Assembly (NCBI RefSeq): GCF_037996765.1
Contig: NZ_JBBNAD010000005.1
Coordinates: 528,001-592,000, forward strand
DNA from: Bdellovibrio sp. GT3
Lineage (GTDB): Bacteria > Bdellovibrionota > Bdellovibrionia > Bdellovibrionales > Bdellovibrionaceae
Length of the DNA: 64,000 bases
Direction of reading: 5' to 3'
The notes beneath the pieces are model-generated. The model did not search any database. It saw nothing but the letters and a program-made list of their open reading frames with translations, and was not told the origin of the DNA. Positions 1 through 64,000 of this stretch are shown piece after piece (the first letter of the stretch is position 1; the number at the start of each line of letters is the position of its first letter). The position numbers and the translations under genes were made by a program.

Positions 1-249
1 GGCGACGAGGGGGATGTTTCAGTTGCTCATATCGAGGAGCACACTTTTTTAGTTTCACAGGAGCGCATGAGAAATCAACTGCTCGAAGTCGAGATGGCCC
101 TGGCACGAATTGAGCAAGGTACATTCGGACTTTGCGAAGAAACCGAAGAGCCGATTGAGGCAGAGCGTTTATTGGCAATTCCTTGGACTCGACTCAGCAT
201 TGAAGGTGCTGAGATGCGTGAAGCCTTTGGTAGAAAGTTTGCGCGTTAA
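1..249 (+). CDS. DksA/TraR-family regulator, partial (5' end missing)
   Basis: The frame is open from the first base, so the start lies outside the window; 82 residues are visible. DksA/TraR proteins bind the RNA polymerase secondary channel and tune transcription with ppGpp. The visible part matches the C-terminal globular half of the family, with the sequence IEQGTFGLCEETEEPI where zinc-binding members have C-x2-C. Only the first of the four zinc cysteines is kept; the others read Thr, Ser and Gly. A Cys/Thr pattern of this kind is known from the zinc-independent paralogue DksA2 of Pseudomonas. A complete four-Cys paralogue follows at 450. A hairpin terminator closes the gene. The family call is firm; exact function is inferred. 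Confidence 0.8.
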   Translation, partial: GDEGDVSVAHIEEHTFLVSQERMRNQLLEVEMALARIEQGTFGLCEETEEPIEAERLLAIPWTRLSIEGAEMREAFGRKFAR

Positions 250-253
250 AAAA

Positions 254-287
254 TCTGTTTCACTTTCTGTTTCTGTTTCACTTTCTG
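254..287. repeat. Two direct copies of a 16-base unit
   Basis: TCTGTTTCACTTTCTG occurs at 254-269 and again at 272-287, giving an 18-base period just after the stop codon of the first DksA-like gene. It is probably a local slippage duplication. Confidence 0.7.
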
Positions 288-319
288 ATCGCGCACTTCT
301 CCTCTGAAAGCCATGCAGC

Positions 320-357
320 AAAGCAGTGCTTACTATTTCGTCACGCACTGCTTTTTT
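320..357 (+). terminator. Intrinsic terminator after first DksA-like gene
   Basis: The 10-bp stem AAAGCAGTGC / GCACTGCTTT (320-329 and 345-354) is followed by a run of T. The loop is about 15 bases. Confidence 0.75.
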
Positions 358-449
358 GGTGACACACAACTCATCCCTCGTAATAACAGGCTCAATTTTG
401 GGCACGTCTCAATACAACTGAGACGGCGATCATCATATCGGGGGGTGAG

Positions 450-812
450 ATGAACGCAACCGAACTAAGTACGGAAGAACTTGAAAGCTTGAAGGACTCT
501 TTGCTTTTGCAAAAGGGTTCGATCCTTAACAAGTCACACGAATTCATTGCAGAGCAATCCAGCATCAGTGGCGCTGGTGATGAAGCCGAAGTGGCTTCTC
601 AGGATGTTGCTAACAATATCTCCATTCATTTGCATGAAAGAGATCGCACGGCACTTTATGCGATCGAGCGTGCATTGGGTAAAATTGCAGAGGGGACTTA
701 CGGCCAGTGCGAATCCTGCAGCGAAATAATCGGTGCACGTAGACTTCAGGCCAGACCTTTCACAGCCCTATGTATTGAATGCATGGAAGAACAGGAAGCA
801 CTTCGCCACTGA
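450..812 (+). CDS. DksA/TraR-family zinc-finger transcription factor
   Basis: 120 residues. A helical N-terminal half, expected to form the coiled coil that enters the RNA polymerase secondary channel, is followed by a C4 zinc finger with the first pair in CESC (near residue 90) and the second in CIEC (near residue 110). The start ATG follows a strong GGGGGGTGAG ribosome-binding site. It is the zinc-containing neighbour of the zinc-poor paralogue at 1-249 and lies directly upstream of lon, with its own start signals and about 100 bases between them. The family is certain; whether this is the principal DksA or a specialised paralogue cannot be decided here. Confidence 0.88.
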   Translation: MNATELSTEELESLKDSLLLQKGSILNKSHEFIAEQSSISGAGDEAEVASQDVANNISIHLHERDRTALYAIERALGKIAEGTYGQCESCSEIIGARRLQARPFTALCIECMEEQEALRH

Positions 813-917
813 CACGGATGTCAGTCCAATTTTTCATATTTTCATTCAAGCAATTCTCAGCTCGCTCCGAAAAGTCTCATACATGAAACATTTCCCGCAT
901 CAACGCGGAGGAGCGGT

Positions 918-3323
918 ATGAGTTTTGACGATAAAGTTCTAGAAATCCCACAGACACTTCCAATGCTACCTGTGAGAGACATCGTTGTTTTCCCCTACAT
1001 GATCATTCCATTGTTTGTAGGTCGCGATTCCTCGATCCGTTCAGTTGAAGAGGCTTTGGCAAAAAATCGCCTAATCTTCCTTGCTTCACAAAAAGATATC
1101 TCTGAAGAAAATCCAACGCCGGATTCTATCTACACAGTAGGTACAATCGCGATGATCATGAGAATGCGCAAGCTTTCTGACGGTCGCGTAAAAATCCTTA
1201 TTCAAGGTGTGGCTAAAGGCCGCGTGAAAAACTACTCCAAGACTTCTCCATCGTTTGAAGTGGCAGTAGAAAAAATCGAAGAAATTCCAAATCAAAAATC
1301 CGTTGTCGAAAACGAATCTTTGATCAGAACAGCGAAAGAGCACATTGAACGTATTATTGCTCTAGGTCGCCCACTTTCACCAGACATCTTGTTGGTGTTG
1401 GATGATGTCACTGATCCAGGTCGCATCGCTGACTTGATCGCTTCCAATCTTGGCATCAAAGTTCAAGACGCTCAACAAGTTCTTGAGACTCATGATTCTA
1501 CTGAAAGACTGAAAATCGTAACTGAGATTTTGGCTGCTGAACTTGAGGTTATGCAAACTCAAGCTAAGAATCGTCCAAATCAAAAAGACGATGCGAACAA
1601 AAATCAACGTGAATACTTCTTGCGCGAGCAAATGAAGGCTATAAAGAACGAACTTGGCGAACAAGATTCTAAATCTGAAGAGATGGACGAGCTTCGTGAT
1701 AAACTGACGAATGCTGGTATGCCTCCTCATGTTGAGCAAGAAGCAATGAAGCAGTTGGGTCGCTTGGAGCGTATGCATCCAGACGCATCTGAAGCAACAA
1801 TGGTTCGTACATACCTTGACTGGATGGCGGATCTTCCTTGGAGCAAAAAATCTGAAGATCATATCGATCTTAAGCGCTCTAAAGAAATTCTAGATGAAGA
1901 TCACTACGAGCTTGAAAAAGCCAAAGACCGCGTGATGGAATTCCTAGCGGTTCGTAAATTGAAACCAAATCTTAAAGGACCTATCTTGTGCTTTGGTGGT
2001 CCTCCAGGTGTAGGTAAAACTTCTTTGGGTAAATCTATCGCTCGCGCGATGGGCCGTGAGTACTTCCGTATCGCTTTGGGCGGCGTGAAGGATGAAGCGG
2101 AAATCCGTGGTCACCGCCGTACTTATGTAGGTGCGATGCCAGGTAAAATTATCCAAGCTCTTCGCCAAGCGAAAACAAACAATCCAGTTATCGTACTAGA
2201 TGAGGTTGATAAATTGGGTTCTGATTTCCGCGGTGACCCTTCAGCAGCAATGCTTGAGGTTTTGGATCCAGAACAAAATGCAACTTTCCGTGATAACTAT
2301 TTGAATGTGGATTTCGACCTTTCAAACGTGTTGTTCATCGCTACTGCTAACGTGTTGGAGAATATCCCACCAGCATTGCGTGACCGTATGGAAATCTTGA
2401 ATATCCCTGGTTACACAGAGAACGATAAACTTTTGATCACTAAAAAACATTTGATCAGAAGACAAATCGAAGCAAACGGTATCACTCCAGAGAACATCAG
2501 CTTCACTGATGAAGGTATCAAATACCTTATCGCTGGCTACACTCGCGAAGCAGGTCTTCGTAACCTTGAGCGCGAAGTAGGTTCAGTTTGCCGTAAAGTT
2601 GCTAAAATGGTGGTAATGGAAGAGGCAAAATTCGTAGAAGTAAACGCTACGACTGTACCAGAACTTCTGGGCCCTCCACGCTTCCAACGCGACGACAAAA
2701 TCGCTGATTCCCAAGTTGGTGTTGTGCAAGGTCTTGCATGGACACAAGCTGGTGGTGAAGTGTTGACTGTTGAAGCTTTGAAAATGAAAGGTAAAGGACA
2801 TCTTGCATTGACGGGCCAACTTGGCGACGTGATGAAAGAGTCTGCTCACGCAGCAATGTCTTACGCTCGTGCTCACATGGAAGAACTGAACATTCCTGAA
2901 GACTTCTTTGATAAGTACGATATCCATATCCATTTGCCAGCAGGTGCGATCCCTAAAGACGGTCCTTCTGCAGGTATCACTCTTACAACTGCGCTTGTAA
3001 GTTTGATGACAGGTACACCGGTTCGTCATGATATCGCGATGACTGGAGAAGTGACTCTTCAAGGTCGCGTACTTCCTGTCGGTGGTATCAGAGAGAAGTG
3101 TCTTGCGGCTTTGAACCTTGGTATTACGAACATCGTGATTCCAATGGCTTGTAAAAAGGACTTGGCGGATATTCCGAAAGTTTTCAGAGACAATATCAAC
3201 TTCATCTTCGCTGAGAATCTTGATGAAGTGTTTGCAGTAGCTTTCGATAAGAACGCCGCTACAGACCACAAGAAGACTGGCGTTAAGAAAGAAACTAAGA
3301 AAACAAAATCTTTGGCAGCGTAA
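918..3323 (+). CDS. lon: ATP-dependent protease Lon
   Basis: 801 residues, close to the usual length for bacterial LonA. Lon is a cytosolic AAA+ serine protease that degrades misfolded and regulatory proteins. An N-terminal substrate-recognition domain (LPMLPVRDIVVFPYMIIPLF) leads into a coiled region, then the AAA+ module with Walker A GPPGVGKT at 361-368 and Walker B VIVLDEVDK around 424-432. The C-terminal protease domain carries the catalytic Ser684 in PKDGPSAG and Lys727 in GGIREKCLAA, so the Ser-Lys dyad is intact. The tail is Lys-rich. The start is fixed by the SD sequence GGAGG about 6 bases upstream. A strong terminator follows. Confidence 0.98.
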   Translation: MSFDDKVLEIPQTLPMLPVRDIVVFPYMIIPLFVGRDSSIRSVEEALAKNRLIFLASQKDISEENPTPDSIYTVGTIAMIMRMRKLSDGRVKILIQGVAKGRVKNYSKTSPSFEVAVEKIEEIPNQKSVVENESLIRTAKEHIERIIALGRPLSPDILLVLDDVTDPGRIADLIASNLGIKVQDAQQVLETHDSTERLKIVTEILAAELEVMQTQAKNRPNQKDDANKNQREYFLREQMKAIKNELGEQDSKSEEMDELRDKLTNAGMPPHVEQEAMKQLGRLERMHPDASEATMVRTYLDWMADLPWSKKSEDHIDLKRSKEILDEDHYELEKAKDRVMEFLAVRKLKPNLKGPILCFGGPPGVGKTSLGKSIARAMGREYFRIALGGVKDEAEIRGHRRTYVGAMPGKIIQALRQAKTNNPVIVLDEVDKLGSDFRGDPSAAMLEVLDPEQNATFRDNYLNVDFDLSNVLFIATANVLENIPPALRDRMEILNIPGYTENDKLLITKKHLIRRQIEANGITPENISFTDEGIKYLIAGYTREAGLRNLEREVGSVCRKVAKMVVMEEAKFVEVNATTVPELLGPPRFQRDDKIADSQVGVVQGLAWTQAGGEVLTVEALKMKGKGHLALTGQLGDVMKESAHAAMSYARAHMEELNIPEDFFDKYDIHIHLPAGAIPKDGPSAGITLTTALVSLMTGTPVRHDIAMTGEVTLQGRVLPVGGIREKCLAALNLGITNIVIPMACKKDLADIPKVFRDNINFIFAENLDEVFAVAFDKNAATDHKKTGVKKETKKTKSLAA

Positions 3324-3368
3324 TCACTACCTGCCCAAGTACATCGCCCCTCCCAAGATGATGTAAAG

Positions 3369-3398
3369 AAAAAGGACTGAGCAATCAGTCCTTTTTTG
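3369..3398 (+). terminator. Intrinsic terminator after lon
   Basis: The stem AAAGGACTGA / TCAGTCCTTT with loop GCAA (3371-3394) is followed by T residues: a textbook rho-independent terminator. Confidence 0.9.
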
Positions 3399-3512
3399 TT
3401 TTTTCGTCCGATCCCCGGATTGCATTCTCCCCAAACTGAAACTATCCTGACTTCAGCACAACTGCCGCAACGCGTATCCAAAAACCGGCAGGCACCTTTT
3501 GGGATGGGATCT

Positions 3513-4034
3513 ATGAGAATTGTTGCTTCTGTTTTTCTTGCCACTGCATTGGTTTTTTCTCCGCTTGCTGATGCGAAAAAGTCTAAAAAGAATAAAGTGC
3601 AGTTTCTTACTGGTGTAGTCGAGAAATGTCATGATGGTGATACTTGTCGTGTGAAGGTCGGCGGTAAGATTGCCAAGATTCGTTTTGCTGGTATTGATTG
3701 CCCCGAGCTTTCTCAAAAACATGGCAAGCAGGCTCGCAACTTCACTGAGTCAGTAGTTAAGGGAAAAACTGTTAACCTGGAATGCGACGGCAAATCCTTT
3801 GATCGTTTAACTTGTACTGTATTCTTTGAAGACAAGAACGTTAATCTAATGATCGTACAAAATGGTTGGGCCTATGACTCCACCAAATACTCCAAGGGCC
3901 GCTACCTGGCTTCCGTTGATGAAGCCAAAAGTCGTCGTGCAGGAATCTGGTCAGATACGGATCTTATGAGTCCCTATTGCTACCGTCATAAGACGAATAG
4001 GAAATGCTCCCTTGATCGAAGCTATATGCCTTAG
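3513..4034 (+). CDS. Secreted SNase-like (staphylococcal nuclease fold) protein
   Basis: 173 residues from the chosen ATG, which has GGGATGGGA just upstream and gives a clean signal peptide (MRIVASVFLATALVFSPLADA). A longer frame from 3396 would begin in the lon terminator. The SNase domain spans about residues 32-148, with DGDT (41-44, calcium ligands), Arg57 in KIRFAGID and Glu65 in CPELS, matching Arg35 and Glu43 of staphylococcal nuclease. The second catalytic Arg, normally in DRYGR, is replaced: the motif reads DRLTC, with Cys101 at that position. Seven cysteines suggest disulfides. It may be a periplasmic or secreted nuclease with altered or lost activity. The 3' end overlaps the convergent ApbE-like gene by 71 bases. 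Confidence 0.85.
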   Translation: MRIVASVFLATALVFSPLADAKKSKKNKVQFLTGVVEKCHDGDTCRVKVGGKIAKIRFAGIDCPELSQKHGKQARNFTESVVKGKTVNLECDGKSFDRLTCTVFFEDKNVNLMIVQNGWAYDSTKYSKGRYLASVDEAKSRRAGIWSDTDLMSPYCYRHKTNRKCSLDRSYMP

Positions 4035-4788
4035 TTTCCTCGAAAATCTCGTCGATTTCGCCGGACTCATTAAAGATGATAATCTGCGCATCCCACTCCG
4101 CCACACAGGACTGAATTGTTTCTTGTGGGGCATACAGGCCCACCTTCGTCAAAACATTCGCATACACACAACGATCCGCAATGGCTGAAACCGTATGGTG
4201 ATCCCCTATTCTATGTCTTAATGGATGAAGATATAAAGTCGCCGACTCATGGTCGTAAAGGTTTCCCCTTGCCTCAGTCGTTGATACGGCATTTTTGAAC
4301 AATCCCAGTTCTTTTTCAATATTCGAACTGCTCATACGAACGTGGATTGATTTTTTTGGGCAATTAAAGAATCTGATTCCCTCTGCCAGATGAACCATAC
4401 CCATCAGATTCGGGCTTTTAGCTGTCAACAATGCGACTGCCTGATCCACCATGTAACCGCGAATCAAACTTCGTAAATCCAGGTTCCGGGATTCTTCGCG
4501 AAAGGGTTCAAAGTACCCATCCGAAATTACGCTGGCATCAAGGGCTGCCTCCAAAACTTCGGCAACCGCCTTGGACATTTCAAACGAGTCATCGCCTTCA
4601 ATCGTCAATACCTGGTTGATTTCTGAATGCGGGTCATCCAAATTTACCTGCATTTCAATCTCTGCCAGATTTTGAAGCACCGAGGTCAGATGACCCTCAT
4701 GATCGCCAGGCGAAAAGAGATTGATCTGAATAAAGTCACCCAACATGGGGCGACCGGCCTGTGCTGTATAGTCGAGAATGTTTTCCAT
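3964..4788 (-). CDS. ApbE-like (FAD:protein FMN transferase superfamily) protein
   Basis: 274 residues. ApbE proteins attach FMN to proteins or bind FAD. Visible family traits are an N-terminal GRPMLGDFIQINLF strand, the S-x-I-N segment near 55-58, LIRGYMVDQAVALL near 108-121 (family: KGYAVDRA) and a late block HTVSAIADRCVYANVLTKVG that corresponds to the usual S/T-V-x-A-x-A-D-x-x-T region. It lacks a signal peptide or lipobox, and the residues are divergent, so enzymatic activity is uncertain. No convincing Shine-Dalgarno precedes the ATG, and a terminator lies only about 16 bases upstream; Met15 is an alternative start. It overlaps the end of the SNase gene by 71 bases. Confidence 0.6.
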   Translation of the reverse strand: MENILDYTAQAGRPMLGDFIQINLFSPGDHEGHLTSVLQNLAEIEMQVNLDDPHSEINQVLTIEGDDSFEMSKAVAEVLEAALDASVISDGYFEPFREESRNLDLRSLIRGYMVDQAVALLTAKSPNLMGMVHLAEGIRFFNCPKKSIHVRMSSSNIEKELGLFKNAVSTTEARGNLYDHESATLYLHPLRHRIGDHHTVSAIADRCVYANVLTKVGLYAPQETIQSCVAEWDAQIIIFNESGEIDEIFEETKAYSFDQGSISYSSYDGSNRDS

Positions 4789-4802
4789 TAAATAACGATA
4801 AA

Positions 4803-4843
4803 AGAAAAAGCCCCGGTTGGAATTAGCAACCGGGGCTTTTTGC
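4803..4843 (-). terminator. Strong bidirectional-looking terminator
   Basis: The 15-bp stem AAAAAGCCCCGGTTG / CAACCGGGGCTTTTT (4805-4819 and 4827-4841) has a 7-base loop. It ends the leftward gene at 4868-5359 and would work in both directions. Confidence 0.9.
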
Positions 4844-4867
4844 AGGATAACATCTAAATTTTAAGGC

Positions 4868-5359
4868 TTACTGTTTAAAGCCCTTAAGGCGGTCGTTTTC
4901 AGATTCCAAAACCCGAACCAGAGTTTTGAGATCCATGACTTCATCCTTCAATTGGAAGATTTGCTCTTCCTTTTCCTGAAGGATCTGCGTGTAGGCTTTC
5001 TTAAGTTCATTAAGTAGCTTGTTTGCCGCAGTTAGGATTGGCTCATCCTTATTTACTTTAACCGTCTTTTCAGCAAGGTCCTGAGCCTTCATTTCATCCT
5101 TTGAAGAAGCCATTTCCGTTCCTTCTTTCATCATTCCTTGATGAGCACCCACCAAAGCAAGGTTTTCGCTTTCTTGGGAGGGGCGATGTACTCTTTGATG
5201 GGTACCCATCGGTTCATCCATGATGAAGTACTTGCCGTCTTCAAATCGGAATCTAATGTCGTCAGCTTTGATTCTTCGGCGGAGAGTACTCACACTAATT
5301 CTGTATTTAGTGGAGTAGTCCATTAGCGGTAGCCAAGAACCAGTCATCTCAACGTTCAT
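4868..5359 (-). CDS. Small HTH plus coiled-coil protein, function unknown
   Basis: 163 residues; I do not recognise a named gene. Residues about 10-50 (DYSTKYRISVSTLRRRIKAD then FRFEDGKYFI) look like an excisionase/MerR-type winged helix-turn-helix with its beta hairpin. A polar linker follows, and residues from about 105 to 160 are strongly heptad-patterned (LLNELKKAYTQILQEKEEQI and onward), predicting a coiled coil that probably drives oligomerisation. The start is supported by GGGGAT in front of ATG. The monocistronic arrangement with its own terminator, and about 260 bases of free upstream DNA shared with the divergent patatin, suggest its own regulation. It could be a DNA-binding regulator or a structural DNA-associated protein. 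Confidence 0.75.
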   Translation of the reverse strand: MNVEMTGSWLPLMDYSTKYRISVSTLRRRIKADDIRFRFEDGKYFIMDEPMGTHQRVHRPSQESENLALVGAHQGMMKEGTEMASSKDEMKAQDLAEKTVKVNKDEPILTAANKLLNELKKAYTQILQEKEEQIFQLKDEVMDLKTLVRVLESENDRLKGFKQ

Positions 5360-5622
5360 TTCGATCCCCTTTTACTCACCCTGGCCTAAACCAAAGTGCA
5401 AGTAGCTAGCTTTTCGGAAATAGGTGGTCGCCTACTCAGCTTGCGTATTCAACCCTATCACAGGACTTCAGTCTGTCAAAGATAGTGTGACTACTTATTC
5501 AAATTCAACAAAAAACAGGACCTTGATCTGGCTATTCAGCGACTAGTCACGGTTTTAGGCTGGACCAACGTCTGACTACCCTTGCTCTCCACCACCTGAG
5601 ATCAGATACTTATGCACAGATT
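5360..5622. promoter_or_regulatory. Divergent intergenic region, promoters expected
   Basis: 263 bases between the leftward HTH/coiled-coil gene and the rightward patatin. It must hold both promoters, but I could not identify convincing -35/-10 pairs or operators by eye. Confidence 0.4.
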
Positions 5623-6825
5623 ATGCGTATTAAAGATAAAAAGAAAATTGCATTGGTCCTAAGTGGCGGCGGCATCAAAGCGGCAGCTTTTCACATTGGC
5701 GTTTGCCTGGCTCTTCAAGAGAAGGGTTTCAAGTTTGCCGGTGGAACCAAAGAGATGGTGCGTCAGAATTTCGATCCTGATGATCCGATGACGATTCGTT
5801 GTTATGTGGGATCCAGTGCCGGTGCATTTGTTGCTTCGATTTTGGGGGCTGGGTATCCAATTGAATCATTGATCAATGCCTTCCAGATCGGATCCGGCAC
5901 CACACCTTCTTTCGATAAAGATGACCTTCGCTATTTAAAACCGATCTCTTACCGCAACATCTTCAATTTGAATTCCAGTGGTTTGCTTAAGTTCATTCCC
6001 CGCACATTGCTGGATAAAACCATCGTTAAGGGCGGCGTCGAATCCCTGATTAAAAATGGATTGAAGCTTAACGGTTTGTTTTCAACCGGTGGCATTGAAA
6101 GCTATCTGCGCAAAGAAGTTCTATTGGATAATGACTTCGCAAGATTAGGTGTCGATCTGTTTGTGATTGGTACTCAGCTTAATCATACTCGTAAGGCCAT
6201 CTTCGGAAACTTCCCTGAGTCTTACAAAACCCCAAATCACATGTACATTAACTACGCCCCGATCAGCACGGCGGTGGCAGCTTCAACTTCCTTGCCTCCT
6301 GTTTTTGCTCCGTATGGAATAAAACGGCCGGAAGACGATAAAGAGATGTTCTTTTATGATGGCGAGATCAGGGACACACTTTCCACACATGTTGCCGCCG
6401 ATCACGGAGCTGATTTGGTCATTTCCTCTTACTCAACGCAACCTTATCACTATACTGAAGAGATGGGCTCGCTGCATAAGTACGGGATTCCATTGATATT
6501 AAATCAAGCTCTGTACCAGGTGATTCAACAAAAGATCGCCAAACACATTCAAAATCAGAACGACATTAAGTCGATTTACAATACTGTGGATGGCTATCTA
6601 AAACAGATCAAGCTTCCCGATGACCAGCGTGAAAAGCTGTTGGGACTTATTCGCGATAAAGTTCAGCATCGCCCTGAAGTCGACTACATCTATATCTCAC
6701 CACGTCCACAAAACTACGAGATGTTCTTTGTCGATCACTTTAGCCTTAATCCGGAAATCCTGGCGCGCATCGTGCGCATAGGCTTCAAATCCGGAATCAA
6801 CGTTCTCCGCCAACACGACTTTTAA
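5623..6825 (+). CDS. Patatin-like phospholipase
   Basis: 400 residues. Patatins are lipid acyl hydrolases with a Ser-Asp dyad. The oxyanion loop is GGGIKA (15-20), the nucleophile elbow is GSSAG (63-67, Ser65), and the Asp is in YDGEIRD (Asp246), so all catalytic elements are intact. There is no signal peptide or obvious transmembrane segment, so it acts in the cytosol or leaves by a non-Sec route. The C-terminal 130 residues contain a helical region and a conserved-looking YIYISPRPQNYEMF segment. The Shine-Dalgarno is weak. It stands alone between the intergenic region and a bidirectional terminator. A role in prey or self membrane turnover is an inference from a predatory lifestyle. Confidence 0.9.
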   Translation: MRIKDKKKIALVLSGGGIKAAAFHIGVCLALQEKGFKFAGGTKEMVRQNFDPDDPMTIRCYVGSSAGAFVASILGAGYPIESLINAFQIGSGTTPSFDKDDLRYLKPISYRNIFNLNSSGLLKFIPRTLLDKTIVKGGVESLIKNGLKLNGLFSTGGIESYLRKEVLLDNDFARLGVDLFVIGTQLNHTRKAIFGNFPESYKTPNHMYINYAPISTAVAASTSLPPVFAPYGIKRPEDDKEMFFYDGEIRDTLSTHVAADHGADLVISSYSTQPYHYTEEMGSLHKYGIPLILNQALYQVIQQKIAKHIQNQNDIKSIYNTVDGYLKQIKLPDDQREKLLGLIRDKVQHRPEVDYIYISPRPQNYEMFFVDHFSLNPEILARIVRIGFKSGINVLRQHDF

Positions 6826-6828
6826 ATA

Positions 6829-6861
6829 AAAAAACCCCGGCCTTTTAGGTCGGGGTTTTTG
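6829..6861. terminator. Bidirectional terminator between patatin and nuoN
   Basis: AAAACCCCGGCC / GGTCGGGGTTTT forms a GC-rich stem with A and T tracts on both sides. It can end both the rightward patatin and the leftward nuo operon. Confidence 0.88.
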
Positions 6862-6883
6862 TTTTCACCTATGGCGCAGTCGC

Positions 6884-8344
6884 TTACAGCAAACTGTTTT
6901 CGATTGCCGAAAATAGCGGACCGGAAACGAAGCCCATGAAGATGATTGCCAAAGCAGTGACTACAACCATCACAGTAGTTGCATTCAAAGAGTGCTCAGC
7001 GATATCAGCGTTGCCATCTTTCATGTACATAACAACGATTGGGCGCAGGTAGTAGTAAACGGAAATCACAGAGTTCACCATACCCCAGATTGCCAGCCAC
7101 AACAGACCTTCACCAATAGCTGCGTTGAACAGGTAGAACTTACCAAAGAAACCCAGTGCTGGTGGAATACCTGCCAATGAAAGCAGGAAGATTGTCATAC
7201 AAAGAGCCAGCATCGGACGTTGTTTTGCAAAACCCGCAAGATCATCGATATTTACGATATGGTTCTCGGATTTCTCAAGCATGCTTGCAATCGCAAACGC
7301 ACCCAAAGTCATCAAAGCGTAAGACAGGATGTAGAAGATCACACCAGCAGCACCAAACGCTGCATCGTCACTTACACCCGCTGTGATTACGCCCACCAGA
7401 ATATAACCTGAGTGAGCCACAGAAGAATAAGCGATCATGCGTTTGAAATTGTTCTGAAGAATCGCTGCTGTATTACCCACGATCATCGTGATAACCGCCA
7501 ACCATTGAAGCATATCAAACAAATGATCCGAACCCACCAAAGAGCGAGTTGCGATCACACGAAGGAATGCCGCAAAGGAAACTGCCTTAACCGCAGTAGC
7601 CATGAATGCCGTGTGCGGAGTCGGAGATCCTTGGTAAACGTCCGGAGTCCAAGCGTGGAATGGAGCGATTGAAACCTTGAAGCAGAAGCCCAGGATGACA
7701 AAGGCCATACCAAACATAAATAAACGGTTCGTTTGAACCAGTTCAGATGCCTGATCCATGAACGCAAGAATGTTTGTGTTTCCAGTTGTACCGAAGATAA
7801 ATGCCACACCGTAAAGGAACAAAGCCGAAGCAAATGAACCCAGGATGAAGTATTTAAGTGCCGCTTCTTTGGAAAGTTTCTCTTCGTGGCTCATTGCAAT
7901 CATCAGATATAGAGACAAAGACATCATCTCCAAGCCGATAAACACCATCAAAAGATCCACCGCAGAAACCAGGATCAACATCCCGACAGCTGAAGACATC
8001 GCTAGGAAAATCAGTTCCGAAAACTGCTTGCCCGTTGTTGCCGGATTTTCGTACATCATCACCATTGAAGCCGAAGCCGCAAACAATGCAATGATACCCA
8101 TCCACTGAGTTACACCGTCAAAGATCAAACCATTATTGAACGCCGTTTTACCCGCGCCGCCGAAAACGATCATCAAACCAACCGCAATCACCACGCCAAT
8201 CAAAGCCTGGCTTAGAGTGATGATTGGATTTTGTTCGCGATTACCACGAAGAACTTTTGCCGTGATCGGCACAAGGCTTGCCAAAAACAAGGCAAGCATT
8301 GGAGATACTAGAAGAATGTCACTTAGACCAATATTCATGTTCAT
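6884..8344 (-). CDS. nuoN: NADH-quinone oxidoreductase subunit N
   Basis: 486 residues, about 14 transmembrane helices. NuoN is one of three antiporter-like proton-pumping subunits in the membrane arm of complex I. Family blocks are visible, such as LKYFILGSFASALFLYG, KVSIAPFHAWTPDVYQGSPT and KRMIAYSSVAHSGYI, with the conserved pump lysines. It is the last gene of the leftward nuo operon. Its ATG shares one base with the TAA of nuoM (TAATG), and AAGGAG lies about 8 bases upstream, so translation is probably coupled. Confidence 0.96.
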   Translation of the reverse strand: MNMNIGLSDILLVSPMLALFLASLVPITAKVLRGNREQNPIITLSQALIGVVIAVGLMIVFGGAGKTAFNNGLIFDGVTQWMGIIALFAASASMVMMYENPATTGKQFSELIFLAMSSAVGMLILVSAVDLLMVFIGLEMMSLSLYLMIAMSHEEKLSKEAALKYFILGSFASALFLYGVAFIFGTTGNTNILAFMDQASELVQTNRLFMFGMAFVILGFCFKVSIAPFHAWTPDVYQGSPTPHTAFMATAVKAVSFAAFLRVIATRSLVGSDHLFDMLQWLAVITMIVGNTAAILQNNFKRMIAYSSVAHSGYILVGVITAGVSDDAAFGAAGVIFYILSYALMTLGAFAIASMLEKSENHIVNIDDLAGFAKQRPMLALCMTIFLLSLAGIPPALGFFGKFYLFNAAIGEGLLWLAIWGMVNSVISVYYYLRPIVVMYMKDGNADIAEHSLNATTVMVVVTALAIIFMGFVSGPLFSAIENSLL

Positions 8345-9939
8345 TATTTATCTCCTTGTGCAGCTGCTGCTGTGGATTGCTCCGGCGTAGTCGGCGCGGT
8401 AGCGGTAGCAGTAGCAGTGGCACCAGGTTGATTGATTGTCAGGTTGTAGGTGTTTTTGTTGTTCACCAAGTGATCAATGCTGGCTTTGGAGTAGTTAAGG
8501 AAATTGTTCGGGAACAATCCCATCCAGAAAACCATAATTACCAATGGAATCATCACTGCGATTTCACGAGCATTCAGATCATGAAGTGGGTGATGTTCGT
8601 CTTTAACCAACTCACCTTGTTCACCGAAGAACACACGTTTAAACATCCACAACATGTAAACCGCACCCAAAACAACACCCGTTACTGCAAAGTATGCAAA
8701 TACCGGTTGTGCCTGGAACGTACCCATCAGGATGAAGAACTCGCCCACGAAACCGTTCGTCATTGGAACCGCGATCGAAGACAAAGTGATGATAAAGAAG
8801 AAAATCGTGAACAATGGCAAAACACCGGCCAAGCCACCGTACTTGCTGATTTCACGAGAGTGCGTGCGCTCATAAATCATACCGATCAAGATGAACAGGG
8901 CACCCGTTGAGATACCGTGATTCAACATTTGATACAAACTACCAGTCATACCATAAGCATTGAATGCAAACAGACCCAGAAGGATGTAACCCATGTGAGA
9001 CACAGATGAGTAAGCAACCAGTTTCTTAACGTCCGGTTGAACCATCGCTACCAAGGCACCGTAAACGATACCCACAGTACCGATCAGCATGAACAACCAA
9101 GCCCAGTATTCAGAAGCCTCTGGGAACAATGGAATCACCCAGCGCATGAAGCCGTAAGTACCCATTTTAAGCATTACACCCGCCAGGATTACTGAACCAG
9201 GTGTTGGTGCTTCAACGTGGGCATCTGGCAACCAAGTATGAACCGGGAAAGCCGGAACTTTGATCGCGAAAGCCAATGCGAAGGCAAAGAACAGAAGCGT
9301 TTGCAGGCTGAAGAAAGTACCACCCACGAACGGAATCTGAAGTTTATAGAAATCAAGCAAGCTTGCGCTCATCTGACCTGTTGTTTCCTGAGTCAGGTAC
9401 ATCATGTAGATCATCGCAACCAGCATCAGTACAGAACCCGCCATCGTGTAGATGAAGAACTTAACTGTTGCGTAGATTCTGCGAGATCCACCCCAGATAC
9501 CGACCATAAAGTACATCGGGATCAGAGAAAGTTCCCAGAATACGTAGAAGAAGATCGCATCCATCGCAAGGAAAGTACCAAGCATCGCAGTTTGCAGAAT
9601 AAACATACAAACGTGGAAGCCTTTTACGCGCTCACTGATAGATGTCCAGCTTGCCAGGATAGTGATCGGAGTAAGGAACGTTGTCAGAAGGATCAACCAC
9701 AATGAGATACCATCGATACCCATGAAGTAGCTGATTCCGAAACGTTCAATCCACATGTAGCGCTCAACCATTTGCAGGTTGGAAGTGCTTGGATCAAACT
9801 GCTGAAGCAAAGCCAATGAAAGGATAAACTCGATAACCGCGAAGCCCAATGCCAGCGGACGGATCGTCCTGGCATTCGGCCAAACAGCGATGATCAGAGC
9901 AAAAACTAGAGGTAGAAAAACAATTGTACTCAGGATCAT
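8344..9939 (-). CDS. nuoM: NADH-quinone oxidoreductase subunit M
   Basis: 531 residues with about 14 membrane helices. NuoM is an antiporter-like, proton-pumping subunit of complex I. Typical sequence is present: FYVFWELSLIPMYFMVGIWG, FPVHTWLPDAHVEAPTPGSV (pump Lys and His region) and KKLVAYSSVSHMGYILLG. The C-terminus carries an unusual low-complexity tail of about 30 residues rich in Ala, Thr and Gln (GATATATATAPTTPEQST), longer than in typical NuoM. It lies three bases after nuoL and overlaps nuoN by one base. Confidence 0.96.
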   Translation of the reverse strand: MILSTIVFLPLVFALIIAVWPNARTIRPLALGFAVIEFILSLALLQQFDPSTSNLQMVERYMWIERFGISYFMGIDGISLWLILLTTFLTPITILASWTSISERVKGFHVCMFILQTAMLGTFLAMDAIFFYVFWELSLIPMYFMVGIWGGSRRIYATVKFFIYTMAGSVLMLVAMIYMMYLTQETTGQMSASLLDFYKLQIPFVGGTFFSLQTLLFFAFALAFAIKVPAFPVHTWLPDAHVEAPTPGSVILAGVMLKMGTYGFMRWVIPLFPEASEYWAWLFMLIGTVGIVYGALVAMVQPDVKKLVAYSSVSHMGYILLGLFAFNAYGMTGSLYQMLNHGISTGALFILIGMIYERTHSREISKYGGLAGVLPLFTIFFFIITLSSIAVPMTNGFVGEFFILMGTFQAQPVFAYFAVTGVVLGAVYMLWMFKRVFFGEQGELVKDEHHPLHDLNAREIAVMIPLVIMVFWMGLFPNNFLNYSKASIDHLVNNKNTYNLTINQPGATATATATAPTTPEQSTAAAAQGDK

Positions 9940-9942
9940 ATC

Positions 9943-11874
9943 TTACCCCATGATCACGTATGAAAGGACAACAACGACACCGATACCGATGTACATTGCG
10001 TATTGTTGCATATTTCCAGTTTGAAGAGAGCGAGCCAAAGAGCCCATTCCTTTCACCAGATCCCCTGCCCAATAAGTGCACTTATCGATGAAATTCACAT
10101 CCACATAATACCAAGTGTTCTTACTTAGGTTTATCAAAGGATTAATGATTCCGCCGAAGTACGCTTCGTCCACGAAATATTTGTTATAAACAAGGTTGTA
10201 AACCGGTTTGATGCTTTCAGCGATTTTCTTAGGAGTCTCTGGAGACTTCACATAGAACTGGTACGCGATAATCGAAGAGATCGCCGCCAAGCTCACAGAA
10301 GTTCCCATCAATACCCACTCAGTTGTTACATCGAAGTGGCCCAAGTTTGGAATCTTAGTGATCATCGGACTCAACCAGTGCTCCCAAACATTTGGAAGGT
10401 GACCCAAATGCTCACCAATCACGTGAGGGATACCAATCCAACCACCGATCACAGACAACACCGCAAGGACGATCAAAGGGATCGTCATCAAAGCTGGAGA
10501 TTCATGTGGATGGACGTCAGATGGAACGCGGCTTTTGCCCCAGAAAGTCAAAGCCATCAAACGAGTCATATAGAATGCAGTCAAAGTCGCACCCAAAGCA
10601 CCTGCTGCCCAAAGGATCGGAGAACCCATTGGTGAGAAGAATGCGTAAGCCAGGATTTCATCCTTAGAGAAGAAACCTGCAAACGGTGGCATACCGATAA
10701 TTGCCAACCAACCCAACAAGAAAGTGATGTGAGTGATTGGAAGGTATTTTTTCAAGCCGCCCATTTTTCGGATGTCTTGTTCTTCGTGCATTGCATGGAT
10801 CACAGAACCAGAACCCAAGAACATAAGGGCTTTAAAGAATGCGTGAGTCATCAAGTGGAACATTGCTGCTCCGAATGCACCCACACCGCAAGCCAGGAAC
10901 ATGTAACCCAGCTGGGAAACTGTAGAATAAGCCAGAACTTTTTTGATATCCCATTGGGTCATACCAATAGTTGCTGCCAATACTGCTGTTGCCGCACCGA
11001 TGATCGCAATAACCATCATTGTGTTAGGAGCCATGATGAAAAGTGGATTCAAACGAACGATCATGTAAACGCCCGCAGTAACCATCGTCGCCGCATGGAT
11101 CAGGGCTGAAACCGGTGTTGGACCGGCCATCGCGTCTGGAAGCCAAACGTACAATGGAATCTGCGCTGATTTACCAGTTGCACCGATGAACAGGAACAAA
11201 GTTCCCAATGTCAAAGCACCCATCCAGGAAGCTTCAACCGTTGTTGGCGCCAAAGCATTTAGTTCTGCAAAGTTCAAAGTACCGAAAGTCATGAACAATA
11301 CGAACATACCCAACAAGAAAGCCGCGTCACCGATACGGTTCGTGATGAATGCTTTCATCCCTGCCGCAGCTTTTTCTTTATCTGTGAACCAGAAACCGAT
11401 TAGCAAGTAAGAGCAAAGACCCACGCCTTCCCAACCTACGAACATCACCAGCAAACTGTCGCCAAGAACCAGCAACAACATGTTGAAAATGAACAGATTC
11501 AGATATGCGAAGTATTTAGCTGCGCCTTTATCGTGGTGCATGTATCCGATGGAGAACATATGGATCAAAGTACCAACACCCGTGATCACAAGGATCATGA
11601 TGGCGCTGATTTGATCAACTACGAATCCGGCGTTTACTTTGAACTTATCAACCGCCATCCACTCGAAAAAGCTGACTGCGATTCTGCGGGATTCCGCAGA
11701 CATTTGCACCAAATCCACCACAAGAAGGATCGAGCACACGAATGAAATCGCAACCGCCAGAGTGGCAATCACACCGGCCACGTTTGCAGAATGTTTTTTA
11801 TAGCGGAAGCCATTGATCAGGAAACCAACCAATGGACTTAGGATAACGATGGCCATTAAAACTGAATGATTCAT
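9943..11874 (-). CDS. nuoL: NADH-quinone oxidoreductase subunit L
   Basis: 643 residues. NuoL is the distal antiporter-like subunit of the complex I membrane arm, with a C-terminal amphipathic helix that runs along the arm. Visible blocks include FVGWEGVGLCSYLLIGFWF, AQIPLYVWLPDAMAGPTPVS and KKVLAYSTVSQLGYMFLACG; the long C-terminal part after about residue 500 fits the lateral helix. An AGGATAGG ribosome site precedes ATG. It is five bases downstream of nuoK. Confidence 0.97.
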   Translation of the reverse strand: MNHSVLMAIVILSPLVGFLINGFRYKKHSANVAGVIATLAVAISFVCSILLVVDLVQMSAESRRIAVSFFEWMAVDKFKVNAGFVVDQISAIMILVITGVGTLIHMFSIGYMHHDKGAAKYFAYLNLFIFNMLLLVLGDSLLVMFVGWEGVGLCSYLLIGFWFTDKEKAAAGMKAFITNRIGDAAFLLGMFVLFMTFGTLNFAELNALAPTTVEASWMGALTLGTLFLFIGATGKSAQIPLYVWLPDAMAGPTPVSALIHAATMVTAGVYMIVRLNPLFIMAPNTMMVIAIIGAATAVLAATIGMTQWDIKKVLAYSTVSQLGYMFLACGVGAFGAAMFHLMTHAFFKALMFLGSGSVIHAMHEEQDIRKMGGLKKYLPITHITFLLGWLAIIGMPPFAGFFSKDEILAYAFFSPMGSPILWAAGALGATLTAFYMTRLMALTFWGKSRVPSDVHPHESPALMTIPLIVLAVLSVIGGWIGIPHVIGEHLGHLPNVWEHWLSPMITKIPNLGHFDVTTEWVLMGTSVSLAAISSIIAYQFYVKSPETPKKIAESIKPVYNLVYNKYFVDEAYFGGIINPLINLSKNTWYYVDVNFIDKCTYWAGDLVKGMGSLARSLQTGNMQQYAMYIGIGVVVVLSYVIMG

Positions 11875-11879
11875 TCGGC

Positions 11880-12203
11880 CTATCCTTTCAAGTGCTCAAA
11901 GAAGCGAATATTCACTTCGTTAAAGCGTTTAAAGATCGATACTGCCAGTGCCAGACCCACCGCCGCCTCAGCTGCCGCGATAGTCATTACAAAGAACACC
12001 ATGATGTGACCATCAAGCAGGCCCAGGAATTTACTGAATGCGATGAATGTCAAATTCACTGAATTCAGCATCAACTCTACGGACATCAACAGGACGATTA
12101 CGTTACGACGAAGCAAAACGCCCGCCATACCCATTGCGAACAAAATTGAAGCCAGAACCAAATAGTGTGTAAGGCCGATGTTATTGATGAAATCAGCGTT
12201 CAT
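11880..12203 (-). CDS. nuoK: NADH-quinone oxidoreductase subunit K
   Basis: 107 residues from the ATG at 12203, which has AAGGTGG five bases upstream; a GTG three codons earlier is possible but poorly placed. NuoK is a three-helix subunit of complex I. The conserved membrane glutamates are present in the second and third helices (LMSVELMLNSVNL and MTIAAAEAAVGLALAVSIF). It overlaps the end of nuoJ by 11 bases, suggesting coupled translation. Confidence 0.95.
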   Translation of the reverse strand: MNADFINNIGLTHYLVLASILFAMGMAGVLLRRNVIVLLMSVELMLNSVNLTFIAFSKFLGLLDGHIMVFFVMTIAAAEAAVGLALAVSIFKRFNEVNIRFFEHLKG

Positions 12204-12729
12204 GTGTTCCACCTTTACTGCGTGAAAGAGCTACTGCGCCTACAGCGATCACCAAAAGAAGAACGCCTAGAGCTTCAAAGCCAAAGATATATTTTGTGAA
12301 TAGAATCTGCCCAAGAGCCTTGGTTGTTTCCATACCTGTGCCAACCAAAACCGGATTATCTGTTGTCTTAAGATTCATCAGGTTAACAGTTGCGTAGATG
12401 GAACCAAAGATCAGACCAGCCAACAACCCGACGGACATGATTTTCATAATGCCCGTGAACTTACCGCGTGTGAATGCGGAGATATCCTGTTTCAAGTCGA
12501 AAAGCATGATAACCATCGTGAAAAGTACCATCACCGCGCCTGCATAAACGATCAGCTGAACGCCCGCAATAAAGAAGGCGTTTAGAGTCACGAACAAGGC
12601 CGCGATACCCACCATGGTCATTGCCAGGCTCAATGCCGAATAAATCGGGTTCTTCAAAAGGATCACCATCAGGCCAGAGCCCAATGTTACGATCGCCAAA
12701 AACCAAAATAGAAAAGCGTCTGCTGTCAC
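12193..12729 (-). CDS. nuoJ: NADH-quinone oxidoreductase subunit J
   Basis: 178 residues, five membrane helices. NuoJ sits between the antiporter modules and the quinone site in complex I. Family signatures are NPIYSALSLAMTMVGIAALF and AGVQLIVYAGAVMVLFTMVI (the pi-bulge helix region). Translation starts at GTG with AAGGAG upstream. It follows nuoH after 10 bases. In most operons nuoI lies between nuoH and nuoJ, and here it is absent. Confidence 0.95.
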   Translation of the reverse strand: MTADAFLFWFLAIVTLGSGLMVILLKNPIYSALSLAMTMVGIAALFVTLNAFFIAGVQLIVYAGAVMVLFTMVIMLFDLKQDISAFTRGKFTGIMKIMSVGLLAGLIFGSIYATVNLMNLKTTDNPVLVGTGMETTKALGQILFTKYIFGFEALGVLLLVIAVGAVALSRSKGGTHER

Positions 12730-12739
12730 TTTTAGCTCC

Positions 12740-13897
12740 TTACAATGATGCCAAGTAAATCACGAGTGCCGTGATGATCGTGTTAGCCAATGCCCAAGGA
12801 AGCATTGTTTTCCAACCAAGATCCATCAATTGGTCGTAGCGGAAACGAGGCAAAGTCCAGCGAACCCAAACGAATGCCCAAATGAAAAAGAAGAACTTCA
12901 CGTTGAAGACAACAAAGTGAATCAACGCCACCAAAGCCGAAGCCCAGTTGGCATTTGAAGTCACCGTCAGTGCCCATTCACGAACCTGCTCCACGGAGAC
13001 AAACGGAATGCCGTAACCACCGAAGAAGAAGATCGCCATCAAACCGGAAGCGATCATCATGTGACCGTATTCCCCGATGAAGAACATGTTGAATTTGAAA
13101 CCGCCGTACTCTGTATGGAAGCCGGCAACCAACTCAGACTCACCCTCTGCCAAGTCGAATGGCAAACGGTTGGATTCCGCAAAAGTCGCAGTGAAGAAAA
13201 TCAAGGCGCCCAATGGCTGGAAGAAAATACCCCAGTTTGGAAGCCATGAAGAGGAAATCGTGTAGCCCATGAATTGGAAATTCAAAGTTCCTTGTTGAGC
13301 CATAGTCATATCGCTCAAGTGGAAAGTTCCGTACATCATGATCACGCCCACGATTGAAAGGCCCAGAGCCAATTCGTAAGAGATCGTTTGAGCGGAAGCG
13401 CGAAGCGCACCCATCAAAGAGTACTTATTTCCTGAACCCCAACCCGCCATCAACATTGTGTAAGCAGCCAAGGAAGAAACGCCCAGGATGAATACGATAC
13501 CAACACCGATATCATAACCTTGAACTAGGAATGTATAAGGACCCCAAGATTGCCCAAACAATTCGAATGTTCCAACGGAGATTGGTGTCGACATCGGAAT
13601 CGCCGAGAAGGCAACCGCACCTGGAATCAACGCAAATACCGGAGCTGCATAGTACAACAAAGGTTTTGCTGTTGAAGGAACGAAAGCTTCTTTCGTCAAG
13701 AACTTCACGGCATCAGCCAACAACTGCATCAACCCCAATGGACCGACACGGTTTGGACCAAGACGATTTTGAATGAAAGCAGAACCGCGACGCTCAACCC
13801 ATACAAGGATCGGCACGAGTTGAACCATCATCAAAAAGATAACAACGAGCTTTAGCCCGTTGACGATTATTTCGAATGAATCTTTACCCATTCCCAT
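12740..13897 (-). CDS. nuoH: NADH-quinone oxidoreductase subunit H
   Basis: 385 residues. NuoH forms the quinone chamber at the junction of the membrane and peripheral arms of complex I. The signatures WVERRGSAFIQNRLGPNRVG and FAESNRLPFDLAEGESELVA (acidic quinone-site loop) are intact. The protein is longer than E. coli NuoH (325 residues), mainly by extra sequence around 95-215. There are two in-frame ATGs at the start (MGMGK). It begins three bases after nuoA. Confidence 0.97.
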   Translation of the reverse strand: MGMGKDSFEIIVNGLKLVVIFLMMVQLVPILVWVERRGSAFIQNRLGPNRVGPLGLMQLLADAVKFLTKEAFVPSTAKPLLYYAAPVFALIPGAVAFSAIPMSTPISVGTFELFGQSWGPYTFLVQGYDIGVGIVFILGVSSLAAYTMLMAGWGSGNKYSLMGALRASAQTISYELALGLSIVGVIMMYGTFHLSDMTMAQQGTLNFQFMGYTISSSWLPNWGIFFQPLGALIFFTATFAESNRLPFDLAEGESELVAGFHTEYGGFKFNMFFIGEYGHMMIASGLMAIFFFGGYGIPFVSVEQVREWALTVTSNANWASALVALIHFVVFNVKFFFFIWAFVWVRWTLPRFRYDQLMDLGWKTMLPWALANTIITALVIYLASL

Positions 13898-13900
13898 TGA

Positions 13901-14269
13901 TTAATCCCATTCCAATGCTTTTGATTTTACTTCCCAGAACAAACCGAAGATGAACACAGCCAAGAAGAAGGCCATGGATCCAAAAACGACCCCGCCTTGT
14001 CCAGTAGCGATGAAATCACGGAACGATGTCGCCCATGGGTACATAAAAATGATTTCGATATCGAAAAGAATGAAGAGGATTGCTGTGAGATAAAACTTCA
14101 CAGAAACTTTCGTATCTTTTTTATCTAGCGAAGGGAGACCACACTCGTAGGGCTCGTACTTAACCGGATGATAATGCACTTTTCCGCCCGTCTTGATTGA
14201 TAACCAGACAAGAAAACTGCCAAAAAGCGCAATAAAAATGACGATGAAAATGATTCCACCGAGTGCCAC
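13901..14269 (-). CDS. nuoA: NADH-quinone oxidoreductase subunit A
   Basis: 122 residues with three membrane helices; a small complex I subunit beside the quinone channel. The loop KYEPYECGLPSLD carries the conserved Cys that moves during active/deactive transition, and FDIEIIFMYPWA is also typical. The start codon is GTG with GGAGGG upstream. It is the first gene of the leftward operon nuoA-H-J-K-L-M-N, so the operon promoter lies in the 119 bases shared with divergent mfd. Confidence 0.95.
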   Translation of the reverse strand: MALGGIIFIVIFIALFGSFLVWLSIKTGGKVHYHPVKYEPYECGLPSLDKKDTKVSVKFYLTAILFILFDIEIIFMYPWATSFRDFIATGQGGVVFGSMAFFLAVFIFGLFWEVKSKALEWD

Positions 14270-14388
14270 AGACCCTCCAAAGTTGTCGTTATTATTTGGA
14301 TTTCAATTAGTTATATATGTGGAGTCTCTGAAATCCAAGAAATATGAATGGAAACAAGGCGATAACCATGGCAACATAACCCCACAAA
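14270..14388. promoter_or_regulatory. Divergent nuoA / mfd promoter region
   Basis: 119 AT-rich bases between divergent start codons. Both promoters are expected here; I cannot assign boxes with confidence. Confidence 0.4.
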
Positions 14389-17300
14389 ATGAAAGCCGAA
14401 ATGACTCACACAAGGCTCGAATCGATCTTGGATCGAGCCTTCGAAACAACCCGCGGAAAAGTTCAAGTGACCGGAGCCTCTTCTCCGCTCGCTCTTGCTT
14501 TCTTTTTGTCACAAACTTACTCTAAAAAAATCAACAGCTTGCCGCACCTAGTTGTTGTTGGCAGTCATGCCGAAGCAAACAAACTTCAGCAGCTTTTACA
14601 GTTCTTCGACCCACTTCGTCAGAGCACGATTTTGCCTGCTTTTGATGTTTCGGCCTATTCTGGTCTTTATCCGAACACGAGAATCGCCGCGGATCGAATT
14701 CGATTCCTGGCAAAAGCACAGGCTGCGCGACCCGGAGAAATCTTCATCGCATCTCCTGACGCGCTGATACAAAAAACTATTCCCGTCAAAATTCTGAAGG
14801 AAACCTCGCGAACCTTGTCGGTTGGCGACGAGCTGCCAGAAGACATTGCAGAGTATTTGAACTCTCTTGGCTATGTTTCTGCGCCAATGGTTGAAGACAA
14901 GGGACAGTATGCTTTGCGCGGAGGTATCGTTGATATCTTTGCACCCACGGAAGAATTGCCGGTTCGATTGGATCTGTTTGGCGATCAAATTGAAACGCTT
15001 CGGTACTTCAACGTCAGTGATCAGCGCAGCGCCGATGAAATTAGATCTTTTCAGCTGACTCCGGCTCGCGAAATTCTATTTAGAGACGAAACACACGAAA
15101 GACTTCTGCAACGAGTGCGCGCAAGTATTGAAGATCGCCCTGTTGAAAAAGCAGAGGCCGATGAAACTTTGCGCTCGCTTGTTTTAAAGAATTCTTTTCC
15201 AGGAATTGAATTCTTATTGCCGTATTTCTATGGAGAACCCGCAGCGCCGACAGAGCATTTCCAAAACCCGGTCAATGTCTGGTTCCTTGATCCCGTAGAA
15301 ATTTCCCGCAATGCGGATGATTTCATCGCTGAACTGAAAGCTGACTACAACACCAGCTCTTCCCACGTGATTCGCCCAGAGATGGATCTGCTGTATCAAA
15401 ATTTTGAATTGCTGACATATCCACAAAACAGTCGGCAGGTTTACTTCTCTACTCTTGAATATTTGGATAATGAAAATGCGGCGGATGCCCACGTTGAATA
15501 CCGAACATCTTTAACTCAGGATTTTTCAAATCTATCGAGTGCCAACCCTGTGGGCTCTGAATTATGGTTGCAAGCTGCAACCAACAAACTTCACAAGTGG
15601 CGCGATGACGGCTACCGAATCTTCGTAAGCACCAAGAATCAATCCCATATCGATCGTCTGGCTTTGATATTTGAAAAGCTCGAGATGAAAGCGGTCCGCT
15701 GCAATCAGGATGAGTATCGCTGGGATTCCTGGCTGCAGGAGCAAGATAGCGACAAGCACCTGATTCACATAGTAAGTCGCTACTTGTCTGACAGTCTTCG
15801 TCTGGATGAAGAGCGCGTTATCTTTTTGCGCGACGAGGATTTCTTTGGCAAAAAAATGCGCAGCCGCGAGTCCACGGCCGCTCAGGACTTCCAAAAGCAG
15901 GCTAAACGACTTTCCTTTGGAGATTTAAAGCCCAATGATCTGGTCGTTCACGTTAAGCACGGCATCGGTGTTTACGAAGGACTGAAGATCATGAACATTG
16001 GTGGAGTTGAGTCTGAATACATTCAGATTGGCTTCAAGGACAAAGATAAACTGTATCTGCCCGTCTATCGTGTGGGTCAGTTGCAAAAGTTCTCCGGGGC
16101 CGGAGCCACCACAGTTTTAGATAAACTTGGCGGGACCGCCTGGGAGAAAACAAAAGCCAAAGTTAAATCCCATGTTCGCGACATCGCGGCAGATCTGTTG
16201 GCACTTTATGCAAAACGTGCAGAAATGCATCGTCCTCCATTTGAATTCCGTGAAAACGAGATTCAACTTTTTGAAAATGGTTTTCCATATGAGGAAACCA
16301 ACGATCAATTGCGCGCCATTGGCGATATTCTTTCTGACCTAAAGTCCACCAAGCCCATGGATCGCTTGGTTTGCGGTGACGTTGGCTTTGGAAAAACCGA
16401 AGTGGCAATGCGAGCGACCTTTTTTGCAGTTCAGGCGCGCAGACAAGTCGCTATTCTTGCCCCAACGACAGTTCTGACTTTCCAGCACTTTGAAACTTTC
16501 AAAAAACGCTTTGAGGGATGGCCGGTCGATATACGTGTATTGAACCGCTTCGTGACACCGGCAGAATCCAAAAAAACCATCCAGGACATCAAAGATGGCA
16601 AGGTCGATATTATCGTCGGCACTCATAAGTTGCTGGGCAGTTCGATTGGTTTTAAAGATCTTGGTTTGTTAATCATCGACGAAGAACAAAAGTTCGGCGT
16701 CACTCACAAAGAGAAAATCAAGAAAATCAAAACCAGTGTCGACACGCTGACTTTGTCAGCAACACCGATTCCACGTACTTTGAATATGGCATTGGTGGGA
16801 ATTCGCGATCTAAGTTTGATTAATACCGCTCCAGTGGATCGTTTGCCGACACGCACCTTCGTTACTAAGTTCGACGAAGAAACCGTGCGCAAGGCTATCA
16901 CCGCGGAAATTTCCCGTGGTGGTCAGGTTTACTTTATTCATAATCGCATTGAATCCATTTATGGATTGGCCGATGAAATTCGCAAAATCGTTCCCGAAGC
17001 CCGCATCAAAGTGGCCCACGGACAAATGGAGGAACACGAGCTGGAAAAAGCCATGCTCTCGTTCTTCCATCATGAAATTGATGTGCTGATCTGTACGGCG
17101 ATTGTTGAATCCGGCATGGACGTGCCTCGCGCCAACACTATGTTCATTGATTCCGCTCACATGTTCGGCTTGTCGCAGCTGTATCAATTACGTGGTCGTG
17201 TCGGGCGTTCAAAAACCCGCGCTTACTGCTACCTGATGATGCCGCGAAATCGCAAGCTGGACAAAGAACAGCAAGAGCGCCTGAAGATCATTCAGGAAAA

Positions 17301-17910
17301 CACGGCCCTGGGCAGTGGAATCAAAATCGCACAGTACGATCTTGAGTTGCGGGGATCTGGCAACATCCTTGGTGAAGAGCAATCCGGCCACGTGAATACC
17401 GTGGGTTATGAGTTGTATATGGATCTATTGAATGAGGCTTTAGCGGAAGCTAAGGGGGAGAAAGTTGAAGACATGGAGCTTGATCCAGAAATCAACCTTA
17501 AGATTCCAGCTTTAATCCCTGACGCCTACATTAAAGACATCCGCATTCGCCTGGGTTACTACAAGGCCCTGGCCGAAATCACATCCACTGATGACCTGGA
17601 TCGTATCGAAGAAGAATTGCGCGATCAGTTTGGTCCGATCCCGGATCAAACAGTCAATCTTATGGGTTTGATGCTGATTCGTCGCCAATGTAAAGAACTG
17701 GGCGTTCGAGACATCAGCGCCGGTCTCACATCTATTTCTTTGGTGTTTACAGAGAAAACAAAATTGGATCCTACGAAAGTCATTCAGTTGGCGATGAAAG
17801 AATCCAAAAAATATTCCATCACTCCGGATAATCGCCTGAATATAAAGATGTCCAACATCTCTTGGTCAGCGGTTCACGAGGAAATGGATAAATTGTTGCG
17901 ATTAATTTAG
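14389..17910 (+). CDS. mfd: Transcription-repair coupling factor Mfd
   Basis: 1173 residues, the usual size. Mfd removes RNA polymerase stalled at DNA lesions and recruits UvrA. An N-terminal UvrB-like module is followed by the RNA polymerase-interacting domain (DLVVHVKHGIGVYEGL), then an SF2 translocase with Walker A GDVGFGKT at 663-670 and DEEQ at 764-767, the TRG-type region and a C-terminal UvrA-autoinhibition domain. Motif VI is seen in QLRGRVGRSKTRAYCYLM. No clear Shine-Dalgarno precedes the ATG; Met5 is an alternative. It meets the convergent barrel protein gene with a 4-base overlap. Confidence 0.97.
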   Translation: MKAEMTHTRLESILDRAFETTRGKVQVTGASSPLALAFFLSQTYSKKINSLPHLVVVGSHAEANKLQQLLQFFDPLRQSTILPAFDVSAYSGLYPNTRIAADRIRFLAKAQAARPGEIFIASPDALIQKTIPVKILKETSRTLSVGDELPEDIAEYLNSLGYVSAPMVEDKGQYALRGGIVDIFAPTEELPVRLDLFGDQIETLRYFNVSDQRSADEIRSFQLTPAREILFRDETHERLLQRVRASIEDRPVEKAEADETLRSLVLKNSFPGIEFLLPYFYGEPAAPTEHFQNPVNVWFLDPVEISRNADDFIAELKADYNTSSSHVIRPEMDLLYQNFELLTYPQNSRQVYFSTLEYLDNENAADAHVEYRTSLTQDFSNLSSANPVGSELWLQAATNKLHKWRDDGYRIFVSTKNQSHIDRLALIFEKLEMKAVRCNQDEYRWDSWLQEQDSDKHLIHIVSRYLSDSLRLDEERVIFLRDEDFFGKKMRSRESTAAQDFQKQAKRLSFGDLKPNDLVVHVKHGIGVYEGLKIMNIGGVESEYIQIGFKDKDKLYLPVYRVGQLQKFSGAGATTVLDKLGGTAWEKTKAKVKSHVRDIAADLLALYAKRAEMHRPPFEFRENEIQLFENGFPYEETNDQLRAIGDILSDLKSTKPMDRLVCGDVGFGKTEVAMRATFFAVQARRQVAILAPTTVLTFQHFETFKKRFEGWPVDIRVLNRFVTPAESKKTIQDIKDGKVDIIVGTHKLLGSSIGFKDLGLLIIDEEQKFGVTHKEKIKKIKTSVDTLTLSATPIPRTLNMALVGIRDLSLINTAPVDRLPTRTFVTKFDEETVRKAITAEISRGGQVYFIHNRIESIYGLADEIRKIVPEARIKVAHGQMEEHELEKAMLSFFHHEIDVLICTAIVESGMDVPRANTMFIDSAHMFGLSQLYQLRGRVGRSKTRAYCYLMMPRNRKLDKEQQERLKIIQENTALGSGIKIAQYDLELRGSGNILGEEQSGHVNTVGYELYMDLLNEALAEAKGEKVEDMELDPEINLKIPALIPDAYIKDIRIRLGYYKALAEITSTDDLDRIEEELRDQFGPIPDQTVNLMGLMLIRRQCKELGVRDISAGLTSISLVFTEKTKLDPTKVIQLAMKESKKYSITPDNRLNIKMSNISWSAVHEEMDKLLRLI

Positions 17911-18674
17911 AATTCCAGGCGCAAACCTGCGCCCCATATCGGATCTGATTCCATATTGGCTTCTGTATCGTCACCCGCAGCCAAGTATTGACTCATGAAC
18001 ACATCAAGAAACGTATTTTCCAAGCCGTAGTTGAAGGTGGCGGCTTTCGCAGTGTCGCGATCAAGCCAATCCAGTTGTAATAAGAAACCCACCGAATACG
18101 AATAACCCACTGGCGCATCTTCATTGATGGTGCTGGTCGGAGATTTATCCGTAAGACTCATTTTATACATCGACATGCCAAAGTAAGGGACCACATAAGG
18201 CTCGTTCATGATGTTGTCCATGGAATACTTTAAGGTCGCCATCAGTTTGGAAATTTCCAGTGTGCGATCTTCTCCGCTGCGGTTATCTTGGATGCTGCCC
18301 ATTCCATAGGAGCCACCAATGGCCACGGAGCCGAGTGAAAAGTTGTATTTGTAGTCCATCGCCAAGCTTATAATTGGCAGGGAAGCTCCATCAAAAAGCT
18401 CTTGATAAGTTTTCCCATCATTGATGGAAACGAAGCTTACGGGAACATAGTCCTCATATTCCAAACCAAAGTAGATACCATGAGTTTCCCGACGGATCTT
18501 GTAGTCAGCCAGGTTGTCCTGTGCGATTTCTTTTTCAACCAAGGAATTGGTGTGGACTTCCACATATCCCTCTTCTGGTTCCTCAATGCTCGCAAATGAA
18601 CTACTGCAAAAGATGACCAGCACCAGTGACACCAGTGTGTTGATTTGGATTCTTGGACTAAGGTGCAATTTCAT
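17907..18674 (-). CDS. Predicted outer-membrane beta-barrel protein
   Basis: 255 residues from the ATG at 18674. This start gives a normal signal peptide (SLVLVIFCSSSFA then SIEEPEEGY); an upstream ATG at 18770 would run through the divergent gene. The mature protein shows alternating strands, Gly/Tyr-rich segments (VAIGGSYGMGS, GYSYSVGFLLQLDW) and ends in LRLEF, with the terminal Phe typical of BAM substrates. I do not recognise a named family. It is divergent from the NagZ-like gene and convergent with mfd. Function is unknown. Confidence 0.7.
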   Translation of the reverse strand: MKLHLSPRIQINTLVSLVLVIFCSSSFASIEEPEEGYVEVHTNSLVEKEIAQDNLADYKIRRETHGIYFGLEYEDYVPVSFVSINDGKTYQELFDGASLPIISLAMDYKYNFSLGSVAIGGSYGMGSIQDNRSGEDRTLEISKLMATLKYSMDNIMNEPYVVPYFGMSMYKMSLTDKSPTSTINEDAPVGYSYSVGFLLQLDWLDRDTAKAATFNYGLENTFLDVFMSQYLAAGDDTEANMESDPIWGAGLRLEF

Positions 18675-18729
18675 GCTGTAACTCAAATCTTGTCTATTCC
18701 CGCTCTTGGCGAATGATATTCTAAGACCT

Positions 18730-20406
18730 ATGAACAAGTATATCAGGGAAATCTGCAGAATTTTGAGCATTACTCTTGTGTTTTTTGCAATTCCCGTCCT
18801 TGTGCCAGCTCAGACAAAGTCATTAGATCAGATTATTGATACGAAAATTTCCAAAATGTCCCTGAATGAAAAGGTGGGGCAACTATTTATCGTTGGCTTC
18901 CCGCACACCAGGACAAACAAGGATTTTGAAAAGTTCATCCAAGACTATAAGCCGGGTTCCTTCTTGCTGTTTAAGCGAAATATTCAATCTCTGGAGCAGG
19001 TAAAAAAGCTGAACGAAGACCTCTACAAAATTTCCTACAACTCCACAAAACTTCCACCCTTGATTGCCATCGATCAAGAAGGTGGTGCGGTATCACGACT
19101 TCCCATACAGCCCAATCCTCCAAATGCACTCGCTATTGGACAGACTCAATCAAAAGAACTTTCTGAGGAAATGGGCTATCAAACGGGACTCTTTCTTCGC
19201 GAAGTTGGATTCAACATGAATCTTGCCCCAGTACTTGATGTCGCAGACCCGTATACCTCAAGCTTTATCGGCGTACGTTCATTCGGATCTGATCCGACAC
19301 TGGTAAAAGAGATCGGCACGGCCTATGCAAAAGGGCTCTTGCGATCCAAAGTAATTCCCACTGCAAAACACTTTCCTGGAACTGGAAACGTCAAAGCGGA
19401 CCCGCATAATGTTGTTGTTAATAATGTCTCTAGTGAAAGTTCTCTGAAAGCAAAAGATCTGATTCCGTTTGAGGGATATTCTTCACTTGGCTCCAATGTC
19501 GCAGTGATGCTGTCGCATTCTATTTATCCGGCACTGGATCCCAAGAGAGAACCTGCGAGCTTTTCCTCAAAGATATCCACAGAGCTTTTACGAAACGATT
19601 TGAAATACCAGGGTCTAGTAATAACCGACGACCTTCTGATGAAGGGCTCTAAAGATATACTTCGCCCTGATCAGGCTGCTCTAAAAGCACTTCTTGCGGG
19701 AGCAGATATCGTGATGATGACCTGGTCTATTCACGATCAGGAGCGCGCCATCAAAACCGTTCGCAGCGCTGTGGAAGACGGTAGATTTTCAGTAGATCTT
19801 TTAAATCAAAAACTTCACCGCATCCTTGTGACCAAAGCGTTTGCCAATATCTATAGAAGAAACCCTAATCTTCCCTCCCTCATTGCCAAAGGTACACTGA
19901 GCTCGCAGGACTACGTTAGCCTCGAAGAGCGAGTTTTAAACGAAAACATCCGCACTAACTTAAACTCCAAGACGGCTATAACTGACACGTCAGAAGCAGA
20001 GCGTGCCCCAGCTGCGAATCCCGAAGTGGTCTGTGCGTTCTCTCCATCATTTGATTTTTTAACAAGCTTTAAGAATGCATCGACCGACACTGTTCACACA
20101 AAGCAGCTATTCGGGAGTTCAAAGGTTTCTGATATCCTTAATCCGGCAAAAAGCAATTCCTGCGAAGTGATTCTGGTGGCGGTCACCGGACCTAAAACTG
20201 CACGTCTGCTTCGCACCCTGCCCACACAGATAAAAAAGAACACTGTTGTGATAAATTTGGGTTCACCAGGATTGGTACCCAAAGAACATCCCTATCGCAA
20301 GCTAGTGCAGCTGTATTTCAATCACAAAGACTCTGGCAAGAAAGTGGCAGAGCATCTTGCGGAGATCCTTAATTCGCAATCTGAAAGCTTTGCGCTTCGC
20401 GATTAG
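18730..20406 (+). CDS. Exported glycoside hydrolase family 3 (NagZ-like beta-N-acetylhexosaminidase)
   Basis: 558 residues from the ATG at 18730, which gives a signal peptide (ILSITLVFFAIPVLVPAQ). GH3 hexosaminidases cleave GlcNAc from cell-wall muropeptides. The catalytic barrel includes GQLFIVGF, DQEGGAVSRL, KHFPGTGNVKADPH (Lys213, His214, and the Asp224-x-His226 general acid dyad) and the nucleophile in VITDDLLM (Asp300). The usual KHFPGHG reads KHFPGTG. E. coli NagZ is cytosolic and about 340 residues; this one is exported and has an extra C-terminal domain of about 180 residues. Periplasmic or prey cell-wall recycling is inferred. The end overlaps the convergent GIY-YIG gene by four bases. 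Confidence 0.85.
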   Translation: MNKYIREICRILSITLVFFAIPVLVPAQTKSLDQIIDTKISKMSLNEKVGQLFIVGFPHTRTNKDFEKFIQDYKPGSFLLFKRNIQSLEQVKKLNEDLYKISYNSTKLPPLIAIDQEGGAVSRLPIQPNPPNALAIGQTQSKELSEEMGYQTGLFLREVGFNMNLAPVLDVADPYTSSFIGVRSFGSDPTLVKEIGTAYAKGLLRSKVIPTAKHFPGTGNVKADPHNVVVNNVSSESSLKAKDLIPFEGYSSLGSNVAVMLSHSIYPALDPKREPASFSSKISTELLRNDLKYQGLVITDDLLMKGSKDILRPDQAALKALLAGADIVMMTWSIHDQERAIKTVRSAVEDGRFSVDLLNQKLHRILVTKAFANIYRRNPNLPSLIAKGTLSSQDYVSLEERVLNENIRTNLNSKTAITDTSEAERAPAANPEVVCAFSPSFDFLTSFKNASTDTVHTKQLFGSSKVSDILNPAKSNSCEVILVAVTGPKTARLLRTLPTQIKKNTVVINLGSPGLVPKEHPYRKLVQLYFNHKDSGKKVAEHLAEILNSQSESFALRD

Positions 20407-21950
20407 ATATAATCAATGGTGACTTCACCACTCTGAGTTTCGATTTTACCAAGCTCCATCAGCAGAACACTCATTCGGTCATAGGTATCAATAGTCAGAC
20501 TATCCCACAGTTGAACCTTTGGAACTCGTGGCGACGAGCTTGTGGTCTCAATGAGCCCTTTTCGTACATTTAAATAGTATGGCTCATCTGTAGCCGAGTC
20601 CGCAATTCGATATGAAATATTCGAGTTCAAGATTCTGGTCAGCTGTTTTGAGCGCAGGTATGTCATCCCGGCCCGCATGATGTGTCTATCAATCTTATCG
20701 GCAATATCAGAGGCCGTTAGAATAACTTCGATGTCTTCAGACTCGCCGTTCTCGACCTCAGATGACTCGACTTCTTCCTCTTCCTCAATAAATTCAAATT
20801 TCCGATTCCACCAAAGACTCAGAGCCATTATTTTTCGCAAAGATTTAAAGTCTTCAACACCCATCCCGTGACGCTCACAAAAGATCTGCAAACCATCTTT
20901 GACTAAGCTCGCTTCAATGGGCTCATAGAAAACATTGTCGTGAAAGCTCTCGGCGAGCACGCAGTCTCGCAGGTTTCTTAAAGAATCAAAAACTACGCTT
21001 GAAGTAAATGGTCCAATATTGAATTCCTGGCTTTGCTCAAACTCCATGTCAGTAAATTCCCGATTAAAGAACACAAGATTTCTATGGGCCGCCTTTAAAC
21101 TGATATTGTATCTTGGGTCCCATTTTTTAATTTCATCGGTTTCAAGCAATGCCGCCTCAAGGGGACTGCCGCAGACTGTGACTCTTAAGTCATAAACCTG
21201 CGTTAGCATCTCAAGCTTTCGACTGTCGCGATTCTTCTGACCACGGAAATAGCTATTAACCCGATCTTTCAATGAGGTTGCCTTTCCGACGTAAAGGATT
21301 TCATCCCACTTACTGATCATTCGGTAAATACCCGGTTGATCCGGCAATGAAAGGCGCTTTGCTTTGTCCAAGGGATATTCATACTTGGTTCGCGCAGTCT
21401 TTGGTGTGACGTTAAGCCACGCTTGAAGCTGCTCCCAGGTCTCAACACCCTGCTTAGCTAACTCTACCATAAGCCCCTGCCAAATGACCCTGGTGGCCTG
21501 CGTCTGCTGGGCCGCTCTCTTTAAATCCTGTGACGGATAACCAAAGTATCCGGCAAGACCTTTAATCCCCCTGGTTGGAAGATTCGGGAATAATCTTTTT
21601 GCAATCTCGTGAGTGCAAAGAATCGAAAATGGAAAGTCACTTTCCTTCTGCGCATAGTAGCTTTTAAGAAAGGGCTTTTCGAACTGGGCAAAATGAATCA
21701 GGCAATGGTGCCCCTTGAATTTTGCCTCGATCTCGGAAAAAACTTTATCAGGCGTCTCAGCCGCGGCCATATCCTCGTTGAAGATTCCTGTGATCAATTG
21801 AATGCGATACGGGATCTTCTCTTCATTCGGCAGTTGAACCAGGCTTGCCTTGGTTTCCCCATCAAGTGACGTCCATGCCACCTCAAGGATGTGCGCACCA
21901 CTCTCTGGCTTTGCGCCCGTAGTTTGCACATCCAAAAAGAAGAGTGGCAT
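20403..21950 (-). CDS. Degenerate DnaQ-like exonuclease domain fused to GIY-YIG nuclease
   Basis: 515 residues from the ATG at 21950; the frame also opens at a TTG at 21977 and a GTG at 21965. Residues 1-170 have a DnaQ-like layout, but the catalytic acids are altered: motif I reads LDVQTTG (Glu to Gln), motif II HFAQFEKPFL (Asp to Glu) and motif III KRAAQQTQAT where His and Asp are expected. Residues about 200-290 are a UvrC/Cho-type GIY-YIG nuclease with intact signature: GIY, LYVGKATSLKDRV, ALLETDEIKKWDPRYN. The last 220 residues, with an acidic stretch, are unrecognised. Related DnaQ-UvrC fusions exist. It overlaps or abuts the helicase gene upstream, so the two are probably co-expressed for DNA repair. 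Confidence 0.82.
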   Translation of the reverse strand: MPLFFLDVQTTGAKPESGAHILEVAWTSLDGETKASLVQLPNEEKIPYRIQLITGIFNEDMAAAETPDKVFSEIEAKFKGHHCLIHFAQFEKPFLKSYYAQKESDFPFSILCTHEIAKRLFPNLPTRGIKGLAGYFGYPSQDLKRAAQQTQATRVIWQGLMVELAKQGVETWEQLQAWLNVTPKTARTKYEYPLDKAKRLSLPDQPGIYRMISKWDEILYVGKATSLKDRVNSYFRGQKNRDSRKLEMLTQVYDLRVTVCGSPLEAALLETDEIKKWDPRYNISLKAAHRNLVFFNREFTDMEFEQSQEFNIGPFTSSVVFDSLRNLRDCVLAESFHDNVFYEPIEASLVKDGLQIFCERHGMGVEDFKSLRKIMALSLWWNRKFEFIEEEEEVESSEVENGESEDIEVILTASDIADKIDRHIMRAGMTYLRSKQLTRILNSNISYRIADSATDEPYYLNVRKGLIETTSSSPRVPKVQLWDSLTIDTYDRMSVLLMELGKIETQSGEVTIDYI

Positions 21951-21961
21951 TTCATTTAACT

Positions 21962-24349
21962 TCACGTCGTTTTCCAAAACTCTGAAACATCAGAAAGAAT
22001 TTTTCCGGAAACCAATTCCTGCACACTGTCCTGAAACCAGCCCTGAGGCATTGTTTCAGAGTATGTGGACTCCAGGAATCGAGTATCCATTAATACAATA
22101 ATGCCCTTGTCATTTTCTGAGCGAATGACCCGGCCAGCAGACTGGATGGTTTTTGCCATCGCAGGATAAACATATGTGTAGTTAAAGGCCTCGGACTTTT
22201 CATGGGAGCGCTCATAGTATTGGCGAATTTGCTCTCTCTCGAAGTCAAAGTTTGGAAGTGCCGGCCCCACCACAAAGGCGCCGATCAGCATATCACCAGG
22301 AAAGTCGACTCCCTCAGAAAATATACCACCCTGAACCGCAAGTAGAAGTGTAGGTTTGTCGGCACTCTTCATGAAGGACAAAAAGTCGTCCACGCGATCC
22401 GCCTTCATTTCACGTTGCTGCACCAACCGTTGATAGCTGCTGTCTTTCAGATAGCCCTCAACGTCTTTCATAAACTCAAAGCTCGGAAATAGAGCAATAT
22501 AGTTTCCGGGTTTTACCGCCATGATTTTTTCCATGGCCTGGGCAATCTTCGGCGCATTCACCGGTCGATCTTTGTACTTGGTTGATATTTGCGGAATCAG
22601 CAGTATTTTTCTGTGCTCTTTAGGAAAAGGAGAAACAAACTCCAGCGATTTTGTGAACTCCTCATCCAGTCCCAATAGTTTTCTTGAGTAAGGAAATGGC
22701 TTTAACGTCGCCGAGAATGCGACGACGTTCTTAAATGATTTATAAATTTCATTCAAGTGTCTGGAGGCATCACAACAGGTGACTTTCAGAGTTTCGTTGA
22801 TTTCGCCGTAAATGCGATTCTTTTGATAGGTTTGAAAGAACTCAGGGCCTTGCAGCTCCAAAGCTTGAGAAAATTCACTCCACAGATTAACAAGTCTCAA
22901 AACTCCGTCCTGAGGTTGAATCTCGACATCTGCCTCCAGGTACTCAGCCAGAAACTCCCGCAGTCTTGATTCCAACTCAAACACCGGATCAAAATCAATT
23001 TGAACAGTTCGCGATTCACCACGATAGGACTCGATCACTGCAATGGCTTCCTCACACAAAAGTTGCGCACGCCTTTGAAAGCGTAATGCGATTTTTGCCA
23101 ATGAAGGAATAACATTTTGTAAGTCCCTTGTGGATATGGCTGGTGAAAAGTAGTCCTGAGCCCTGGCTGGTAGATTGTGGGCCTCGTCAATGACAAGGTT
23201 TGCCTTTTGCGAAGGCTCCATTAATGGCATCTCTAAACGCCCCAGAAGGCTTCTGGTTGAAAAAACGTAGTTGTAGTCAGCTATCACCACATCCGCTCTT
23301 TCAATCGCCTCTATGGACAATTCAAAAGGACACACCTGGTACTCTTCACCTAACTCCTGCAGCTTTTTCTGACTTAGCGATCTTAGTTTTGAAACTTTGT
23401 TAACCAAATCGTTTTCAGCAACTTTCTTGTAATAGTCTTTGGCAAATTCACAGTACTGCGGATTGCACAGCGGCTCCGCCTTAAAGCACATCTTACTTTT
23501 GGCAGTGATTGTCAGCGGTCTGATTGAAGCACCCTGATCCTGCAGCTTCTCTACAGCCTCTTCCGCCACCTGATGTTGAGAGTTTTTTGGAGTGACGTAG
23601 ATGACCTTCTGGCCGCGAGCAAATGCATCCTTTAAAGAAGGATACAAAACCCCAATGGTTTTGCCCAAGCCCGTGGGAGCTTGAATAAGTAGTGATTTCT
23701 CCTCGACAAAACCCAACTGAATATTTTCAATGAGTTCGGTTTGCCCAGGACGAGGTGAAATGAATGGAAACTTTAGATCCTCTGCGGATTCCACCCGTTT
23801 CTTGAAGATCTTTTCACGAACCTTGGTTTCATCCACTAGCTCAGCAAGTCGCAATGCAAGCCAGGCTTCATACTCTTCAATATCAAGGTCGAAATACATC
23901 TCACTTTGCTTGAAGTTTCGCGAGGAAACCAAAAGCATTTTTAAATCTGGAATTTCACCAGTTTGTTTATAAAGGATGTAACCATAGGTTCGCAGCTGCC
24001 ATACGTAGGGATGATTATCATCCACTGTAAGTTTGTGTTCCAGGCTATCCACATCAAAAGAAGATTTAATCTCTTCGACCATAAAGCTGGATCCTTCAAT
24101 CACACCATCCGCCCGACCGGAGATAACAAATGTGTATTGATCTCTTTCAAACTCGATGGTCAGCTTTTTTTCAGCCTCATAACCTGGAATCTCACGAATG
24201 CGTTTTTTCTGAATGCTCTGGTGAATTTCCTGACCCATTCGTGGCGTCTGTCCATAGCCGGAGTGAGCTTCTATGCTTCCAACGCGTGGGCATGGCAAAG
24301 CGAACTGCCGCAGATCGATTGGTATTTTGCGATTGTTTTTCTTTGCCAT
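21962..24349 (-). CDS. RecB-type nuclease fused to DinG/XPD-like Fe-S helicase
   Basis: 795 residues. N-terminal residues 30-130 form a PD-(D/E)XK nuclease of the RecB/Cas4 type, with all hallmarks visible: GQEIHQ (His43), GRADG (Asp81), EEIKSS (Glu93, Lys95) and QLRTY (Gln118, Tyr122). The SF2 helicase follows: Walker A APTGLGKT at 224-231, four Fe-S cysteines at 288, 295, 300 and 340, DEAH at 388-391, and C-terminal motifs such as QSAGRVIRSENDKG. XPD/DinG enzymes unwind forked or R-loop DNA 5' to 3'. The fused nuclease suggests combined unwinding and cutting. It is the first gene of a two-gene leftward unit with the GIY-YIG protein. Confidence 0.9.
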   Translation of the reverse strand: MAKKNNRKIPIDLRQFALPCPRVGSIEAHSGYGQTPRMGQEIHQSIQKKRIREIPGYEAEKKLTIEFERDQYTFVISGRADGVIEGSSFMVEEIKSSFDVDSLEHKLTVDDNHPYVWQLRTYGYILYKQTGEIPDLKMLLVSSRNFKQSEMYFDLDIEEYEAWLALRLAELVDETKVREKIFKKRVESAEDLKFPFISPRPGQTELIENIQLGFVEEKSLLIQAPTGLGKTIGVLYPSLKDAFARGQKVIYVTPKNSQHQVAEEAVEKLQDQGASIRPLTITAKSKMCFKAEPLCNPQYCEFAKDYYKKVAENDLVNKVSKLRSLSQKKLQELGEEYQVCPFELSIEAIERADVVIADYNYVFSTRSLLGRLEMPLMEPSQKANLVIDEAHNLPARAQDYFSPAISTRDLQNVIPSLAKIALRFQRRAQLLCEEAIAVIESYRGESRTVQIDFDPVFELESRLREFLAEYLEADVEIQPQDGVLRLVNLWSEFSQALELQGPEFFQTYQKNRIYGEINETLKVTCCDASRHLNEIYKSFKNVVAFSATLKPFPYSRKLLGLDEEFTKSLEFVSPFPKEHRKILLIPQISTKYKDRPVNAPKIAQAMEKIMAVKPGNYIALFPSFEFMKDVEGYLKDSSYQRLVQQREMKADRVDDFLSFMKSADKPTLLLAVQGGIFSEGVDFPGDMLIGAFVVGPALPNFDFEREQIRQYYERSHEKSEAFNYTYVYPAMAKTIQSAGRVIRSENDKGIIVLMDTRFLESTYSETMPQGWFQDSVQELVSGKILSDVSEFWKTT

Positions 24350-24514
24350 GATTCCGCCGATTCTAATTCAAACGGCACTGATTTGCCGTAGGTTTTTTTC
24401 TTCGCCGTGCAGAATGTGAGCCACCACTGAGATACCGTGGCTTTAAAATGAAAAAGGCCCGATCCGAAGATCGAGCCTTTATATTTGAACTAGAATTATC
24501 AAGTCGCTTGGGGC
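24350..24514. promoter_or_regulatory. Intergenic region between atpC and helicase gene
   Basis: 165 bases. It holds the atp operon terminator (24452-24482) and, nearer the helicase, small inverted repeats ACGGCA / TGCCGT (24372-24389). The helicase promoter should lie here; boxes were not resolved. Confidence 0.4.
24452..24482 (-). terminator. Terminator of atp operon
   Basis: AAAGGCCCGATC and GATCGAGCCTTT form a stem with one mismatch and a CGAA loop. On the leftward transcript it is followed by CTTTTTCATTTT. Confidence 0.85.
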
Positions 24515-24928
24515 CTATTTTTTAGCAGCGCCTTCAGCCACTTCAATTTTCGCTCTTGCGCGAGTCCATTCTTTTTGGAACTCAACCCAGTCAGCATCTG
24601 TGATTACTTCGTCAAGGACGTGTTTCTCAGATTTTGCCAAGGCTTCTTTAGTTGCAACAAGATCGATTTCTTCTGGCAAGTCAGCGATGTTCGCAAGAAC
24701 ATTCACGCCTTCAGGGGATACTTGGCAGTAACCCCAGCTGATAACAGCTTGGTTCTGCTTTTCTTGACCCTTAAGTCTCCATTTCATCACACCGATACCC
24801 AGTGTAGTGATTAGAGGCGCGTGACCAGGAAGAATATTAAGTTCTCCTTTAAAACCAGGAACAGTTACTTCTTCGACCTCTTGGCCAACAAGTAGACGAC
24901 GCTCTGGAGTCACGATTGTCAGTTTCAT
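24515..24928 (-). CDS. atpC: ATP synthase epsilon subunit
   Basis: 137 residues. Epsilon is part of the F1 central stalk and can inhibit ATP hydrolysis. The N-terminal beta sandwich begins MKLTIVTPERRLLVGQEVEEVTVPGFKGELNILPGH-type sequence, which is diagnostic, and a two-helix C-terminal part follows. It is the last gene of the leftward atpF'-F-H-A-G-D-C operon and is followed by the operon terminator. Confidence 0.95.
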   Translation of the reverse strand: MKLTIVTPERRLLVGQEVEEVTVPGFKGELNILPGHAPLITTLGIGVMKWRLKGQEKQNQAVISWGYCQVSPEGVNVLANIADLPEEIDLVATKEALAKSEKHVLDEVITDADWVEFQKEWTRARAKIEVAEGAAKK

Positions 24929-24991
24929 ATTAAATCACCTTTTCCAAAGCGACCTTCTCAGGCCGCTTCATGAAGACGAAATCCTTCCGGA

Positions 24992-26401
<1,410 letters not shown>

Positions 26402-26409
26402 TCAGCTCC

Positions 26410-27297
26410 CTATCCTTTAAGCGCTTCCGCGCCCGATACGATTTCGATCAATTCTGTAGTAATTTTTTCTTGTCTCAATTTGTTGTACGTCAGAGTGAGT
26501 TTGTTGATCATCTCTTTCGCGTTGTTTGTCGCGTTTTCCATCGCGCTCATACGAGCACCATGTTCACCGGCAACAGACTCGGACATACATCTGTAAACCT
26601 GAAGGTCGAAATGCTTTTCAAGCAACTCTTTAATGATTTGCTCTGGAGCTGGTTCGAAAATCATGTCTACAGCAAAGTTTGCGTTTGCCTCAGCTTCTGA
26701 GTTGAAAGTCGTCAAACCAAGATCAATTGGAAGAAGAGTTTCAGCCGTTACAACCTGAGAAATCGCAGATTGGAATTCGTTATGAATGATACGAACTTCA
26801 TCGTATGCACCTTCTAGGTAGTCATTCATCACGCGATTCGCAACCTTGGAAGCCAACTCGTAAGAGATGTCTTTATCAAGCTTCGTGATGTAATCAACCG
26901 GCTTGATACCACGTCTAGCAAAGTAGTCGTGACCACGACGACCCACGAAAAGAAAATCAATCTTCTCCAGGTTCGCCTTGTTGTTGTTATAGTACGCCTC
27001 AGTAAATTTGTTGATATTGCTGTTGAAAGCGCCGCAAAGACCGCGATCAGAAGTGATAACAACAAGCAAAACATTCTTTACTTGTTCCTTCTTCTCCATC
27101 AACGGGTGCGTAACTTTGTTAGTCACAGCGATATCCGCAATCACCTTACGCAAAGTCAAAGCATAAGGACGCATGTTAACGATGTTATTCTGCGCCTTTC
27201 TCAACTTCGCAGCAGACACGAGCTTCATAGCCTTCGTGATCTGCTGGGTGTTTTTTGTGGACTCAATCTGAGCCCGGATATCCTTCAAACTTGCCAT
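26410..27297 (-). CDS. atpG: ATP synthase gamma subunit
   Basis: 295 residues. Gamma is the rotating central shaft. The N-terminal coiled helix (LKDIRAQIESTKNTQQITKA) and the C-terminal helix (ARMSAMENATNNAKEMI) that pair in the shaft are both clear. It lies between atpA and atpD with 11-12-base gaps. Confidence 0.98.
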   Translation of the reverse strand: MASLKDIRAQIESTKNTQQITKAMKLVSAAKLRKAQNNIVNMRPYALTLRKVIADIAVTNKVTHPLMEKKEQVKNVLLVVITSDRGLCGAFNSNINKFTEAYYNNNKANLEKIDFLFVGRRGHDYFARRGIKPVDYITKLDKDISYELASKVANRVMNDYLEGAYDEVRIIHNEFQSAISQVVTAETLLPIDLGLTTFNSEAEANANFAVDMIFEPAPEQIIKELLEKHFDLQVYRCMSESVAGEHGARMSAMENATNNAKEMINKLTLTYNKLRQEKITTELIEIVSGAEALKG

Positions 27298-27309
27298 TTA
27301 AGCACCAAA

Positions 27310-28833
27310 CTATTTGTTAGTAGGTTGGAAGATAGCTTTGAACTCTTCAAGAGCTGCCAACAACGCTTTTTTAGTGTCGTCTGCAATAGCTTTCTTCTCA
27401 GTGATAGTTTTGATGATGTCCGCGTGCTTGTTTTTCAAGAACTCGATCATCTCTTTTTCGTAGCGCTTAACATCAGTCTCTGGGTATTGGTCAACGAATG
27501 CGTTACCAGCAGCGAAGATCATGATGATTTGTTCTTCAACTTTTACCGGAGAGTATTGAGGTTGTTTAAGTACTTCGATCAAACGACGACCACGTGCCAA
27601 CTGTTGTTGAGACGCTTTATCCAAGTCAGACGCGAAAGCAGCGAACGCTTCCATAGAGCGGAACTGAGCAAGTTCAAGTTTCAAAGAACCCGCAACTTGT
27701 TTCATCGCTTTAATTTGAGCGGAACCACCCACACGAGAAACTGATTTACCTACAGAGATAGCTGGACGCACACCTTTGTAGAATAGATCTGATTCAAGGA
27801 AGATCTGACCATCAGTGATGGAGATAACGTTTGTAGGGATGTAAGCAGAGATATCACCCGCTTGTGTCTCGATGATTGGCAATGCAGTCAATGAACCGCT
27901 GCCTTTATCTGCAGACAATTTAGAAGCACGCTCAAGAAGACGGCTATGGCAATAGAACACGTCACCTGGATAAGCTTCACGACCCGGAGGACGACGAAGA
28001 AGTAGGGACAATTGACGGTATGCTTGAGCTTGTTTCGTCAAGTCATCGTATACGATCAAAGCATGTCTGCCAGTATCACGGAAGTATTCAGCCATTGCTG
28101 TACCAGAGTAAGCAGCAAGGTATTGAAGTGGAGCTGGGTCAGATGCATTGGCTGCGATGATTGTCGTGTACTCAAGAGCACCCGCTGCACGCAATTTTTC
28201 AACAACTAGAGCAACAGTCGATTGTTTTTGACCGATAGCTACGTAGAAGCACTGAACGTTTTGACCTTTTTGGTTGATGATAGTGTCAACCGCGATAGTC
28301 GTTTTACCAGTTTGACGGTCACCGATGATCAATTCACGTTGACCACGGCCGATTGGTACCAAGGCGTCGATAGCTTTGATACCAGTTTGAAGAGGTTCTT
28401 CAACCGGGTGACGGTAAACGATACCAGGAGCCTTAGTTTCAACGATACGAGAGTGAGGCGTGTTGATAGCGCCACGGCCGTCGATCGGGTTACCAAGAGC
28501 GTCTACAACGCGACCAAGAAGGGCTTCGCCAACTGGAACGGAAACGATCTTTTTTGTTCTCTTAACAGTGTCGCCTTCTTTGATGTGGCGGTCTTCACCG
28601 AAAAGTACAACCCCTACGTGACCTTCTTCAAGGTTCAATACCATTCCGAATACTTCACCTGGGAACTCAACAAGTTCACCAGCCATTGCGTTTTCAAGAC
28701 CGTAGATACGAGCAACCCCGTCCCCTACTGAAAGAACGCTACCTGTTTCACTAACTTCAATCTTTTTGTTGTACTGATTGATTTGCTCTTTGAGAACGCG
28801 ACTGATCTCGTCGGCACGGATTTGTGTTTCCAT
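27310..28833 (-). CDS. atpA: ATP synthase alpha subunit
   Basis: 507 residues. Alpha is the non-catalytic nucleotide-binding subunit of F1. The P-loop GDRQTGKT is near residue 170, and the alpha-type signature [17 protein letters not shown] is intact, with the arginine finger in the last motif. It starts two bases after the end of atpH. Confidence 0.99.
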
Positions 28834-28835
28834 TT

Positions 28836-29384
28836 TTAGTTGGCTCTCCTGTTTAATTCTTCATTTAATTTTTTAAGATGTGTTTCAATGCTGTCGTCAA
28901 AAGTCCATCCACCAACTTGGGCTACAGCGCCACCCAAAAGTTTAGGATCCTGTTGGTAAGTAAGAACGATTTTTTTACCAAGCGTTTTGCTTACTTTAGA
29001 CTCAAGTTCTTTTTGTGCGTCAGCAGACAATGGTTGTGCTGAGCGAACAGTTCCACGAGTTACGCCCTCTTCAATATCAAGAGCGTCGCGGAATGCTTGT
29101 GCAACCTCTGGAAGGAACGCAATACGGCCTTTATCAGCCATCAACACCAAAGTGTTCATTACTTCTTCAGAAGTGCCTTTACCCTCAAGGGCAGCCTTTA
29201 GAGCCGCTGTTTTATGGGTAATGGAGATCATTGGGTTTTCGAAATACGCAGCAACAGAAGCTTCCTTGTTGAAAGCGTCGGCAACGGCTTGAAGCTCAGC
29301 ATACACTTTAGAGTGGATACCTTTTTGCTTTGCTACAGCCAAAAGGGCTTTAGCATATCTTTTAGATACTTCGTTTACTTTCAT
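28836..29384 (-). CDS. atpH: ATP synthase delta subunit
   Basis: 182 residues. Delta joins the peripheral stalk to the top of F1. The N-terminal helical domain ([18 protein letters not shown]) and the C-terminal block [20 protein letters not shown], matching the family's G-G-x-x-x-x-x-G-x-x-x-x-D motif, are present. It overlaps atpF by four bases. Confidence 0.96.
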
Positions 29385-29950
29385 CGACTAACCTCGATGT
29401 GATTGATGAATTCATTTTGAAGTTTTTGTTGATCAGCCGCACCGATGTCTTTCGTCAAAACGATACGAGCAGCATCAACGGAGTCAGCCAACAATTGAGT
29501 GCGCAACTCTTTTTGAGCGCGCTGTGTTTCAAGCTTGGCAGTCAATTCCGCTTCGTCTTTGATACGCTTGGAAACACTGTTTGCCTCGTCAATGATTTGA
29601 TTCTTCAAATCATTTGCATGAGCTTGTGCTTTTGCCAATTGTTCCTGACGAGTGCTATTCAGGTTTGCAAGTTTGTTTTTGATATCAACAAATTCACGCT
29701 CAGCTTGTTCGCGTGCAAATGCAGATTTTTGCGCAGCCTCAAGGTAAGCAGATTTTCTGCCACCGAAGAAGGAAACGATGGAGTCTTTCGTGAAGTAAAC
29801 GATACCCGCGAAAAGAATGATGATGTTGATCGCCTGATAGATTGTCACTTTTGGAATTTCAATAGCATGGTGACCGTCACCGTGCTCAGCTCCAGCAGCG
29901 AAAACAATCGCAGGCGCAAGGATGATAAGAAGGTTAACAAGAACTTTCAT
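29381..29950 (-). CDS. atpF: ATP synthase subunit b
   Basis: 189 residues from the ATG at 29950, which has a purine-rich AGAGAAGAGAAA upstream; an ATG 17 codons earlier would overlap atpF'. Subunit b forms the peripheral stalk. The protein begins with a signal-peptide-like segment (VLVNLLIILAPAIVFA), then a His-rich stretch and the true membrane anchor (VTIYQAINIIILFAGIVYF), followed by a long charged helix. The extra N-terminal hydrophobic segment is unusual compared with E. coli b. Confidence 0.94.
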   Translation of the reverse strand: MKVLVNLLIILAPAIVFAAGAEHGDGHHAIEIPKVTIYQAINIIILFAGIVYFTKDSIVSFFGGRKSAYLEAAQKSAFAREQAEREFVDIKNKLANLNSTRQEQLAKAQAHANDLKNQIIDEANSVSKRIKDEAELTAKLETQRAQKELRTQLLADSVDAARIVLTKDIGAADQQKLQNEFINHIEVSR

Positions 29951-29963
29951 TTTCTCTTCTCTC

Positions 29964-30398
29964 TTATTTGCCCAACAATTTGGATGTGATTGCAAGTGCA
30001 ACAGCTTGAGTTTGTGCTTTCAATTCTTTTGAAGCGGACTCTACTGCTGCTGTGATTTTTGATCTGTTTGAATTAACCAGTTGTTCAGCCTCAGAACGAG
30101 ACTTGGAAACCGCTGCTTCATACTGTTTATTTGCTTCAGCTTTGGAAGCATCAACAATGTTTTTGATTTCACTGTTTAGCTCGCGGATTTTGCCTTCATA
30201 TTCAGAAGACAATTCGACAGATTTTGCTTGGTATTCCAAAGCCAGATCTTCGCCGCCCTTAGTTTTATTTTGTCTCTCTTCAAGAGCATGTGCATATGGT
30301 CCGAAAACAAACTTAGTTAAGAATAACAAGGCAATCGCGAAGAACACGAATTGGATGCCGGCAGTTGTGTTGATGCCTAATTGTCCAAAAATTTCCAT
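29964..30398 (-). CDS. atpF': ATP synthase subunit b' (second b-type subunit)
   Basis: 144 residues: one N-terminal membrane helix (AGIQFVFFAIALLFLTKFVF) and a long charged coiled-coil helix. It is the first gene of the operon, before atpF. Two different b subunits forming a heterodimeric peripheral stalk are known from cyanobacteria, alphaproteobacteria and delta-type groups. AGGGAT precedes the ATG. Confidence 0.92.
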   Translation of the reverse strand: MEIFGQLGINTTAGIQFVFFAIALLFLTKFVFGPYAHALEERQNKTKGGEDLALEYQAKSVELSSEYEGKIRELNSEIKNIVDASKAEANKQYEAAVSKSRSEAEQLVNSNRSKITAAVESASKELKAQTQAVALAITSKLLGK

Positions 30399-30434
30399 TT
30401 TGTTGAAATCCCTATTGTTTTTTTGAACCTCGGG

Positions 30435-30462
30435 AGTAGCATTTCAACCCAGAAACGGTCAA
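30435..30462 (-). promoter_or_regulatory. Possible atp operon promoter
   Basis: On the minus strand TTGACC (30462-30457) is followed after 16 bases by GCTACT (30440-30435), about 35 bases before the atpF' start. The -35 is good and the -10 poor, so this is tentative. Confidence 0.3.
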
Positions 30463-30512
30463 GGACATATTCCTATTGAGAATTAGGCCTGCTGTAGTGA
30501 AAATGAAATTGC

Positions 30513-30878
30513 CTAGGACTTAGGCATATAGGACGCGCCCTCAAATACAACGCCTTCATCAATCCGCAAACTCGGAGATGTTACGGTGCCTTTGAATATT
30601 GCGGGCGGGTGCATAATGACGCGGCGGCGAGCGAACAGATTTCCCTCAACTCGGCCACTAATAATGATTGTATCGGCCTCAACTTGGGCAGCCACGGAGG
30701 CGCCCTCATTAATAACGATGGTATCTTTAGTAAAGATTTCCCCTTTAAAATCCCCGCCAATTTGGACGGTTCCTTCAAAGCTGAGCTTTCCTTCGAAATG
30801 CGTCCCCTGGTCAAGGATTGCAGTCACATGACCAGAAAGCACGTCTTCTTGAAAAGAGTTTGGGGAATTTACTGCCAT
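30513..30878 (-). CDS. Bactofilin
   Basis: 121 residues. Bactofilins are small beta-helical cytoskeletal proteins that polymerise without nucleotide. The repeat pattern is clear (FEGKLSFEGTVQIGGDFKGE, then INEGASVAAQVEAD and ISGRVEGNLFA), with short flexible ends. It overlaps the end of parB by 10 bases, forming parA-parB-bactofilin. In Myxococcus xanthus, bactofilins scaffold the ParABS system at the cell ends, so a link to segregation is likely. Confidence 0.93.
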   Translation of the reverse strand: MAVNSPNSFQEDVLSGHVTAILDQGTHFEGKLSFEGTVQIGGDFKGEIFTKDTIVINEGASVAAQVEADTIIISGRVEGNLFARRRVIMHPPAIFKGTVTSPSLRIDEGVVFEGASYMPKS

Positions 30879-31900
30879 CCTTCTTTAAGCCTATCTACCA
30901 AATTGGTCAGTTCATCATCAGAATAAAAGTGAATGCTGATTTTGCCTTTGGAGCCTGAATAATCGATGTTTACTTTTGTACCCATGATTTTTTGAAGCTC
31001 TTCACTTAGTCCGCTGATCAAGCGTTGTGTAACATTTGAATCGAATGACGGAACGTCTTCCTCTTCAACATTACCTTTTACAATAGCTTGAACCATTTTT
31101 TCCAATTTACGAACTGCGATCTTGTCGTTCACGACCTTTTTTGCAAGTTCGATTTGTTTTTTGGGTTCTGGCAAAGACAGAAGGACTTTTGCATGACCAA
31201 CGGAAAGTTCATTGCCCGAAATCATATCTTTGATCTCGTTAGGCAATGCCAATAGACGAACAGCATTCGCTACTGTCGCACGGTCACGTCCAACTTTTTC
31301 AGCCACTTGCTGTTGAGACAATTTGAACTCTGTGATTAGGCGAGAATAACCCTCTGCCTCTTCAATTGGATTCAAATCTTCACGTTGAATATTCTCAACG
31401 ATAGCTAACTCAAGTGCCTGTTTGTCGTCGTAAGACTTTAGAATAACTGGAACTTCATGTAACCCAGCAAGTTGGGATGCTCTCCAACGGCGTTCACCAG
31501 CTACGATTTCCAATTTTCCAGAGGCAGTTCTGCGCGCAACGATCGGCTGCAAAATTCCATTCTCTTTAATGGACTGAGCAAGCTCTTGTAGGGGCTCTTT
31601 CTCAAACGTTGTACGTGGCTGATATTTACCTGGAGACAGCTTGTCGATTGCGACTTTCCAAATCTTGCTTTCTGGATCCACGGGAGGGGCGACAGTTGCA
31701 GCAACATTAATAGAAGGCGCACCGGCCGCTGTTGCAGCAGGTGAATTTGTAGTTGATTGCGCTGGCGCTGCTTTTACGAGAGGGGCAGATGCAGCCGGCG
31801 CATTCATTAAATCATTGTTAGCAGGACCACCCAAAAGTGAACCCAGGCCACGGCCCAAGCCTCTTTTTTTGTTTGAGGATTCTACAGCAGTATCAGACAT
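30869..31900 (-). CDS. parB: Chromosome partitioning protein ParB
   Basis: 343 residues. ParB binds parS, loads as a CTP-dependent clamp and spreads on DNA. An N-terminal basic motif (KRGLGRGLGSLLGG) is followed by a low-complexity Ala/Pro linker (about 25-75), the CTPase domain with GERRWRASQLAG, a helix-turn-helix (LSQQQVAEKVGRDRATVANA) and a C-terminal dimerisation domain. The ALA-rich linker is longer than in many ParBs. It overlaps parA by eight bases and bactofilin by ten. Confidence 0.97.
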   Translation of the reverse strand: MSDTAVESSNKKRGLGRGLGSLLGGPANNDLMNAPAASAPLVKAAPAQSTTNSPAATAAGAPSINVAATVAPPVDPESKIWKVAIDKLSPGKYQPRTTFEKEPLQELAQSIKENGILQPIVARRTASGKLEIVAGERRWRASQLAGLHEVPVILKSYDDKQALELAIVENIQREDLNPIEEAEGYSRLITEFKLSQQQVAEKVGRDRATVANAVRLLALPNEIKDMISGNELSVGHAKVLLSLPEPKKQIELAKKVVNDKIAVRKLEKMVQAIVKGNVEEEDVPSFDSNVTQRLISGLSEELQKIMGTKVNIDYSGSKGKISIHFYSDDELTNLVDRLKEGWQ

Positions 31901-32714
31901 TTACTTCCCCTTCATAGGCATTCTTGTTTGCAACTTCTGCTGCCTTAGGAAGAGATCTTGCGATCACTTCATGAGCCAGCTCAAGATAGCGAACTGAACC
32001 AATTGATTTGCTGTCGTACTCTAGGATGGATTGACCATGGCTCGGCGCTTCGCTGAGTCGCACGTTTCTTGGAATAATTGCGTTAAATACTTTGTCACCA
32101 AAGTGTTCTTTAATCTGAGTTACAACTTGATGACTCAAGTTGTTGCGCACATCGAACATCGTCAAAACGATGCCTTCAATATGAAGCGCAGGATTCAAAC
32201 TCTTTTTGATTAACCCTGCGGTGTTCAACAACTGACTCAAACCTTCCAATGCATAGTATTCACATTGAAGAGGCACAAGAAAACTGTCTGCAGAGTTCAG
32301 AGCATTCAGAGTAATCAAACCAAGAGATGGTGGGCAGTCAACGATGACAAAGTCATATTGATCAGCCACGATGGATACCGCTTGTTTTAAGCGATATTCA
32401 CGATGCGGCATATCAACGAGTTCGATTTCTGCACCAACTAGATCTGGATTAGCAGTACAGATCTTTAGGTTCGGATTTGAAGTGTTGTTAGTAGCCTCAG
32501 TCAGTGTTTTTTCACCGATGAGAACGTGGTATGAGTTTGCATCCTGGGTATCAAATCGTTTGATGCCTAGTCCGCTTGAAGCATTTCCTTGTGGATCCAT
32601 ATCGATCAACAATACGCGCTTACCTAGAGTAGCCAACGCTGAAGAAAGATTCACAGACGTGGTCGTCTTGCCTACTCCGCCCTTTTGATTAGCTATACAG
32701 ATAGTTTTAGCCAT
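31893..32714 (-). CDS. parA: Chromosome partitioning ATPase ParA
   Basis: 273 residues from the ATG at 32714, chosen because GGGAGG lies five bases upstream; an ATG seven codons earlier has no such site. ParA is a deviant-Walker ATPase that moves ParB-parS complexes over the nucleoid. The motif NQKGGVGKTTTSVN is at 8-21, with Walker A' DMDPQGNASSGLG and VIVDCPPSLGLIT. It is divergent from the lipoprotein gene, with a parS site between. Confidence 0.98.
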   Translation of the reverse strand: MAKTICIANQKGGVGKTTTSVNLSSALATLGKRVLLIDMDPQGNASSGLGIKRFDTQDANSYHVLIGEKTLTEATNNTSNPNLKICTANPDLVGAEIELVDMPHREYRLKQAVSIVADQYDFVIVDCPPSLGLITLNALNSADSFLVPLQCEYYALEGLSQLLNTAGLIKKSLNPALHIEGIVLTMFDVRNNLSHQVVTQIKEHFGDKVFNAIIPRNVRLSEAPSHGQSILEYDSKSIGSVRYLELAHEVIARSLPKAAEVANKNAYEGEVNV

Positions 32715-32817
32715 CGTTCCTCCCTGATAGTTCAAAATTCGTATTTTTTACATGCATGTGCAACTATAAAGACTAGTTTTTCGCACCTCGCCTTAGGTTT
32801 TTCTACGTTTTTACCGA

Positions 32818-32833
32818 TGTTCCACGTGGAACA
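32818..32833. promoter_or_regulatory. parS site 1
   Basis: Perfect 16-base palindrome TGTTCCACGTGGAACA, a standard variant of the consensus parS. It lies between parA and the divergent lipoprotein gene, ending 9 bases before the lipoprotein ATG. Confidence 0.95.
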
Positions 32834-32842
32834 ACTACTTTT

Positions 32843-33376
32843 ATGAGATTAATAGCCGCAATTCTCCTTATTTTCACGCTCACCGCTTGTAATAAGCCGA
32901 TGGAAAATCCAGAGGTGAAGGATCCGATATACTCTGATCTACAAACACAAGTAACTGCTGCAACTGCCGCTCTTGAGGGTGAGAAAAAGAAGCTTGAAGG
33001 ATTTGAAAAAGACTTGATCACCGTCGTCCCACAGACTGGCCAGATAAAGTACGCCAAAAAGCGCATTTACGAATCTCAAGCGGCCATCACCCGCCTGGCT
33101 CAGGAAGTAGAGTATTTAAAGCTCAAAGTAGAGCAAAGAAAAACACACGCCCAACAATCCTATAAGAAAGCCTTCGCAAAGAAGGAAGATTGGCCCGATC
33201 CTAAAGAATGGACGTCATATCAGGCAGAACAAAAGCTAAGAAATGCAAAAAGAAGTTGGGACGTTAAAGAGCGAATGAAAGCCGCTGGAGTGACGATTGA
33301 TACAGGGCTGGGTTCTACAGAGGGTGGCGCAGAAGGCGCCAAAGAGGCCGGCGGCGAAGCGAAATCAGGTCATTAG
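32843..33376 (+). CDS. Small lipoprotein with coiled coil
   Basis: 177 residues. The signal peptide ends in a lipobox (LTLTAC, Cys16), so the mature protein is lipid-anchored. Residues about 35-110 form a charged helix (EGEKKKLEGFEKDL, RLAQEVEYLKLKVEQRK), predicting a coiled coil. The C-terminus is rich in Gly, Ala and Glu. I do not recognise a family. It is the only gene between the two parS sites. The ParB site ends 9 bases before the ATG, so ParB binding may affect its expression. Confidence 0.85.
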   Translation: MRLIAAILLIFTLTACNKPMENPEVKDPIYSDLQTQVTAATAALEGEKKKLEGFEKDLITVVPQTGQIKYAKKRIYESQAAITRLAQEVEYLKLKVEQRKTHAQQSYKKAFAKKEDWPDPKEWTSYQAEQKLRNAKRSWDVKERMKAAGVTIDTGLGSTEGGAEGAKEAGGEAKSGH

Positions 33377-33380
33377 AAGA

Positions 33381-33396
33381 TGTTCCACGTGGAACA
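33381..33396. promoter_or_regulatory. parS site 2
   Basis: The same perfect palindrome, TGTTCCACGTGGAACA, five bases after the stop codon of the lipoprotein gene and before the convergent rsmG stop. Confidence 0.95.
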
Positions 33397-33423
33397 TCCC
33401 CATTTTTACTCAAAACAAACGAA

Positions 33424-34089
33424 TTAAGAGATCTTTTCGGTACGAACAACGCCATATTTGATAGCGCCGACAGGGAGTTTGTATTCCCCCACAAGTGACG
33501 GAGACCAGATAGAACAAAGCTGCGTAGGAATTTCTCCCACCTCAATACCCCACTCTTCCCCTTTAAGATGATAAACAGAGCCGCCTTTTGCGACGATCTT
33601 GCGAGCCATAAGAATCGCCTTAGAAATATTGCCGAAACCACGACAAATTGCGAATTTGACCGAGCCCTCTGGAAGAGACTCGATATTACGGTGCTCTACT
33701 GTGATGTTCTTAAGATTCAAGGCACCAATAGCATAATTTAGGAATTCGCATTTCTTGGGATCCGTATCGACCAGCACAACCTTGATGCTGGGGTTAAGAA
33801 TGCCAAAAACAACCCCGGGGAATCCACTTCCGCTGCCAAAATCATAGATTGTATCAATACTTGGATTCGCCTTTGTAATCGCCTTGGTGGCAAGAATAGA
33901 GTCCGCAAAATGTAAGGCATCGGCCACGAAGACTGACTTTGCGGAAATCAAACTAACGGTCCGATTAAATTTTTGAAGCTCGTCGTGATAAGCCTTAAGT
34001 CTTGTTCTGACCTCAGGACTTAAATCGGGGAACCATTCATCGATACGCCATAGGATTTGCGGTGTCTCGGAGCTATCAGTGCTGCTCAT
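33424..34089 (-). CDS. rsmG: 16S rRNA (guanine-N7) methyltransferase RsmG
   Basis: 221 residues. RsmG (GidB) methylates G527 of 16S rRNA using SAM. The SAM-binding motif is DFGSGSGFPGVVFG near residue 83, followed by VLVDTDPKKCEFL and ICRGFGNIS. It overlaps mnmG by 14 bases, in the classical mnmE-mnmG-rsmG order near the origin. Confidence 0.95.
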   Translation of the reverse strand: MSSTDSSETPQILWRIDEWFPDLSPEVRTRLKAYHDELQKFNRTVSLISAKSVFVADALHFADSILATKAITKANPSIDTIYDFGSGSGFPGVVFGILNPSIKVVLVDTDPKKCEFLNYAIGALNLKNITVEHRNIESLPEGSVKFAICRGFGNISKAILMARKIVAKGGSVYHLKGEEWGIEVGEIPTQLCSIWSPSLVGEYKLPVGAIKYGVVRTEKIS

Positions 34090-35971
34090 CCAGATTCATC
34101 TCCCTGATCTTTTTGTGACCTTTTAGATGAATCATTATAGCTTGAATCGCAGAGGGATTTACACCACTAATCCGTTGGGCTTGACCTAAGGTACGGGGCC
34201 TAACGCGCAGCAGCTTATCCTTCTCTTCATTGGAAAGTCCGCGAATATCTCCGTACTCAAGAGTGTCTGGAAGTACTAATTCTTCGAGTCTTTTCGACTG
34301 ATTAATTAGATCCATTTGGCGTTTTACGTAGCCAGAGTATTTTACTTCGATTTCCACCGGTTCAACCACATTTGGATCAGAATCCAACTCGAAATTTAGC
34401 AATTCCAGGTGTGAACTTGTAAGCTCAGGACGACGCAGCAACTCTTCGATAGTTAACGACTTTGTCATAGCTGAAGTCGGAATTGTTGCCAGAATTTCTT
34501 GTGTCTCTTTGGTGTTGTAAACGCGTGTTTCACGCATTCTATCGTGCAAAACTTTACGCTTTTCACGAAGCACCGCTAAAAGCTCTAAAGACTGTTCAGA
34601 CACGATACCCAACTTCTGGGCCCACTGCGCCAACCTATCGATAGTATTGTCTTCTCGAAGAACTAATCTGTGTTCTGCGCGCGAAGTAAACATACGATAC
34701 GGTTCGCGTGTTCCTTTAGTCACAAGGTCATCAATCAAGACGCCCATATAAGCTTCATCACGACCTAAAATAAATTCGTCGCGACCCAAAATGCTATTCG
34801 CGGCATTTACTCCGGCAATGAAACCTTGAGCAGCGGCTTCCTCGTAACCAGAAGTTCCGTTGATTTGACCTGCCAGGAAAAGTTGGCGAATCGTTCTTGT
34901 TTCCAAGCGATGCCAAATTTGAGTTGGCTCGATGTAGTCGTACTCAACGGCATAACCATAGCGAGCGACTTTTACGTTTTCTAGTCCTGGAATAGTTTTT
35001 AAAAATTCATCCTGAGTTTCCTCAGGCAAACTTGTTGAAATACCCTGAAGATAAATCAAGTCCGTTGTTAAGCCTTCTGGTTCAAGGAAAGTTTGGTGGC
35101 TCACTCTGTCTGCGAAACGAGTTACTTTATCTTCGATCGATGGGCAATAACGTGGTCCAACACCTTCGATAATTCCGCAATACATAGGGGATTTATCCAA
35201 GTTTCCACGAATAATATCGTGGGTTTTTTCAGTTGTCCGAGTCAGATAGCAAAGAATCTGCGGAAGCTTCAACTGAGTCGAAGATTTATAGCTGAATGGA
35301 TAGATCTTTTCGTCGCCACCATGAGCAATCGTTTTCGACCAATCAATAGAGTCTTTAAGAAGTCGCGCCGGCGTTCCCGTCTTCAAACGTTTTACTTCAA
35401 AACCGAATTGCGCCAATTGATCTGATAAACCGACTGATGGTTTATCACCCACACGTCCACCCGCCTCCTGGCGAAGACCCGTATGCATAACACCGTTCAT
35501 GAAAGTACCGGTGGTAATGATTGTAGCTTTGGCAAAAATCTCGGAACCATCATCCAAAACCACTCCGGCGCAAAGATCTTTATCCAAGATCAGACGCTTT
35601 ACTTCGCCCTGAAGGACTTCCAAATTTGGCTGTGTATAAAGAGCATTTTTTTGAAAAGCAGAATACAGATGCTTATCGTTTTGAACTCGAGTTCCACGAA
35701 CTGCCGGACCTTTCGAGGAGTTAAGTCGCTTGTACTGAATTGTTGTTTCATCAGCAGCGATACCCATTTGTCCACCGAGGGCATCAATTTCACGAACCAT
35801 GTGACCTTTTGCAAGCCCACCGATGGAAGGGTTGCAGCTCATATAACCAATACGATCAACATTCGTCGTAACCATCAAAGTTTGAAGGCCCAAACGAGCG
35901 GACGCCAAACATGCTTCGATACCGGCATGTCCTGCACCCACAACGATCACATCAAATTTTTTATTAGTCAT
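34076..35971 (-). CDS. mnmG: tRNA uridine-5-carboxymethylaminomethyl modification enzyme MnmG
   Basis: 631 residues. MnmG (GidA) is an FAD enzyme that works with MnmE to modify the wobble uridine of tRNAs. The dinucleotide-binding motif GAGHAGIEACLASARLG is at the N-terminus; CNPSIGGLAKGHMVREIDALGG and AGQINGTSGYEEAAAQG are family signatures. It starts three bases after mnmE. Confidence 0.98.
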   Translation of the reverse strand: MTNKKFDVIVVGAGHAGIEACLASARLGLQTLMVTTNVDRIGYMSCNPSIGGLAKGHMVREIDALGGQMGIAADETTIQYKRLNSSKGPAVRGTRVQNDKHLYSAFQKNALYTQPNLEVLQGEVKRLILDKDLCAGVVLDDGSEIFAKATIITTGTFMNGVMHTGLRQEAGGRVGDKPSVGLSDQLAQFGFEVKRLKTGTPARLLKDSIDWSKTIAHGGDEKIYPFSYKSSTQLKLPQILCYLTRTTEKTHDIIRGNLDKSPMYCGIIEGVGPRYCPSIEDKVTRFADRVSHQTFLEPEGLTTDLIYLQGISTSLPEETQDEFLKTIPGLENVKVARYGYAVEYDYIEPTQIWHRLETRTIRQLFLAGQINGTSGYEEAAAQGFIAGVNAANSILGRDEFILGRDEAYMGVLIDDLVTKGTREPYRMFTSRAEHRLVLREDNTIDRLAQWAQKLGIVSEQSLELLAVLREKRKVLHDRMRETRVYNTKETQEILATIPTSAMTKSLTIEELLRRPELTSSHLELLNFELDSDPNVVEPVEIEVKYSGYVKRQMDLINQSKRLEELVLPDTLEYGDIRGLSNEEKDKLLRVRPRTLGQAQRISGVNPSAIQAIMIHLKGHKKIREMNLDEQH

Positions 35972-35974
35972 ATG

Positions 35975-37399
35975 CTACTTCCCGATACAAAACTCTTTAA
36001 ATACCCGGTCCATGATTTGATCATCGAACCGCTTACCTAAAGTTTCGTGAATCGCGATGAGGGATTCCTTAAGCTCCAGCGCCAGGAATTCAGAACCCAT
36101 CCCCTGATCCACCAAGGTTTGTGACCTTTGAGTATTCTCTAAAGCACGGACCAGGTTTTCATAGTGACGGGCATTGGAAATAAGAACGGTATTTTCCACC
36201 TGCAAATCCGCGAATTCCTGGACAAGCTCTTGAAGGACACTCGAACGCACCTTTTTATCAAGAGCACTGACAAAGAACACCCTTCTTGTGAAGAAGGCCT
36301 TGGGATCTGCAATCTTTTGGAAAAATTTACTGTTTTTAATGGCTTTTTCGACAGTTTCAAGTGGTTTAGACCCACCAATTCGGTCGATTTTATTGGCTAA
36401 AATGAAGGTTTTTTGAGGATCCAGGGACTCCAGAATTTGAGTCTCTTCTGGGCCCATACCCTTTTCGATATCGAAGACAAAGAAAACCACGTCGGATTCA
36501 TTTTGAGCTTCATAGCTTTTTTGAATACCAATGCGCTCAACCAGATCCGTTGCTTCATCGCGAAGACCAGCCGTATCGACGAAAGTGAACTTCACACCCT
36601 CAAATGTCGTATCCCCATGAATCACATCACGAGTAGTACCTGGAATATCTGTGACAATCGCGCGCTCATCTTCCAGGAATAGGTTCAACAAGCTGGATTT
36701 ACCCACATTCGGAAGACCTGTTAAAACGACTCGAAATCCATCCTTAAGAAGACGGCCGACTTTGAATGTTCCGACCAGGTCCTTAAGAACCGCTTCGATT
36801 TTTTTAAGACGAACTTGAACTACGGAATAATCAACAACGTCGATACCTTCAGTGGAAAAATCAATGCTGGCCTCAGCGTGAGCCAAAATCCAAGTCATAT
36901 CGTCTTCAACTTCTTCAAGCTTATGCGACAACTGTCCTTTTAGCTGACGAAGTGCAATCTTAGCTGCCTGTTGCGATTGAGATTCGATCAAGGCCAATAC
37001 TGATTCAGCCTGAACCAAATCCAGTTTTCCATTCATAAAGGCACGATAAGTGAACTCTCCGCGATCCGCAGGACGAGCCCCTAGTTGCACCAGGGAGTTC
37101 AATATACTTTGGCAGATAAGCGGGCTTCCGTGACAGGAAATCTCGATGACTTCCTCGCCCGTAAAGGATCTTCCATGTTGGAAGTAAGTTACCAGAACTT
37201 CGTCAATCTCATTACCGCCGTCTTTCAGATTACCAAAATAGACTTTATGAGACTCAGGATGTGCGGGTATGAATTTGCACAGCAGTGCTACGATTTCCAA
37301 TGTTTTAGGGCCGCTAATTCGAATGACGGAAATGCCACCCACTCCGTGAGGAGTGGAGACCGCGCATATTGTATCCTTGTCACGATCTCCGCGAATCAT
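35975..37399 (-). CDS. mnmE: tRNA modification GTPase MnmE
   Basis: 474 residues. MnmE (TrmE) is a dimeric GTPase that acts with MnmG. An N-terminal folate-binding domain and helical domain surround a Ras-like G domain with GLPNVGKSS, DIPGTTRDV, DTAGLRD and NKID. The C-terminal FCIGK, whose Cys is conserved, is intact. It is 16 bases downstream of jag. Confidence 0.98.
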   Translation of the reverse strand: MIRGDRDKDTICAVSTPHGVGGISVIRISGPKTLEIVALLCKFIPAHPESHKVYFGNLKDGGNEIDEVLVTYFQHGRSFTGEEVIEISCHGSPLICQSILNSLVQLGARPADRGEFTYRAFMNGKLDLVQAESVLALIESQSQQAAKIALRQLKGQLSHKLEEVEDDMTWILAHAEASIDFSTEGIDVVDYSVVQVRLKKIEAVLKDLVGTFKVGRLLKDGFRVVLTGLPNVGKSSLLNLFLEDERAIVTDIPGTTRDVIHGDTTFEGVKFTFVDTAGLRDEATDLVERIGIQKSYEAQNESDVVFFVFDIEKGMGPEETQILESLDPQKTFILANKIDRIGGSKPLETVEKAIKNSKFFQKIADPKAFFTRRVFFVSALDKKVRSSVLQELVQEFADLQVENTVLISNARHYENLVRALENTQRSQTLVDQGMGSEFLALELKESLIAIHETLGKRFDDQIMDRVFKEFCIGK

Positions 37400-37415
37400 A
37401 CGACCCTACTAACAA

Positions 37416-37979
37416 TTATTCTTGGTGAGCGTCTTCAGCTTTGTTTCCTTGAGCTGAATTGCCACCTTTTGCTGGATAGATTTTAATTTTTTTGTACAAG
37501 CCATCACCCAAAGAACGGCTTTTGATGCGAGGATCTTTAGCCAGGTATTGATGTACAACTTTGCGATCTTTTGGAGGAAGGGCTCTGTAGTATACAGACT
37601 TCCCTTGCTCAATGCAGATTGCTTTCAAGTTTTCAGCGCGCTCGATAAGTGCGCCCTCAGTTTCGTCACGGTAACCACCGCAATCTACTGTGATGTTTGT
37701 TTTATCTTCAGGGAAATTGTGCTGAATCACGCGTTTAAGAAGCAATTGGAATGCATCCAACATTTGCCCTTTTTTATCTTTCAAAAGCTCTTCATCTCCA
37801 CCAGAGAATTGAACTGAAAGAACGGCCCCACCGTCATCTTCTTTTGAAGAAGTGATTTCAAAAGAAAGATCGAATTGAGCTTTTTCGATGATACCCTCTA
37901 GAGTGTTTTGCACCAAAGATTCAACTTCGCTGTTTGCACTCTTGCTTTTTCCCCCGAAAAGCTTACTAAAAAAACCCAT
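37416..37979 (-). CDS. jag: Jag/KhpB RNA-binding protein
   Basis: 187 residues. A short basic N-terminus (GFFSKLFGGKSK) replaces the Jag-N domain of Gram-positive proteins. A KH-like domain (about 60-115, with NITVDCGGYRDE) and an R3H domain (RALPPKDRKVVHQYLAKDPR) follow. KhpB/EloR proteins bind RNA and affect cell elongation. It lies between yidC and mnmE, as in many genomes. Confidence 0.93.
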   Translation of the reverse strand: MGFFSKLFGGKSKSANSEVESLVQNTLEGIIEKAQFDLSFEITSSKEDDGGAVLSVQFSGGDEELLKDKKGQMLDAFQLLLKRVIQHNFPEDKTNITVDCGGYRDETEGALIERAENLKAICIEQGKSVYYRALPPKDRKVVHQYLAKDPRIKSRSLGDGLYKKIKIYPAKGGNSAQGNKAEDAHQE

Positions 37980-38013
37980 TTTACCTCCCAGGTAAAAATA
38001 AAAATCTAAGTTA

Positions 38014-39645
38014 CTATTTCGCTTTAACCGTCTTAACGACCGGTTTTGCAGTTGGATCTCTCATGATCAAATACTGTTGGATGATACCGAACAACGTACT
38101 GACAACCATATAAAGAGTCAGACCGCTTGGTAGCTGCAACATGAACACTGAGAAAACCAGAGGCATAAACGCCATAATTTTTGCTTGAGTAGGATCCATT
38201 GTGGATGGAGTGATCTTTTGTTGGATGTACATAAAGATCGCCATCGATACCGGAAGTACATAGAACTTATCATGAGCACTCAAGTCGTTGATCCAAAGGA
38301 TGAACGGAGAGTTGTAAAGCTCAATAGAAGAACCAATTACGCGGTATAGTGCGAAGAAAATCGGGATCTGAAGAATCATTGGCAAACATCCAGACATTGG
38401 ATTTGCACCATGTTGCTTCATCACAGCCATCATCTCCGTGTTCAGTCTCATCGCATCGTCTTTGTACTTTTCACGAAGACCCTGGATGATCGGTTGAACC
38501 TTTTGCATCGCCTTCATGGATTTCGCAGACATGATATTGAATGGAAGAACCACGAAACGAACCAACAAAGTCAGAAGGATGATCGCAATACCCCAGTTAC
38601 CAGCCAATTGATGGCAGGCTTTCATCACGTATAACAAAGGACGAGCGATGAAACCAAAGAAACCAAAATCAATAATGTGCGCCAATTCAGGATCGGCTGC
38701 CTTCAACAAATCGATGGATTTAGGACCCGCATAGAAAATTTGCGAGAACTTCATTTCGTCTTTTAGTTGAACCGGCTTGTACGTAAGCTCAGCCATAGCT
38801 GTTTGCTTTTCAACGTTTGAAGTCAGTTTTACTTCTGGAATAATTTCTGACTTATCAAGTACAGCTGCTGCAAAATACTGAGAGCTTACGGAAATCATCT
38901 CTGTATTTGGGAAATCTTTAACAACGTTTTCTTTGGAATTGCTGAAGTTTACAGTGTCGTGTTTGTCACCTTCATGACTAACAAAGAAATCCTGATGCTC
39001 ATAAGAAGGAAACAACCAGGAAGTTGATTTAGACACGTGGATAGTTTCTGGAATCAACAAAGAGAAGCCTTTTTTTACATCTTCAGTTGGTTTGTTGAAA
39101 GAAACTGTATTTGTGAAAGATGATTTTGCGGGATCAAAATTCATCTCACGTGTAATCGTCATGTCACCGACTTGTGCCACACCAATGTAAGAGCCTGGTG
39201 CCTTTTCAGACATATTGAAAACAACCGGCTTATCGTGACCCAAGAAACGAAGAGCATACAACCCGTCATTTACTCCGGCGCCAAGTTTGATTTTATTTCC
39301 CTGTTTATCCTCATAGTTATTCACAGTGAAATTCTTCAATCCCATACCGTGATTGGAAATTTGGAAGGAAACTTTGTCGTTAGTGAATGTGAAAGACTGT
39401 TCTTGAGTGGGAGGTGCAACAGTTTCAGATTTAGCCTCTACAGTGGCTGCAGGAGCCGCGACATTTTCAGATGGAGTCGCTGTATTTTCTGCTGTCTGCG
39501 TTTGAACTGTTTTTGGCTTATTATATTCTGGATATTTCTTACCCAGATATGTTTGCCAACCGAAATAAACAACTGCAACCGCACCTACGGCGATTAGAGT
39601 TTTAGGATCGAAAAAGCCAGGATTATTCTTATCTTGCTGATTCAT
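38014..39645 (-). CDS. yidC: Membrane protein insertase YidC
   Basis: 543 residues from the ATG at 39645, with GGAGG eight bases upstream; an ATG 16 codons earlier falls in yidD and lacks this site. YidC inserts and folds inner-membrane proteins. An N-terminal anchor (TLIAVGAVAVVYFGWQTYLG), a low-complexity Ala/Thr/Pro segment, a large periplasmic beta-domain and the C-terminal five-helix insertase region with the groove arginine (LLVRFVVLPFNIMSAKSM) are all visible. Confidence 0.98.
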   Translation of the reverse strand: MNQQDKNNPGFFDPKTLIAVGAVAVVYFGWQTYLGKKYPEYNKPKTVQTQTAENTATPSENVAAPAATVEAKSETVAPPTQEQSFTFTNDKVSFQISNHGMGLKNFTVNNYEDKQGNKIKLGAGVNDGLYALRFLGHDKPVVFNMSEKAPGSYIGVAQVGDMTITREMNFDPAKSSFTNTVSFNKPTEDVKKGFSLLIPETIHVSKSTSWLFPSYEHQDFFVSHEGDKHDTVNFSNSKENVVKDFPNTEMISVSSQYFAAAVLDKSEIIPEVKLTSNVEKQTAMAELTYKPVQLKDEMKFSQIFYAGPKSIDLLKAADPELAHIIDFGFFGFIARPLLYVMKACHQLAGNWGIAIILLTLLVRFVVLPFNIMSAKSMKAMQKVQPIIQGLREKYKDDAMRLNTEMMAVMKQHGANPMSGCLPMILQIPIFFALYRVIGSSIELYNSPFILWINDLSAHDKFYVLPVSMAIFMYIQQKITPSTMDPTQAKIMAFMPLVFSVFMLQLPSGLTLYMVVSTLFGIIQQYLIMRDPTAKPVVKTVKAK

Positions 39646-39898
39646 GGAGCGTTCCTCCTGATTCTGGGACCGGATCATAACCATAAGGTCCACCCGGCCG
39701 ACATTTACAAATTCGTTTTGTGATTAACCAAAAAGCTTTATGCGATTTGTGTTTGTGAATAGCTTCCAAGGCATATGCCGAACAACTCGGTTCGAAGCGA
39801 CAGGATCCACCTAAATGTGTGGTTCCAATAGATCTGTAAGCAGCAACGAAAAACCAAAGCAACGCTTTAAAGGTTTTTTCGAAGAGACCCAATCCCAC
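39629..39898 (-). CDS. yidD: Membrane protein insertion efficiency factor YidD
   Basis: About 89 residues if translation begins at the GTG at 39898. An upstream ATG at 40057 would cover half of rnpA and is unlikely; a TTG two codons later is also possible. The family core is complete: AAYRSIGTTHLGGSCRFEPSCSAYA, split here as GSCRFEPSCSAYALEAI and CKCRPGGPYGYDPVPE. YidD supports membrane-protein insertion beside YidC. It overlaps both rnpA (about 32 bases) and yidC (17 bases). Confidence 0.88.
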   Translation of the reverse strand: MGLGLFEKTFKALLWFFVAAYRSIGTTHLGGSCRFEPSCSAYALEAIHKHKSHKAFWLITKRICKCRPGGPYGYDPVPESGGTLHESAR

Positions 39899-40226
39899 GA
39901 TCCATAGCTTTGATAAATTCCTCGTGTGGGAGGCCTTTATAAAAGTTGGTTTCCATGGGTTTGAAGATGATATTGATGTCGGCTTCAATAGAGTTTCCTG
40001 TTTTAAGCAAGGCTCTAAAGTATTCTCGACTCCAACGTTTAAGCTTGTTTCGCACAACTGCAGGACCGACTTTTCGACTAGCAGTTACACCAAAACGCAA
40101 CTGACCAACGGAGTTCTTCTGATAATTCAGAAGTAACCACCTCGTAGGCCAGTTTCTTTTGCCAGATTGTTTAAGAGAGAGAAACTCAGAGCTGCGCTTA
40201 ATACCTAGCGGAGAACTATTTTCCAC
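39867..40226 (-). CDS. rnpA: Ribonuclease P protein component
   Basis: 119 residues. RnpA is the protein part of RNase P, which matures tRNA 5' ends. The RNR-type motif [19 protein letters not shown] and following helix ([10 protein letters not shown]) are diagnostic. It overlaps rpmH by 11 bases and the start of yidD by about 32, a compressed version of the conserved rpmH-rnpA-yidD-yidC order. Confidence 0.95.
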
Positions 40227-40365
40227 CTGTAGAAACCGTCAAACGTTTTCTACCTTTAGCGCGACGACGGTTAAGAATTTCTTGACCAGCTTTAGTAGCC
40301 ATTCTTGCACGGAAACCGTGAGATGTTTTACGACGTTTGTTTGATGGTTGGTATGTACGTTTCAT
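40216..40365 (-). CDS. rpmH: Ribosomal protein L34
   Basis: 49 residues from the ATG at 40365, with AGGAG upstream. The sequence begins [18 protein letters not shown], the signature of bL34. A longer frame to 40419 is not supported. Compared with the usual 44-46 residues, it has a short C-terminal extension (LTVSTGGK). Confidence 0.98.
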
Positions 40366-40579
40366 GTGTTCTCCTGAACTACTCTCTACCGAGATATTTA
40401 CGACGCTAAAAGACGTCAATTACGCCAACTTTTAATCGGCGACTACATATATGATTCCACAAAGCTGTAATCAACTAGATACGTGGGGCACTAATTAATC
40501 ACAACGCGGCATCAAGGTCAACTGTTGAAAACTTCAGCTGACCTTGTTAAGGCTACCCTGCATTTCGAGGGGATGGTCT
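40366..40579. promoter_or_regulatory. rpmH / dnaA divergent promoter region
   Basis: 214 bases between divergent rpmH and dnaA. An inverted repeat, CAAGGTCA (40514-40521) and TGACCTTG (40539-40546), separated by 17 bases, sits about 35 bases before the dnaA ATG and could form a leader hairpin or operator. No strong DnaA box was seen here. Confidence 0.5.
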
Positions 40580-41998
40580 ATGGAGTTAAACGCTTCTTTT
40601 TGGACATTAATTAAGACAAAAATGAAAAGTCGTAATGATAACAATAAGTTATTAGATACTTGGCTTGATCCTATTGAGTACCTCAGCACGGGTGGCTCAT
40701 TTGAACGTCCCAAACTGATACTCGGAGTACCCAACGCCCTCCACCAGTATTTTGTTATAGAGAACCTTCAGGATAAGATTTACACAGAAATTTCAGATAC
40801 TTACAAAAGACCCTTTGAAGTTGAGTTTAATGTTACTGGGGCCAAAGTGAATACTCACATTGAAACCGTGGCCTCCATTGAAGAGGTTCCTGTAAATCAG
40901 GGGTCTGAAGTTCTTCAAGCTCAGCTTTCACGTGCTCAGGCTACTCAGACTACTCAACCTAGGTCCAGTGACTCATTAAATGTGGATTTGACCTTTTCGA
41001 CCTTCGTCGTGGGAAAAAATTCCGAGTTTGCTCACGCGGCTTGTTTTAACGTAGCCCGCAACCCAGGAGCGGATGATTATAATCCTCTCTATATATATGG
41101 ACCGGTTGGGATGGGTAAAACGCATCTTTTGCATGCCGCTGGAAACCATATTCGTGAGCAATTTCCGCACCTTAGAATTACTTACTTATCCGCTGAACGC
41201 TTTATGAATGAGTGTATCTCAGCGATTCGCCGCCATGAAATGGATAAGTTCCGCCAAAAGTATCGCGAAAACTCGGATATTCTTTTGGTCGACGATGTTC
41301 AATTCATCGCCCGTGGTGAAGCTGTTCAGGAAGAATTTTTCCATACGGTGAATAGTTTTATCGATACGCGTAAGCAGGTTATCCTGGCGAGTGATCGTAT
41401 GCCCAAGGATATCCACGGACTTGAAGATCGCAGTCGTACCCGTCTTGAGCGGGGATTGATTGCAGATATCACCATGCCGGATCTTGAAACACGTATCGCA
41501 ATCCTTAGATATAAAGCTGAAAAGTTTAATATGCGCCTGCCAGAAGACGTGGTCCACCACATCGCACGCATCTCTAAACGTTCTATCAGAGAGCTGGAAG
41601 GCAACCTTAAGAAGGTTAAGATGTTCTCTGAGCTACAAGGTTTACCTATTGATGGCGAGCTTGTGAAGCGCATCCTTTCGCACCATGAAACTCAATCTAC
41701 TATCTCTGTAGAAGAGATTATGAAATTGACTGCTGATCACTTTAAAGTACGTGTTTTGGATCTAAAATCCTCTACACGCGCCAAGCCAATTGTCGTTCCA
41801 CGTCAAATTGCGATGTACTTAATTAAGAAATTTTTGGAAAAGTCTTTGGTGGATATTGGCAAAGCATTCGGCGGAAAAGACCACACAACAGTGATGAACG
41901 CGCTGGATCGAGTTAAGAATCTACAGGCGACCGATCAAGATATCGCAAAAGATATCGAGGATTTAGAGACAAGAATCCACAATATCACAGGTGTGTGA
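40580..41998 (+). CDS. dnaA: Replication initiator DnaA
   Basis: 472 residues from the ATG at 40580, with GAGGGGA upstream; an ATG 12 codons earlier lies just after the leader repeat and lacks a good site. DnaA binds DnaA boxes and melts the origin. Domain I has ASFWTLIKTKMKS; a Gln/Thr-rich linker follows; the AAA+ domain has Walker A GPVGMGKTH, DILLVDDVQF and sensor motifs; domain IV carries VPRQIAMYLIKKF and the box-recognition motif GGKDHTTVMNALDRV. The gene is followed by oriC-like DNA. Confidence 0.99.
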   Translation: MELNASFWTLIKTKMKSRNDNNKLLDTWLDPIEYLSTGGSFERPKLILGVPNALHQYFVIENLQDKIYTEISDTYKRPFEVEFNVTGAKVNTHIETVASIEEVPVNQGSEVLQAQLSRAQATQTTQPRSSDSLNVDLTFSTFVVGKNSEFAHAACFNVARNPGADDYNPLYIYGPVGMGKTHLLHAAGNHIREQFPHLRITYLSAERFMNECISAIRRHEMDKFRQKYRENSDILLVDDVQFIARGEAVQEEFFHTVNSFIDTRKQVILASDRMPKDIHGLEDRSRTRLERGLIADITMPDLETRIAILRYKAEKFNMRLPEDVVHHIARISKRSIRELEGNLKKVKMFSELQGLPIDGELVKRILSHHETQSTISVEEIMKLTADHFKVRVLDLKSSTRAKPIVVPRQIAMYLIKKFLEKSLVDIGKAFGGKDHTTVMNALDRVKNLQATDQDIAKDIEDLETRIHNITGV

Positions 41999-42233
41999 AT
42001 GTGGACTGTGGATAGAGTTGTGGAAGAATCTGGGGGAAGAAATGTGGATCTGAGTTACCCCCAAAATTCGCAATTTTCAGCCTAACTTGTACAGAGGCTT
42101 TATCCACAACTGTTTTTTAGTGTTTACACGTACTTAGAGGATTTGTTAGGTTTTCCACGCCCCTACTACTACTACTAGTTATTTATATTAATAGTAATAG
42201 ATAATAAGAAGGGTGTTTTAAGAGGGAATAGTT
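41999..42233. other. Probable chromosomal replication origin (oriC)
   Basis: 235 bases between dnaA and dnaN. A perfect DnaA box TTATCCACA lies at 42100-42108. Near matches on the opposite strand are TGTGGATAG (42007-42015) and TGTGGATCT (42043-42051), plus weaker ones at 42019 and 42151. Beyond these lies a CTA-repeat (42164-42178), then an AT-only stretch TTATTTATATTAATAG onward (42179-42205) with TAA/TAG triplets resembling DnaA-trios and a DNA-unwinding element. The coding strand also switches nearby. Confidence 0.85.
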
Positions 42234-43340
42234 ATGAAGATCGAAATTGATAAAAGAGATCTGTTAAGCCTTATCGGTAAAACTCAAAATATCGTTGAGA
42301 AGCGCAATACAATGCCAATTCTCATCAACGTACTTCTTGAAGCTGATCAAAATTTACTGAAAGTATTCGCAACAGATTTGGAAGTAAGCCTTACTGATCA
42401 AATCAAAGCGCAAGTTCATCAACCAGGTAAAGTGGCAGTATCAGCAAAAAGTCTTTTCGAAATTGCAAAAGAACTTTCTGAAGGTCCAATCACTTTGATC
42501 AAAAAAGAAAACAACTGGTTGGAAATCAAACAAGGGAAATACACTTCCAAGATTGTGGGTATCTCTGCGGAAGAGTATCCGATCTTCCCTACTTACAACT
42601 CTCAAGCCTTCATCAAGATTGCTGCACAAGTTCTGAAAGAGATGATTGATAAAACAATTTACTCTGTATCGAACGATGAAACTCGTTACCACTTGAACGG
42701 TGTATTTTTTGAATTAAATCCACAAGCTGGTTTCAAAATGGTTGCTACCGATGGTCACCGTATGAGTTTGGTTTCGAAAGAATCCACAGACATTAAAGTT
42801 TCTGCCACTCAAGGTGTGATCATTCCTCGTAAAGGTCTTCATGAAATCAAAAAGATTTTGGAAGGCATTGATGGGTCTGTGGAAATAGCTGTGGAAGGCT
42901 CCCAATTCGTACTAAAACATTCATCAACAATCCTGATGATTCGTTTGATCGAAGGAAAGTACCCGAATTATCAACAGTTTATTCCACAGAAGCTGACGCA
43001 AAAAGTGGGGATCAACAAGGAAGCTTTCCTTACTTCACTAAAACGCGTTTCACTTTTGGCGAATCAAAAATCCAAAGCGGTGTTGTTGAATCTTTCAAAC
43101 GGCCGTATGGAAATTTCTTCGAACAATCCAGAGTTGGGTGATGCGAAAGAAGAGATCGAAGTTGAATATGCAGGCGGAGAAATCAAAATTGGTTTCAACG
43201 CAAAATACATCACTGACATTCTAACCAGCATGACTCATGACAAGATCGATTTCGAATTGAACGATCACTTGTCACCTGGTTTGATGAGACCTCATAACGA
43301 CACTTCTTACACTTGTGTTGTTATGCCTATGAGAATCTAA
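42234..43340 (+). CDS. dnaN: DNA polymerase III beta sliding clamp
   Basis: 368 residues. The beta clamp encircles DNA and tethers polymerases. The three repeated clamp domains are apparent, with NTMPILINVLLEAD, VATDGHRMSLVSKES and a C-terminal YTCVVMPMRI (family: VVMPMRL). It follows the oriC-like region. Its TAA overlaps the ATG of recF. Confidence 0.98.
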   Translation: MKIEIDKRDLLSLIGKTQNIVEKRNTMPILINVLLEADQNLLKVFATDLEVSLTDQIKAQVHQPGKVAVSAKSLFEIAKELSEGPITLIKKENNWLEIKQGKYTSKIVGISAEEYPIFPTYNSQAFIKIAAQVLKEMIDKTIYSVSNDETRYHLNGVFFELNPQAGFKMVATDGHRMSLVSKESTDIKVSATQGVIIPRKGLHEIKKILEGIDGSVEIAVEGSQFVLKHSSTILMIRLIEGKYPNYQQFIPQKLTQKVGINKEAFLTSLKRVSLLANQKSKAVLLNLSNGRMEISSNNPELGDAKEEIEVEYAGGEIKIGFNAKYITDILTSMTHDKIDFELNDHLSPGLMRPHNDTSYTCVVMPMRI

Positions 43341-44464
43341 TGATCTTTGAACGACTACGTCTTGTAAATTTTCGCAATTACCGGGACGTAGTATTGAAGT
43401 TTTCCCCTCGCGTGAATGTCTTCGTCGGAGACAATGGCCAGGGGAAAACAAATCTCCTTGAAGCGATGTACATGATCTCGCAAGGCGATTCCTTCCGCTA
43501 CTCTGATAACTCCACAATGATCAATTCGGCTAATCAAGAATCGCTTATTCAAGCGTTGATTACTCAAAACGATCTTCACTACAAATTGAAATTAGGTCTT
43601 ACGAAAAGTCGTAAAGTTTTAACGTTGAATGAAAAACGTGTGACGTCGGCGGATGTTCGTAAAATTTTTGCCAGTGTTGTGTTTAGTCCCGAAAGTTTAG
43701 CAGCGATCAAAGAAGGTGCCGATCACCGCCGCGAACTGGTTGATGATTTGCTGGTGACCTTTGATCGCAAGAACACCGATTTGATCGCCGATTATCGAAA
43801 AGCACTGAAAACGCGCAACAAGATGCTTAAGAACTTTGTTGAGGGCGATGTACCTAAAGGTACCACCCTTGACCTTTTGGAGTCTTTAAACCCGCAATTT
43901 GTGCGTTTAGCGACCGATTTGACCTATGCTCGCATCAACGCACTAGCTGGTTTGGCAAAAGACTTTAACAACGCCATGCAATACATTTCTGGTAATTCTG
44001 CTGTGGATATCTCGGTGGAATACCTGGTTTCCGATGAAAATGCTGTGCACTTCACTCGTGAACAGGTCCAAATGTCTCTTGAAAAACGTCTTGGAGAATT
44101 GCATGATGCGGAGCTCTCATCTGGAACCAGTTTGGTAGGGCCACACAAACACGACATCGTGTTCCTATATGGTGGAAAAGACTCAAGATTTTTTTGTAGC
44201 CAAGGGCAGCAAAGAGCCATCATTCTTTCTTTCAAAATGGCCCAAATTGTGTATCATAGGAAGGCTCACGGAACCTATCCTGTGCTGATGTTAGACGATG
44301 TCTTATCTGAGCTCGATAAAACCAAAAGAGATGCGCTGATTACGTTCTTACACGAGATCAACACACAAATTTTTGTTACGACGACAGACTTCACATTGCC
44401 CGACTCTTTCAGCCTCGATCAGTTATCCGTTGTGCGCATCAAGGATGGCCAAATTCTTGATTAG
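43340..44464 (+). CDS. recF: DNA replication and repair protein RecF
   Basis: 374 residues from the ATG at 43340, which shares one base with the dnaN stop (TAATG). RecF is an SMC-like ATPase that loads RecA at gaps. Walker A VGDNGQGKTNLLEA is near residue 30, with the signature QGQQRAIILSFKMAQ and Walker B PVLMLDDVLSELDK. It lies in the conserved dnaA-dnaN-recF-gyrB-gyrA series. Confidence 0.97.
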   Translation: MIFERLRLVNFRNYRDVVLKFSPRVNVFVGDNGQGKTNLLEAMYMISQGDSFRYSDNSTMINSANQESLIQALITQNDLHYKLKLGLTKSRKVLTLNEKRVTSADVRKIFASVVFSPESLAAIKEGADHRRELVDDLLVTFDRKNTDLIADYRKALKTRNKMLKNFVEGDVPKGTTLDLLESLNPQFVRLATDLTYARINALAGLAKDFNNAMQYISGNSAVDISVEYLVSDENAVHFTREQVQMSLEKRLGELHDAELSSGTSLVGPHKHDIVFLYGGKDSRFFCSQGQQRAIILSFKMAQIVYHRKAHGTYPVLMLDDVLSELDKTKRDALITFLHEINTQIFVTTTDFTLPDSFSLDQLSVVRIKDGQILD

Positions 44465-44543
44465 CCATTTCAAGTTTTTAAACTTGCGATGAATGTATGA
44501 ACGCGATCCGCTCGACAGCGTCGAGGGATATGCAAAGCAATGA

Positions 44544-46982
<2,439 letters not shown>

Positions 46983-47000
46983 TTTTAGAATAATTGGTGA

Positions 47001-49493
47001 ATGAATATGGAAAACAATAATCAAGAAAAAGGCGTCACGGTAGTCGATATCAGTAAGGAAATGCGTGGAGCATACCTTCAATACTCGATGTCAGTTATCG
47101 TTGGTCGTGCCCTACCAGATGTTCGCGATGGCTTGAAACCCGTGCATCGTCGTGTTCTTTTCGCTCAAAGCGAGATGAACAATCGTCATAACAGACCTTA
47201 TTTGAAATCTGCCCGTGTGGTGGGTGACGTAATCGGTAAATACCATCCGCATGGCGACTCTGCCGTATACGAAACTATGGTTCGTATGGCCCAGGATTTC
47301 TCTCTTCGCTACCCGCTTGAAGATGGCCAGGGTAACTTCGGTTCTATCGACGGCGATAGCGCAGCAGCTATGCGTTACACAGAGATCCGTATGACTCCGA
47401 TGGCGGAAGAACTACTGAATGATCTTGAAAAAGAAACAGTAGCCTTCGGTCCGAACTATGACGACTCTTTGCAAATTCCTTTGGTACTTCCGGCAAAATT
47501 CCCAAATCTTTTGGTGAATGGTTCTTCAGGTATCGCAGTTGGTATGGCGACAAATATTCCGCCGCACAACTTGGGTGAAGTTATCGATGGTACAATCCAT
47601 TTGATCAACAACCCTACTTGCCAACTTGAAGACCTGATGGTGCACATCAAGGGACCAGACTTCCCTTCTGCAGGTGTAATCGCAGGCCGTGAAGGTATCT
47701 TGCAGGCTTATAAAAAAGGCCGCGGTATCATTTCACTAAAAGCCGTTGCAGAAATCACTCCGAACAAAGACCGTGAAGATATCATCATCACGGAAATTCC
47801 ATACCAGGTTAATAAAGCGAAGCTGATTGAAAGCATCGCAGACCTGGTTCGCGATAAGGCTATCGAAGGTATCTCTGATATCCGCGACGAGTCTTCTCGT
47901 GAAGGTATGCGTATCGTGATCAATCTAAAACGTGGCGAAAACGCTTCCGTTATTTTGAATCGCTTGTACAAATTCACTCAAATGCAAGTTTCCGTTGGTA
48001 TCATCATGCTTGCGCTTGATGCGAAAAACCAGCCGGTTACGTTCGATTTGAAAGGCATGCTTGAAGCCTTCGTTGATCACCGTCGTGACGTTGTTACGAA
48101 ACGTTGTATCTTCGAACTTAAAAAAGCCCAAGAGCGTGCTCACATCTTGGAAGGCTTGAAAAAAGCTCTGGATCACATCGAAGAAGTTATCAAAACGATC
48201 CGTGCTTCTAAAGAAGCGCACGCGGCTCGTGAAGCTTTGATGACTAAATTTGAATTCTCTGAACGCCAAGCAATTGCAATCCTGGAAATGCGTTTGCAAC
48301 GTTTGACTGGTTTAGAGCGTGATAAAATCATCGAAGAACTTGCAGAACTTCAAAAAACTATCGATTGGTTGAAATTCGTTTTGGCTGACGTTCGTGAAAT
48401 CTACAAGATCATCGTTGGTGAACTTGAAGACATGAAAAAACGTTACGCAGATCCACGCCGCACTCAATTGCAAGGCAGCCTTGATGATATCGAGGACGAA
48501 GATCTTATCGCTGACGAAGACATGGTTGTGACAGTGACAAACACAGGTCTTATCAAGCGTATGCCGACAGCTGAATACCGCGTACAAAAACGTGGCGGTA
48601 AAGGTTTGAAAGGCATGGAGACGAAAGAGGAAGACTACGTTACAGATCTATTCTCTGCCTCTACTAAAACTATGCTTCTTGTCTTCACTGACAAAGGTAA
48701 AGTGTACTGGGTGAAAGTTCATAAACTTCCACTGGGCAGCAGAACTTCCAAAGGGAAATCTTTGGCCAATGTAGTTCAGCTTTCTTCTGGTGAAAGCGTT
48801 CGCGCGATCTTGCCGGTTGACGAGTTCAACGAAAACAAATTTGCAGTGATGTTGACTGAAAAAGGTGTCATCAAAAAAACTTCTTTGGATTCTTTCGCGA
48901 ATCCAAGAACTGCGGGTGTTATCGCTCTTACGACAGATCTTGATGACGGTATTATTGCCGTTAAGATTTCTGACGGTCAGTCGGATATCTTCATTGCTAC
49001 CAAAGAAGGTATGTCGATTCGTTTCAACGAAAACGACGTGCGTGGAATGGGCCGTACAGCTCGTGGCGTGAAAGCTATTACGCTTGCAAAAGATGACGTA
49101 GTTGTCGCGATGGAAGTTCTTGAAAAGAACACTTCAGACACGATCTTGATGGTAACCTCAAAAGGTTACGGTAAACGTTCAGAAGTGGGCGAATACCGCG
49201 TTCAATCTCGTGGTGGCGTAGGTATCATCACTCAGAAAACTACTGACAAGGTTGGTAACGTTGTTGGTACTAAAAAAGTTTCTGAGAAGCATGAATTGAT
49301 CCTTTCTACAGACAATGGACAGGTTATCCGTATGAAAATGACGGACATCTCTGTTCTTGGCCGTAACACCCAGGGTGTTCGTTTGATTAACATCGACGAA
49401 AAAGACGAAACAGTAACTGGCTTGGCGGTGGTTGAAGACGACCACTCTGACGAGGCGGCTGCTCCTTCTGCACCTGAAGGCGTGACTCACTAA
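47001..49493 (+). CDS. gyrA: DNA gyrase subunit A
   Basis: 830 residues. GyrA cuts and religates DNA. The active-site tyrosine is Tyr126 in [11 protein letters not shown] (counting from the first ATG; a second ATG two codons later is equally possible). The gyrase box QKRGGKG at 529-535 leads into six-bladed C-terminal repeats, supporting gyrase rather than topoisomerase IV. In the quinolone region the sequence is [15 protein letters not shown]. It follows gyrB after 18 bases. Confidence 0.99.
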
Positions 49494-49494
49494 C

Positions 49495-50292
49495 ATGATC
49501 AGAGGAGTTCTGGTTGTTTTACTATTACTCCTCACCGCCTGCTCCTCCCAGGAGCGTGGCGACTATAAAATAGCCGAAAAAAACGTAAGCCAGGGTAACT
49601 ATAAAGTTGCCCTGGAATACTTCGATCGCGTGATTCTAAGAAACAGTAATTCTGAGTATCCAATGGAAGCAGCTCGCGAAGCGGCCCGGGTTTCATTTTT
49701 TGAAATGAAAGACTACGAGCGAACGATCAAATATCACCGCTTCATCGTTTTGAATTCAAAAGACGAAAAAGAACGCGTTCAATCGCAAAAACAAATCGCT
49801 GATATCTACTTTAATAATCTTCAGAACTATCAGGCATCGGTTGTTGAATTCAGTAAGCTTCAACAGATGCCCCACACGGATCTGGAGGCGGCTCAATATC
49901 AAATGAGCATCGCGCGTGCGAACTACTATATGAATAACTTCTTTCAGGCGGAATCCGAGATCGATTCTTTGTTGCGCCTGAAATCTGACGACAATATTCG
50001 CTTTCAGGCATTAATGCTGAAAGGGAATATCCTTGTCGCCAAAAAAGAATTTATCAAGGCCATCGATATATTTAAGGGCATGATCGACAAATACCCTCAA
50101 AGATCAGTTCAGGAAAACGTAGGTTTGGTTCTGGCCGTCTGTTATGAGGAAAATGATAATTTCAAAGAAGCGATCAAAGTTCTTGAAGACTATCGTGGTA
50201 AATACAGCCCGCCTGAGTATATTGAGCTTCGTATTAAGCGTCTTCAAGAGCGCATGAAAAATGCCCCGGGTGCGAAAGGCTTTAGGAAGTAA
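49495..50292 (+). CDS. TPR lipoprotein (BamD-like arrangement)
   Basis: 265 residues. It begins with a lipoprotein signal (VVLLLLLTACSSQ, Cys16). The rest is a chain of TPR-like helical pairs: GNYKVALEYFDRVIL, MKDYERTIKYHRFIV, NLQNYQASVVEFSKL, NNFFQAESEIDSLL, KEFIKAIDIFKGMID and DNFKEAIKVLEDY. The layout resembles BamD/YfiO or YbgF proteins that act in envelope assembly, but I cannot assign it. It starts one base after gyrA and its stop overlaps the next ATG (TAATG), so it is in the same transcript as the atpI-like genes. Confidence 0.88.
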   Translation: MIRGVLVVLLLLLTACSSQERGDYKIAEKNVSQGNYKVALEYFDRVILRNSNSEYPMEAAREAARVSFFEMKDYERTIKYHRFIVLNSKDEKERVQSQKQIADIYFNNLQNYQASVVEFSKLQQMPHTDLEAAQYQMSIARANYYMNNFFQAESEIDSLLRLKSDDNIRFQALMLKGNILVAKKEFIKAIDIFKGMIDKYPQRSVQENVGLVLAVCYEENDNFKEAIKVLEDYRGKYSPPEYIELRIKRLQERMKNAPGAKGFRK

Positions 50293-50522
50293 TGAGAAAG
50301 TATATAATATTTGCATCCATTGGCTTCGAACTTGTCGGGTTGATTATCGGATGTTTTTACTTGGGCGAACTTCTGGATACCAAATATCAAACCAAGGGAA
50401 TGGCTTTCGTTGGTTTAAGCTTAGCCGCCCTGGTGGGTTGGCTGGTTCGGGTTATTTGGCTTTTAAAGCGCATGGAAGCCCTGGAAGAAAAAGAAAACGC
50501 GAAAAAGAACCCAGGTAAATGA
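50292..50522 (+). CDS. AtpZ/AtpI-like small membrane protein
   Basis: 76 residues with two membrane helices (YIIFASIGFELVGLIIGCFY and MAFVGLSLAALVGWLVRVIW) and a charged C-terminus. The size and the internal LGELLDTKYQTKG loop match AtpZ-type proteins encoded ahead of F0 genes, which help assembly or ion supply. The start overlaps the preceding TAA and the end overlaps the next ATG (ATGA). Confidence 0.8.
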   Translation: MRKYIIFASIGFELVGLIIGCFYLGELLDTKYQTKGMAFVGLSLAALVGWLVRVIWLLKRMEALEEKENAKKNPGK

Positions 50523-50893
50523 TTAGAGTTTTAATTTGTCAGCTCTTTATAACGGTCCTTGGCTACCTAGCCACACTGTTTTTTGCCGCACCTAATCATG
50601 CGGATTCATACCTTTGGGGCTCCCTAACTATCCTAATGAGCTTTGCCTTGATGGGATTGGGGTACGGGCTGATCTTCCAAAAGAAATTGGTTGCCCTAGG
50701 AGTCTCCCTTATTGTATTTAAGTACGCGATTTTAGGCATTATTATCTTCACTCTGACCAAACTCGATTGGTTTTCATCAATTGCGTTTGCCATGGGTGTT
50801 GCTAGCTTTATTGTTTCAGCAATCTATTATGCGATCAGTGAAGCTTTGAGAGAGGAAAAAGAAGATGGCGGCAGGAGCACACCACCCGTTTAA
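50519..50893 (+). CDS. atpI: ATP synthase subunit I (AtpI)
   Basis: 124 residues with four predicted membrane helices. AtpI helps assemble the c-ring. The gene overlaps its upstream neighbour by 4 bases and atpB by 29, giving a tightly packed unit. Sequence conservation in this family is low, so the call leans on topology and position. Confidence 0.8.
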   Translation: MIRVLICQLFITVLGYLATLFFAAPNHADSYLWGSLTILMSFALMGLGYGLIFQKKLVALGVSLIVFKYAILGIIIFTLTKLDWFSSIAFAMGVASFIVSAIYYAISEALREEKEDGGRSTPPV

Positions 50894-51572
50894 CTGGACA
50901 CAACTTATTCCAGGTGTAGGCCTTGAATATTATCACGTTGCAACTTTAGCAGTAGCAACAGTAGCAACTATCGGTGTTGGTTTGATGGCTCGTGCATCTT
51001 TGGGTAAAGGTGAAACGGCTGTTCTTCCTGCGGATAAATTTTCTGTTCGCGGAATCTTTGAAATGCTTACTGAAATGATGTCGGGATTGGCTGACATGGT
51101 TATCGGTGAACATGGCAAACACTATGTTCCGTTCTTCACTTCTGTATTCTTCTTCATCGTATTCAACAATTTGATCGGTATGATCCCGGGCATGACTCCG
51201 GCGACTGAAAACATCAATACGACTTTCGGTTTCGGTATCTTGATGTTCTTGTTCTATAACTTCCAAGGTGTGAAAGAAAACGGTCCTATCGCTTACCTAA
51301 AACACTTCATGGGTCCGGTTATCTTCCTGGCTCCGTTGATGTTCGTAATCGAAATCGTATCCCACTTGGTTCGTCCATTCTCATTGGGTCTTCGTCTTGC
51401 TAACGTAATGATGGGTGACCATACGGTACTATCTGTATTCTTGGATCTAGTACCAATCGGTGTACCAATTCCATTCTATATCATGGGATTGTTCGTATGC
51501 TTTGTTCAGGCTTTTGTATTTACTTTGCTTTCAATGGTTTACGTAGCATTCGCGATTGCACACGACCACTAA
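50865..51572 (+). CDS. atpB: ATP synthase subunit a
   Basis: 235 residues, about five or six membrane helices. Subunit a forms the proton half-channels. The essential arginine is in SLGLRLANVMMGDH, and the region FVQAFVFTLLSMVYVAFA carries the conserved Gln. Its ATG lies inside the end of atpI. The F1 genes are about 20 kb away, on the other side of the origin. Confidence 0.97.
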   Translation: MAAGAHHPFNWTQLIPGVGLEYYHVATLAVATVATIGVGLMARASLGKGETAVLPADKFSVRGIFEMLTEMMSGLADMVIGEHGKHYVPFFTSVFFFIVFNNLIGMIPGMTPATENINTTFGFGILMFLFYNFQGVKENGPIAYLKHFMGPVIFLAPLMFVIEIVSHLVRPFSLGLRLANVMMGDHTVLSVFLDLVPIGVPIPFYIMGLFVCFVQAFVFTLLSMVYVAFAIAHDH

Positions 51573-51609
51573 AAGGCAAATATTTAACCGTTCTCTAAAG
51601 GAGAAACAC

Positions 51610-51933
51610 ATGAAAAAAATGATCGTTGCACTAGTTGCTACTTTGGCTTCCGTATCTGCATTTGCACAAGAGGCAGCTGTTGCTGCTGCTCCAGTTGCTT
51701 CTACAACTGGTTTCGGTGACAAAGGTTTGATGGCTATCGCTGCTGCATTGACTATCGCTATCGCGGTATTCGGTGGTGCTATGGCTCAAGGTAAAACTGC
51801 TGCTACAGCTCTTGATGGTATCGCTCGTAACCCAGCGGCTTCTGGTAAGCTTTTGATCCCAATGATCTTGGGTCTAGCTCTTATCGAGTCTCTAGTTATC
51901 TACGCGTTGATCATCGCTTTGAAACTTTCTTAA
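51610..51933 (+). CDS. atpE: ATP synthase subunit c
   Basis: 107 residues from the ATG at 51610, which has AAAGGAG upstream. Subunit c forms the rotating ring. A signal-peptide-like start (MIVALVATLASVSAFAQ) and an Ala-rich stretch precede the two-helix hairpin, with the polar loop LDGIARNPAASGK and the ion-binding Glu in LALIESLVIYAL. The N-terminal extension is longer than the 80-residue norm. Gln before the loop and Ser after Glu are shared with sodium-type rings, but the Thr that follows is Leu. Confidence 0.96.
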   Translation: MKKMIVALVATLASVSAFAQEAAVAAAPVASTTGFGDKGLMAIAAALTIAIAVFGGAMAQGKTAATALDGIARNPAASGKLLIPMILGLALIESLVIYALIIALKLS

Positions 51934-51981
51934 TTAACGGCGCTTCTAAGCGCAGTAATTAAAAAGATCAGAAATGATTAT

Positions 51982-52011
51982 AAAAAGGCTGGGTTCGTCC
52001 CGGCCTTTTTT
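51982..52011 (+). terminator. Terminator after atpE
   Basis: AAAAAGGCTGGG and CCCGGCCTTTTT form a GC-rich stem around TTCGT with a trailing T run. It closes the rightward atpI-atpB-atpE unit. Confidence 0.9.
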
Positions 52012-52067
52012 ATTTTGTACAGGGACACACTTTCTCCAAGGTACGGTCTACCTTAATCCCAGCATTT

Positions 52068-52099
52068 ACACCCGCTACGGGTGTGCGGTCGTCCGCAGT
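52068..52099. repeat. Double palindrome, copy 1
   Basis: Two adjacent palindromes: ACACCCG CTA CGGGTGT (52068-52084) and GCGGTCGTCCGC (52085-52096), followed by AGT. The same compound element recurs at 53224-53255. Confidence 0.8.
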
Positions 52100-52141
52100 T
52101 AATATAAATCCAAAATTTCCTATTTACCTTGCCCTTGGGAC

Positions 52142-52165
52142 AACCTCGATAAATAACCTGAGGTT
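52142..52165. promoter_or_regulatory. Inverted repeat at merR-like gene start
   Basis: AACCTC (52142-52147) and GAGGTT (52160-52165) flank 12 bases just before the ATG at 52169, and the right arm overlaps the ribosome-binding site. It may be an autoregulatory operator or an RNA hairpin that hides the site. Confidence 0.5.
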
Positions 52166-52168
52166 AGG

Positions 52169-53173
52169 ATGAAGAACTGGCTTACCATTGGACAATTTGC
52201 GAATTCGATTGGCGTATCGGCAAAGGCATTACGTCTTTACGAAGACATGGGTTTGTTGAAATCCCATGTGCGTGGGGAAAATGGCTATCGCTATTACGAT
52301 GAAACACAATTGGATCTTGCTCGCCGTCTAAAGGAATTCAAAGATTTGGGTTTCACATTGGCGGAAATCAAAGCCCTTCTTGAGGCCGACGAGTCTTTAG
52401 ATTCCGATAAACTTGCGACTTCAATGCATGTACGCCTAAAAGATATTTCCCAACAGGCAGAACTTCTAAAATCCCAAAAAGAACAGATCGAATGCATCCT
52501 CTCCTCTTTACAAAAGAAACAAGAACCGCTTGAGGCGGAACAAAGGAGAGCGATCATGAGTTACTACGGTAAAGTTTCGATTCTGATTACAGGTTGCGAT
52601 GGGTTGGAAAAAACTGCGCATTTCGTGCATGAACATTTTAAAAGTGCTGGCCAGGATGTGCCGATCTTAATGTGGTCGGCTGGTATGGAGTTGCCAGAGG
52701 CAAAACCATATATTTTGATTCTACCTGAAAAGTACCTGGAACAAGAAGATGTTCTAAGAATTAATGCGGATGTGATTGTGATTAAAAGCGTCAGTATTCA
52801 TTCTGAAGAAATGGAAAAAACGTATTTGCGCTTGTTTGCCGAAGCAGGTCCGCATGTCACAACGGTGATTAATGCTGATGATCGTGCGTCGGTTTCGTTT
52901 GCGGGCCAAGAAAATGTACGTAAAGGTCGAATTTTCTACTTCACCAAAAATCGAGCTTTAGAGCCACAGATTCAAAACATTGGTGGCGTTATTAGTAGCG
53001 GCGAAGATCTAGAAATCTATGGATTCAATTTGAAAAATTCAAAAGTTGAAATGAAGTATAAAAAGATACTGGCGTTCGAAGACGAGATTGCACTTGTTTC
53101 TTCATTTGCGGCGGTGATGTCAGCAGGGCTTGAGAAAGAGAATCTTGTTGGAACACTTGCGCTGATCAAATAA
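52169..53173 (+). CDS. MerR-type regulator fused to a Mur-ligase-like domain
   Basis: 334 residues. Residues 1-75 are a clear MerR winged helix (LTIGQFANSIGVSAKALRLY, GYRYYDETQLD, FTLAEIKALL), followed by a helical linker to about 128. The remainder resembles the central domain of Mur ligases: ILITGCDGLEKTAHFVHEHF where ligases have a GTNGKT P-loop (here changed), DVIVIKSVSIH, TTVINADD, and SSFAAVMSAGLEKENLVGTL in place of the N-A-x-A-A-x-A segment. It lacks the N- and C-terminal Mur domains. It may sense a peptidoglycan precursor or nucleotide; this is inference. An internal AAGGAG lies seven bases before Met130, at the domain junction. It is monocistronic. Confidence 0.7.
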   Translation: MKNWLTIGQFANSIGVSAKALRLYEDMGLLKSHVRGENGYRYYDETQLDLARRLKEFKDLGFTLAEIKALLEADESLDSDKLATSMHVRLKDISQQAELLKSQKEQIECILSSLQKKQEPLEAEQRRAIMSYYGKVSILITGCDGLEKTAHFVHEHFKSAGQDVPILMWSAGMELPEAKPYILILPEKYLEQEDVLRINADVIVIKSVSIHSEEMEKTYLRLFAEAGPHVTTVINADDRASVSFAGQENVRKGRIFYFTKNRALEPQIQNIGGVISSGEDLEIYGFNLKNSKVEMKYKKILAFEDEIALVSSFAAVMSAGLEKENLVGTLALIK

Positions 53174-53176
53174 TAA

Positions 53177-53208
53177 AAAAAGGGCCGGTGTTTTCACCAG
53201 CCCTTTTC
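53177..53208 (+). terminator. Terminator after merR-like gene
   Basis: AAAGGGCCGGTG and CACCAGCCCTTT with loop TTTT form a stem with one internal mismatch, followed by T residues. Confidence 0.85.
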
Positions 53209-53223
53209 GTATTCGTAATTTCT

Positions 53224-53255
53224 ACATCCGATTCGGATGTGCGGACGTCCGCAGT
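53224..53255. repeat. Double palindrome, copy 2
   Basis: ACATCCG ATT CGGATGT (53224-53240) is followed directly by the perfect palindrome GCGGACGTCCGC (53241-53252) and AGT. The arrangement and the second palindrome match copy 1 at 52068. Confidence 0.8.
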
Positions 53256-53281
53256 CTCCGTCGGGAAGTAAGGCCGTACCT

Positions 53282-54649
53282 TTAAAGGTATTTGTTAACC
53301 ACAGCTTCAACGCGGTCTTGGATGCGTTTCATGCCGGCTGCTGTTGTTGCTTCGTAGCGCACAACCAATACGGGTTGTGTATTTGAAGAGCGGCACAATG
53401 CCCAACCGTCTTCGAAGCTTAGGCGGATGCCGTCAGTTAGATCTACTTTGTAGTCTGCGCCTGGGCCGCCTTTGAAAGCTTCTTTCATTTTCTCAACGAT
53501 CAAAACTTTTTTCTCTTCAGTCGTGTCGATGCGGATTTCAGGTGTGTTGAATGCTGGTGGCAAACCTTCCAACAATTGTGGAATTGTTTTGCCAGTTTTT
53601 GCCAGGATTTCCACCAGGCGAAGACCTGCATAAGGAGCATCATCGTAACCGTAATTGCGATCTGCAAAGAAGATGTGACCAGACATCTCGCCACCGAATG
53701 GTGCTTTTTCAACTTTGATTTTTTCTTTGATTAAAGAGTGACCTGTTTTCCACATGATGGGTTGGCCACCGTGTGCTGCGATGTCGTGATACAAGCGATC
53801 AGAACATTTAACGTCACCTACGATTTTTGCACCTTTGTTTGTCTCAAGGATCGAGCGAGAGATGATAGTCATCAACTCGTCACCGTAAACCATGCGACCC
53901 GTATGATCGACCACACCGATGCGATCAGCATCACCGTCAAAGCCGATACCGCAAACGGCACCCTCTTTTTTAACCTGTGCAGCTAAATCCACAAGGTTTT
54001 CCTCAACCGTTGGATCTGGGTGATGATTTGGGAAAGTACCATCTGGTTCTTCGAACATGATTGTCGGCTTCAAACCACATGCTTCAAATAGACCGCGAAC
54101 AACGGAACCACCGGCACCGTTTCCGCAATCCAATACGACTTTAACGTTCTTCAGTTGGCCGAATTCTTTTTTATAGTGCTCGTAGTAGCTTGGACGGATG
54201 TCGAAAGACTCCACAGAGCCTTTGCCATCGATGTACTCGCCCTTTTCGATAATTTTGCGAAGAGTTTGGATTTCTTCACCAAAGATCGTTGTTTTGCCCA
54301 AAGAGATTTTGAAACCGTTGAACTCAGGAGGATTGTGGGAACCAGTTACTTGAACGGCGCCGTCCACTTTCATCGTGAATGTCGAGAAATAGCACACAGG
54401 GCTCGTTACAAGGCCCAAGTGAATAACCTTAGCTCCTGAATCAACAAAACCTTTTTCCATGCTTTTAACGATGGCTGGAGAGCTTACACGGGCATCGTGA
54501 CCGATAGTCAGCGTAGGATTAGAAATATTTTTTACGTTCTTCATATGAACGACGAAGGCGCGCGCCAGAATATAGGCGAAGTTGTCATCGAACTGACCGT
54601 TGTAAACACCGCGGATGTCGTATTCTCTAAAAATAACTGGTTGATACAT
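53282..54649 (-). CDS. Phosphomannomutase/phosphoglucomutase
   Basis: 455 residues, the usual length for the AlgC/ManB group of alpha-D-phosphohexomutases, which interconvert hexose 1- and 6-phosphates for sugar-nucleotide synthesis. The phosphoserine loop is QVTGSHNPPEFNGFK, the metal loop GFDGDADRIGV, the sugar loop GGEMSGHIFF, and the phosphate-binding region RSSNTQPVLVVR. GAGGTT precedes the ATG. It is convergent with the merR-like gene. Substrate preference cannot be read from the sequence. Confidence 0.93.
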   Translation of the reverse strand: MYQPVIFREYDIRGVYNGQFDDNFAYILARAFVVHMKNVKNISNPTLTIGHDARVSSPAIVKSMEKGFVDSGAKVIHLGLVTSPVCYFSTFTMKVDGAVQVTGSHNPPEFNGFKISLGKTTIFGEEIQTLRKIIEKGEYIDGKGSVESFDIRPSYYEHYKKEFGQLKNVKVVLDCGNGAGGSVVRGLFEACGLKPTIMFEEPDGTFPNHHPDPTVEENLVDLAAQVKKEGAVCGIGFDGDADRIGVVDHTGRMVYGDELMTIISRSILETNKGAKIVGDVKCSDRLYHDIAAHGGQPIMWKTGHSLIKEKIKVEKAPFGGEMSGHIFFADRNYGYDDAPYAGLRLVEILAKTGKTIPQLLEGLPPAFNTPEIRIDTTEEKKVLIVEKMKEAFKGGPGADYKVDLTDGIRLSFEDGWALCRSSNTQPVLVVRYEATTAAGMKRIQDRVEAVVNKYL

Positions 54650-54692
54650 TATAACCTCACTAGGTATTGGAAATGACTAGAATTAATACTAA

Positions 54693-55649
54693 CTAGGCCC
54701 GCTGTCGAGCTAAATTAACAGCCCACTTAATTGCATCTATCATAGAGTTTGGGTTGGCCTTGTTTTTACCAAAAATATCCTTGGCAGTTCCGTGATCGAC
54801 ACTGGTTCTGACAAATGGAATGCCTAGGCTGATGTGGACGCCGCTGTCTTGTCCGTGAATCATTTTAAAAGGAATCAAACCCTGATCATGGTAAAGGCAT
54901 AGGTAGACAGAGTATTTCTTCCAGTTCTCCTTAAAGAAGGCGGCATCAGGAACCAAAGGCCCCACATATGGAATTCCTTTTTCGGCCGCAAAAGACTGTA
55001 GATTTGGGAAAACCATGAGTTCTTCAGAGCCAATCATCCCTTGCTCGCCAGAGTGAGGATTAAGGCCCAAGACTCCAATTGGTTTTGCGCGCTTGGATGG
55101 CGGCAGTGATTTACGTAAAGTATCCGCGCTCAATAAAGCCTCTGCAACGGTGCTAAAGCTTATGTGTTTTGTAATCTGAGAAACAGGCAAATGCCCCGTC
55201 GCCAAAACCACATTGAACTCGCTACCCGCAAAACCCATATGGACGGTTTTTGTTTTTGAAATGCGTTTTAGAATATCGGTGTGCCCAAGATCCTTAAATC
55301 CAGCATCCTTAATCAGAGTCTTTGAAAGTGGACCCGTTGCCATGCCCTGCAGTTGGTTTTTCATGCAGGCTTTAGCTGTCAGGTCCACCCAGTGTGCCGG
55401 GGTTAAATCCGAGCAAATATCTACAAGATAAGGACCTTCGATTTTCAGGGCTTCTTCGATGGTGTCGACTACGATGCGTTTAAACTTTTGATCAATTAAC
55501 TTCAGATATTTGGTGGAGGCGTTGTCGTTCCTCCACATGATGAATTGGATGTCTTTCAGAGGGCCCAGCTTATGAAGTGCCTTTGCGGTAACTTCGAAGC
55601 CAACGCCGTCATCATCCCCAGTGGTAAGCGCAATTCGAATTCTACTCAT
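54693..55649 (-). CDS. pdxA: 4-hydroxythreonine-4-phosphate dehydrogenase PdxA
   Basis: 318 residues. PdxA oxidises 4-phosphohydroxy-threonine in vitamin B6 synthesis. The family blocks are TGDDDGVGFEV (usually TGDPAGIGPE), GPLSKTLIKDAGFKDLGHTD with the metal His, LNPHSGEQGMIGSEE and YHDQGLIPFKM. The altered first loop is a notable divergence. It overlaps the end of the upstream SurA-like gene by eight bases, echoing the surA-pdxA pairing of E. coli. Confidence 0.92.
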   Translation of the reverse strand: MSRIRIALTTGDDDGVGFEVTAKALHKLGPLKDIQFIMWRNDNASTKYLKLIDQKFKRIVVDTIEEALKIEGPYLVDICSDLTPAHWVDLTAKACMKNQLQGMATGPLSKTLIKDAGFKDLGHTDILKRISKTKTVHMGFAGSEFNVVLATGHLPVSQITKHISFSTVAEALLSADTLRKSLPPSKRAKPIGVLGLNPHSGEQGMIGSEELMVFPNLQSFAAEKGIPYVGPLVPDAAFFKENWKKYSVYLCLYHDQGLIPFKMIHGQDSGVHISLGIPFVRTSVDHGTAKDIFGKNKANPNSMIDAIKWAVNLARQRA

Positions 55650-56586
55650 TGATTCTGATAAAGGCGTCGTCGCGTTTGTTTTGCAACCACAAGCGCAACT
55701 GACGTTTGAAGCTGGTTTCCATCAATTGAGCCTTGATGCGATCCTTTTGTTTTTCAAAATTTGGATCAGAAGTCAGCTTACGGCCGGTAAGTTTGGCAAT
55801 GTGATAACCCATGCGTGATTTGATAACACCAGTGGTTTCACCAACAGTCAGGCCAGCAATCGCTTCTTCAACCTCGGGCATGAATTCGCCGGACTTGAAT
55901 GTGCCAAGTGCACCACCGGAGGAGAAATTTGGATCTTCACTAAACTGCTGCGCCAGGGTTTCGAAGTTTTCACCGGAGCGCAATTTGGAAAGAACATTTT
56001 CGGCGCGTTTGAAAGCGGCCTCTGCCCCACCCTTTTTAGGGTTAAAGAAGATGTGAGATACCGAGAACTCATCTATTGAAGGCTTGTTCTTCGGATTGGA
56101 CTTCAGATATTCATTTAAAGCGTCTTCATCCGAGATGCGAAGCTTGGAAATGATCTCTGTATCCATCAGGTTTGATTTCTCAATCTTGTCTTTCAGGAAA
56201 ACCTTGTACTCATTAACATCAACGCCCTGGCCTTTAAGGATGTTTCCAAGCTCTGCTTCGCTTACGTTGTTTCTTTTGGCCATTTCTTTGAAGTCTTGTT
56301 CAACGCGGGCATTGGTTACGGACAAATTCAGACGTTTGATTTCGGAGAAAATAATCTTCTCGTTAATCAAGTAGTCCATTTGTGCTTTTCTATCTTTTTT
56401 CAATTCGTCGACAGATTTGCCATCCAACAAAGCATCATCCACCATACCAGGTTTGGAAATTCGACTTTGTAATTCCTTAAGGTCAGACTCAAGGATGATT
56501 TCGTTGTTCACGACAGCCAAAGTTTTTTCAATGACTTCGGCCTTAACTGGAGCTGCGACTAATAAAGAAAAAAGCAAACTAATCAT
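55642..56586 (-). CDS. SurA-like periplasmic peptidyl-prolyl isomerase
   Basis: 314 residues. A signal peptide (SLLFSLLVAAPVKA) precedes a SurA-type N-domain (TLAVVNNEIILESDLKELQ) and one parvulin domain (FSVSHIFFNPKKGGAE, EDPNFSSGGALGTFKSGEFM, GVIKSRMGYHIAKL). E. coli SurA has two parvulin domains and 428 residues, so this is a single-domain version. SurA escorts outer-membrane proteins. It overlaps pdxA and the upstream parvulin gene by eight bases each. Confidence 0.9.
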   Translation of the reverse strand: MISLLFSLLVAAPVKAEVIEKTLAVVNNEIILESDLKELQSRISKPGMVDDALLDGKSVDELKKDRKAQMDYLINEKIIFSEIKRLNLSVTNARVEQDFKEMAKRNNVSEAELGNILKGQGVDVNEYKVFLKDKIEKSNLMDTEIISKLRISDEDALNEYLKSNPKNKPSIDEFSVSHIFFNPKKGGAEAAFKRAENVLSKLRSGENFETLAQQFSEDPNFSSGGALGTFKSGEFMPEVEEAIAGLTVGETTGVIKSRMGYHIAKLTGRKLTSDPNFEKQKDRIKAQLMETSFKRQLRLWLQNKRDDAFIRINE

Positions 56587-57547
56587 TATCCCCTCGGGTA
56601 TCTACGGAAATGGAGTTCATCAATTCGTGATCCTTTAGGACTTTACTACTTCTGAGCTGAGCATCAAGCCATGCGACGTATTCTGCCTGCTCGCGTTGTG
56701 CTTTAAGAGCCCGAGTAATTTGCGGACGTACTTCTTCGAGCGTTAAAGTGGAGGCCGGAGCCTTTTTTTCTACACGAATCAGATGAATACCGAAGGGGCT
56801 TTTGATGGTTTGAGTACCGGCAGAGTTTGTAAACAGGCGGTCAAAGTAGTCCACAGTGCCTTTTTCAATCCAACCAACCACGCCGCCGGACTTTGCCTCT
56901 GGCGTAATGGAGAACTTCTTGGCAAGTTCAGCAAAATCTTTAGTTTTCAAATCTGTTTTAATGGCATCTGCTTTGGCTTCTTCATCAACGACGATCTGAC
57001 GGATATAAATGCGCTCTTTGCGTTTATACATATCCTTGTGATCATCGTAATAGCGTTTGATCTCGTCTTCGGCGATGGGCTTGGCCTTCTCATTGATTTT
57101 TTTGAAAACCTCACGCTCGATCAGGCTGTAGCGTAAGTCCTCGCGCCATTCCGCAAAAGATAAATTCTCTTGAGCCAGTGCGCGACGAAATGCAAGGTCA
57201 TCTGGATAGTTGGCGCGCAATTTATCCACTTCGGCATCAAGAGTGTTTTCTGACACGACGATTTTCTGAGCGCGTGCCCAATCCAAGGTTAAGCTTTTAA
57301 CCAGGAAGTCGCGTAAGATGTCTTCTTTGATTCTTTGGACGTTATTGGGGTCTTTGGCGGCAAGCGCATCAAAGTTTTTAAGTTTTCTAGCCAGTTGATT
57401 GGCGAACTCTTTGGCGGTTAATACGTGCTCATTTACCTTCTGAACAGGTTTCTTGGAAACCTTCTGGTAATTGGATGGGCAACCTGCCAAAAACACACTT
57501 GTTAAAATAAAAAGCCCCGCTTTAACGGGGCTCTTTAGGAATTTCAT
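56579..57547 (-). CDS. Parvulin-type peptidyl-prolyl isomerase lipoprotein
   Basis: 322 residues. The start MKFLKSPVKAGLFIL leads to a lipobox (VFLAGC, Cys23 region), so it is a PrsA-like lipoprotein. A SurA-like helical domain follows, then a parvulin domain (IYIRQIVVDEEAKAD, ITPEAKSGGVVGWIEKGTVD, SPFGIHLIRVEKK). It is the middle of three parvulin genes. An intrinsic-terminator-like hairpin sits inside its signal-peptide codons. Confidence 0.9.
   Translation of the reverse strand: MKFLKSPVKAGLFILTSVFLAGCPSNYQKVSKKPVQKVNEHVLTAKEFANQLARKLKNFDALAAKDPNNVQRIKEDILRDFLVKSLTLDWARAQKIVVSENTLDAEVDKLRANYPDDLAFRRALAQENLSFAEWREDLRYSLIEREVFKKINEKAKPIAEDEIKRYYDDHKDMYKRKERIYIRQIVVDEEAKADAIKTDLKTKDFAELAKKFSITPEAKSGGVVGWIEKGTVDYFDRLFTNSAGTQTIKSPFGIHLIRVEKKAPASTLTLEEVRPQITRALKAQREQAEYVAWLDAQLRSSKVLKDHELMNSISVDTRGDND
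57503..57532 (-). terminator. Intrinsic-terminator-like hairpin within coding sequence
   Basis: On the leftward transcript AGCCCCG TTAAAG CGGGGCT is followed by TTTTTATTTT. It lies within codons 6-15 of the parvulin lipoprotein gene, downstream of the first parvulin gene. Confidence 0.75.
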
Positions 57548-57559
57548 TAGAGTATTTCC

Positions 57560-58369
57560 TTATTTGATAAGGTTTTTGTTTTCTTTAATGGAGTAGGATT
57601 TTTTCAACTTCTCAAAGTACTCATTAAAGATCACTTTTCTTTTCTCATCGTATACTGCCGCTCTGATTTGGCGTTTATCCGCGTTTTCAAAGCTGCGACG
57701 ACCCGTTAGCTTAATGATGTGGAATCCATATGGAGATTCGATGAGCCCGTTAATTTCACCGACCTTCATGCCGATTGCCGCTTCATAGTATGCTGGAACG
57801 ATTGTAACACGAGACTGCCAGCCGATGTCACCACCCGCTTGCTTGGAAATCGCGTCGTCAGAATAAAGCTTAACCAGCTCTTCAAACGGACGCTTTGATT
57901 TTTTCACTTCAGCGTAGATTTCATCAGCACGCTTGCGAGCTTCCGCGATTTGCGCCGGAGTTGCACCCTGTTTAAACTCAATCAGGATGTTGCTTGTGCG
58001 GATTTCAGGATTGGTTTTATACCAGTCTTGCATTTCTTTGTCAGAGATCGTGATCTTTTGGATTTTTGGGCCCAATTCTTTTTCAAGAAGTGCTTTATAC
58101 ATAGCCTGGCGCAATTGTTCCTGAACAATTGGGTCTTTTTCCAGATTGCGCTTTTCAGCTTCCTGCAAGCCCACTTCGTAGCGAACCATGTCTTCAAGGA
58201 AAAGGTCTTTAGTTGGAGGGTTTGAAGTTTTAGACTTAATGTCATTGTACTTCTTGTTGAACTCGTCCAGGGTGATTGTTTTTTTACCCACTTGAGCCAA
58301 CACGTCAGAAGATTTTTGCGCGAACGCGGGTGCCGCGATGAGCATCAAGATGCTAATAACTAATTTCAT
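57560..58369 (-). CDS. Periplasmic parvulin-type peptidyl-prolyl isomerase
   Basis: 269 residues. A signal peptide (VISILMLIAAPAFAQ) is followed by a short helical region and a parvulin domain (EIRTSNILIEFKQGA, DDAISKQAGGDIGWQSRVTI, SPYGFHIIKLTGRR). It resembles PpiC/PrsA foldases. It is the first of the three-parvulin leftward cluster; the next gene begins 12 bases on. Confidence 0.92.
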   Translation of the reverse strand: MKLVISILMLIAAPAFAQKSSDVLAQVGKKTITLDEFNKKYNDIKSKTSNPPTKDLFLEDMVRYEVGLQEAEKRNLEKDPIVQEQLRQAMYKALLEKELGPKIQKITISDKEMQDWYKTNPEIRTSNILIEFKQGATPAQIAEARKRADEIYAEVKKSKRPFEELVKLYSDDAISKQAGGDIGWQSRVTIVPAYYEAAIGMKVGEINGLIESPYGFHIIKLTGRRSFENADKRQIRAAVYDEKRKVIFNEYFEKLKKSYSIKENKNLIK

Positions 58370-58422
58370 ACTTTAAAAGTCCCTTTAAAAAGTTGAATAC
58401 AAACTATGTTAAAACGCTAGCA

Positions 58423-59076
58423 CTAGGTTTTATTATCCGCAATGAAATTAGCCGCTTGCTGGCGTGTACGGTGTAAAAGGGACTCTAACTCTAGAGCAAG
58501 GTCTGGGTTTCTGGGATCCTGCTCTTTAGTCACAGGAGGAAGACTCTCACTCCAAACTATAACTACCTTTGCAAATGGTTTTGGCAGAAAGGTTTTGTTC
58601 CAGGATTTTGGGAAGTGAATGGCGCGATCGACATAAACGCCAGCTGCATAAATTGGCCCATGAATCATGCGTGATAGTTCAAAAACACCGGGCTTCACTT
58701 TGTGTAACGGACCCTTTGGTCCATCCACTGCAAAGCTGCAATTTCCCCCGTCTTTTACTAAACGCAACAGACCTTTCAGGGCTTGCACACTGCCGCGTGA
58801 AGAGGATCCACGGCTGGTTTTTGCACCCATCCACTTTAGGACGGTGGCCATAAGTTCACCGTCTTTGGATTGAGAGGCAATTGTGGCAATTCGATAGCGC
58901 TTAACAATCGAAAGCAATGCCAGTTCGTCTCCATGCCAGTGGGCAAGAACGACAGGATTTCTGTTTTTCAGGGAATTCTTAAGAGATTCAGGCTCAGAAA
59001 GACGAACCCTCCACGTCCATGAGAGGGTTCGATAAAATACAAACACGATGATAGGAAGTATGTATTTCCTAAACAC
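58423..59076 (-). CDS. DUF374 lysophospholipid acyltransferase-like protein
   Basis: 217 residues, starting at GTG. An N-terminal hydrophobic anchor (YILPIIVFVFYRTLSW) precedes the DUF374 core: VVLAHWHGDELALL, SQSKDGELMATVLKWMGA, TSRGSSSRGSVQAL and AVDGPKGPLHKVKPG. This is an acyltransferase-superfamily group often linked to lipid A or envelope lipid modification; the usual H-x4-D motif appears as HWHGDE. It begins two bases after etfA ends, suggesting co-transcription with etfBA. Confidence 0.85.
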   Translation of the reverse strand: MFRKYILPIIVFVFYRTLSWTWRVRLSEPESLKNSLKNRNPVVLAHWHGDELALLSIVKRYRIATIASQSKDGELMATVLKWMGAKTSRGSSSRGSVQALKGLLRLVKDGGNCSFAVDGPKGPLHKVKPGVFELSRMIHGPIYAAGVYVDRAIHFPKSWNKTFLPKPFAKVVIVWSESLPPVTKEQDPRNPDLALELESLLHRTRQQAANFIADNKT

Positions 59077-59078
59077 GA

Positions 59079-60047
59079 TTAGTGGTGAAGAGCCTTTTTG
59101 AACTCTTCAGTCAATTTTGGAACGATTTCCAAAGCGTCACCTACGATACCGTAAGTTGCTTTTTGGAAGATTGGAGCGTTTGCATCGTTGTTGATTGCAA
59201 CGATAACTTTAGATGAACCCATACCTGCCAAATGTTGAATCGCACCAGAGATACCGACAGCGATGTACAAGGATGGAGCAACCGTTTTACCAGTTTGACC
59301 AACTTGCATACCGTGTCCTACCCAACCAGCGTCCACTACCGCACGAGTAGCACCAACAGTTGCACCCAATACGTCAGCAAGATCGTTCAAAACTTTAAAG
59401 TTTGCTGCTTCTTTCAAACCACGACCACCGGAAACGATGATGTTTGCTTCAGTCAAATCCAATTTCTCAGAAGCACCTTTCACGATCTCTTTGATCAATG
59501 TTTTCAAATCCGTTGCCGCATTTGCATGTTCAACCACATTTGCAGTTTTAGATGTGTCAGCAGCGTCAACTGGCATTTGATTTGCGCGCATCAAAACGAT
59601 TTTGATCGGGCTGTTTTCAAAGTTAACAGTCGCAAATGCTTTACCAGAGTACATTGGTTTAACAGCAGTGACGTTGTCGCCAGAGATTGTCAACTGAGTG
59701 CAATCACTTGCAACACCTGTGTTCAAGCGAGCTGCAACACGTGGGAACAAGTCTTTACCTGTTGAAGAAGCGGAAGACAAGATGATGGAAGGTTGAACTT
59801 TGTTAACGATCGCAACCATGTTTGCAGTGTATGATTCTGGATTGTAAGAATCCAAAGAAGCATCTTTAACAACATGCACTTCAGAAGCGCCGTTGTGGCC
59901 GATAGCTGCAGTTACATCACCTGCGTGAGAACCGAAAGTCACAGCAACCACAGTGTTGCCGGATTTGGCAGCGGCTTGCAAAAGCTCCATGGAGCTGCGT
60001 TTAAGTTTACCGTTTGTTTGCTCAGCAAATACTAATACTTTACCCAT
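59079..60047 (-). CDS. etfA: Electron transfer flavoprotein alpha subunit
   Basis: 322 residues from the ATG at 60047, which has AGGAG six bases upstream; a TTG two codons earlier abuts that site. EtfA binds FAD and passes electrons from acyl-CoA dehydrogenases to the quinone pool. The FAD region is clear: SGGRGLKEAANF, GATRAVVDAGW, QVGQTGKTVAPSLYIAVGIS and AINNDANAPIFQ. It follows etfB. Confidence 0.96.
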   Translation of the reverse strand: MGKVLVFAEQTNGKLKRSSMELLQAAAKSGNTVVAVTFGSHAGDVTAAIGHNGASEVHVVKDASLDSYNPESYTANMVAIVNKVQPSIILSSASSTGKDLFPRVAARLNTGVASDCTQLTISGDNVTAVKPMYSGKAFATVNFENSPIKIVLMRANQMPVDAADTSKTANVVEHANAATDLKTLIKEIVKGASEKLDLTEANIIVSGGRGLKEAANFKVLNDLADVLGATVGATRAVVDAGWVGHGMQVGQTGKTVAPSLYIAVGISGAIQHLAGMGSSKVIVAINNDANAPIFQKATYGIVGDALEIVPKLTEEFKKALHH

Positions 60048-60056
60048 TGCCAACTC

Positions 60057-60830
60057 CTACAGAACCTTCGCTTCATCGCGAAGAAGTTTAACCAGTTCTG
60101 CTGCTTGTGCAGAAGAATCGCCAGAAAGCATTTTTACCGCCGGTTTATCAGCCGGAAGAGTCATGCCAGAGTATTTTACTTTGATATCAGACGCAGGAAT
60201 GTTCAAGGAGGAGAACTCGATCTCTTTGATCACTTTCTTTTTGGCTTTCATGATGCCTGGCAAAGAAGCGTAACGAGGCATGTTCAAGCCTTTGTTTGCG
60301 CCAACAACTGCCGGAGTCATCATTTGCACAACTTCCTTAGCGCCACCTTCTACGTCACGCTCAACGGTTACATTTTCGCCATTGAATGCGAACTTGGAAA
60401 CCACTGTTGTGTGTGGAACGTTTAGGAATTCAGCCATCATCTGGCTTACTGAAGAGGCGTTGTCGTCGATTGCAAGCTTGCCGGTGAAAATGATTTTCAT
60501 TCCGCCCTCAGCTTTGATCACTTCAGCAAGTGCTTTTGCAGTTGAGAAGTTATCCAGACCTTCGCCGTTGATTACGATAGCTTCGTCAGCACCCATAGCA
60601 AGAGCGGTACGCAAGGATTCCACTACGCGAGCTTTCGGGCCAGCGCTCAAAACCCAAACTTGAGAGCCTGGATTTGCATCGCGAAGCTTGTTGGCTTCTT
60701 CGACTGCATATTCGTCATAAGGGTTCATAACCCATTTAATCCCCGCCGTATCGATACCGGTCTGGTCGGGAGAGATTTTAATTTTAGTTTCAGTGTCTGG
60801 CACCTGTTTGATGCACACAAAAATCTTCAT
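60057..60830 (-). CDS. etfB: Electron transfer flavoprotein beta subunit
   Basis: 257 residues. EtfB binds AMP and contacts dehydrogenases. Signatures are KIFVCIKQVPDTETKIKI, MNPYDEYAVEEA and the recognition-loop region near LNMPRYASLPGIMKAKKK. It is the first gene of the leftward etfB-etfA pair and is divergent from sdhC. Confidence 0.96.
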   Translation of the reverse strand: MKIFVCIKQVPDTETKIKISPDQTGIDTAGIKWVMNPYDEYAVEEANKLRDANPGSQVWVLSAGPKARVVESLRTALAMGADEAIVINGEGLDNFSTAKALAEVIKAEGGMKIIFTGKLAIDDNASSVSQMMAEFLNVPHTTVVSKFAFNGENVTVERDVEGGAKEVVQMMTPAVVGANKGLNMPRYASLPGIMKAKKKVIKEIEFSSLNIPASDIKVKYSGMTLPADKPAVKMLSGDSSAQAAELVKLLRDEAKVL

Positions 60831-61011
60831 GTTTTACCCCGTTTTTAGGTGACCAGTTCTATCGCAGATGATTTCAGAGGCAAAACTAAATCCTCAAAGT
60901 CTAACATGTTGCGAAACATGACAGGGGTCATGGACAAATCAAACCCCCGAGGAGTAAGTTAATTAAAAACTTAATGAGAATCTAAAGCTAAATTACAAGG
61001 GGTTTCATACC
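60831..61011. promoter_or_regulatory. Divergent etfB / sdhC regulatory region
   Basis: 181 bases between divergent starts. It contains an inverted repeat, CATGTT (60905-60910) and AACATG (60915-60920) with a 4-base spacer, near the middle, which could be an operator for either operon. Promoter boxes were not resolved. Confidence 0.5.
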
Positions 61012-61668
61012 ATGTTTTCATTTCTCGGAACGACTGTCGGGAAGAAATACTTAATGGGTATTACTGGACTTGTGTGGGCGGGCTTCGTGCTGGCTCATAT
61101 GGCCGGAAATATGCTTATTTTCGTAAGTCACGATGCTTACAATGCCTACGGACATGCGCTAACTAGCGGAAAATTGATCTACGTTGCGGAATTGGTGTTG
61201 GTGCTGGCGCTGATCACTCACGTGACGATGGCGATTTCACTGACTAAAAACAATCGCGAAGCAAAAGGCCAACGCTATGCTGTTGCTGCCAAAGGCACGA
61301 AGAAAGTTTCCCTGGCATCCAGAACAATGGCCATTCAGGGTTCGTTGATTCTGGTTTTTGTGATTCTTCATTTGATCACTTTCAAATACGGCCACTACTA
61401 CGAAACTAACGTTAACGGGACGCCAATGCGCGATCTGGCCAAGCTGATGGAAGAAGTATTCCAGCAACCTGGTTACGTGGTTTGGTATGTGGTTGCGTTG
61501 GTTCTTTTGGGTTTCCATTTGAAACACGGTGTGGGCTCCACATTCCAGTCTCTGGGATTGATGGAAGGCACTTACCGCAGTCTTTGGGCAAAGCTAAGCA
61601 TCGGCTACGGTATTATCGTGGCTCTGGGCTTTATCTCTCAACCTCTTTACCTTTTCCTAATGCGCTAA
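61012..61668 (+). CDS. sdhC: Succinate dehydrogenase cytochrome b subunit
   Basis: 218 residues with five predicted membrane helices. It is the large di-heme cytochrome b type (class B) found with Wolinella- and Bacteroidetes-type enzymes, with no separate SdhD. The opening [23 protein letters not shown] and later His-containing helices ([30 protein letters not shown]) fit heme ligation. AAGGGG lies upstream of the ATG. It is the first gene of sdhCAB. Confidence 0.94.
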
Positions 61669-61681
61669 GGAGCACACAATC

Positions 61682-63598
61682 ATGGCTAATATCTTAGACA
61701 GCAAAATTCCAAGTGGTCCAATTGAAGGCAAATGGGAAAAAGCAAAGTTTGAAAACAAACTTGTAAATCCAGCCAATAAAAGAAAGCACTCCGTTATCGT
61801 TGTGGGTACCGGTCTTGCCGGCGCATCCGCCGCTGCTTCTTTGGGTGAACTTGGTTATAAAGTAAAAGCATTCTGTGTGCATGAGTCCCCTCGCCGCGCC
61901 CATTCCGTTGCCGCTCAAGGCGGTATCAATGCTGCAAAAAACTATCAAAATGATGGTGACTCCACTTACCGTCTTTTCTACGACACAGTTAAGGGCGGTG
62001 ACTTCCGTGCCCGCGAAGCCAACGTTTACCGTCTGGCTGAGGTGTCTGCGAGCATCATCGATCAAATGGTTTCTCAGGGTGTTCCTTTTGCCCGTGAATA
62101 CGGCGGTACGCTTGCCAACCGTTCTTTCGGTGGTGCGCAGGTTTCCCGTACGTTCTATGCCCGTGGTCAAACCGGCCAGCAGCTTTTGTTGGGTGCATAC
62201 TCGCAAATGATGAGACAGGTTGATGCTGGCACAGTGGAGCTTCGTTATCGTCGTGAGATGTTGGACGTGGTTATCGTTGATGGCAAAGCTCGCGGTATCA
62301 TCGTTCGCAATCTTTTGACAGGTGAAATTGAATCTCACGAAGCGGATGCGGTCGTTATCGCTTCCGGTGGTTATTCCAACGTATTCTTCCTTTCCACAAA
62401 TGCGATGAACTGTGCAGTGACGGCGGCATGGAAAGCCCACAAACGTGGGGCTTACTTTGCGAATCCTTGCTACACACAAATCCATCCAACCTGCATCCCA
62501 GTTCACGGAGAGAATCAGTCTAAATTGACTTTGATGTCTGAGTCTTTGCGTAATGACGGTCGCGTTTGGGTTCCTAAAGCGGTTGGTGATAAACGTCATC
62601 CAAATGACATCCCTGAAAACGAACGTGACTATTACTTGGAGCGCGTTTACCCGTCTTTCGGTAACTTGGCTCCTCGTGACGTGGCTTCTCGTCAGGCAAA
62701 ATATGCATGCGATGAAGGCCGTGGTGTGAATGAATCCGGCAAAGCTGTTTACTTGGATTTCGCTGACGCTATCAAGCGTCTGGGTGAAGATAAAATTTCA
62801 GAACGTTACGGCAATTTGTTTGAAATGTACGACAAAATTACCGGCGAAAATCCTTATAAACGCCCAATGAAAATCTATCCGGCACCTCACTACACAATGG
62901 GTGGCTTGTGGGTTGACTACAATCTTCAATCAACAATTCCAGGCTTGTTCGTGGCTGGGGAAGCAAACTTCTCTGACCATGGTGCGAACCGTTTGGGTGC
63001 ATCTGCATTGATGCAAGGTTTGGCTGACGGATACTTTGTTCTTCCGTACACAATCGGCAACTATCTGGGTGGAACAAAACTTGATAAGGTTACGACTTCT
63101 GATGACGCCTTTAAAGCAGCAGCTGATGGTGTAAGAAAAGAAATCAGCACTCTAATTGGCATTAAGGGCAATCGCACCGTCGACAGCTTCCATAAAGAGC
63201 TTGGTAACATCATGTGGGAAAACTGCGGCATGGGTCGTAACGAAGCTGGTCTTAAAAAGGCCATTCAGGAGATCCCAAAACTTCGCGAGGAATTCTGGCA
63301 AAACGTGCGTATTCCAGGAGATCCAAACTATCTTAACGTTGAGCTTGAAAAGGCCGGCCGCGTGGCTGACTTCTTGGAGCTTGGTGAGTTGATGTGCCGT
63401 GATGCTTTGGAGCGCCAAGAGTCTTGTGGTGGTCATTTCCGTGAAGAGTATCAAGACAAGGGTGAAGCGAAACGTGATGATGAAAAATTCTGTCACGTGG
63501 CCGCGTGGGAATACACTGGTGAAAACAAAGCATCAGTTCGCCACAAAGAAGAGCTTGTTTTTGATAACGTTCACCTAGCAACTCGTAGCTATAAATAA
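61682..63598 (+). CDS. sdhA: Succinate dehydrogenase/fumarate reductase flavoprotein subunit
   Basis: 638 residues. SdhA oxidises succinate with covalent FAD. The FAD fold is [19 protein letters not shown], the FAD-linked His lies in [17 protein letters not shown], and the active site has [21 protein letters not shown] and the arginine helix near [16 protein letters not shown]. The length fits the class B enzyme. It is 13 bases after sdhC. Confidence 0.97.
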
Positions 63599-63608
63599 GA
63601 GGCTGAAA

Positions 63609-64000
63609 ATGAGTGGTAAAAATATCAATCTGACTTTGAAAGTTTGGAGACAAAAAGGACCTAAAGATTCAGGTTCTTTTGTTGAGTATCCTGCGAAAAA
63701 TGTGTCTGAACATGCTTCTTTCCTTGAGATGCTGGATGCTGTGAATGAAGAAATCGTAGCGAAAGGCGAAGAGCCTATCGCGTTTGACCATGACTGCCGT
63801 GAGGGTATTTGTGGTACTTGTGGTTTTGTTATCGATGGCGAAGCTCATGGTAAGTTGAAGGCAACAACAGTTTGCCAACTGCACATGCGTAACTACGAAG
63901 ACGGCGATACATTGACGATTGAGCCGTTCAGAGCAAACTCCTTCCCGGTGATCAAGGACTTGATGGTCGACCGTTCTGCGTTTGACCGTATCATTTCTTC
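63609..64000 (+). CDS. sdhB: Succinate dehydrogenase/fumarate reductase iron-sulfur subunit, partial (3' end missing)
   Basis: 130 residues visible; the window ends before the stop. SdhB carries electrons from FAD to quinone through three Fe-S clusters. The [2Fe-2S] motif is present as [20 protein letters not shown] with a later Cys in TTVCQLH; the [3Fe-4S] and [4Fe-4S] parts lie outside the window. It begins 10 bases after sdhA. Confidence 0.95.

What the first reader, a model, noticed from the sequence alone, without database searches (positions are those of the whole stretch)
52169..53173. MerR regulator fused to a Mur-ligase-like domain
Seen: a clean MerR DNA-binding domain is followed by about 200 residues whose order of blocks matches the Mur-ligase central domain (altered P-loop at ITGCDGLEKTA, DVIVIKSVSIH, TTVINADD, and the SFAAVMSAGLEKENLVGTL end segment). 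Known: Mur ligases build the UDP-MurNAc-peptide precursors of peptidoglycan. Inference: a transcription factor that senses a cell-wall precursor, UDP-sugar or ATP through a non-catalytic ligase fold would suit a predator that grows as a filament and then septates. I know of no described regulator of this type.
Basis: partly seen in the sequence, partly recalled or inferred. Interest (0 to 1): 0.78.

Follow-up and report, generated by a model that had tools for sequence, protein, structure and literature searches.

The report
Self-regulated MerR with dead MurD domain
In Bdellovibrio-type predatory bacteria, a gene switch of the MerR family is fused to a dead copy of the cell-wall enzyme MurD, appears to control only its own gene, and carries a second start site that would release the dead enzyme piece alone, a layout known from antibiotic-trapping systems but, as far as I could find, never described with a copied housekeeping enzyme.

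Summary
ORF 52169-53173 is a MerR regulator whose residues ~125-334 are homologous to the central domain of MurD: profile comparison with Bdellovibrio MurDs gives E 4e-29, and the AlphaFold model matches MurD 3lk7 at Z 19.0. The domain derives from the Bdellovibrionales MurD lineage. It is catalytically dead in all 18 orthologs (Walker Lys, carbamylated Lys and ligand loops lost), yet under purifying selection.

(1) All 18 orthologs carry a MerR/CueR-like promoter (TTGACC, 19-bp spacer with dyad) 46-54 bp upstream; it is the only such promoter found in this genome, so the gene probably regulates only itself. (2) An internal start (AAAGGAGAGCGATC-ATG, Met130) at the coil/Mur junction is conserved at nucleotide level, using the rare Arg codon AGG in 16 of 18. 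That predicts a second product, the Mur-like domain alone, as in TipAL/TipAS.

Sister fusions with related MerR modules carry DnaE, DnaB or Lon fragments. Best reading: a TipA-like minimal autoregulatory system whose effector is a retired MurD domain acting as sensor and sponge. The ligand is unknown. The proposed sensing of UDP-MurNAc or ATP is not supported.

The parts
52123..52153 (+). MerR/CueR-like promoter: -35 TTTACC (TTGACC in most orthologs), 19-bp spacer, -10-like GATAAA
   Evidence: 18 of 18 orthologs have it 46-54 bp before the start codon; score 19-30 of 31 against shuffled mean 15, max 20; only promoter-placed match found in the own genome
52129..52143 (.). Operator dyad TTGCCC-TTG-GGACAA inside the spacer
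   Evidence: consensus TTG(A/C)CC nnn GG(N)CAA across orthologs with different neighbours
52169..53173 (+). Full-length MerR-MurD fusion gene, 334 aa, probably a separate transcription unit
   Evidence: terminator-like hairpins on both sides
52169..52393 (+). MerR winged-helix DNA-binding domain, residues 1-75
   Evidence: Pfam MerR_1 1.3e-17; model
52403..52513 (+). Predicted dimerisation helix, residues 79-115
   Evidence: AlphaFold model helix 79-115
52542..52548 (+). Internal Shine-Dalgarno AAAGGAG, written in codons CAA AGG AGA
   Evidence: AGG at R126 in 16 of 17 Arg, AGA at R127 in 15 of 16, while AGG is 3.4% of Arg codons in window ORFs; anti-SD pairing -8.7, within the best 0.23% of 429 internal ATGs; unpaired in the predicted fold; full motif once in the window
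52556..53173 (+). Predicted second product from Met130: pseudo-Mur domain alone, 205 aa
   Evidence: Met130 invariant in 18 of 18
52565..53161 (+). MurD central-domain homologue, residues 133-331, catalytically dead
   Evidence: hhalign E 4e-29; Z 19.0 to MurD 3lk7; catalytic positions lost
52586..52618 (+). Vestigial P-loop ITGCDGLEKTA, Walker Lys replaced by Leu
   Evidence: joint alignment with MurD
51982..52010 (+). Terminator-like hairpin after atpE, separating the fusion gene from the ATP synthase operon
53177..53208 (-). Terminator-like hairpin between the fusion gene and the convergent phosphomannomutase-type gene

Best explanation
The gene is a TipA-like, minimal, self-controlled two-product system. 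Full-length protein: a MerR dimer sits on its own promoter and switches it on when its C-terminal domain binds something. Second product: ribosomes starting at the internal Met130 make the pseudo-MurD domain alone, probably in excess, to bind and hold the same ligand or partner. The C-terminal domain is a captured, catalytically dead copy of the Bdellovibrionales MurD central domain. Shown here: MurD ancestry and (predicted) fold, loss of the catalytic positions, purifying selection, the conserved own-promoter element, and the conserved internal ribosome-binding site and start codon. Inferred: that both products are made, that binding triggers the switch, and that the short form sequesters. 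The ligand (a MurD-directed inhibitor, a protein partner of MurD, or a small molecule) is unknown.
For: MurD homology and fold. Tree: all 18 copies form one clade (SH-aLRT 100) that joins the Bdellovibrionales MurDs rather than other MurDs (94). Dead active site in all 18 with dN/dS about 0.05 in the Mur domain against two relatives. Promoter in 18 of 18, including families with unrelated neighbours, and no second promoter copy of the gene's own type found in the genome. Internal start: rare AGG codon, the most conserved synonymous choice in the gene, with pairing stronger than the main start in 16 of 18. The same junction with AGG and ATG recurs in all 13 MerR-DnaE sisters examined, most of which also carry a TTGACC-type promoter. 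The TipA layout (autoregulated promoter, two in-frame products, sequestration) is documented in PMC7762955 and PMC6078987.
Against: No experiment: neither the second product nor DNA binding is shown. Conserved motifs need not mean use, and weaker or different operators elsewhere could have been missed by a pattern search with at most 3 mismatches. If the ligand were an active-site inhibitor of MurD, loss of the active site speaks against mimicry. The Lon-type sister lacks an internal Shine-Dalgarno, and two divergent orthologs (L051, L053) have a weak or altered one. No TipAS domain is present.
Confidence: 0.6

Rival explanations
1. Cell-wall precursor sensor: the Mur-like domain binds UDP-MurNAc-peptide or ATP, and the MerR part adjusts genes for growth and septation.
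For: The fold is a Mur-ligase central domain; several invariant polar or aromatic residues (E187, Y219, H229, K260) could form a re-tooled pocket, with Y219 in the place of the catalytic Lys.
Against: ATP-site and substrate-loop residues are lost in all 18 and the UDP-binding domain is missing; no second operator found in the genome; sisters with DnaE, DnaB and Lon parts do not fit a cell-wall theme.
Confidence: 0.12
2. Modulator of the real MurD: the free pseudo-Mur domain binds MurD or a MurD partner and tunes peptidoglycan synthesis, while the MerR form keeps its amount constant by feedback.
For: The part best matched to the organism's own MurD (45% identity over 213-297, GRIFYF..ALEPQI.NIGG) is also strongly conserved among the fusions; strong purifying selection.
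Against: The gene is absent from 14 of the 24 genomes of the genus searched, and from most of the phylum, so it is not a core cell-wall regulator; no interaction data.
Confidence: 0.15
3. Integrated decoy against proteins from phages or competitors: the captured housekeeping fragments (MurD, DnaE, DnaB, Lon) bait molecules that attack those machines; binding induces more bait.
For: Four unrelated essential machines occur on related MerR modules in one phylum, accessory and mostly with self-type promoters; the MurD and DnaE parts are catalytically dead; the Mur part diverged fast in one close relative while gyrA and the mutase stay 97-98% identical.
Against: No attacker is known to me for most of these; PADLOC shows only a generic MerR-like match for the fusion itself; no linkage to defence genes was seen among the immediate neighbours of the window copy; DnaB types keep Walker A.
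Confidence: 0.1
4. Decaying fusion without a present function.
For: Catalytic residues are lost; one genome has a broken copy (G192).
Against: dN/dS about 0.05, promoter and internal SD conserved over three families.
Confidence: 0.03

Closest known systems
TipA (TipAL/TipAS, Streptomyces) and AlbA (Klebsiella)
   Same: MerR DNA-binding module, coiled coil, C-terminal effector domain; own promoter; two in-frame products with the effector domain also made alone (PMC7762955, PMC6078987; for AlbA the two products are assumed by its authors)
   Different: Effector is a dead MurD domain instead of the alpha-helical TipAS or AlbAS drug-binding domain; ligand and sequestration not shown
MurD (UDP-MurNAc-L-Ala:D-Glu ligase), central domain PF08245
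   Same: Same fold, clear homology, derived from the Bdellovibrionales MurD lineage
   Different: No N- or C-terminal ligase domain; Walker and carbamylated Lys and substrate loops lost; regulator, not enzyme
CueR/MerR/ZntR metal regulators
   Same: DNA-binding domain and the TTGACC, 19-bp spacer, dyad promoter plan (promoter plan of CueR from my own knowledge)
   Different: Large enzyme-derived effector domain; no match to metal-regulator families at curated cut-off
MurE-like subunit (PAP11) of plastid-encoded RNA polymerase
   Same: A Mur-ligase fold re-used in transcription; among the best fold matches
   Different: Part of RNA polymerase, MurE-type, not a MerR regulator; the name PAP11 is from my own knowledge; no close common descent with this fusion implied

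Membership tests
MerR family | N-terminal MerR winged-helix DNA-binding domain | tested here: met
   Pfam MerR_1 1.3e-17 above cut-off
MerR family | Long dimerisation helix after the DNA-binding domain | tested here: met
   AlphaFold helix 79-115; the dimer itself was not modelled
MerR family | Target promoter with 19-20 bp spacer holding the dyad | tested here: met
   19-bp spacer with dyad upstream of 18 of 18 orthologs; binding not tested
MerR family | Effector binding switches the promoter | not testable with these tools
   needs experiment
Mur ligases | Mur central-domain fold | tested here: met
   Z 17-20 to MurC/D/E/F and CphA; hhalign E 4e-29
Mur ligases | Walker A GxxGK(T/S) | tested here: not met
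   Lys is L/H/I in 18 of 18
Mur ligases | Carbamylated Lys | tested here: not met
   Tyr219 in 17 of 18 at the aligned position, Lys in all 15 Bdellovibrionales MurDs
Mur ligases | Metal and ATP contact residues (Glu157/158 and GxH motif) | tested here: not met
   Aligned Glu is Pro in the own protein, with a conserved E187 one column off; GxH His lost in 18 of 18
Mur ligases | Three-domain enzyme with UDP-binding N domain and C domain | tested here: not met
   Match covers only MurD 103-322
TipA class | TipAS effector domain PF07739 | tested here: not met
   No PF07739 match at E up to 10
TipA class | Gene controls its own promoter | tested here: inconclusive
   Operator present and unique by sequence; regulation not measured
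TipA class | Second in-frame product: effector domain alone | tested here: inconclusive
   Internal SD and ATG conserved at nucleotide level; protein not observed
TipA class | Binds and sequesters antibiotics | not testable with these tools
   needs experiment

The most novel reading that the evidence does not exclude
A previously undescribed class of self-controlled bait regulators in Bdellovibrionota. MerR modules that have captured retired copies of essential machines (MurD, DnaE, DnaB, Lon) make both a switch and a free bait from one mRNA, so that molecules attacking the machine induce their own trap.
Probability: 0.25. Interest if true: 0.92.

Novelty: new variant of a known kind. Interest (0 to 1): 0.78.

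Why it matters
If true, it is a new way for a transcription factor to gain a sensor: by capturing a core enzyme and letting it die. It also transfers the TipA logic (switch and sponge from one gene) from drug-specific helical domains to enzyme mimics. The repeated capture of MurD, DnaE, DnaB and Lon parts by related MerR modules in one phylum with many predators points to a shared, unknown pressure on those machines, and the ligands could be inhibitors of wall synthesis, replication or proteolysis. It is directly testable: a genome of 3,782,950 bases, the length I remember for the laboratory strain HD100, carries the gene.

Tried and rejected
Pfam, NCBIfam and PDB sequence searches of the single protein show only MerR. 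First genome-contig scan with the single protein: nothing. Single E. coli MurC/D/E/F sequences are not reached by hhalign, so the link runs through Bdellovibrio MurD. Rfam: nothing in the window. Viral contigs: only short MerR-domain matches, no fusion. A second conserved hit of the operator pattern (TTGAGTCTGACCCTTGGTCAAACA) lies inside a coding region resembling ribosomal protein S1 and occurs also in genomes without the gene; rejected as a target. A first MerR tree contained duplicate orthologs among the 'ordinary' rows and was replaced. No paper found on a MerR-Mur fusion or on guessed HD100 locus numbers. Domain decay was considered and rejected because of selection.

Full report
WHAT IS THERE. 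ORF 52169-53173 (+) encodes 334 residues. It lies between atpE and a convergent phosphomannomutase-type gene, with terminator-like hairpins on both sides, so it is probably its own transcription unit. Residues 6-73 are a MerR DNA-binding domain (Pfam 1.3e-17), 79-115 a long helix, and 123-331 an alpha/beta domain in the AlphaFold model (mean pLDDT 81, pTM 0.59).

IS THE MUR LIKENESS REAL. Yes. A plain tblastn in the own genome already finds MurD at 45% identity over residues 213-297, E 9e-15. A profile of 18 C-domains against 16 MurDs gives E 4e-29 over MurD 103-322, that is the central domain and nothing else. Reversed MurD and unrelated proteins give E 0.087 or worse. The model matches Mur ligases and cyanophycin synthetase at Z 17-20, MurD 3lk7 at Z 19.0, rmsd 3.1 over 179 residues. 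In a tree of central domains all fusions form one clade (SH-aLRT 100), and a branch with support 94 puts them on the side of the Bdellovibrionales MurDs, apart from Bacteriovoracia-type and other MurDs. So the domain came from a MurD of this lineage.

IT IS A DEAD ENZYME, BUT KEPT. In all 18 orthologs the Walker Lys is Leu, His or Ile. The carbamylated Lys is Tyr in 17. The GxH His and the loops aligned with E. coli Gly138 and Asp183 are gone. Even so the Mur part has dN/dS 0.04-0.05 against two relatives (one of the two has near-saturated synonymous sites, the other has dS about 1). New invariant or nearly invariant residues (E187, H229, K260 and Tyr219 at the former catalytic Lys) suggest a re-tooled pocket; this is inference.

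DISTRIBUTION. Intact fusions were found in 18 of 369 genomes of the phylum, and a broken copy in a 19th (G192), all in three families of the order. The genome collection scan found full-length relatives only in Bdellovibrionales, including Bdellovibrio sp. qaytius. In the genus the gene sits between atpE and the phosphomannomutase gene; genome G012 shows the empty site (atpE and the mutase matches about 70 bases apart), while outside the genus the neighbours differ. Contig lengths suggest that G006 (3,782,950 bases) is HD100, by my memory of its size. G023 has 3,769,537 bases, as PMC5941755 gives for SSB218315, and lacks the gene.

ITS OWN PROMOTER. Every ortholog, 18 of 18, carries 46-54 bases before the start codon a MerR/CueR-like promoter: TTGACC, a 19-base spacer holding the dyad TTG(A/C)CC-nnn-GGnCAA, and a poor -10. 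Scores are 19-30 of 31 against a shuffled mean of 15 and maximum of 20. In the own genome a 21-base pattern with up to 3 mismatches hits this site and two others, both 3-mismatch matches. A wider pattern in 20 genomes gives one site in front of the fusion in each carrier, plus in two genomes the promoter of a sister MerR-DnaE gene and a few scattered 2-mismatch hits. The one recurrent among them lies inside a coding region resembling ribosomal protein S1. The gene therefore most likely regulates itself and little else. Limits: weaker sites may be missed.

A HIDDEN SECOND START. Met130, at the junction of helix and Mur domain, is invariant. It is preceded by AAAGGAGAGCNATC. Arg126 is written AGG in 16 of 17 Arg-bearing orthologs and Arg127 AGA in 15 of 16, while other conserved Arg positions use mixed, mostly CGN codons. 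AGG is 3.4% of Arg codons in window ORFs. Pairing with the anti-Shine-Dalgarno is -8.7 to -9.1 kcal/mol in 14 of 18, better than the main start in 16 of 18, and the own site is within the best 0.23% of 429 internal ATGs. The SD is unpaired in the predicted RNA fold, and the full motif occurs once in the window. The plainest reading is selection on the nucleotide sequence for an internal ribosome-binding site. It predicts a free 205-residue pseudo-Mur protein.

SISTERS. The closest MerR modules in the phylum are also fused to pieces of essential machines. DnaE: Pfam 1e-14 to 6e-8, catalytic Asp positions lost by alignment. DnaB helicase C-domain: 1e-31 to 1e-37, Walker A kept. Lon substrate-binding domain: 3e-24, one genome. 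In a tree the MurD, DnaE and Lon types (and one short MerR) group together with one stray row (96/80), and holding them as one clade is not rejected (AU p 0.41). The DnaB types were not in that tree; they rank among the fusions in a profile search whose profile includes two of them. Most sisters have a TTGACC-type promoter, and all 13 DnaE types examined carry AGG plus ATG at the same junction.

HOW IT PROBABLY WORKS. The layout equals TipAL/TipAS: one gene, own promoter, MerR switch plus a predominant free effector domain that traps the ligand (PMC7762955, PMC6078987). Here the effector domain is a retired MurD domain. I commit to: binding of an unknown ligand or partner to the Mur domain of the long form turns on the promoter; both forms rise; the short form soaks up the ligand. 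Whether the ligand attacks MurD (bait reading) or is a normal partner of MurD is open. Sensing of ATP or UDP-MurNAc is unlikely given the lost sites.

VERDICT. Observation confirmed; interpretation half right; the regulatory anatomy is new as far as I could find, and testable.

Noticed in passing
L002 1438-3006; L054; L160-L164; L266-L270: MerR fused to a degenerate DNA polymerase III alpha core (PHP part absent, catalytic Asp positions lost by alignment), in many Bdellovibrionota; most have their own TTGACC-type promoter and all examined have an AGG..ATG internal start.
   Followed up: partly
L273, L274, L275 (f12 genomes): MerR fused to a DnaB helicase C-terminal domain with Walker A kept.
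   Followed up: partly
L055 1501-2586: MerR fused to a Lon substrate-binding domain (PF02190, 3e-24), one genome, with a TTGACC-type promoter but no internal Shine-Dalgarno.
   Followed up: partly
L248 compared with window: In close relative G022 (gyrA 98.5%, mutase 97% identical) the fusion is only 58% identical; the Mur part diverged far more (dN 0.44) than the MerR part (0.09). Exchange or fast evolution.
   Followed up: partly
L170, L171, L172: MurD-like ligases of Bacteriovoracia-type genomes have Arg in place of the Walker Lys (CGSFGRTT, CGTHGRTS, CGSHGRTI); some of these genomes have a second MurD-like gene.
   Followed up: no
window 55642-58369: Three consecutive SurA/parvulin-like genes on the minus strand.
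   Followed up: no
L052 and L056 (G192): Broken copy of the fusion: MerR part on one contig, Mur part with a stop codon at the start of another.
   Followed up: no
L271 (G118): A further long member of the MerR group with an unidentified C-terminal part (Pfam names no domain there).
   Followed up: no
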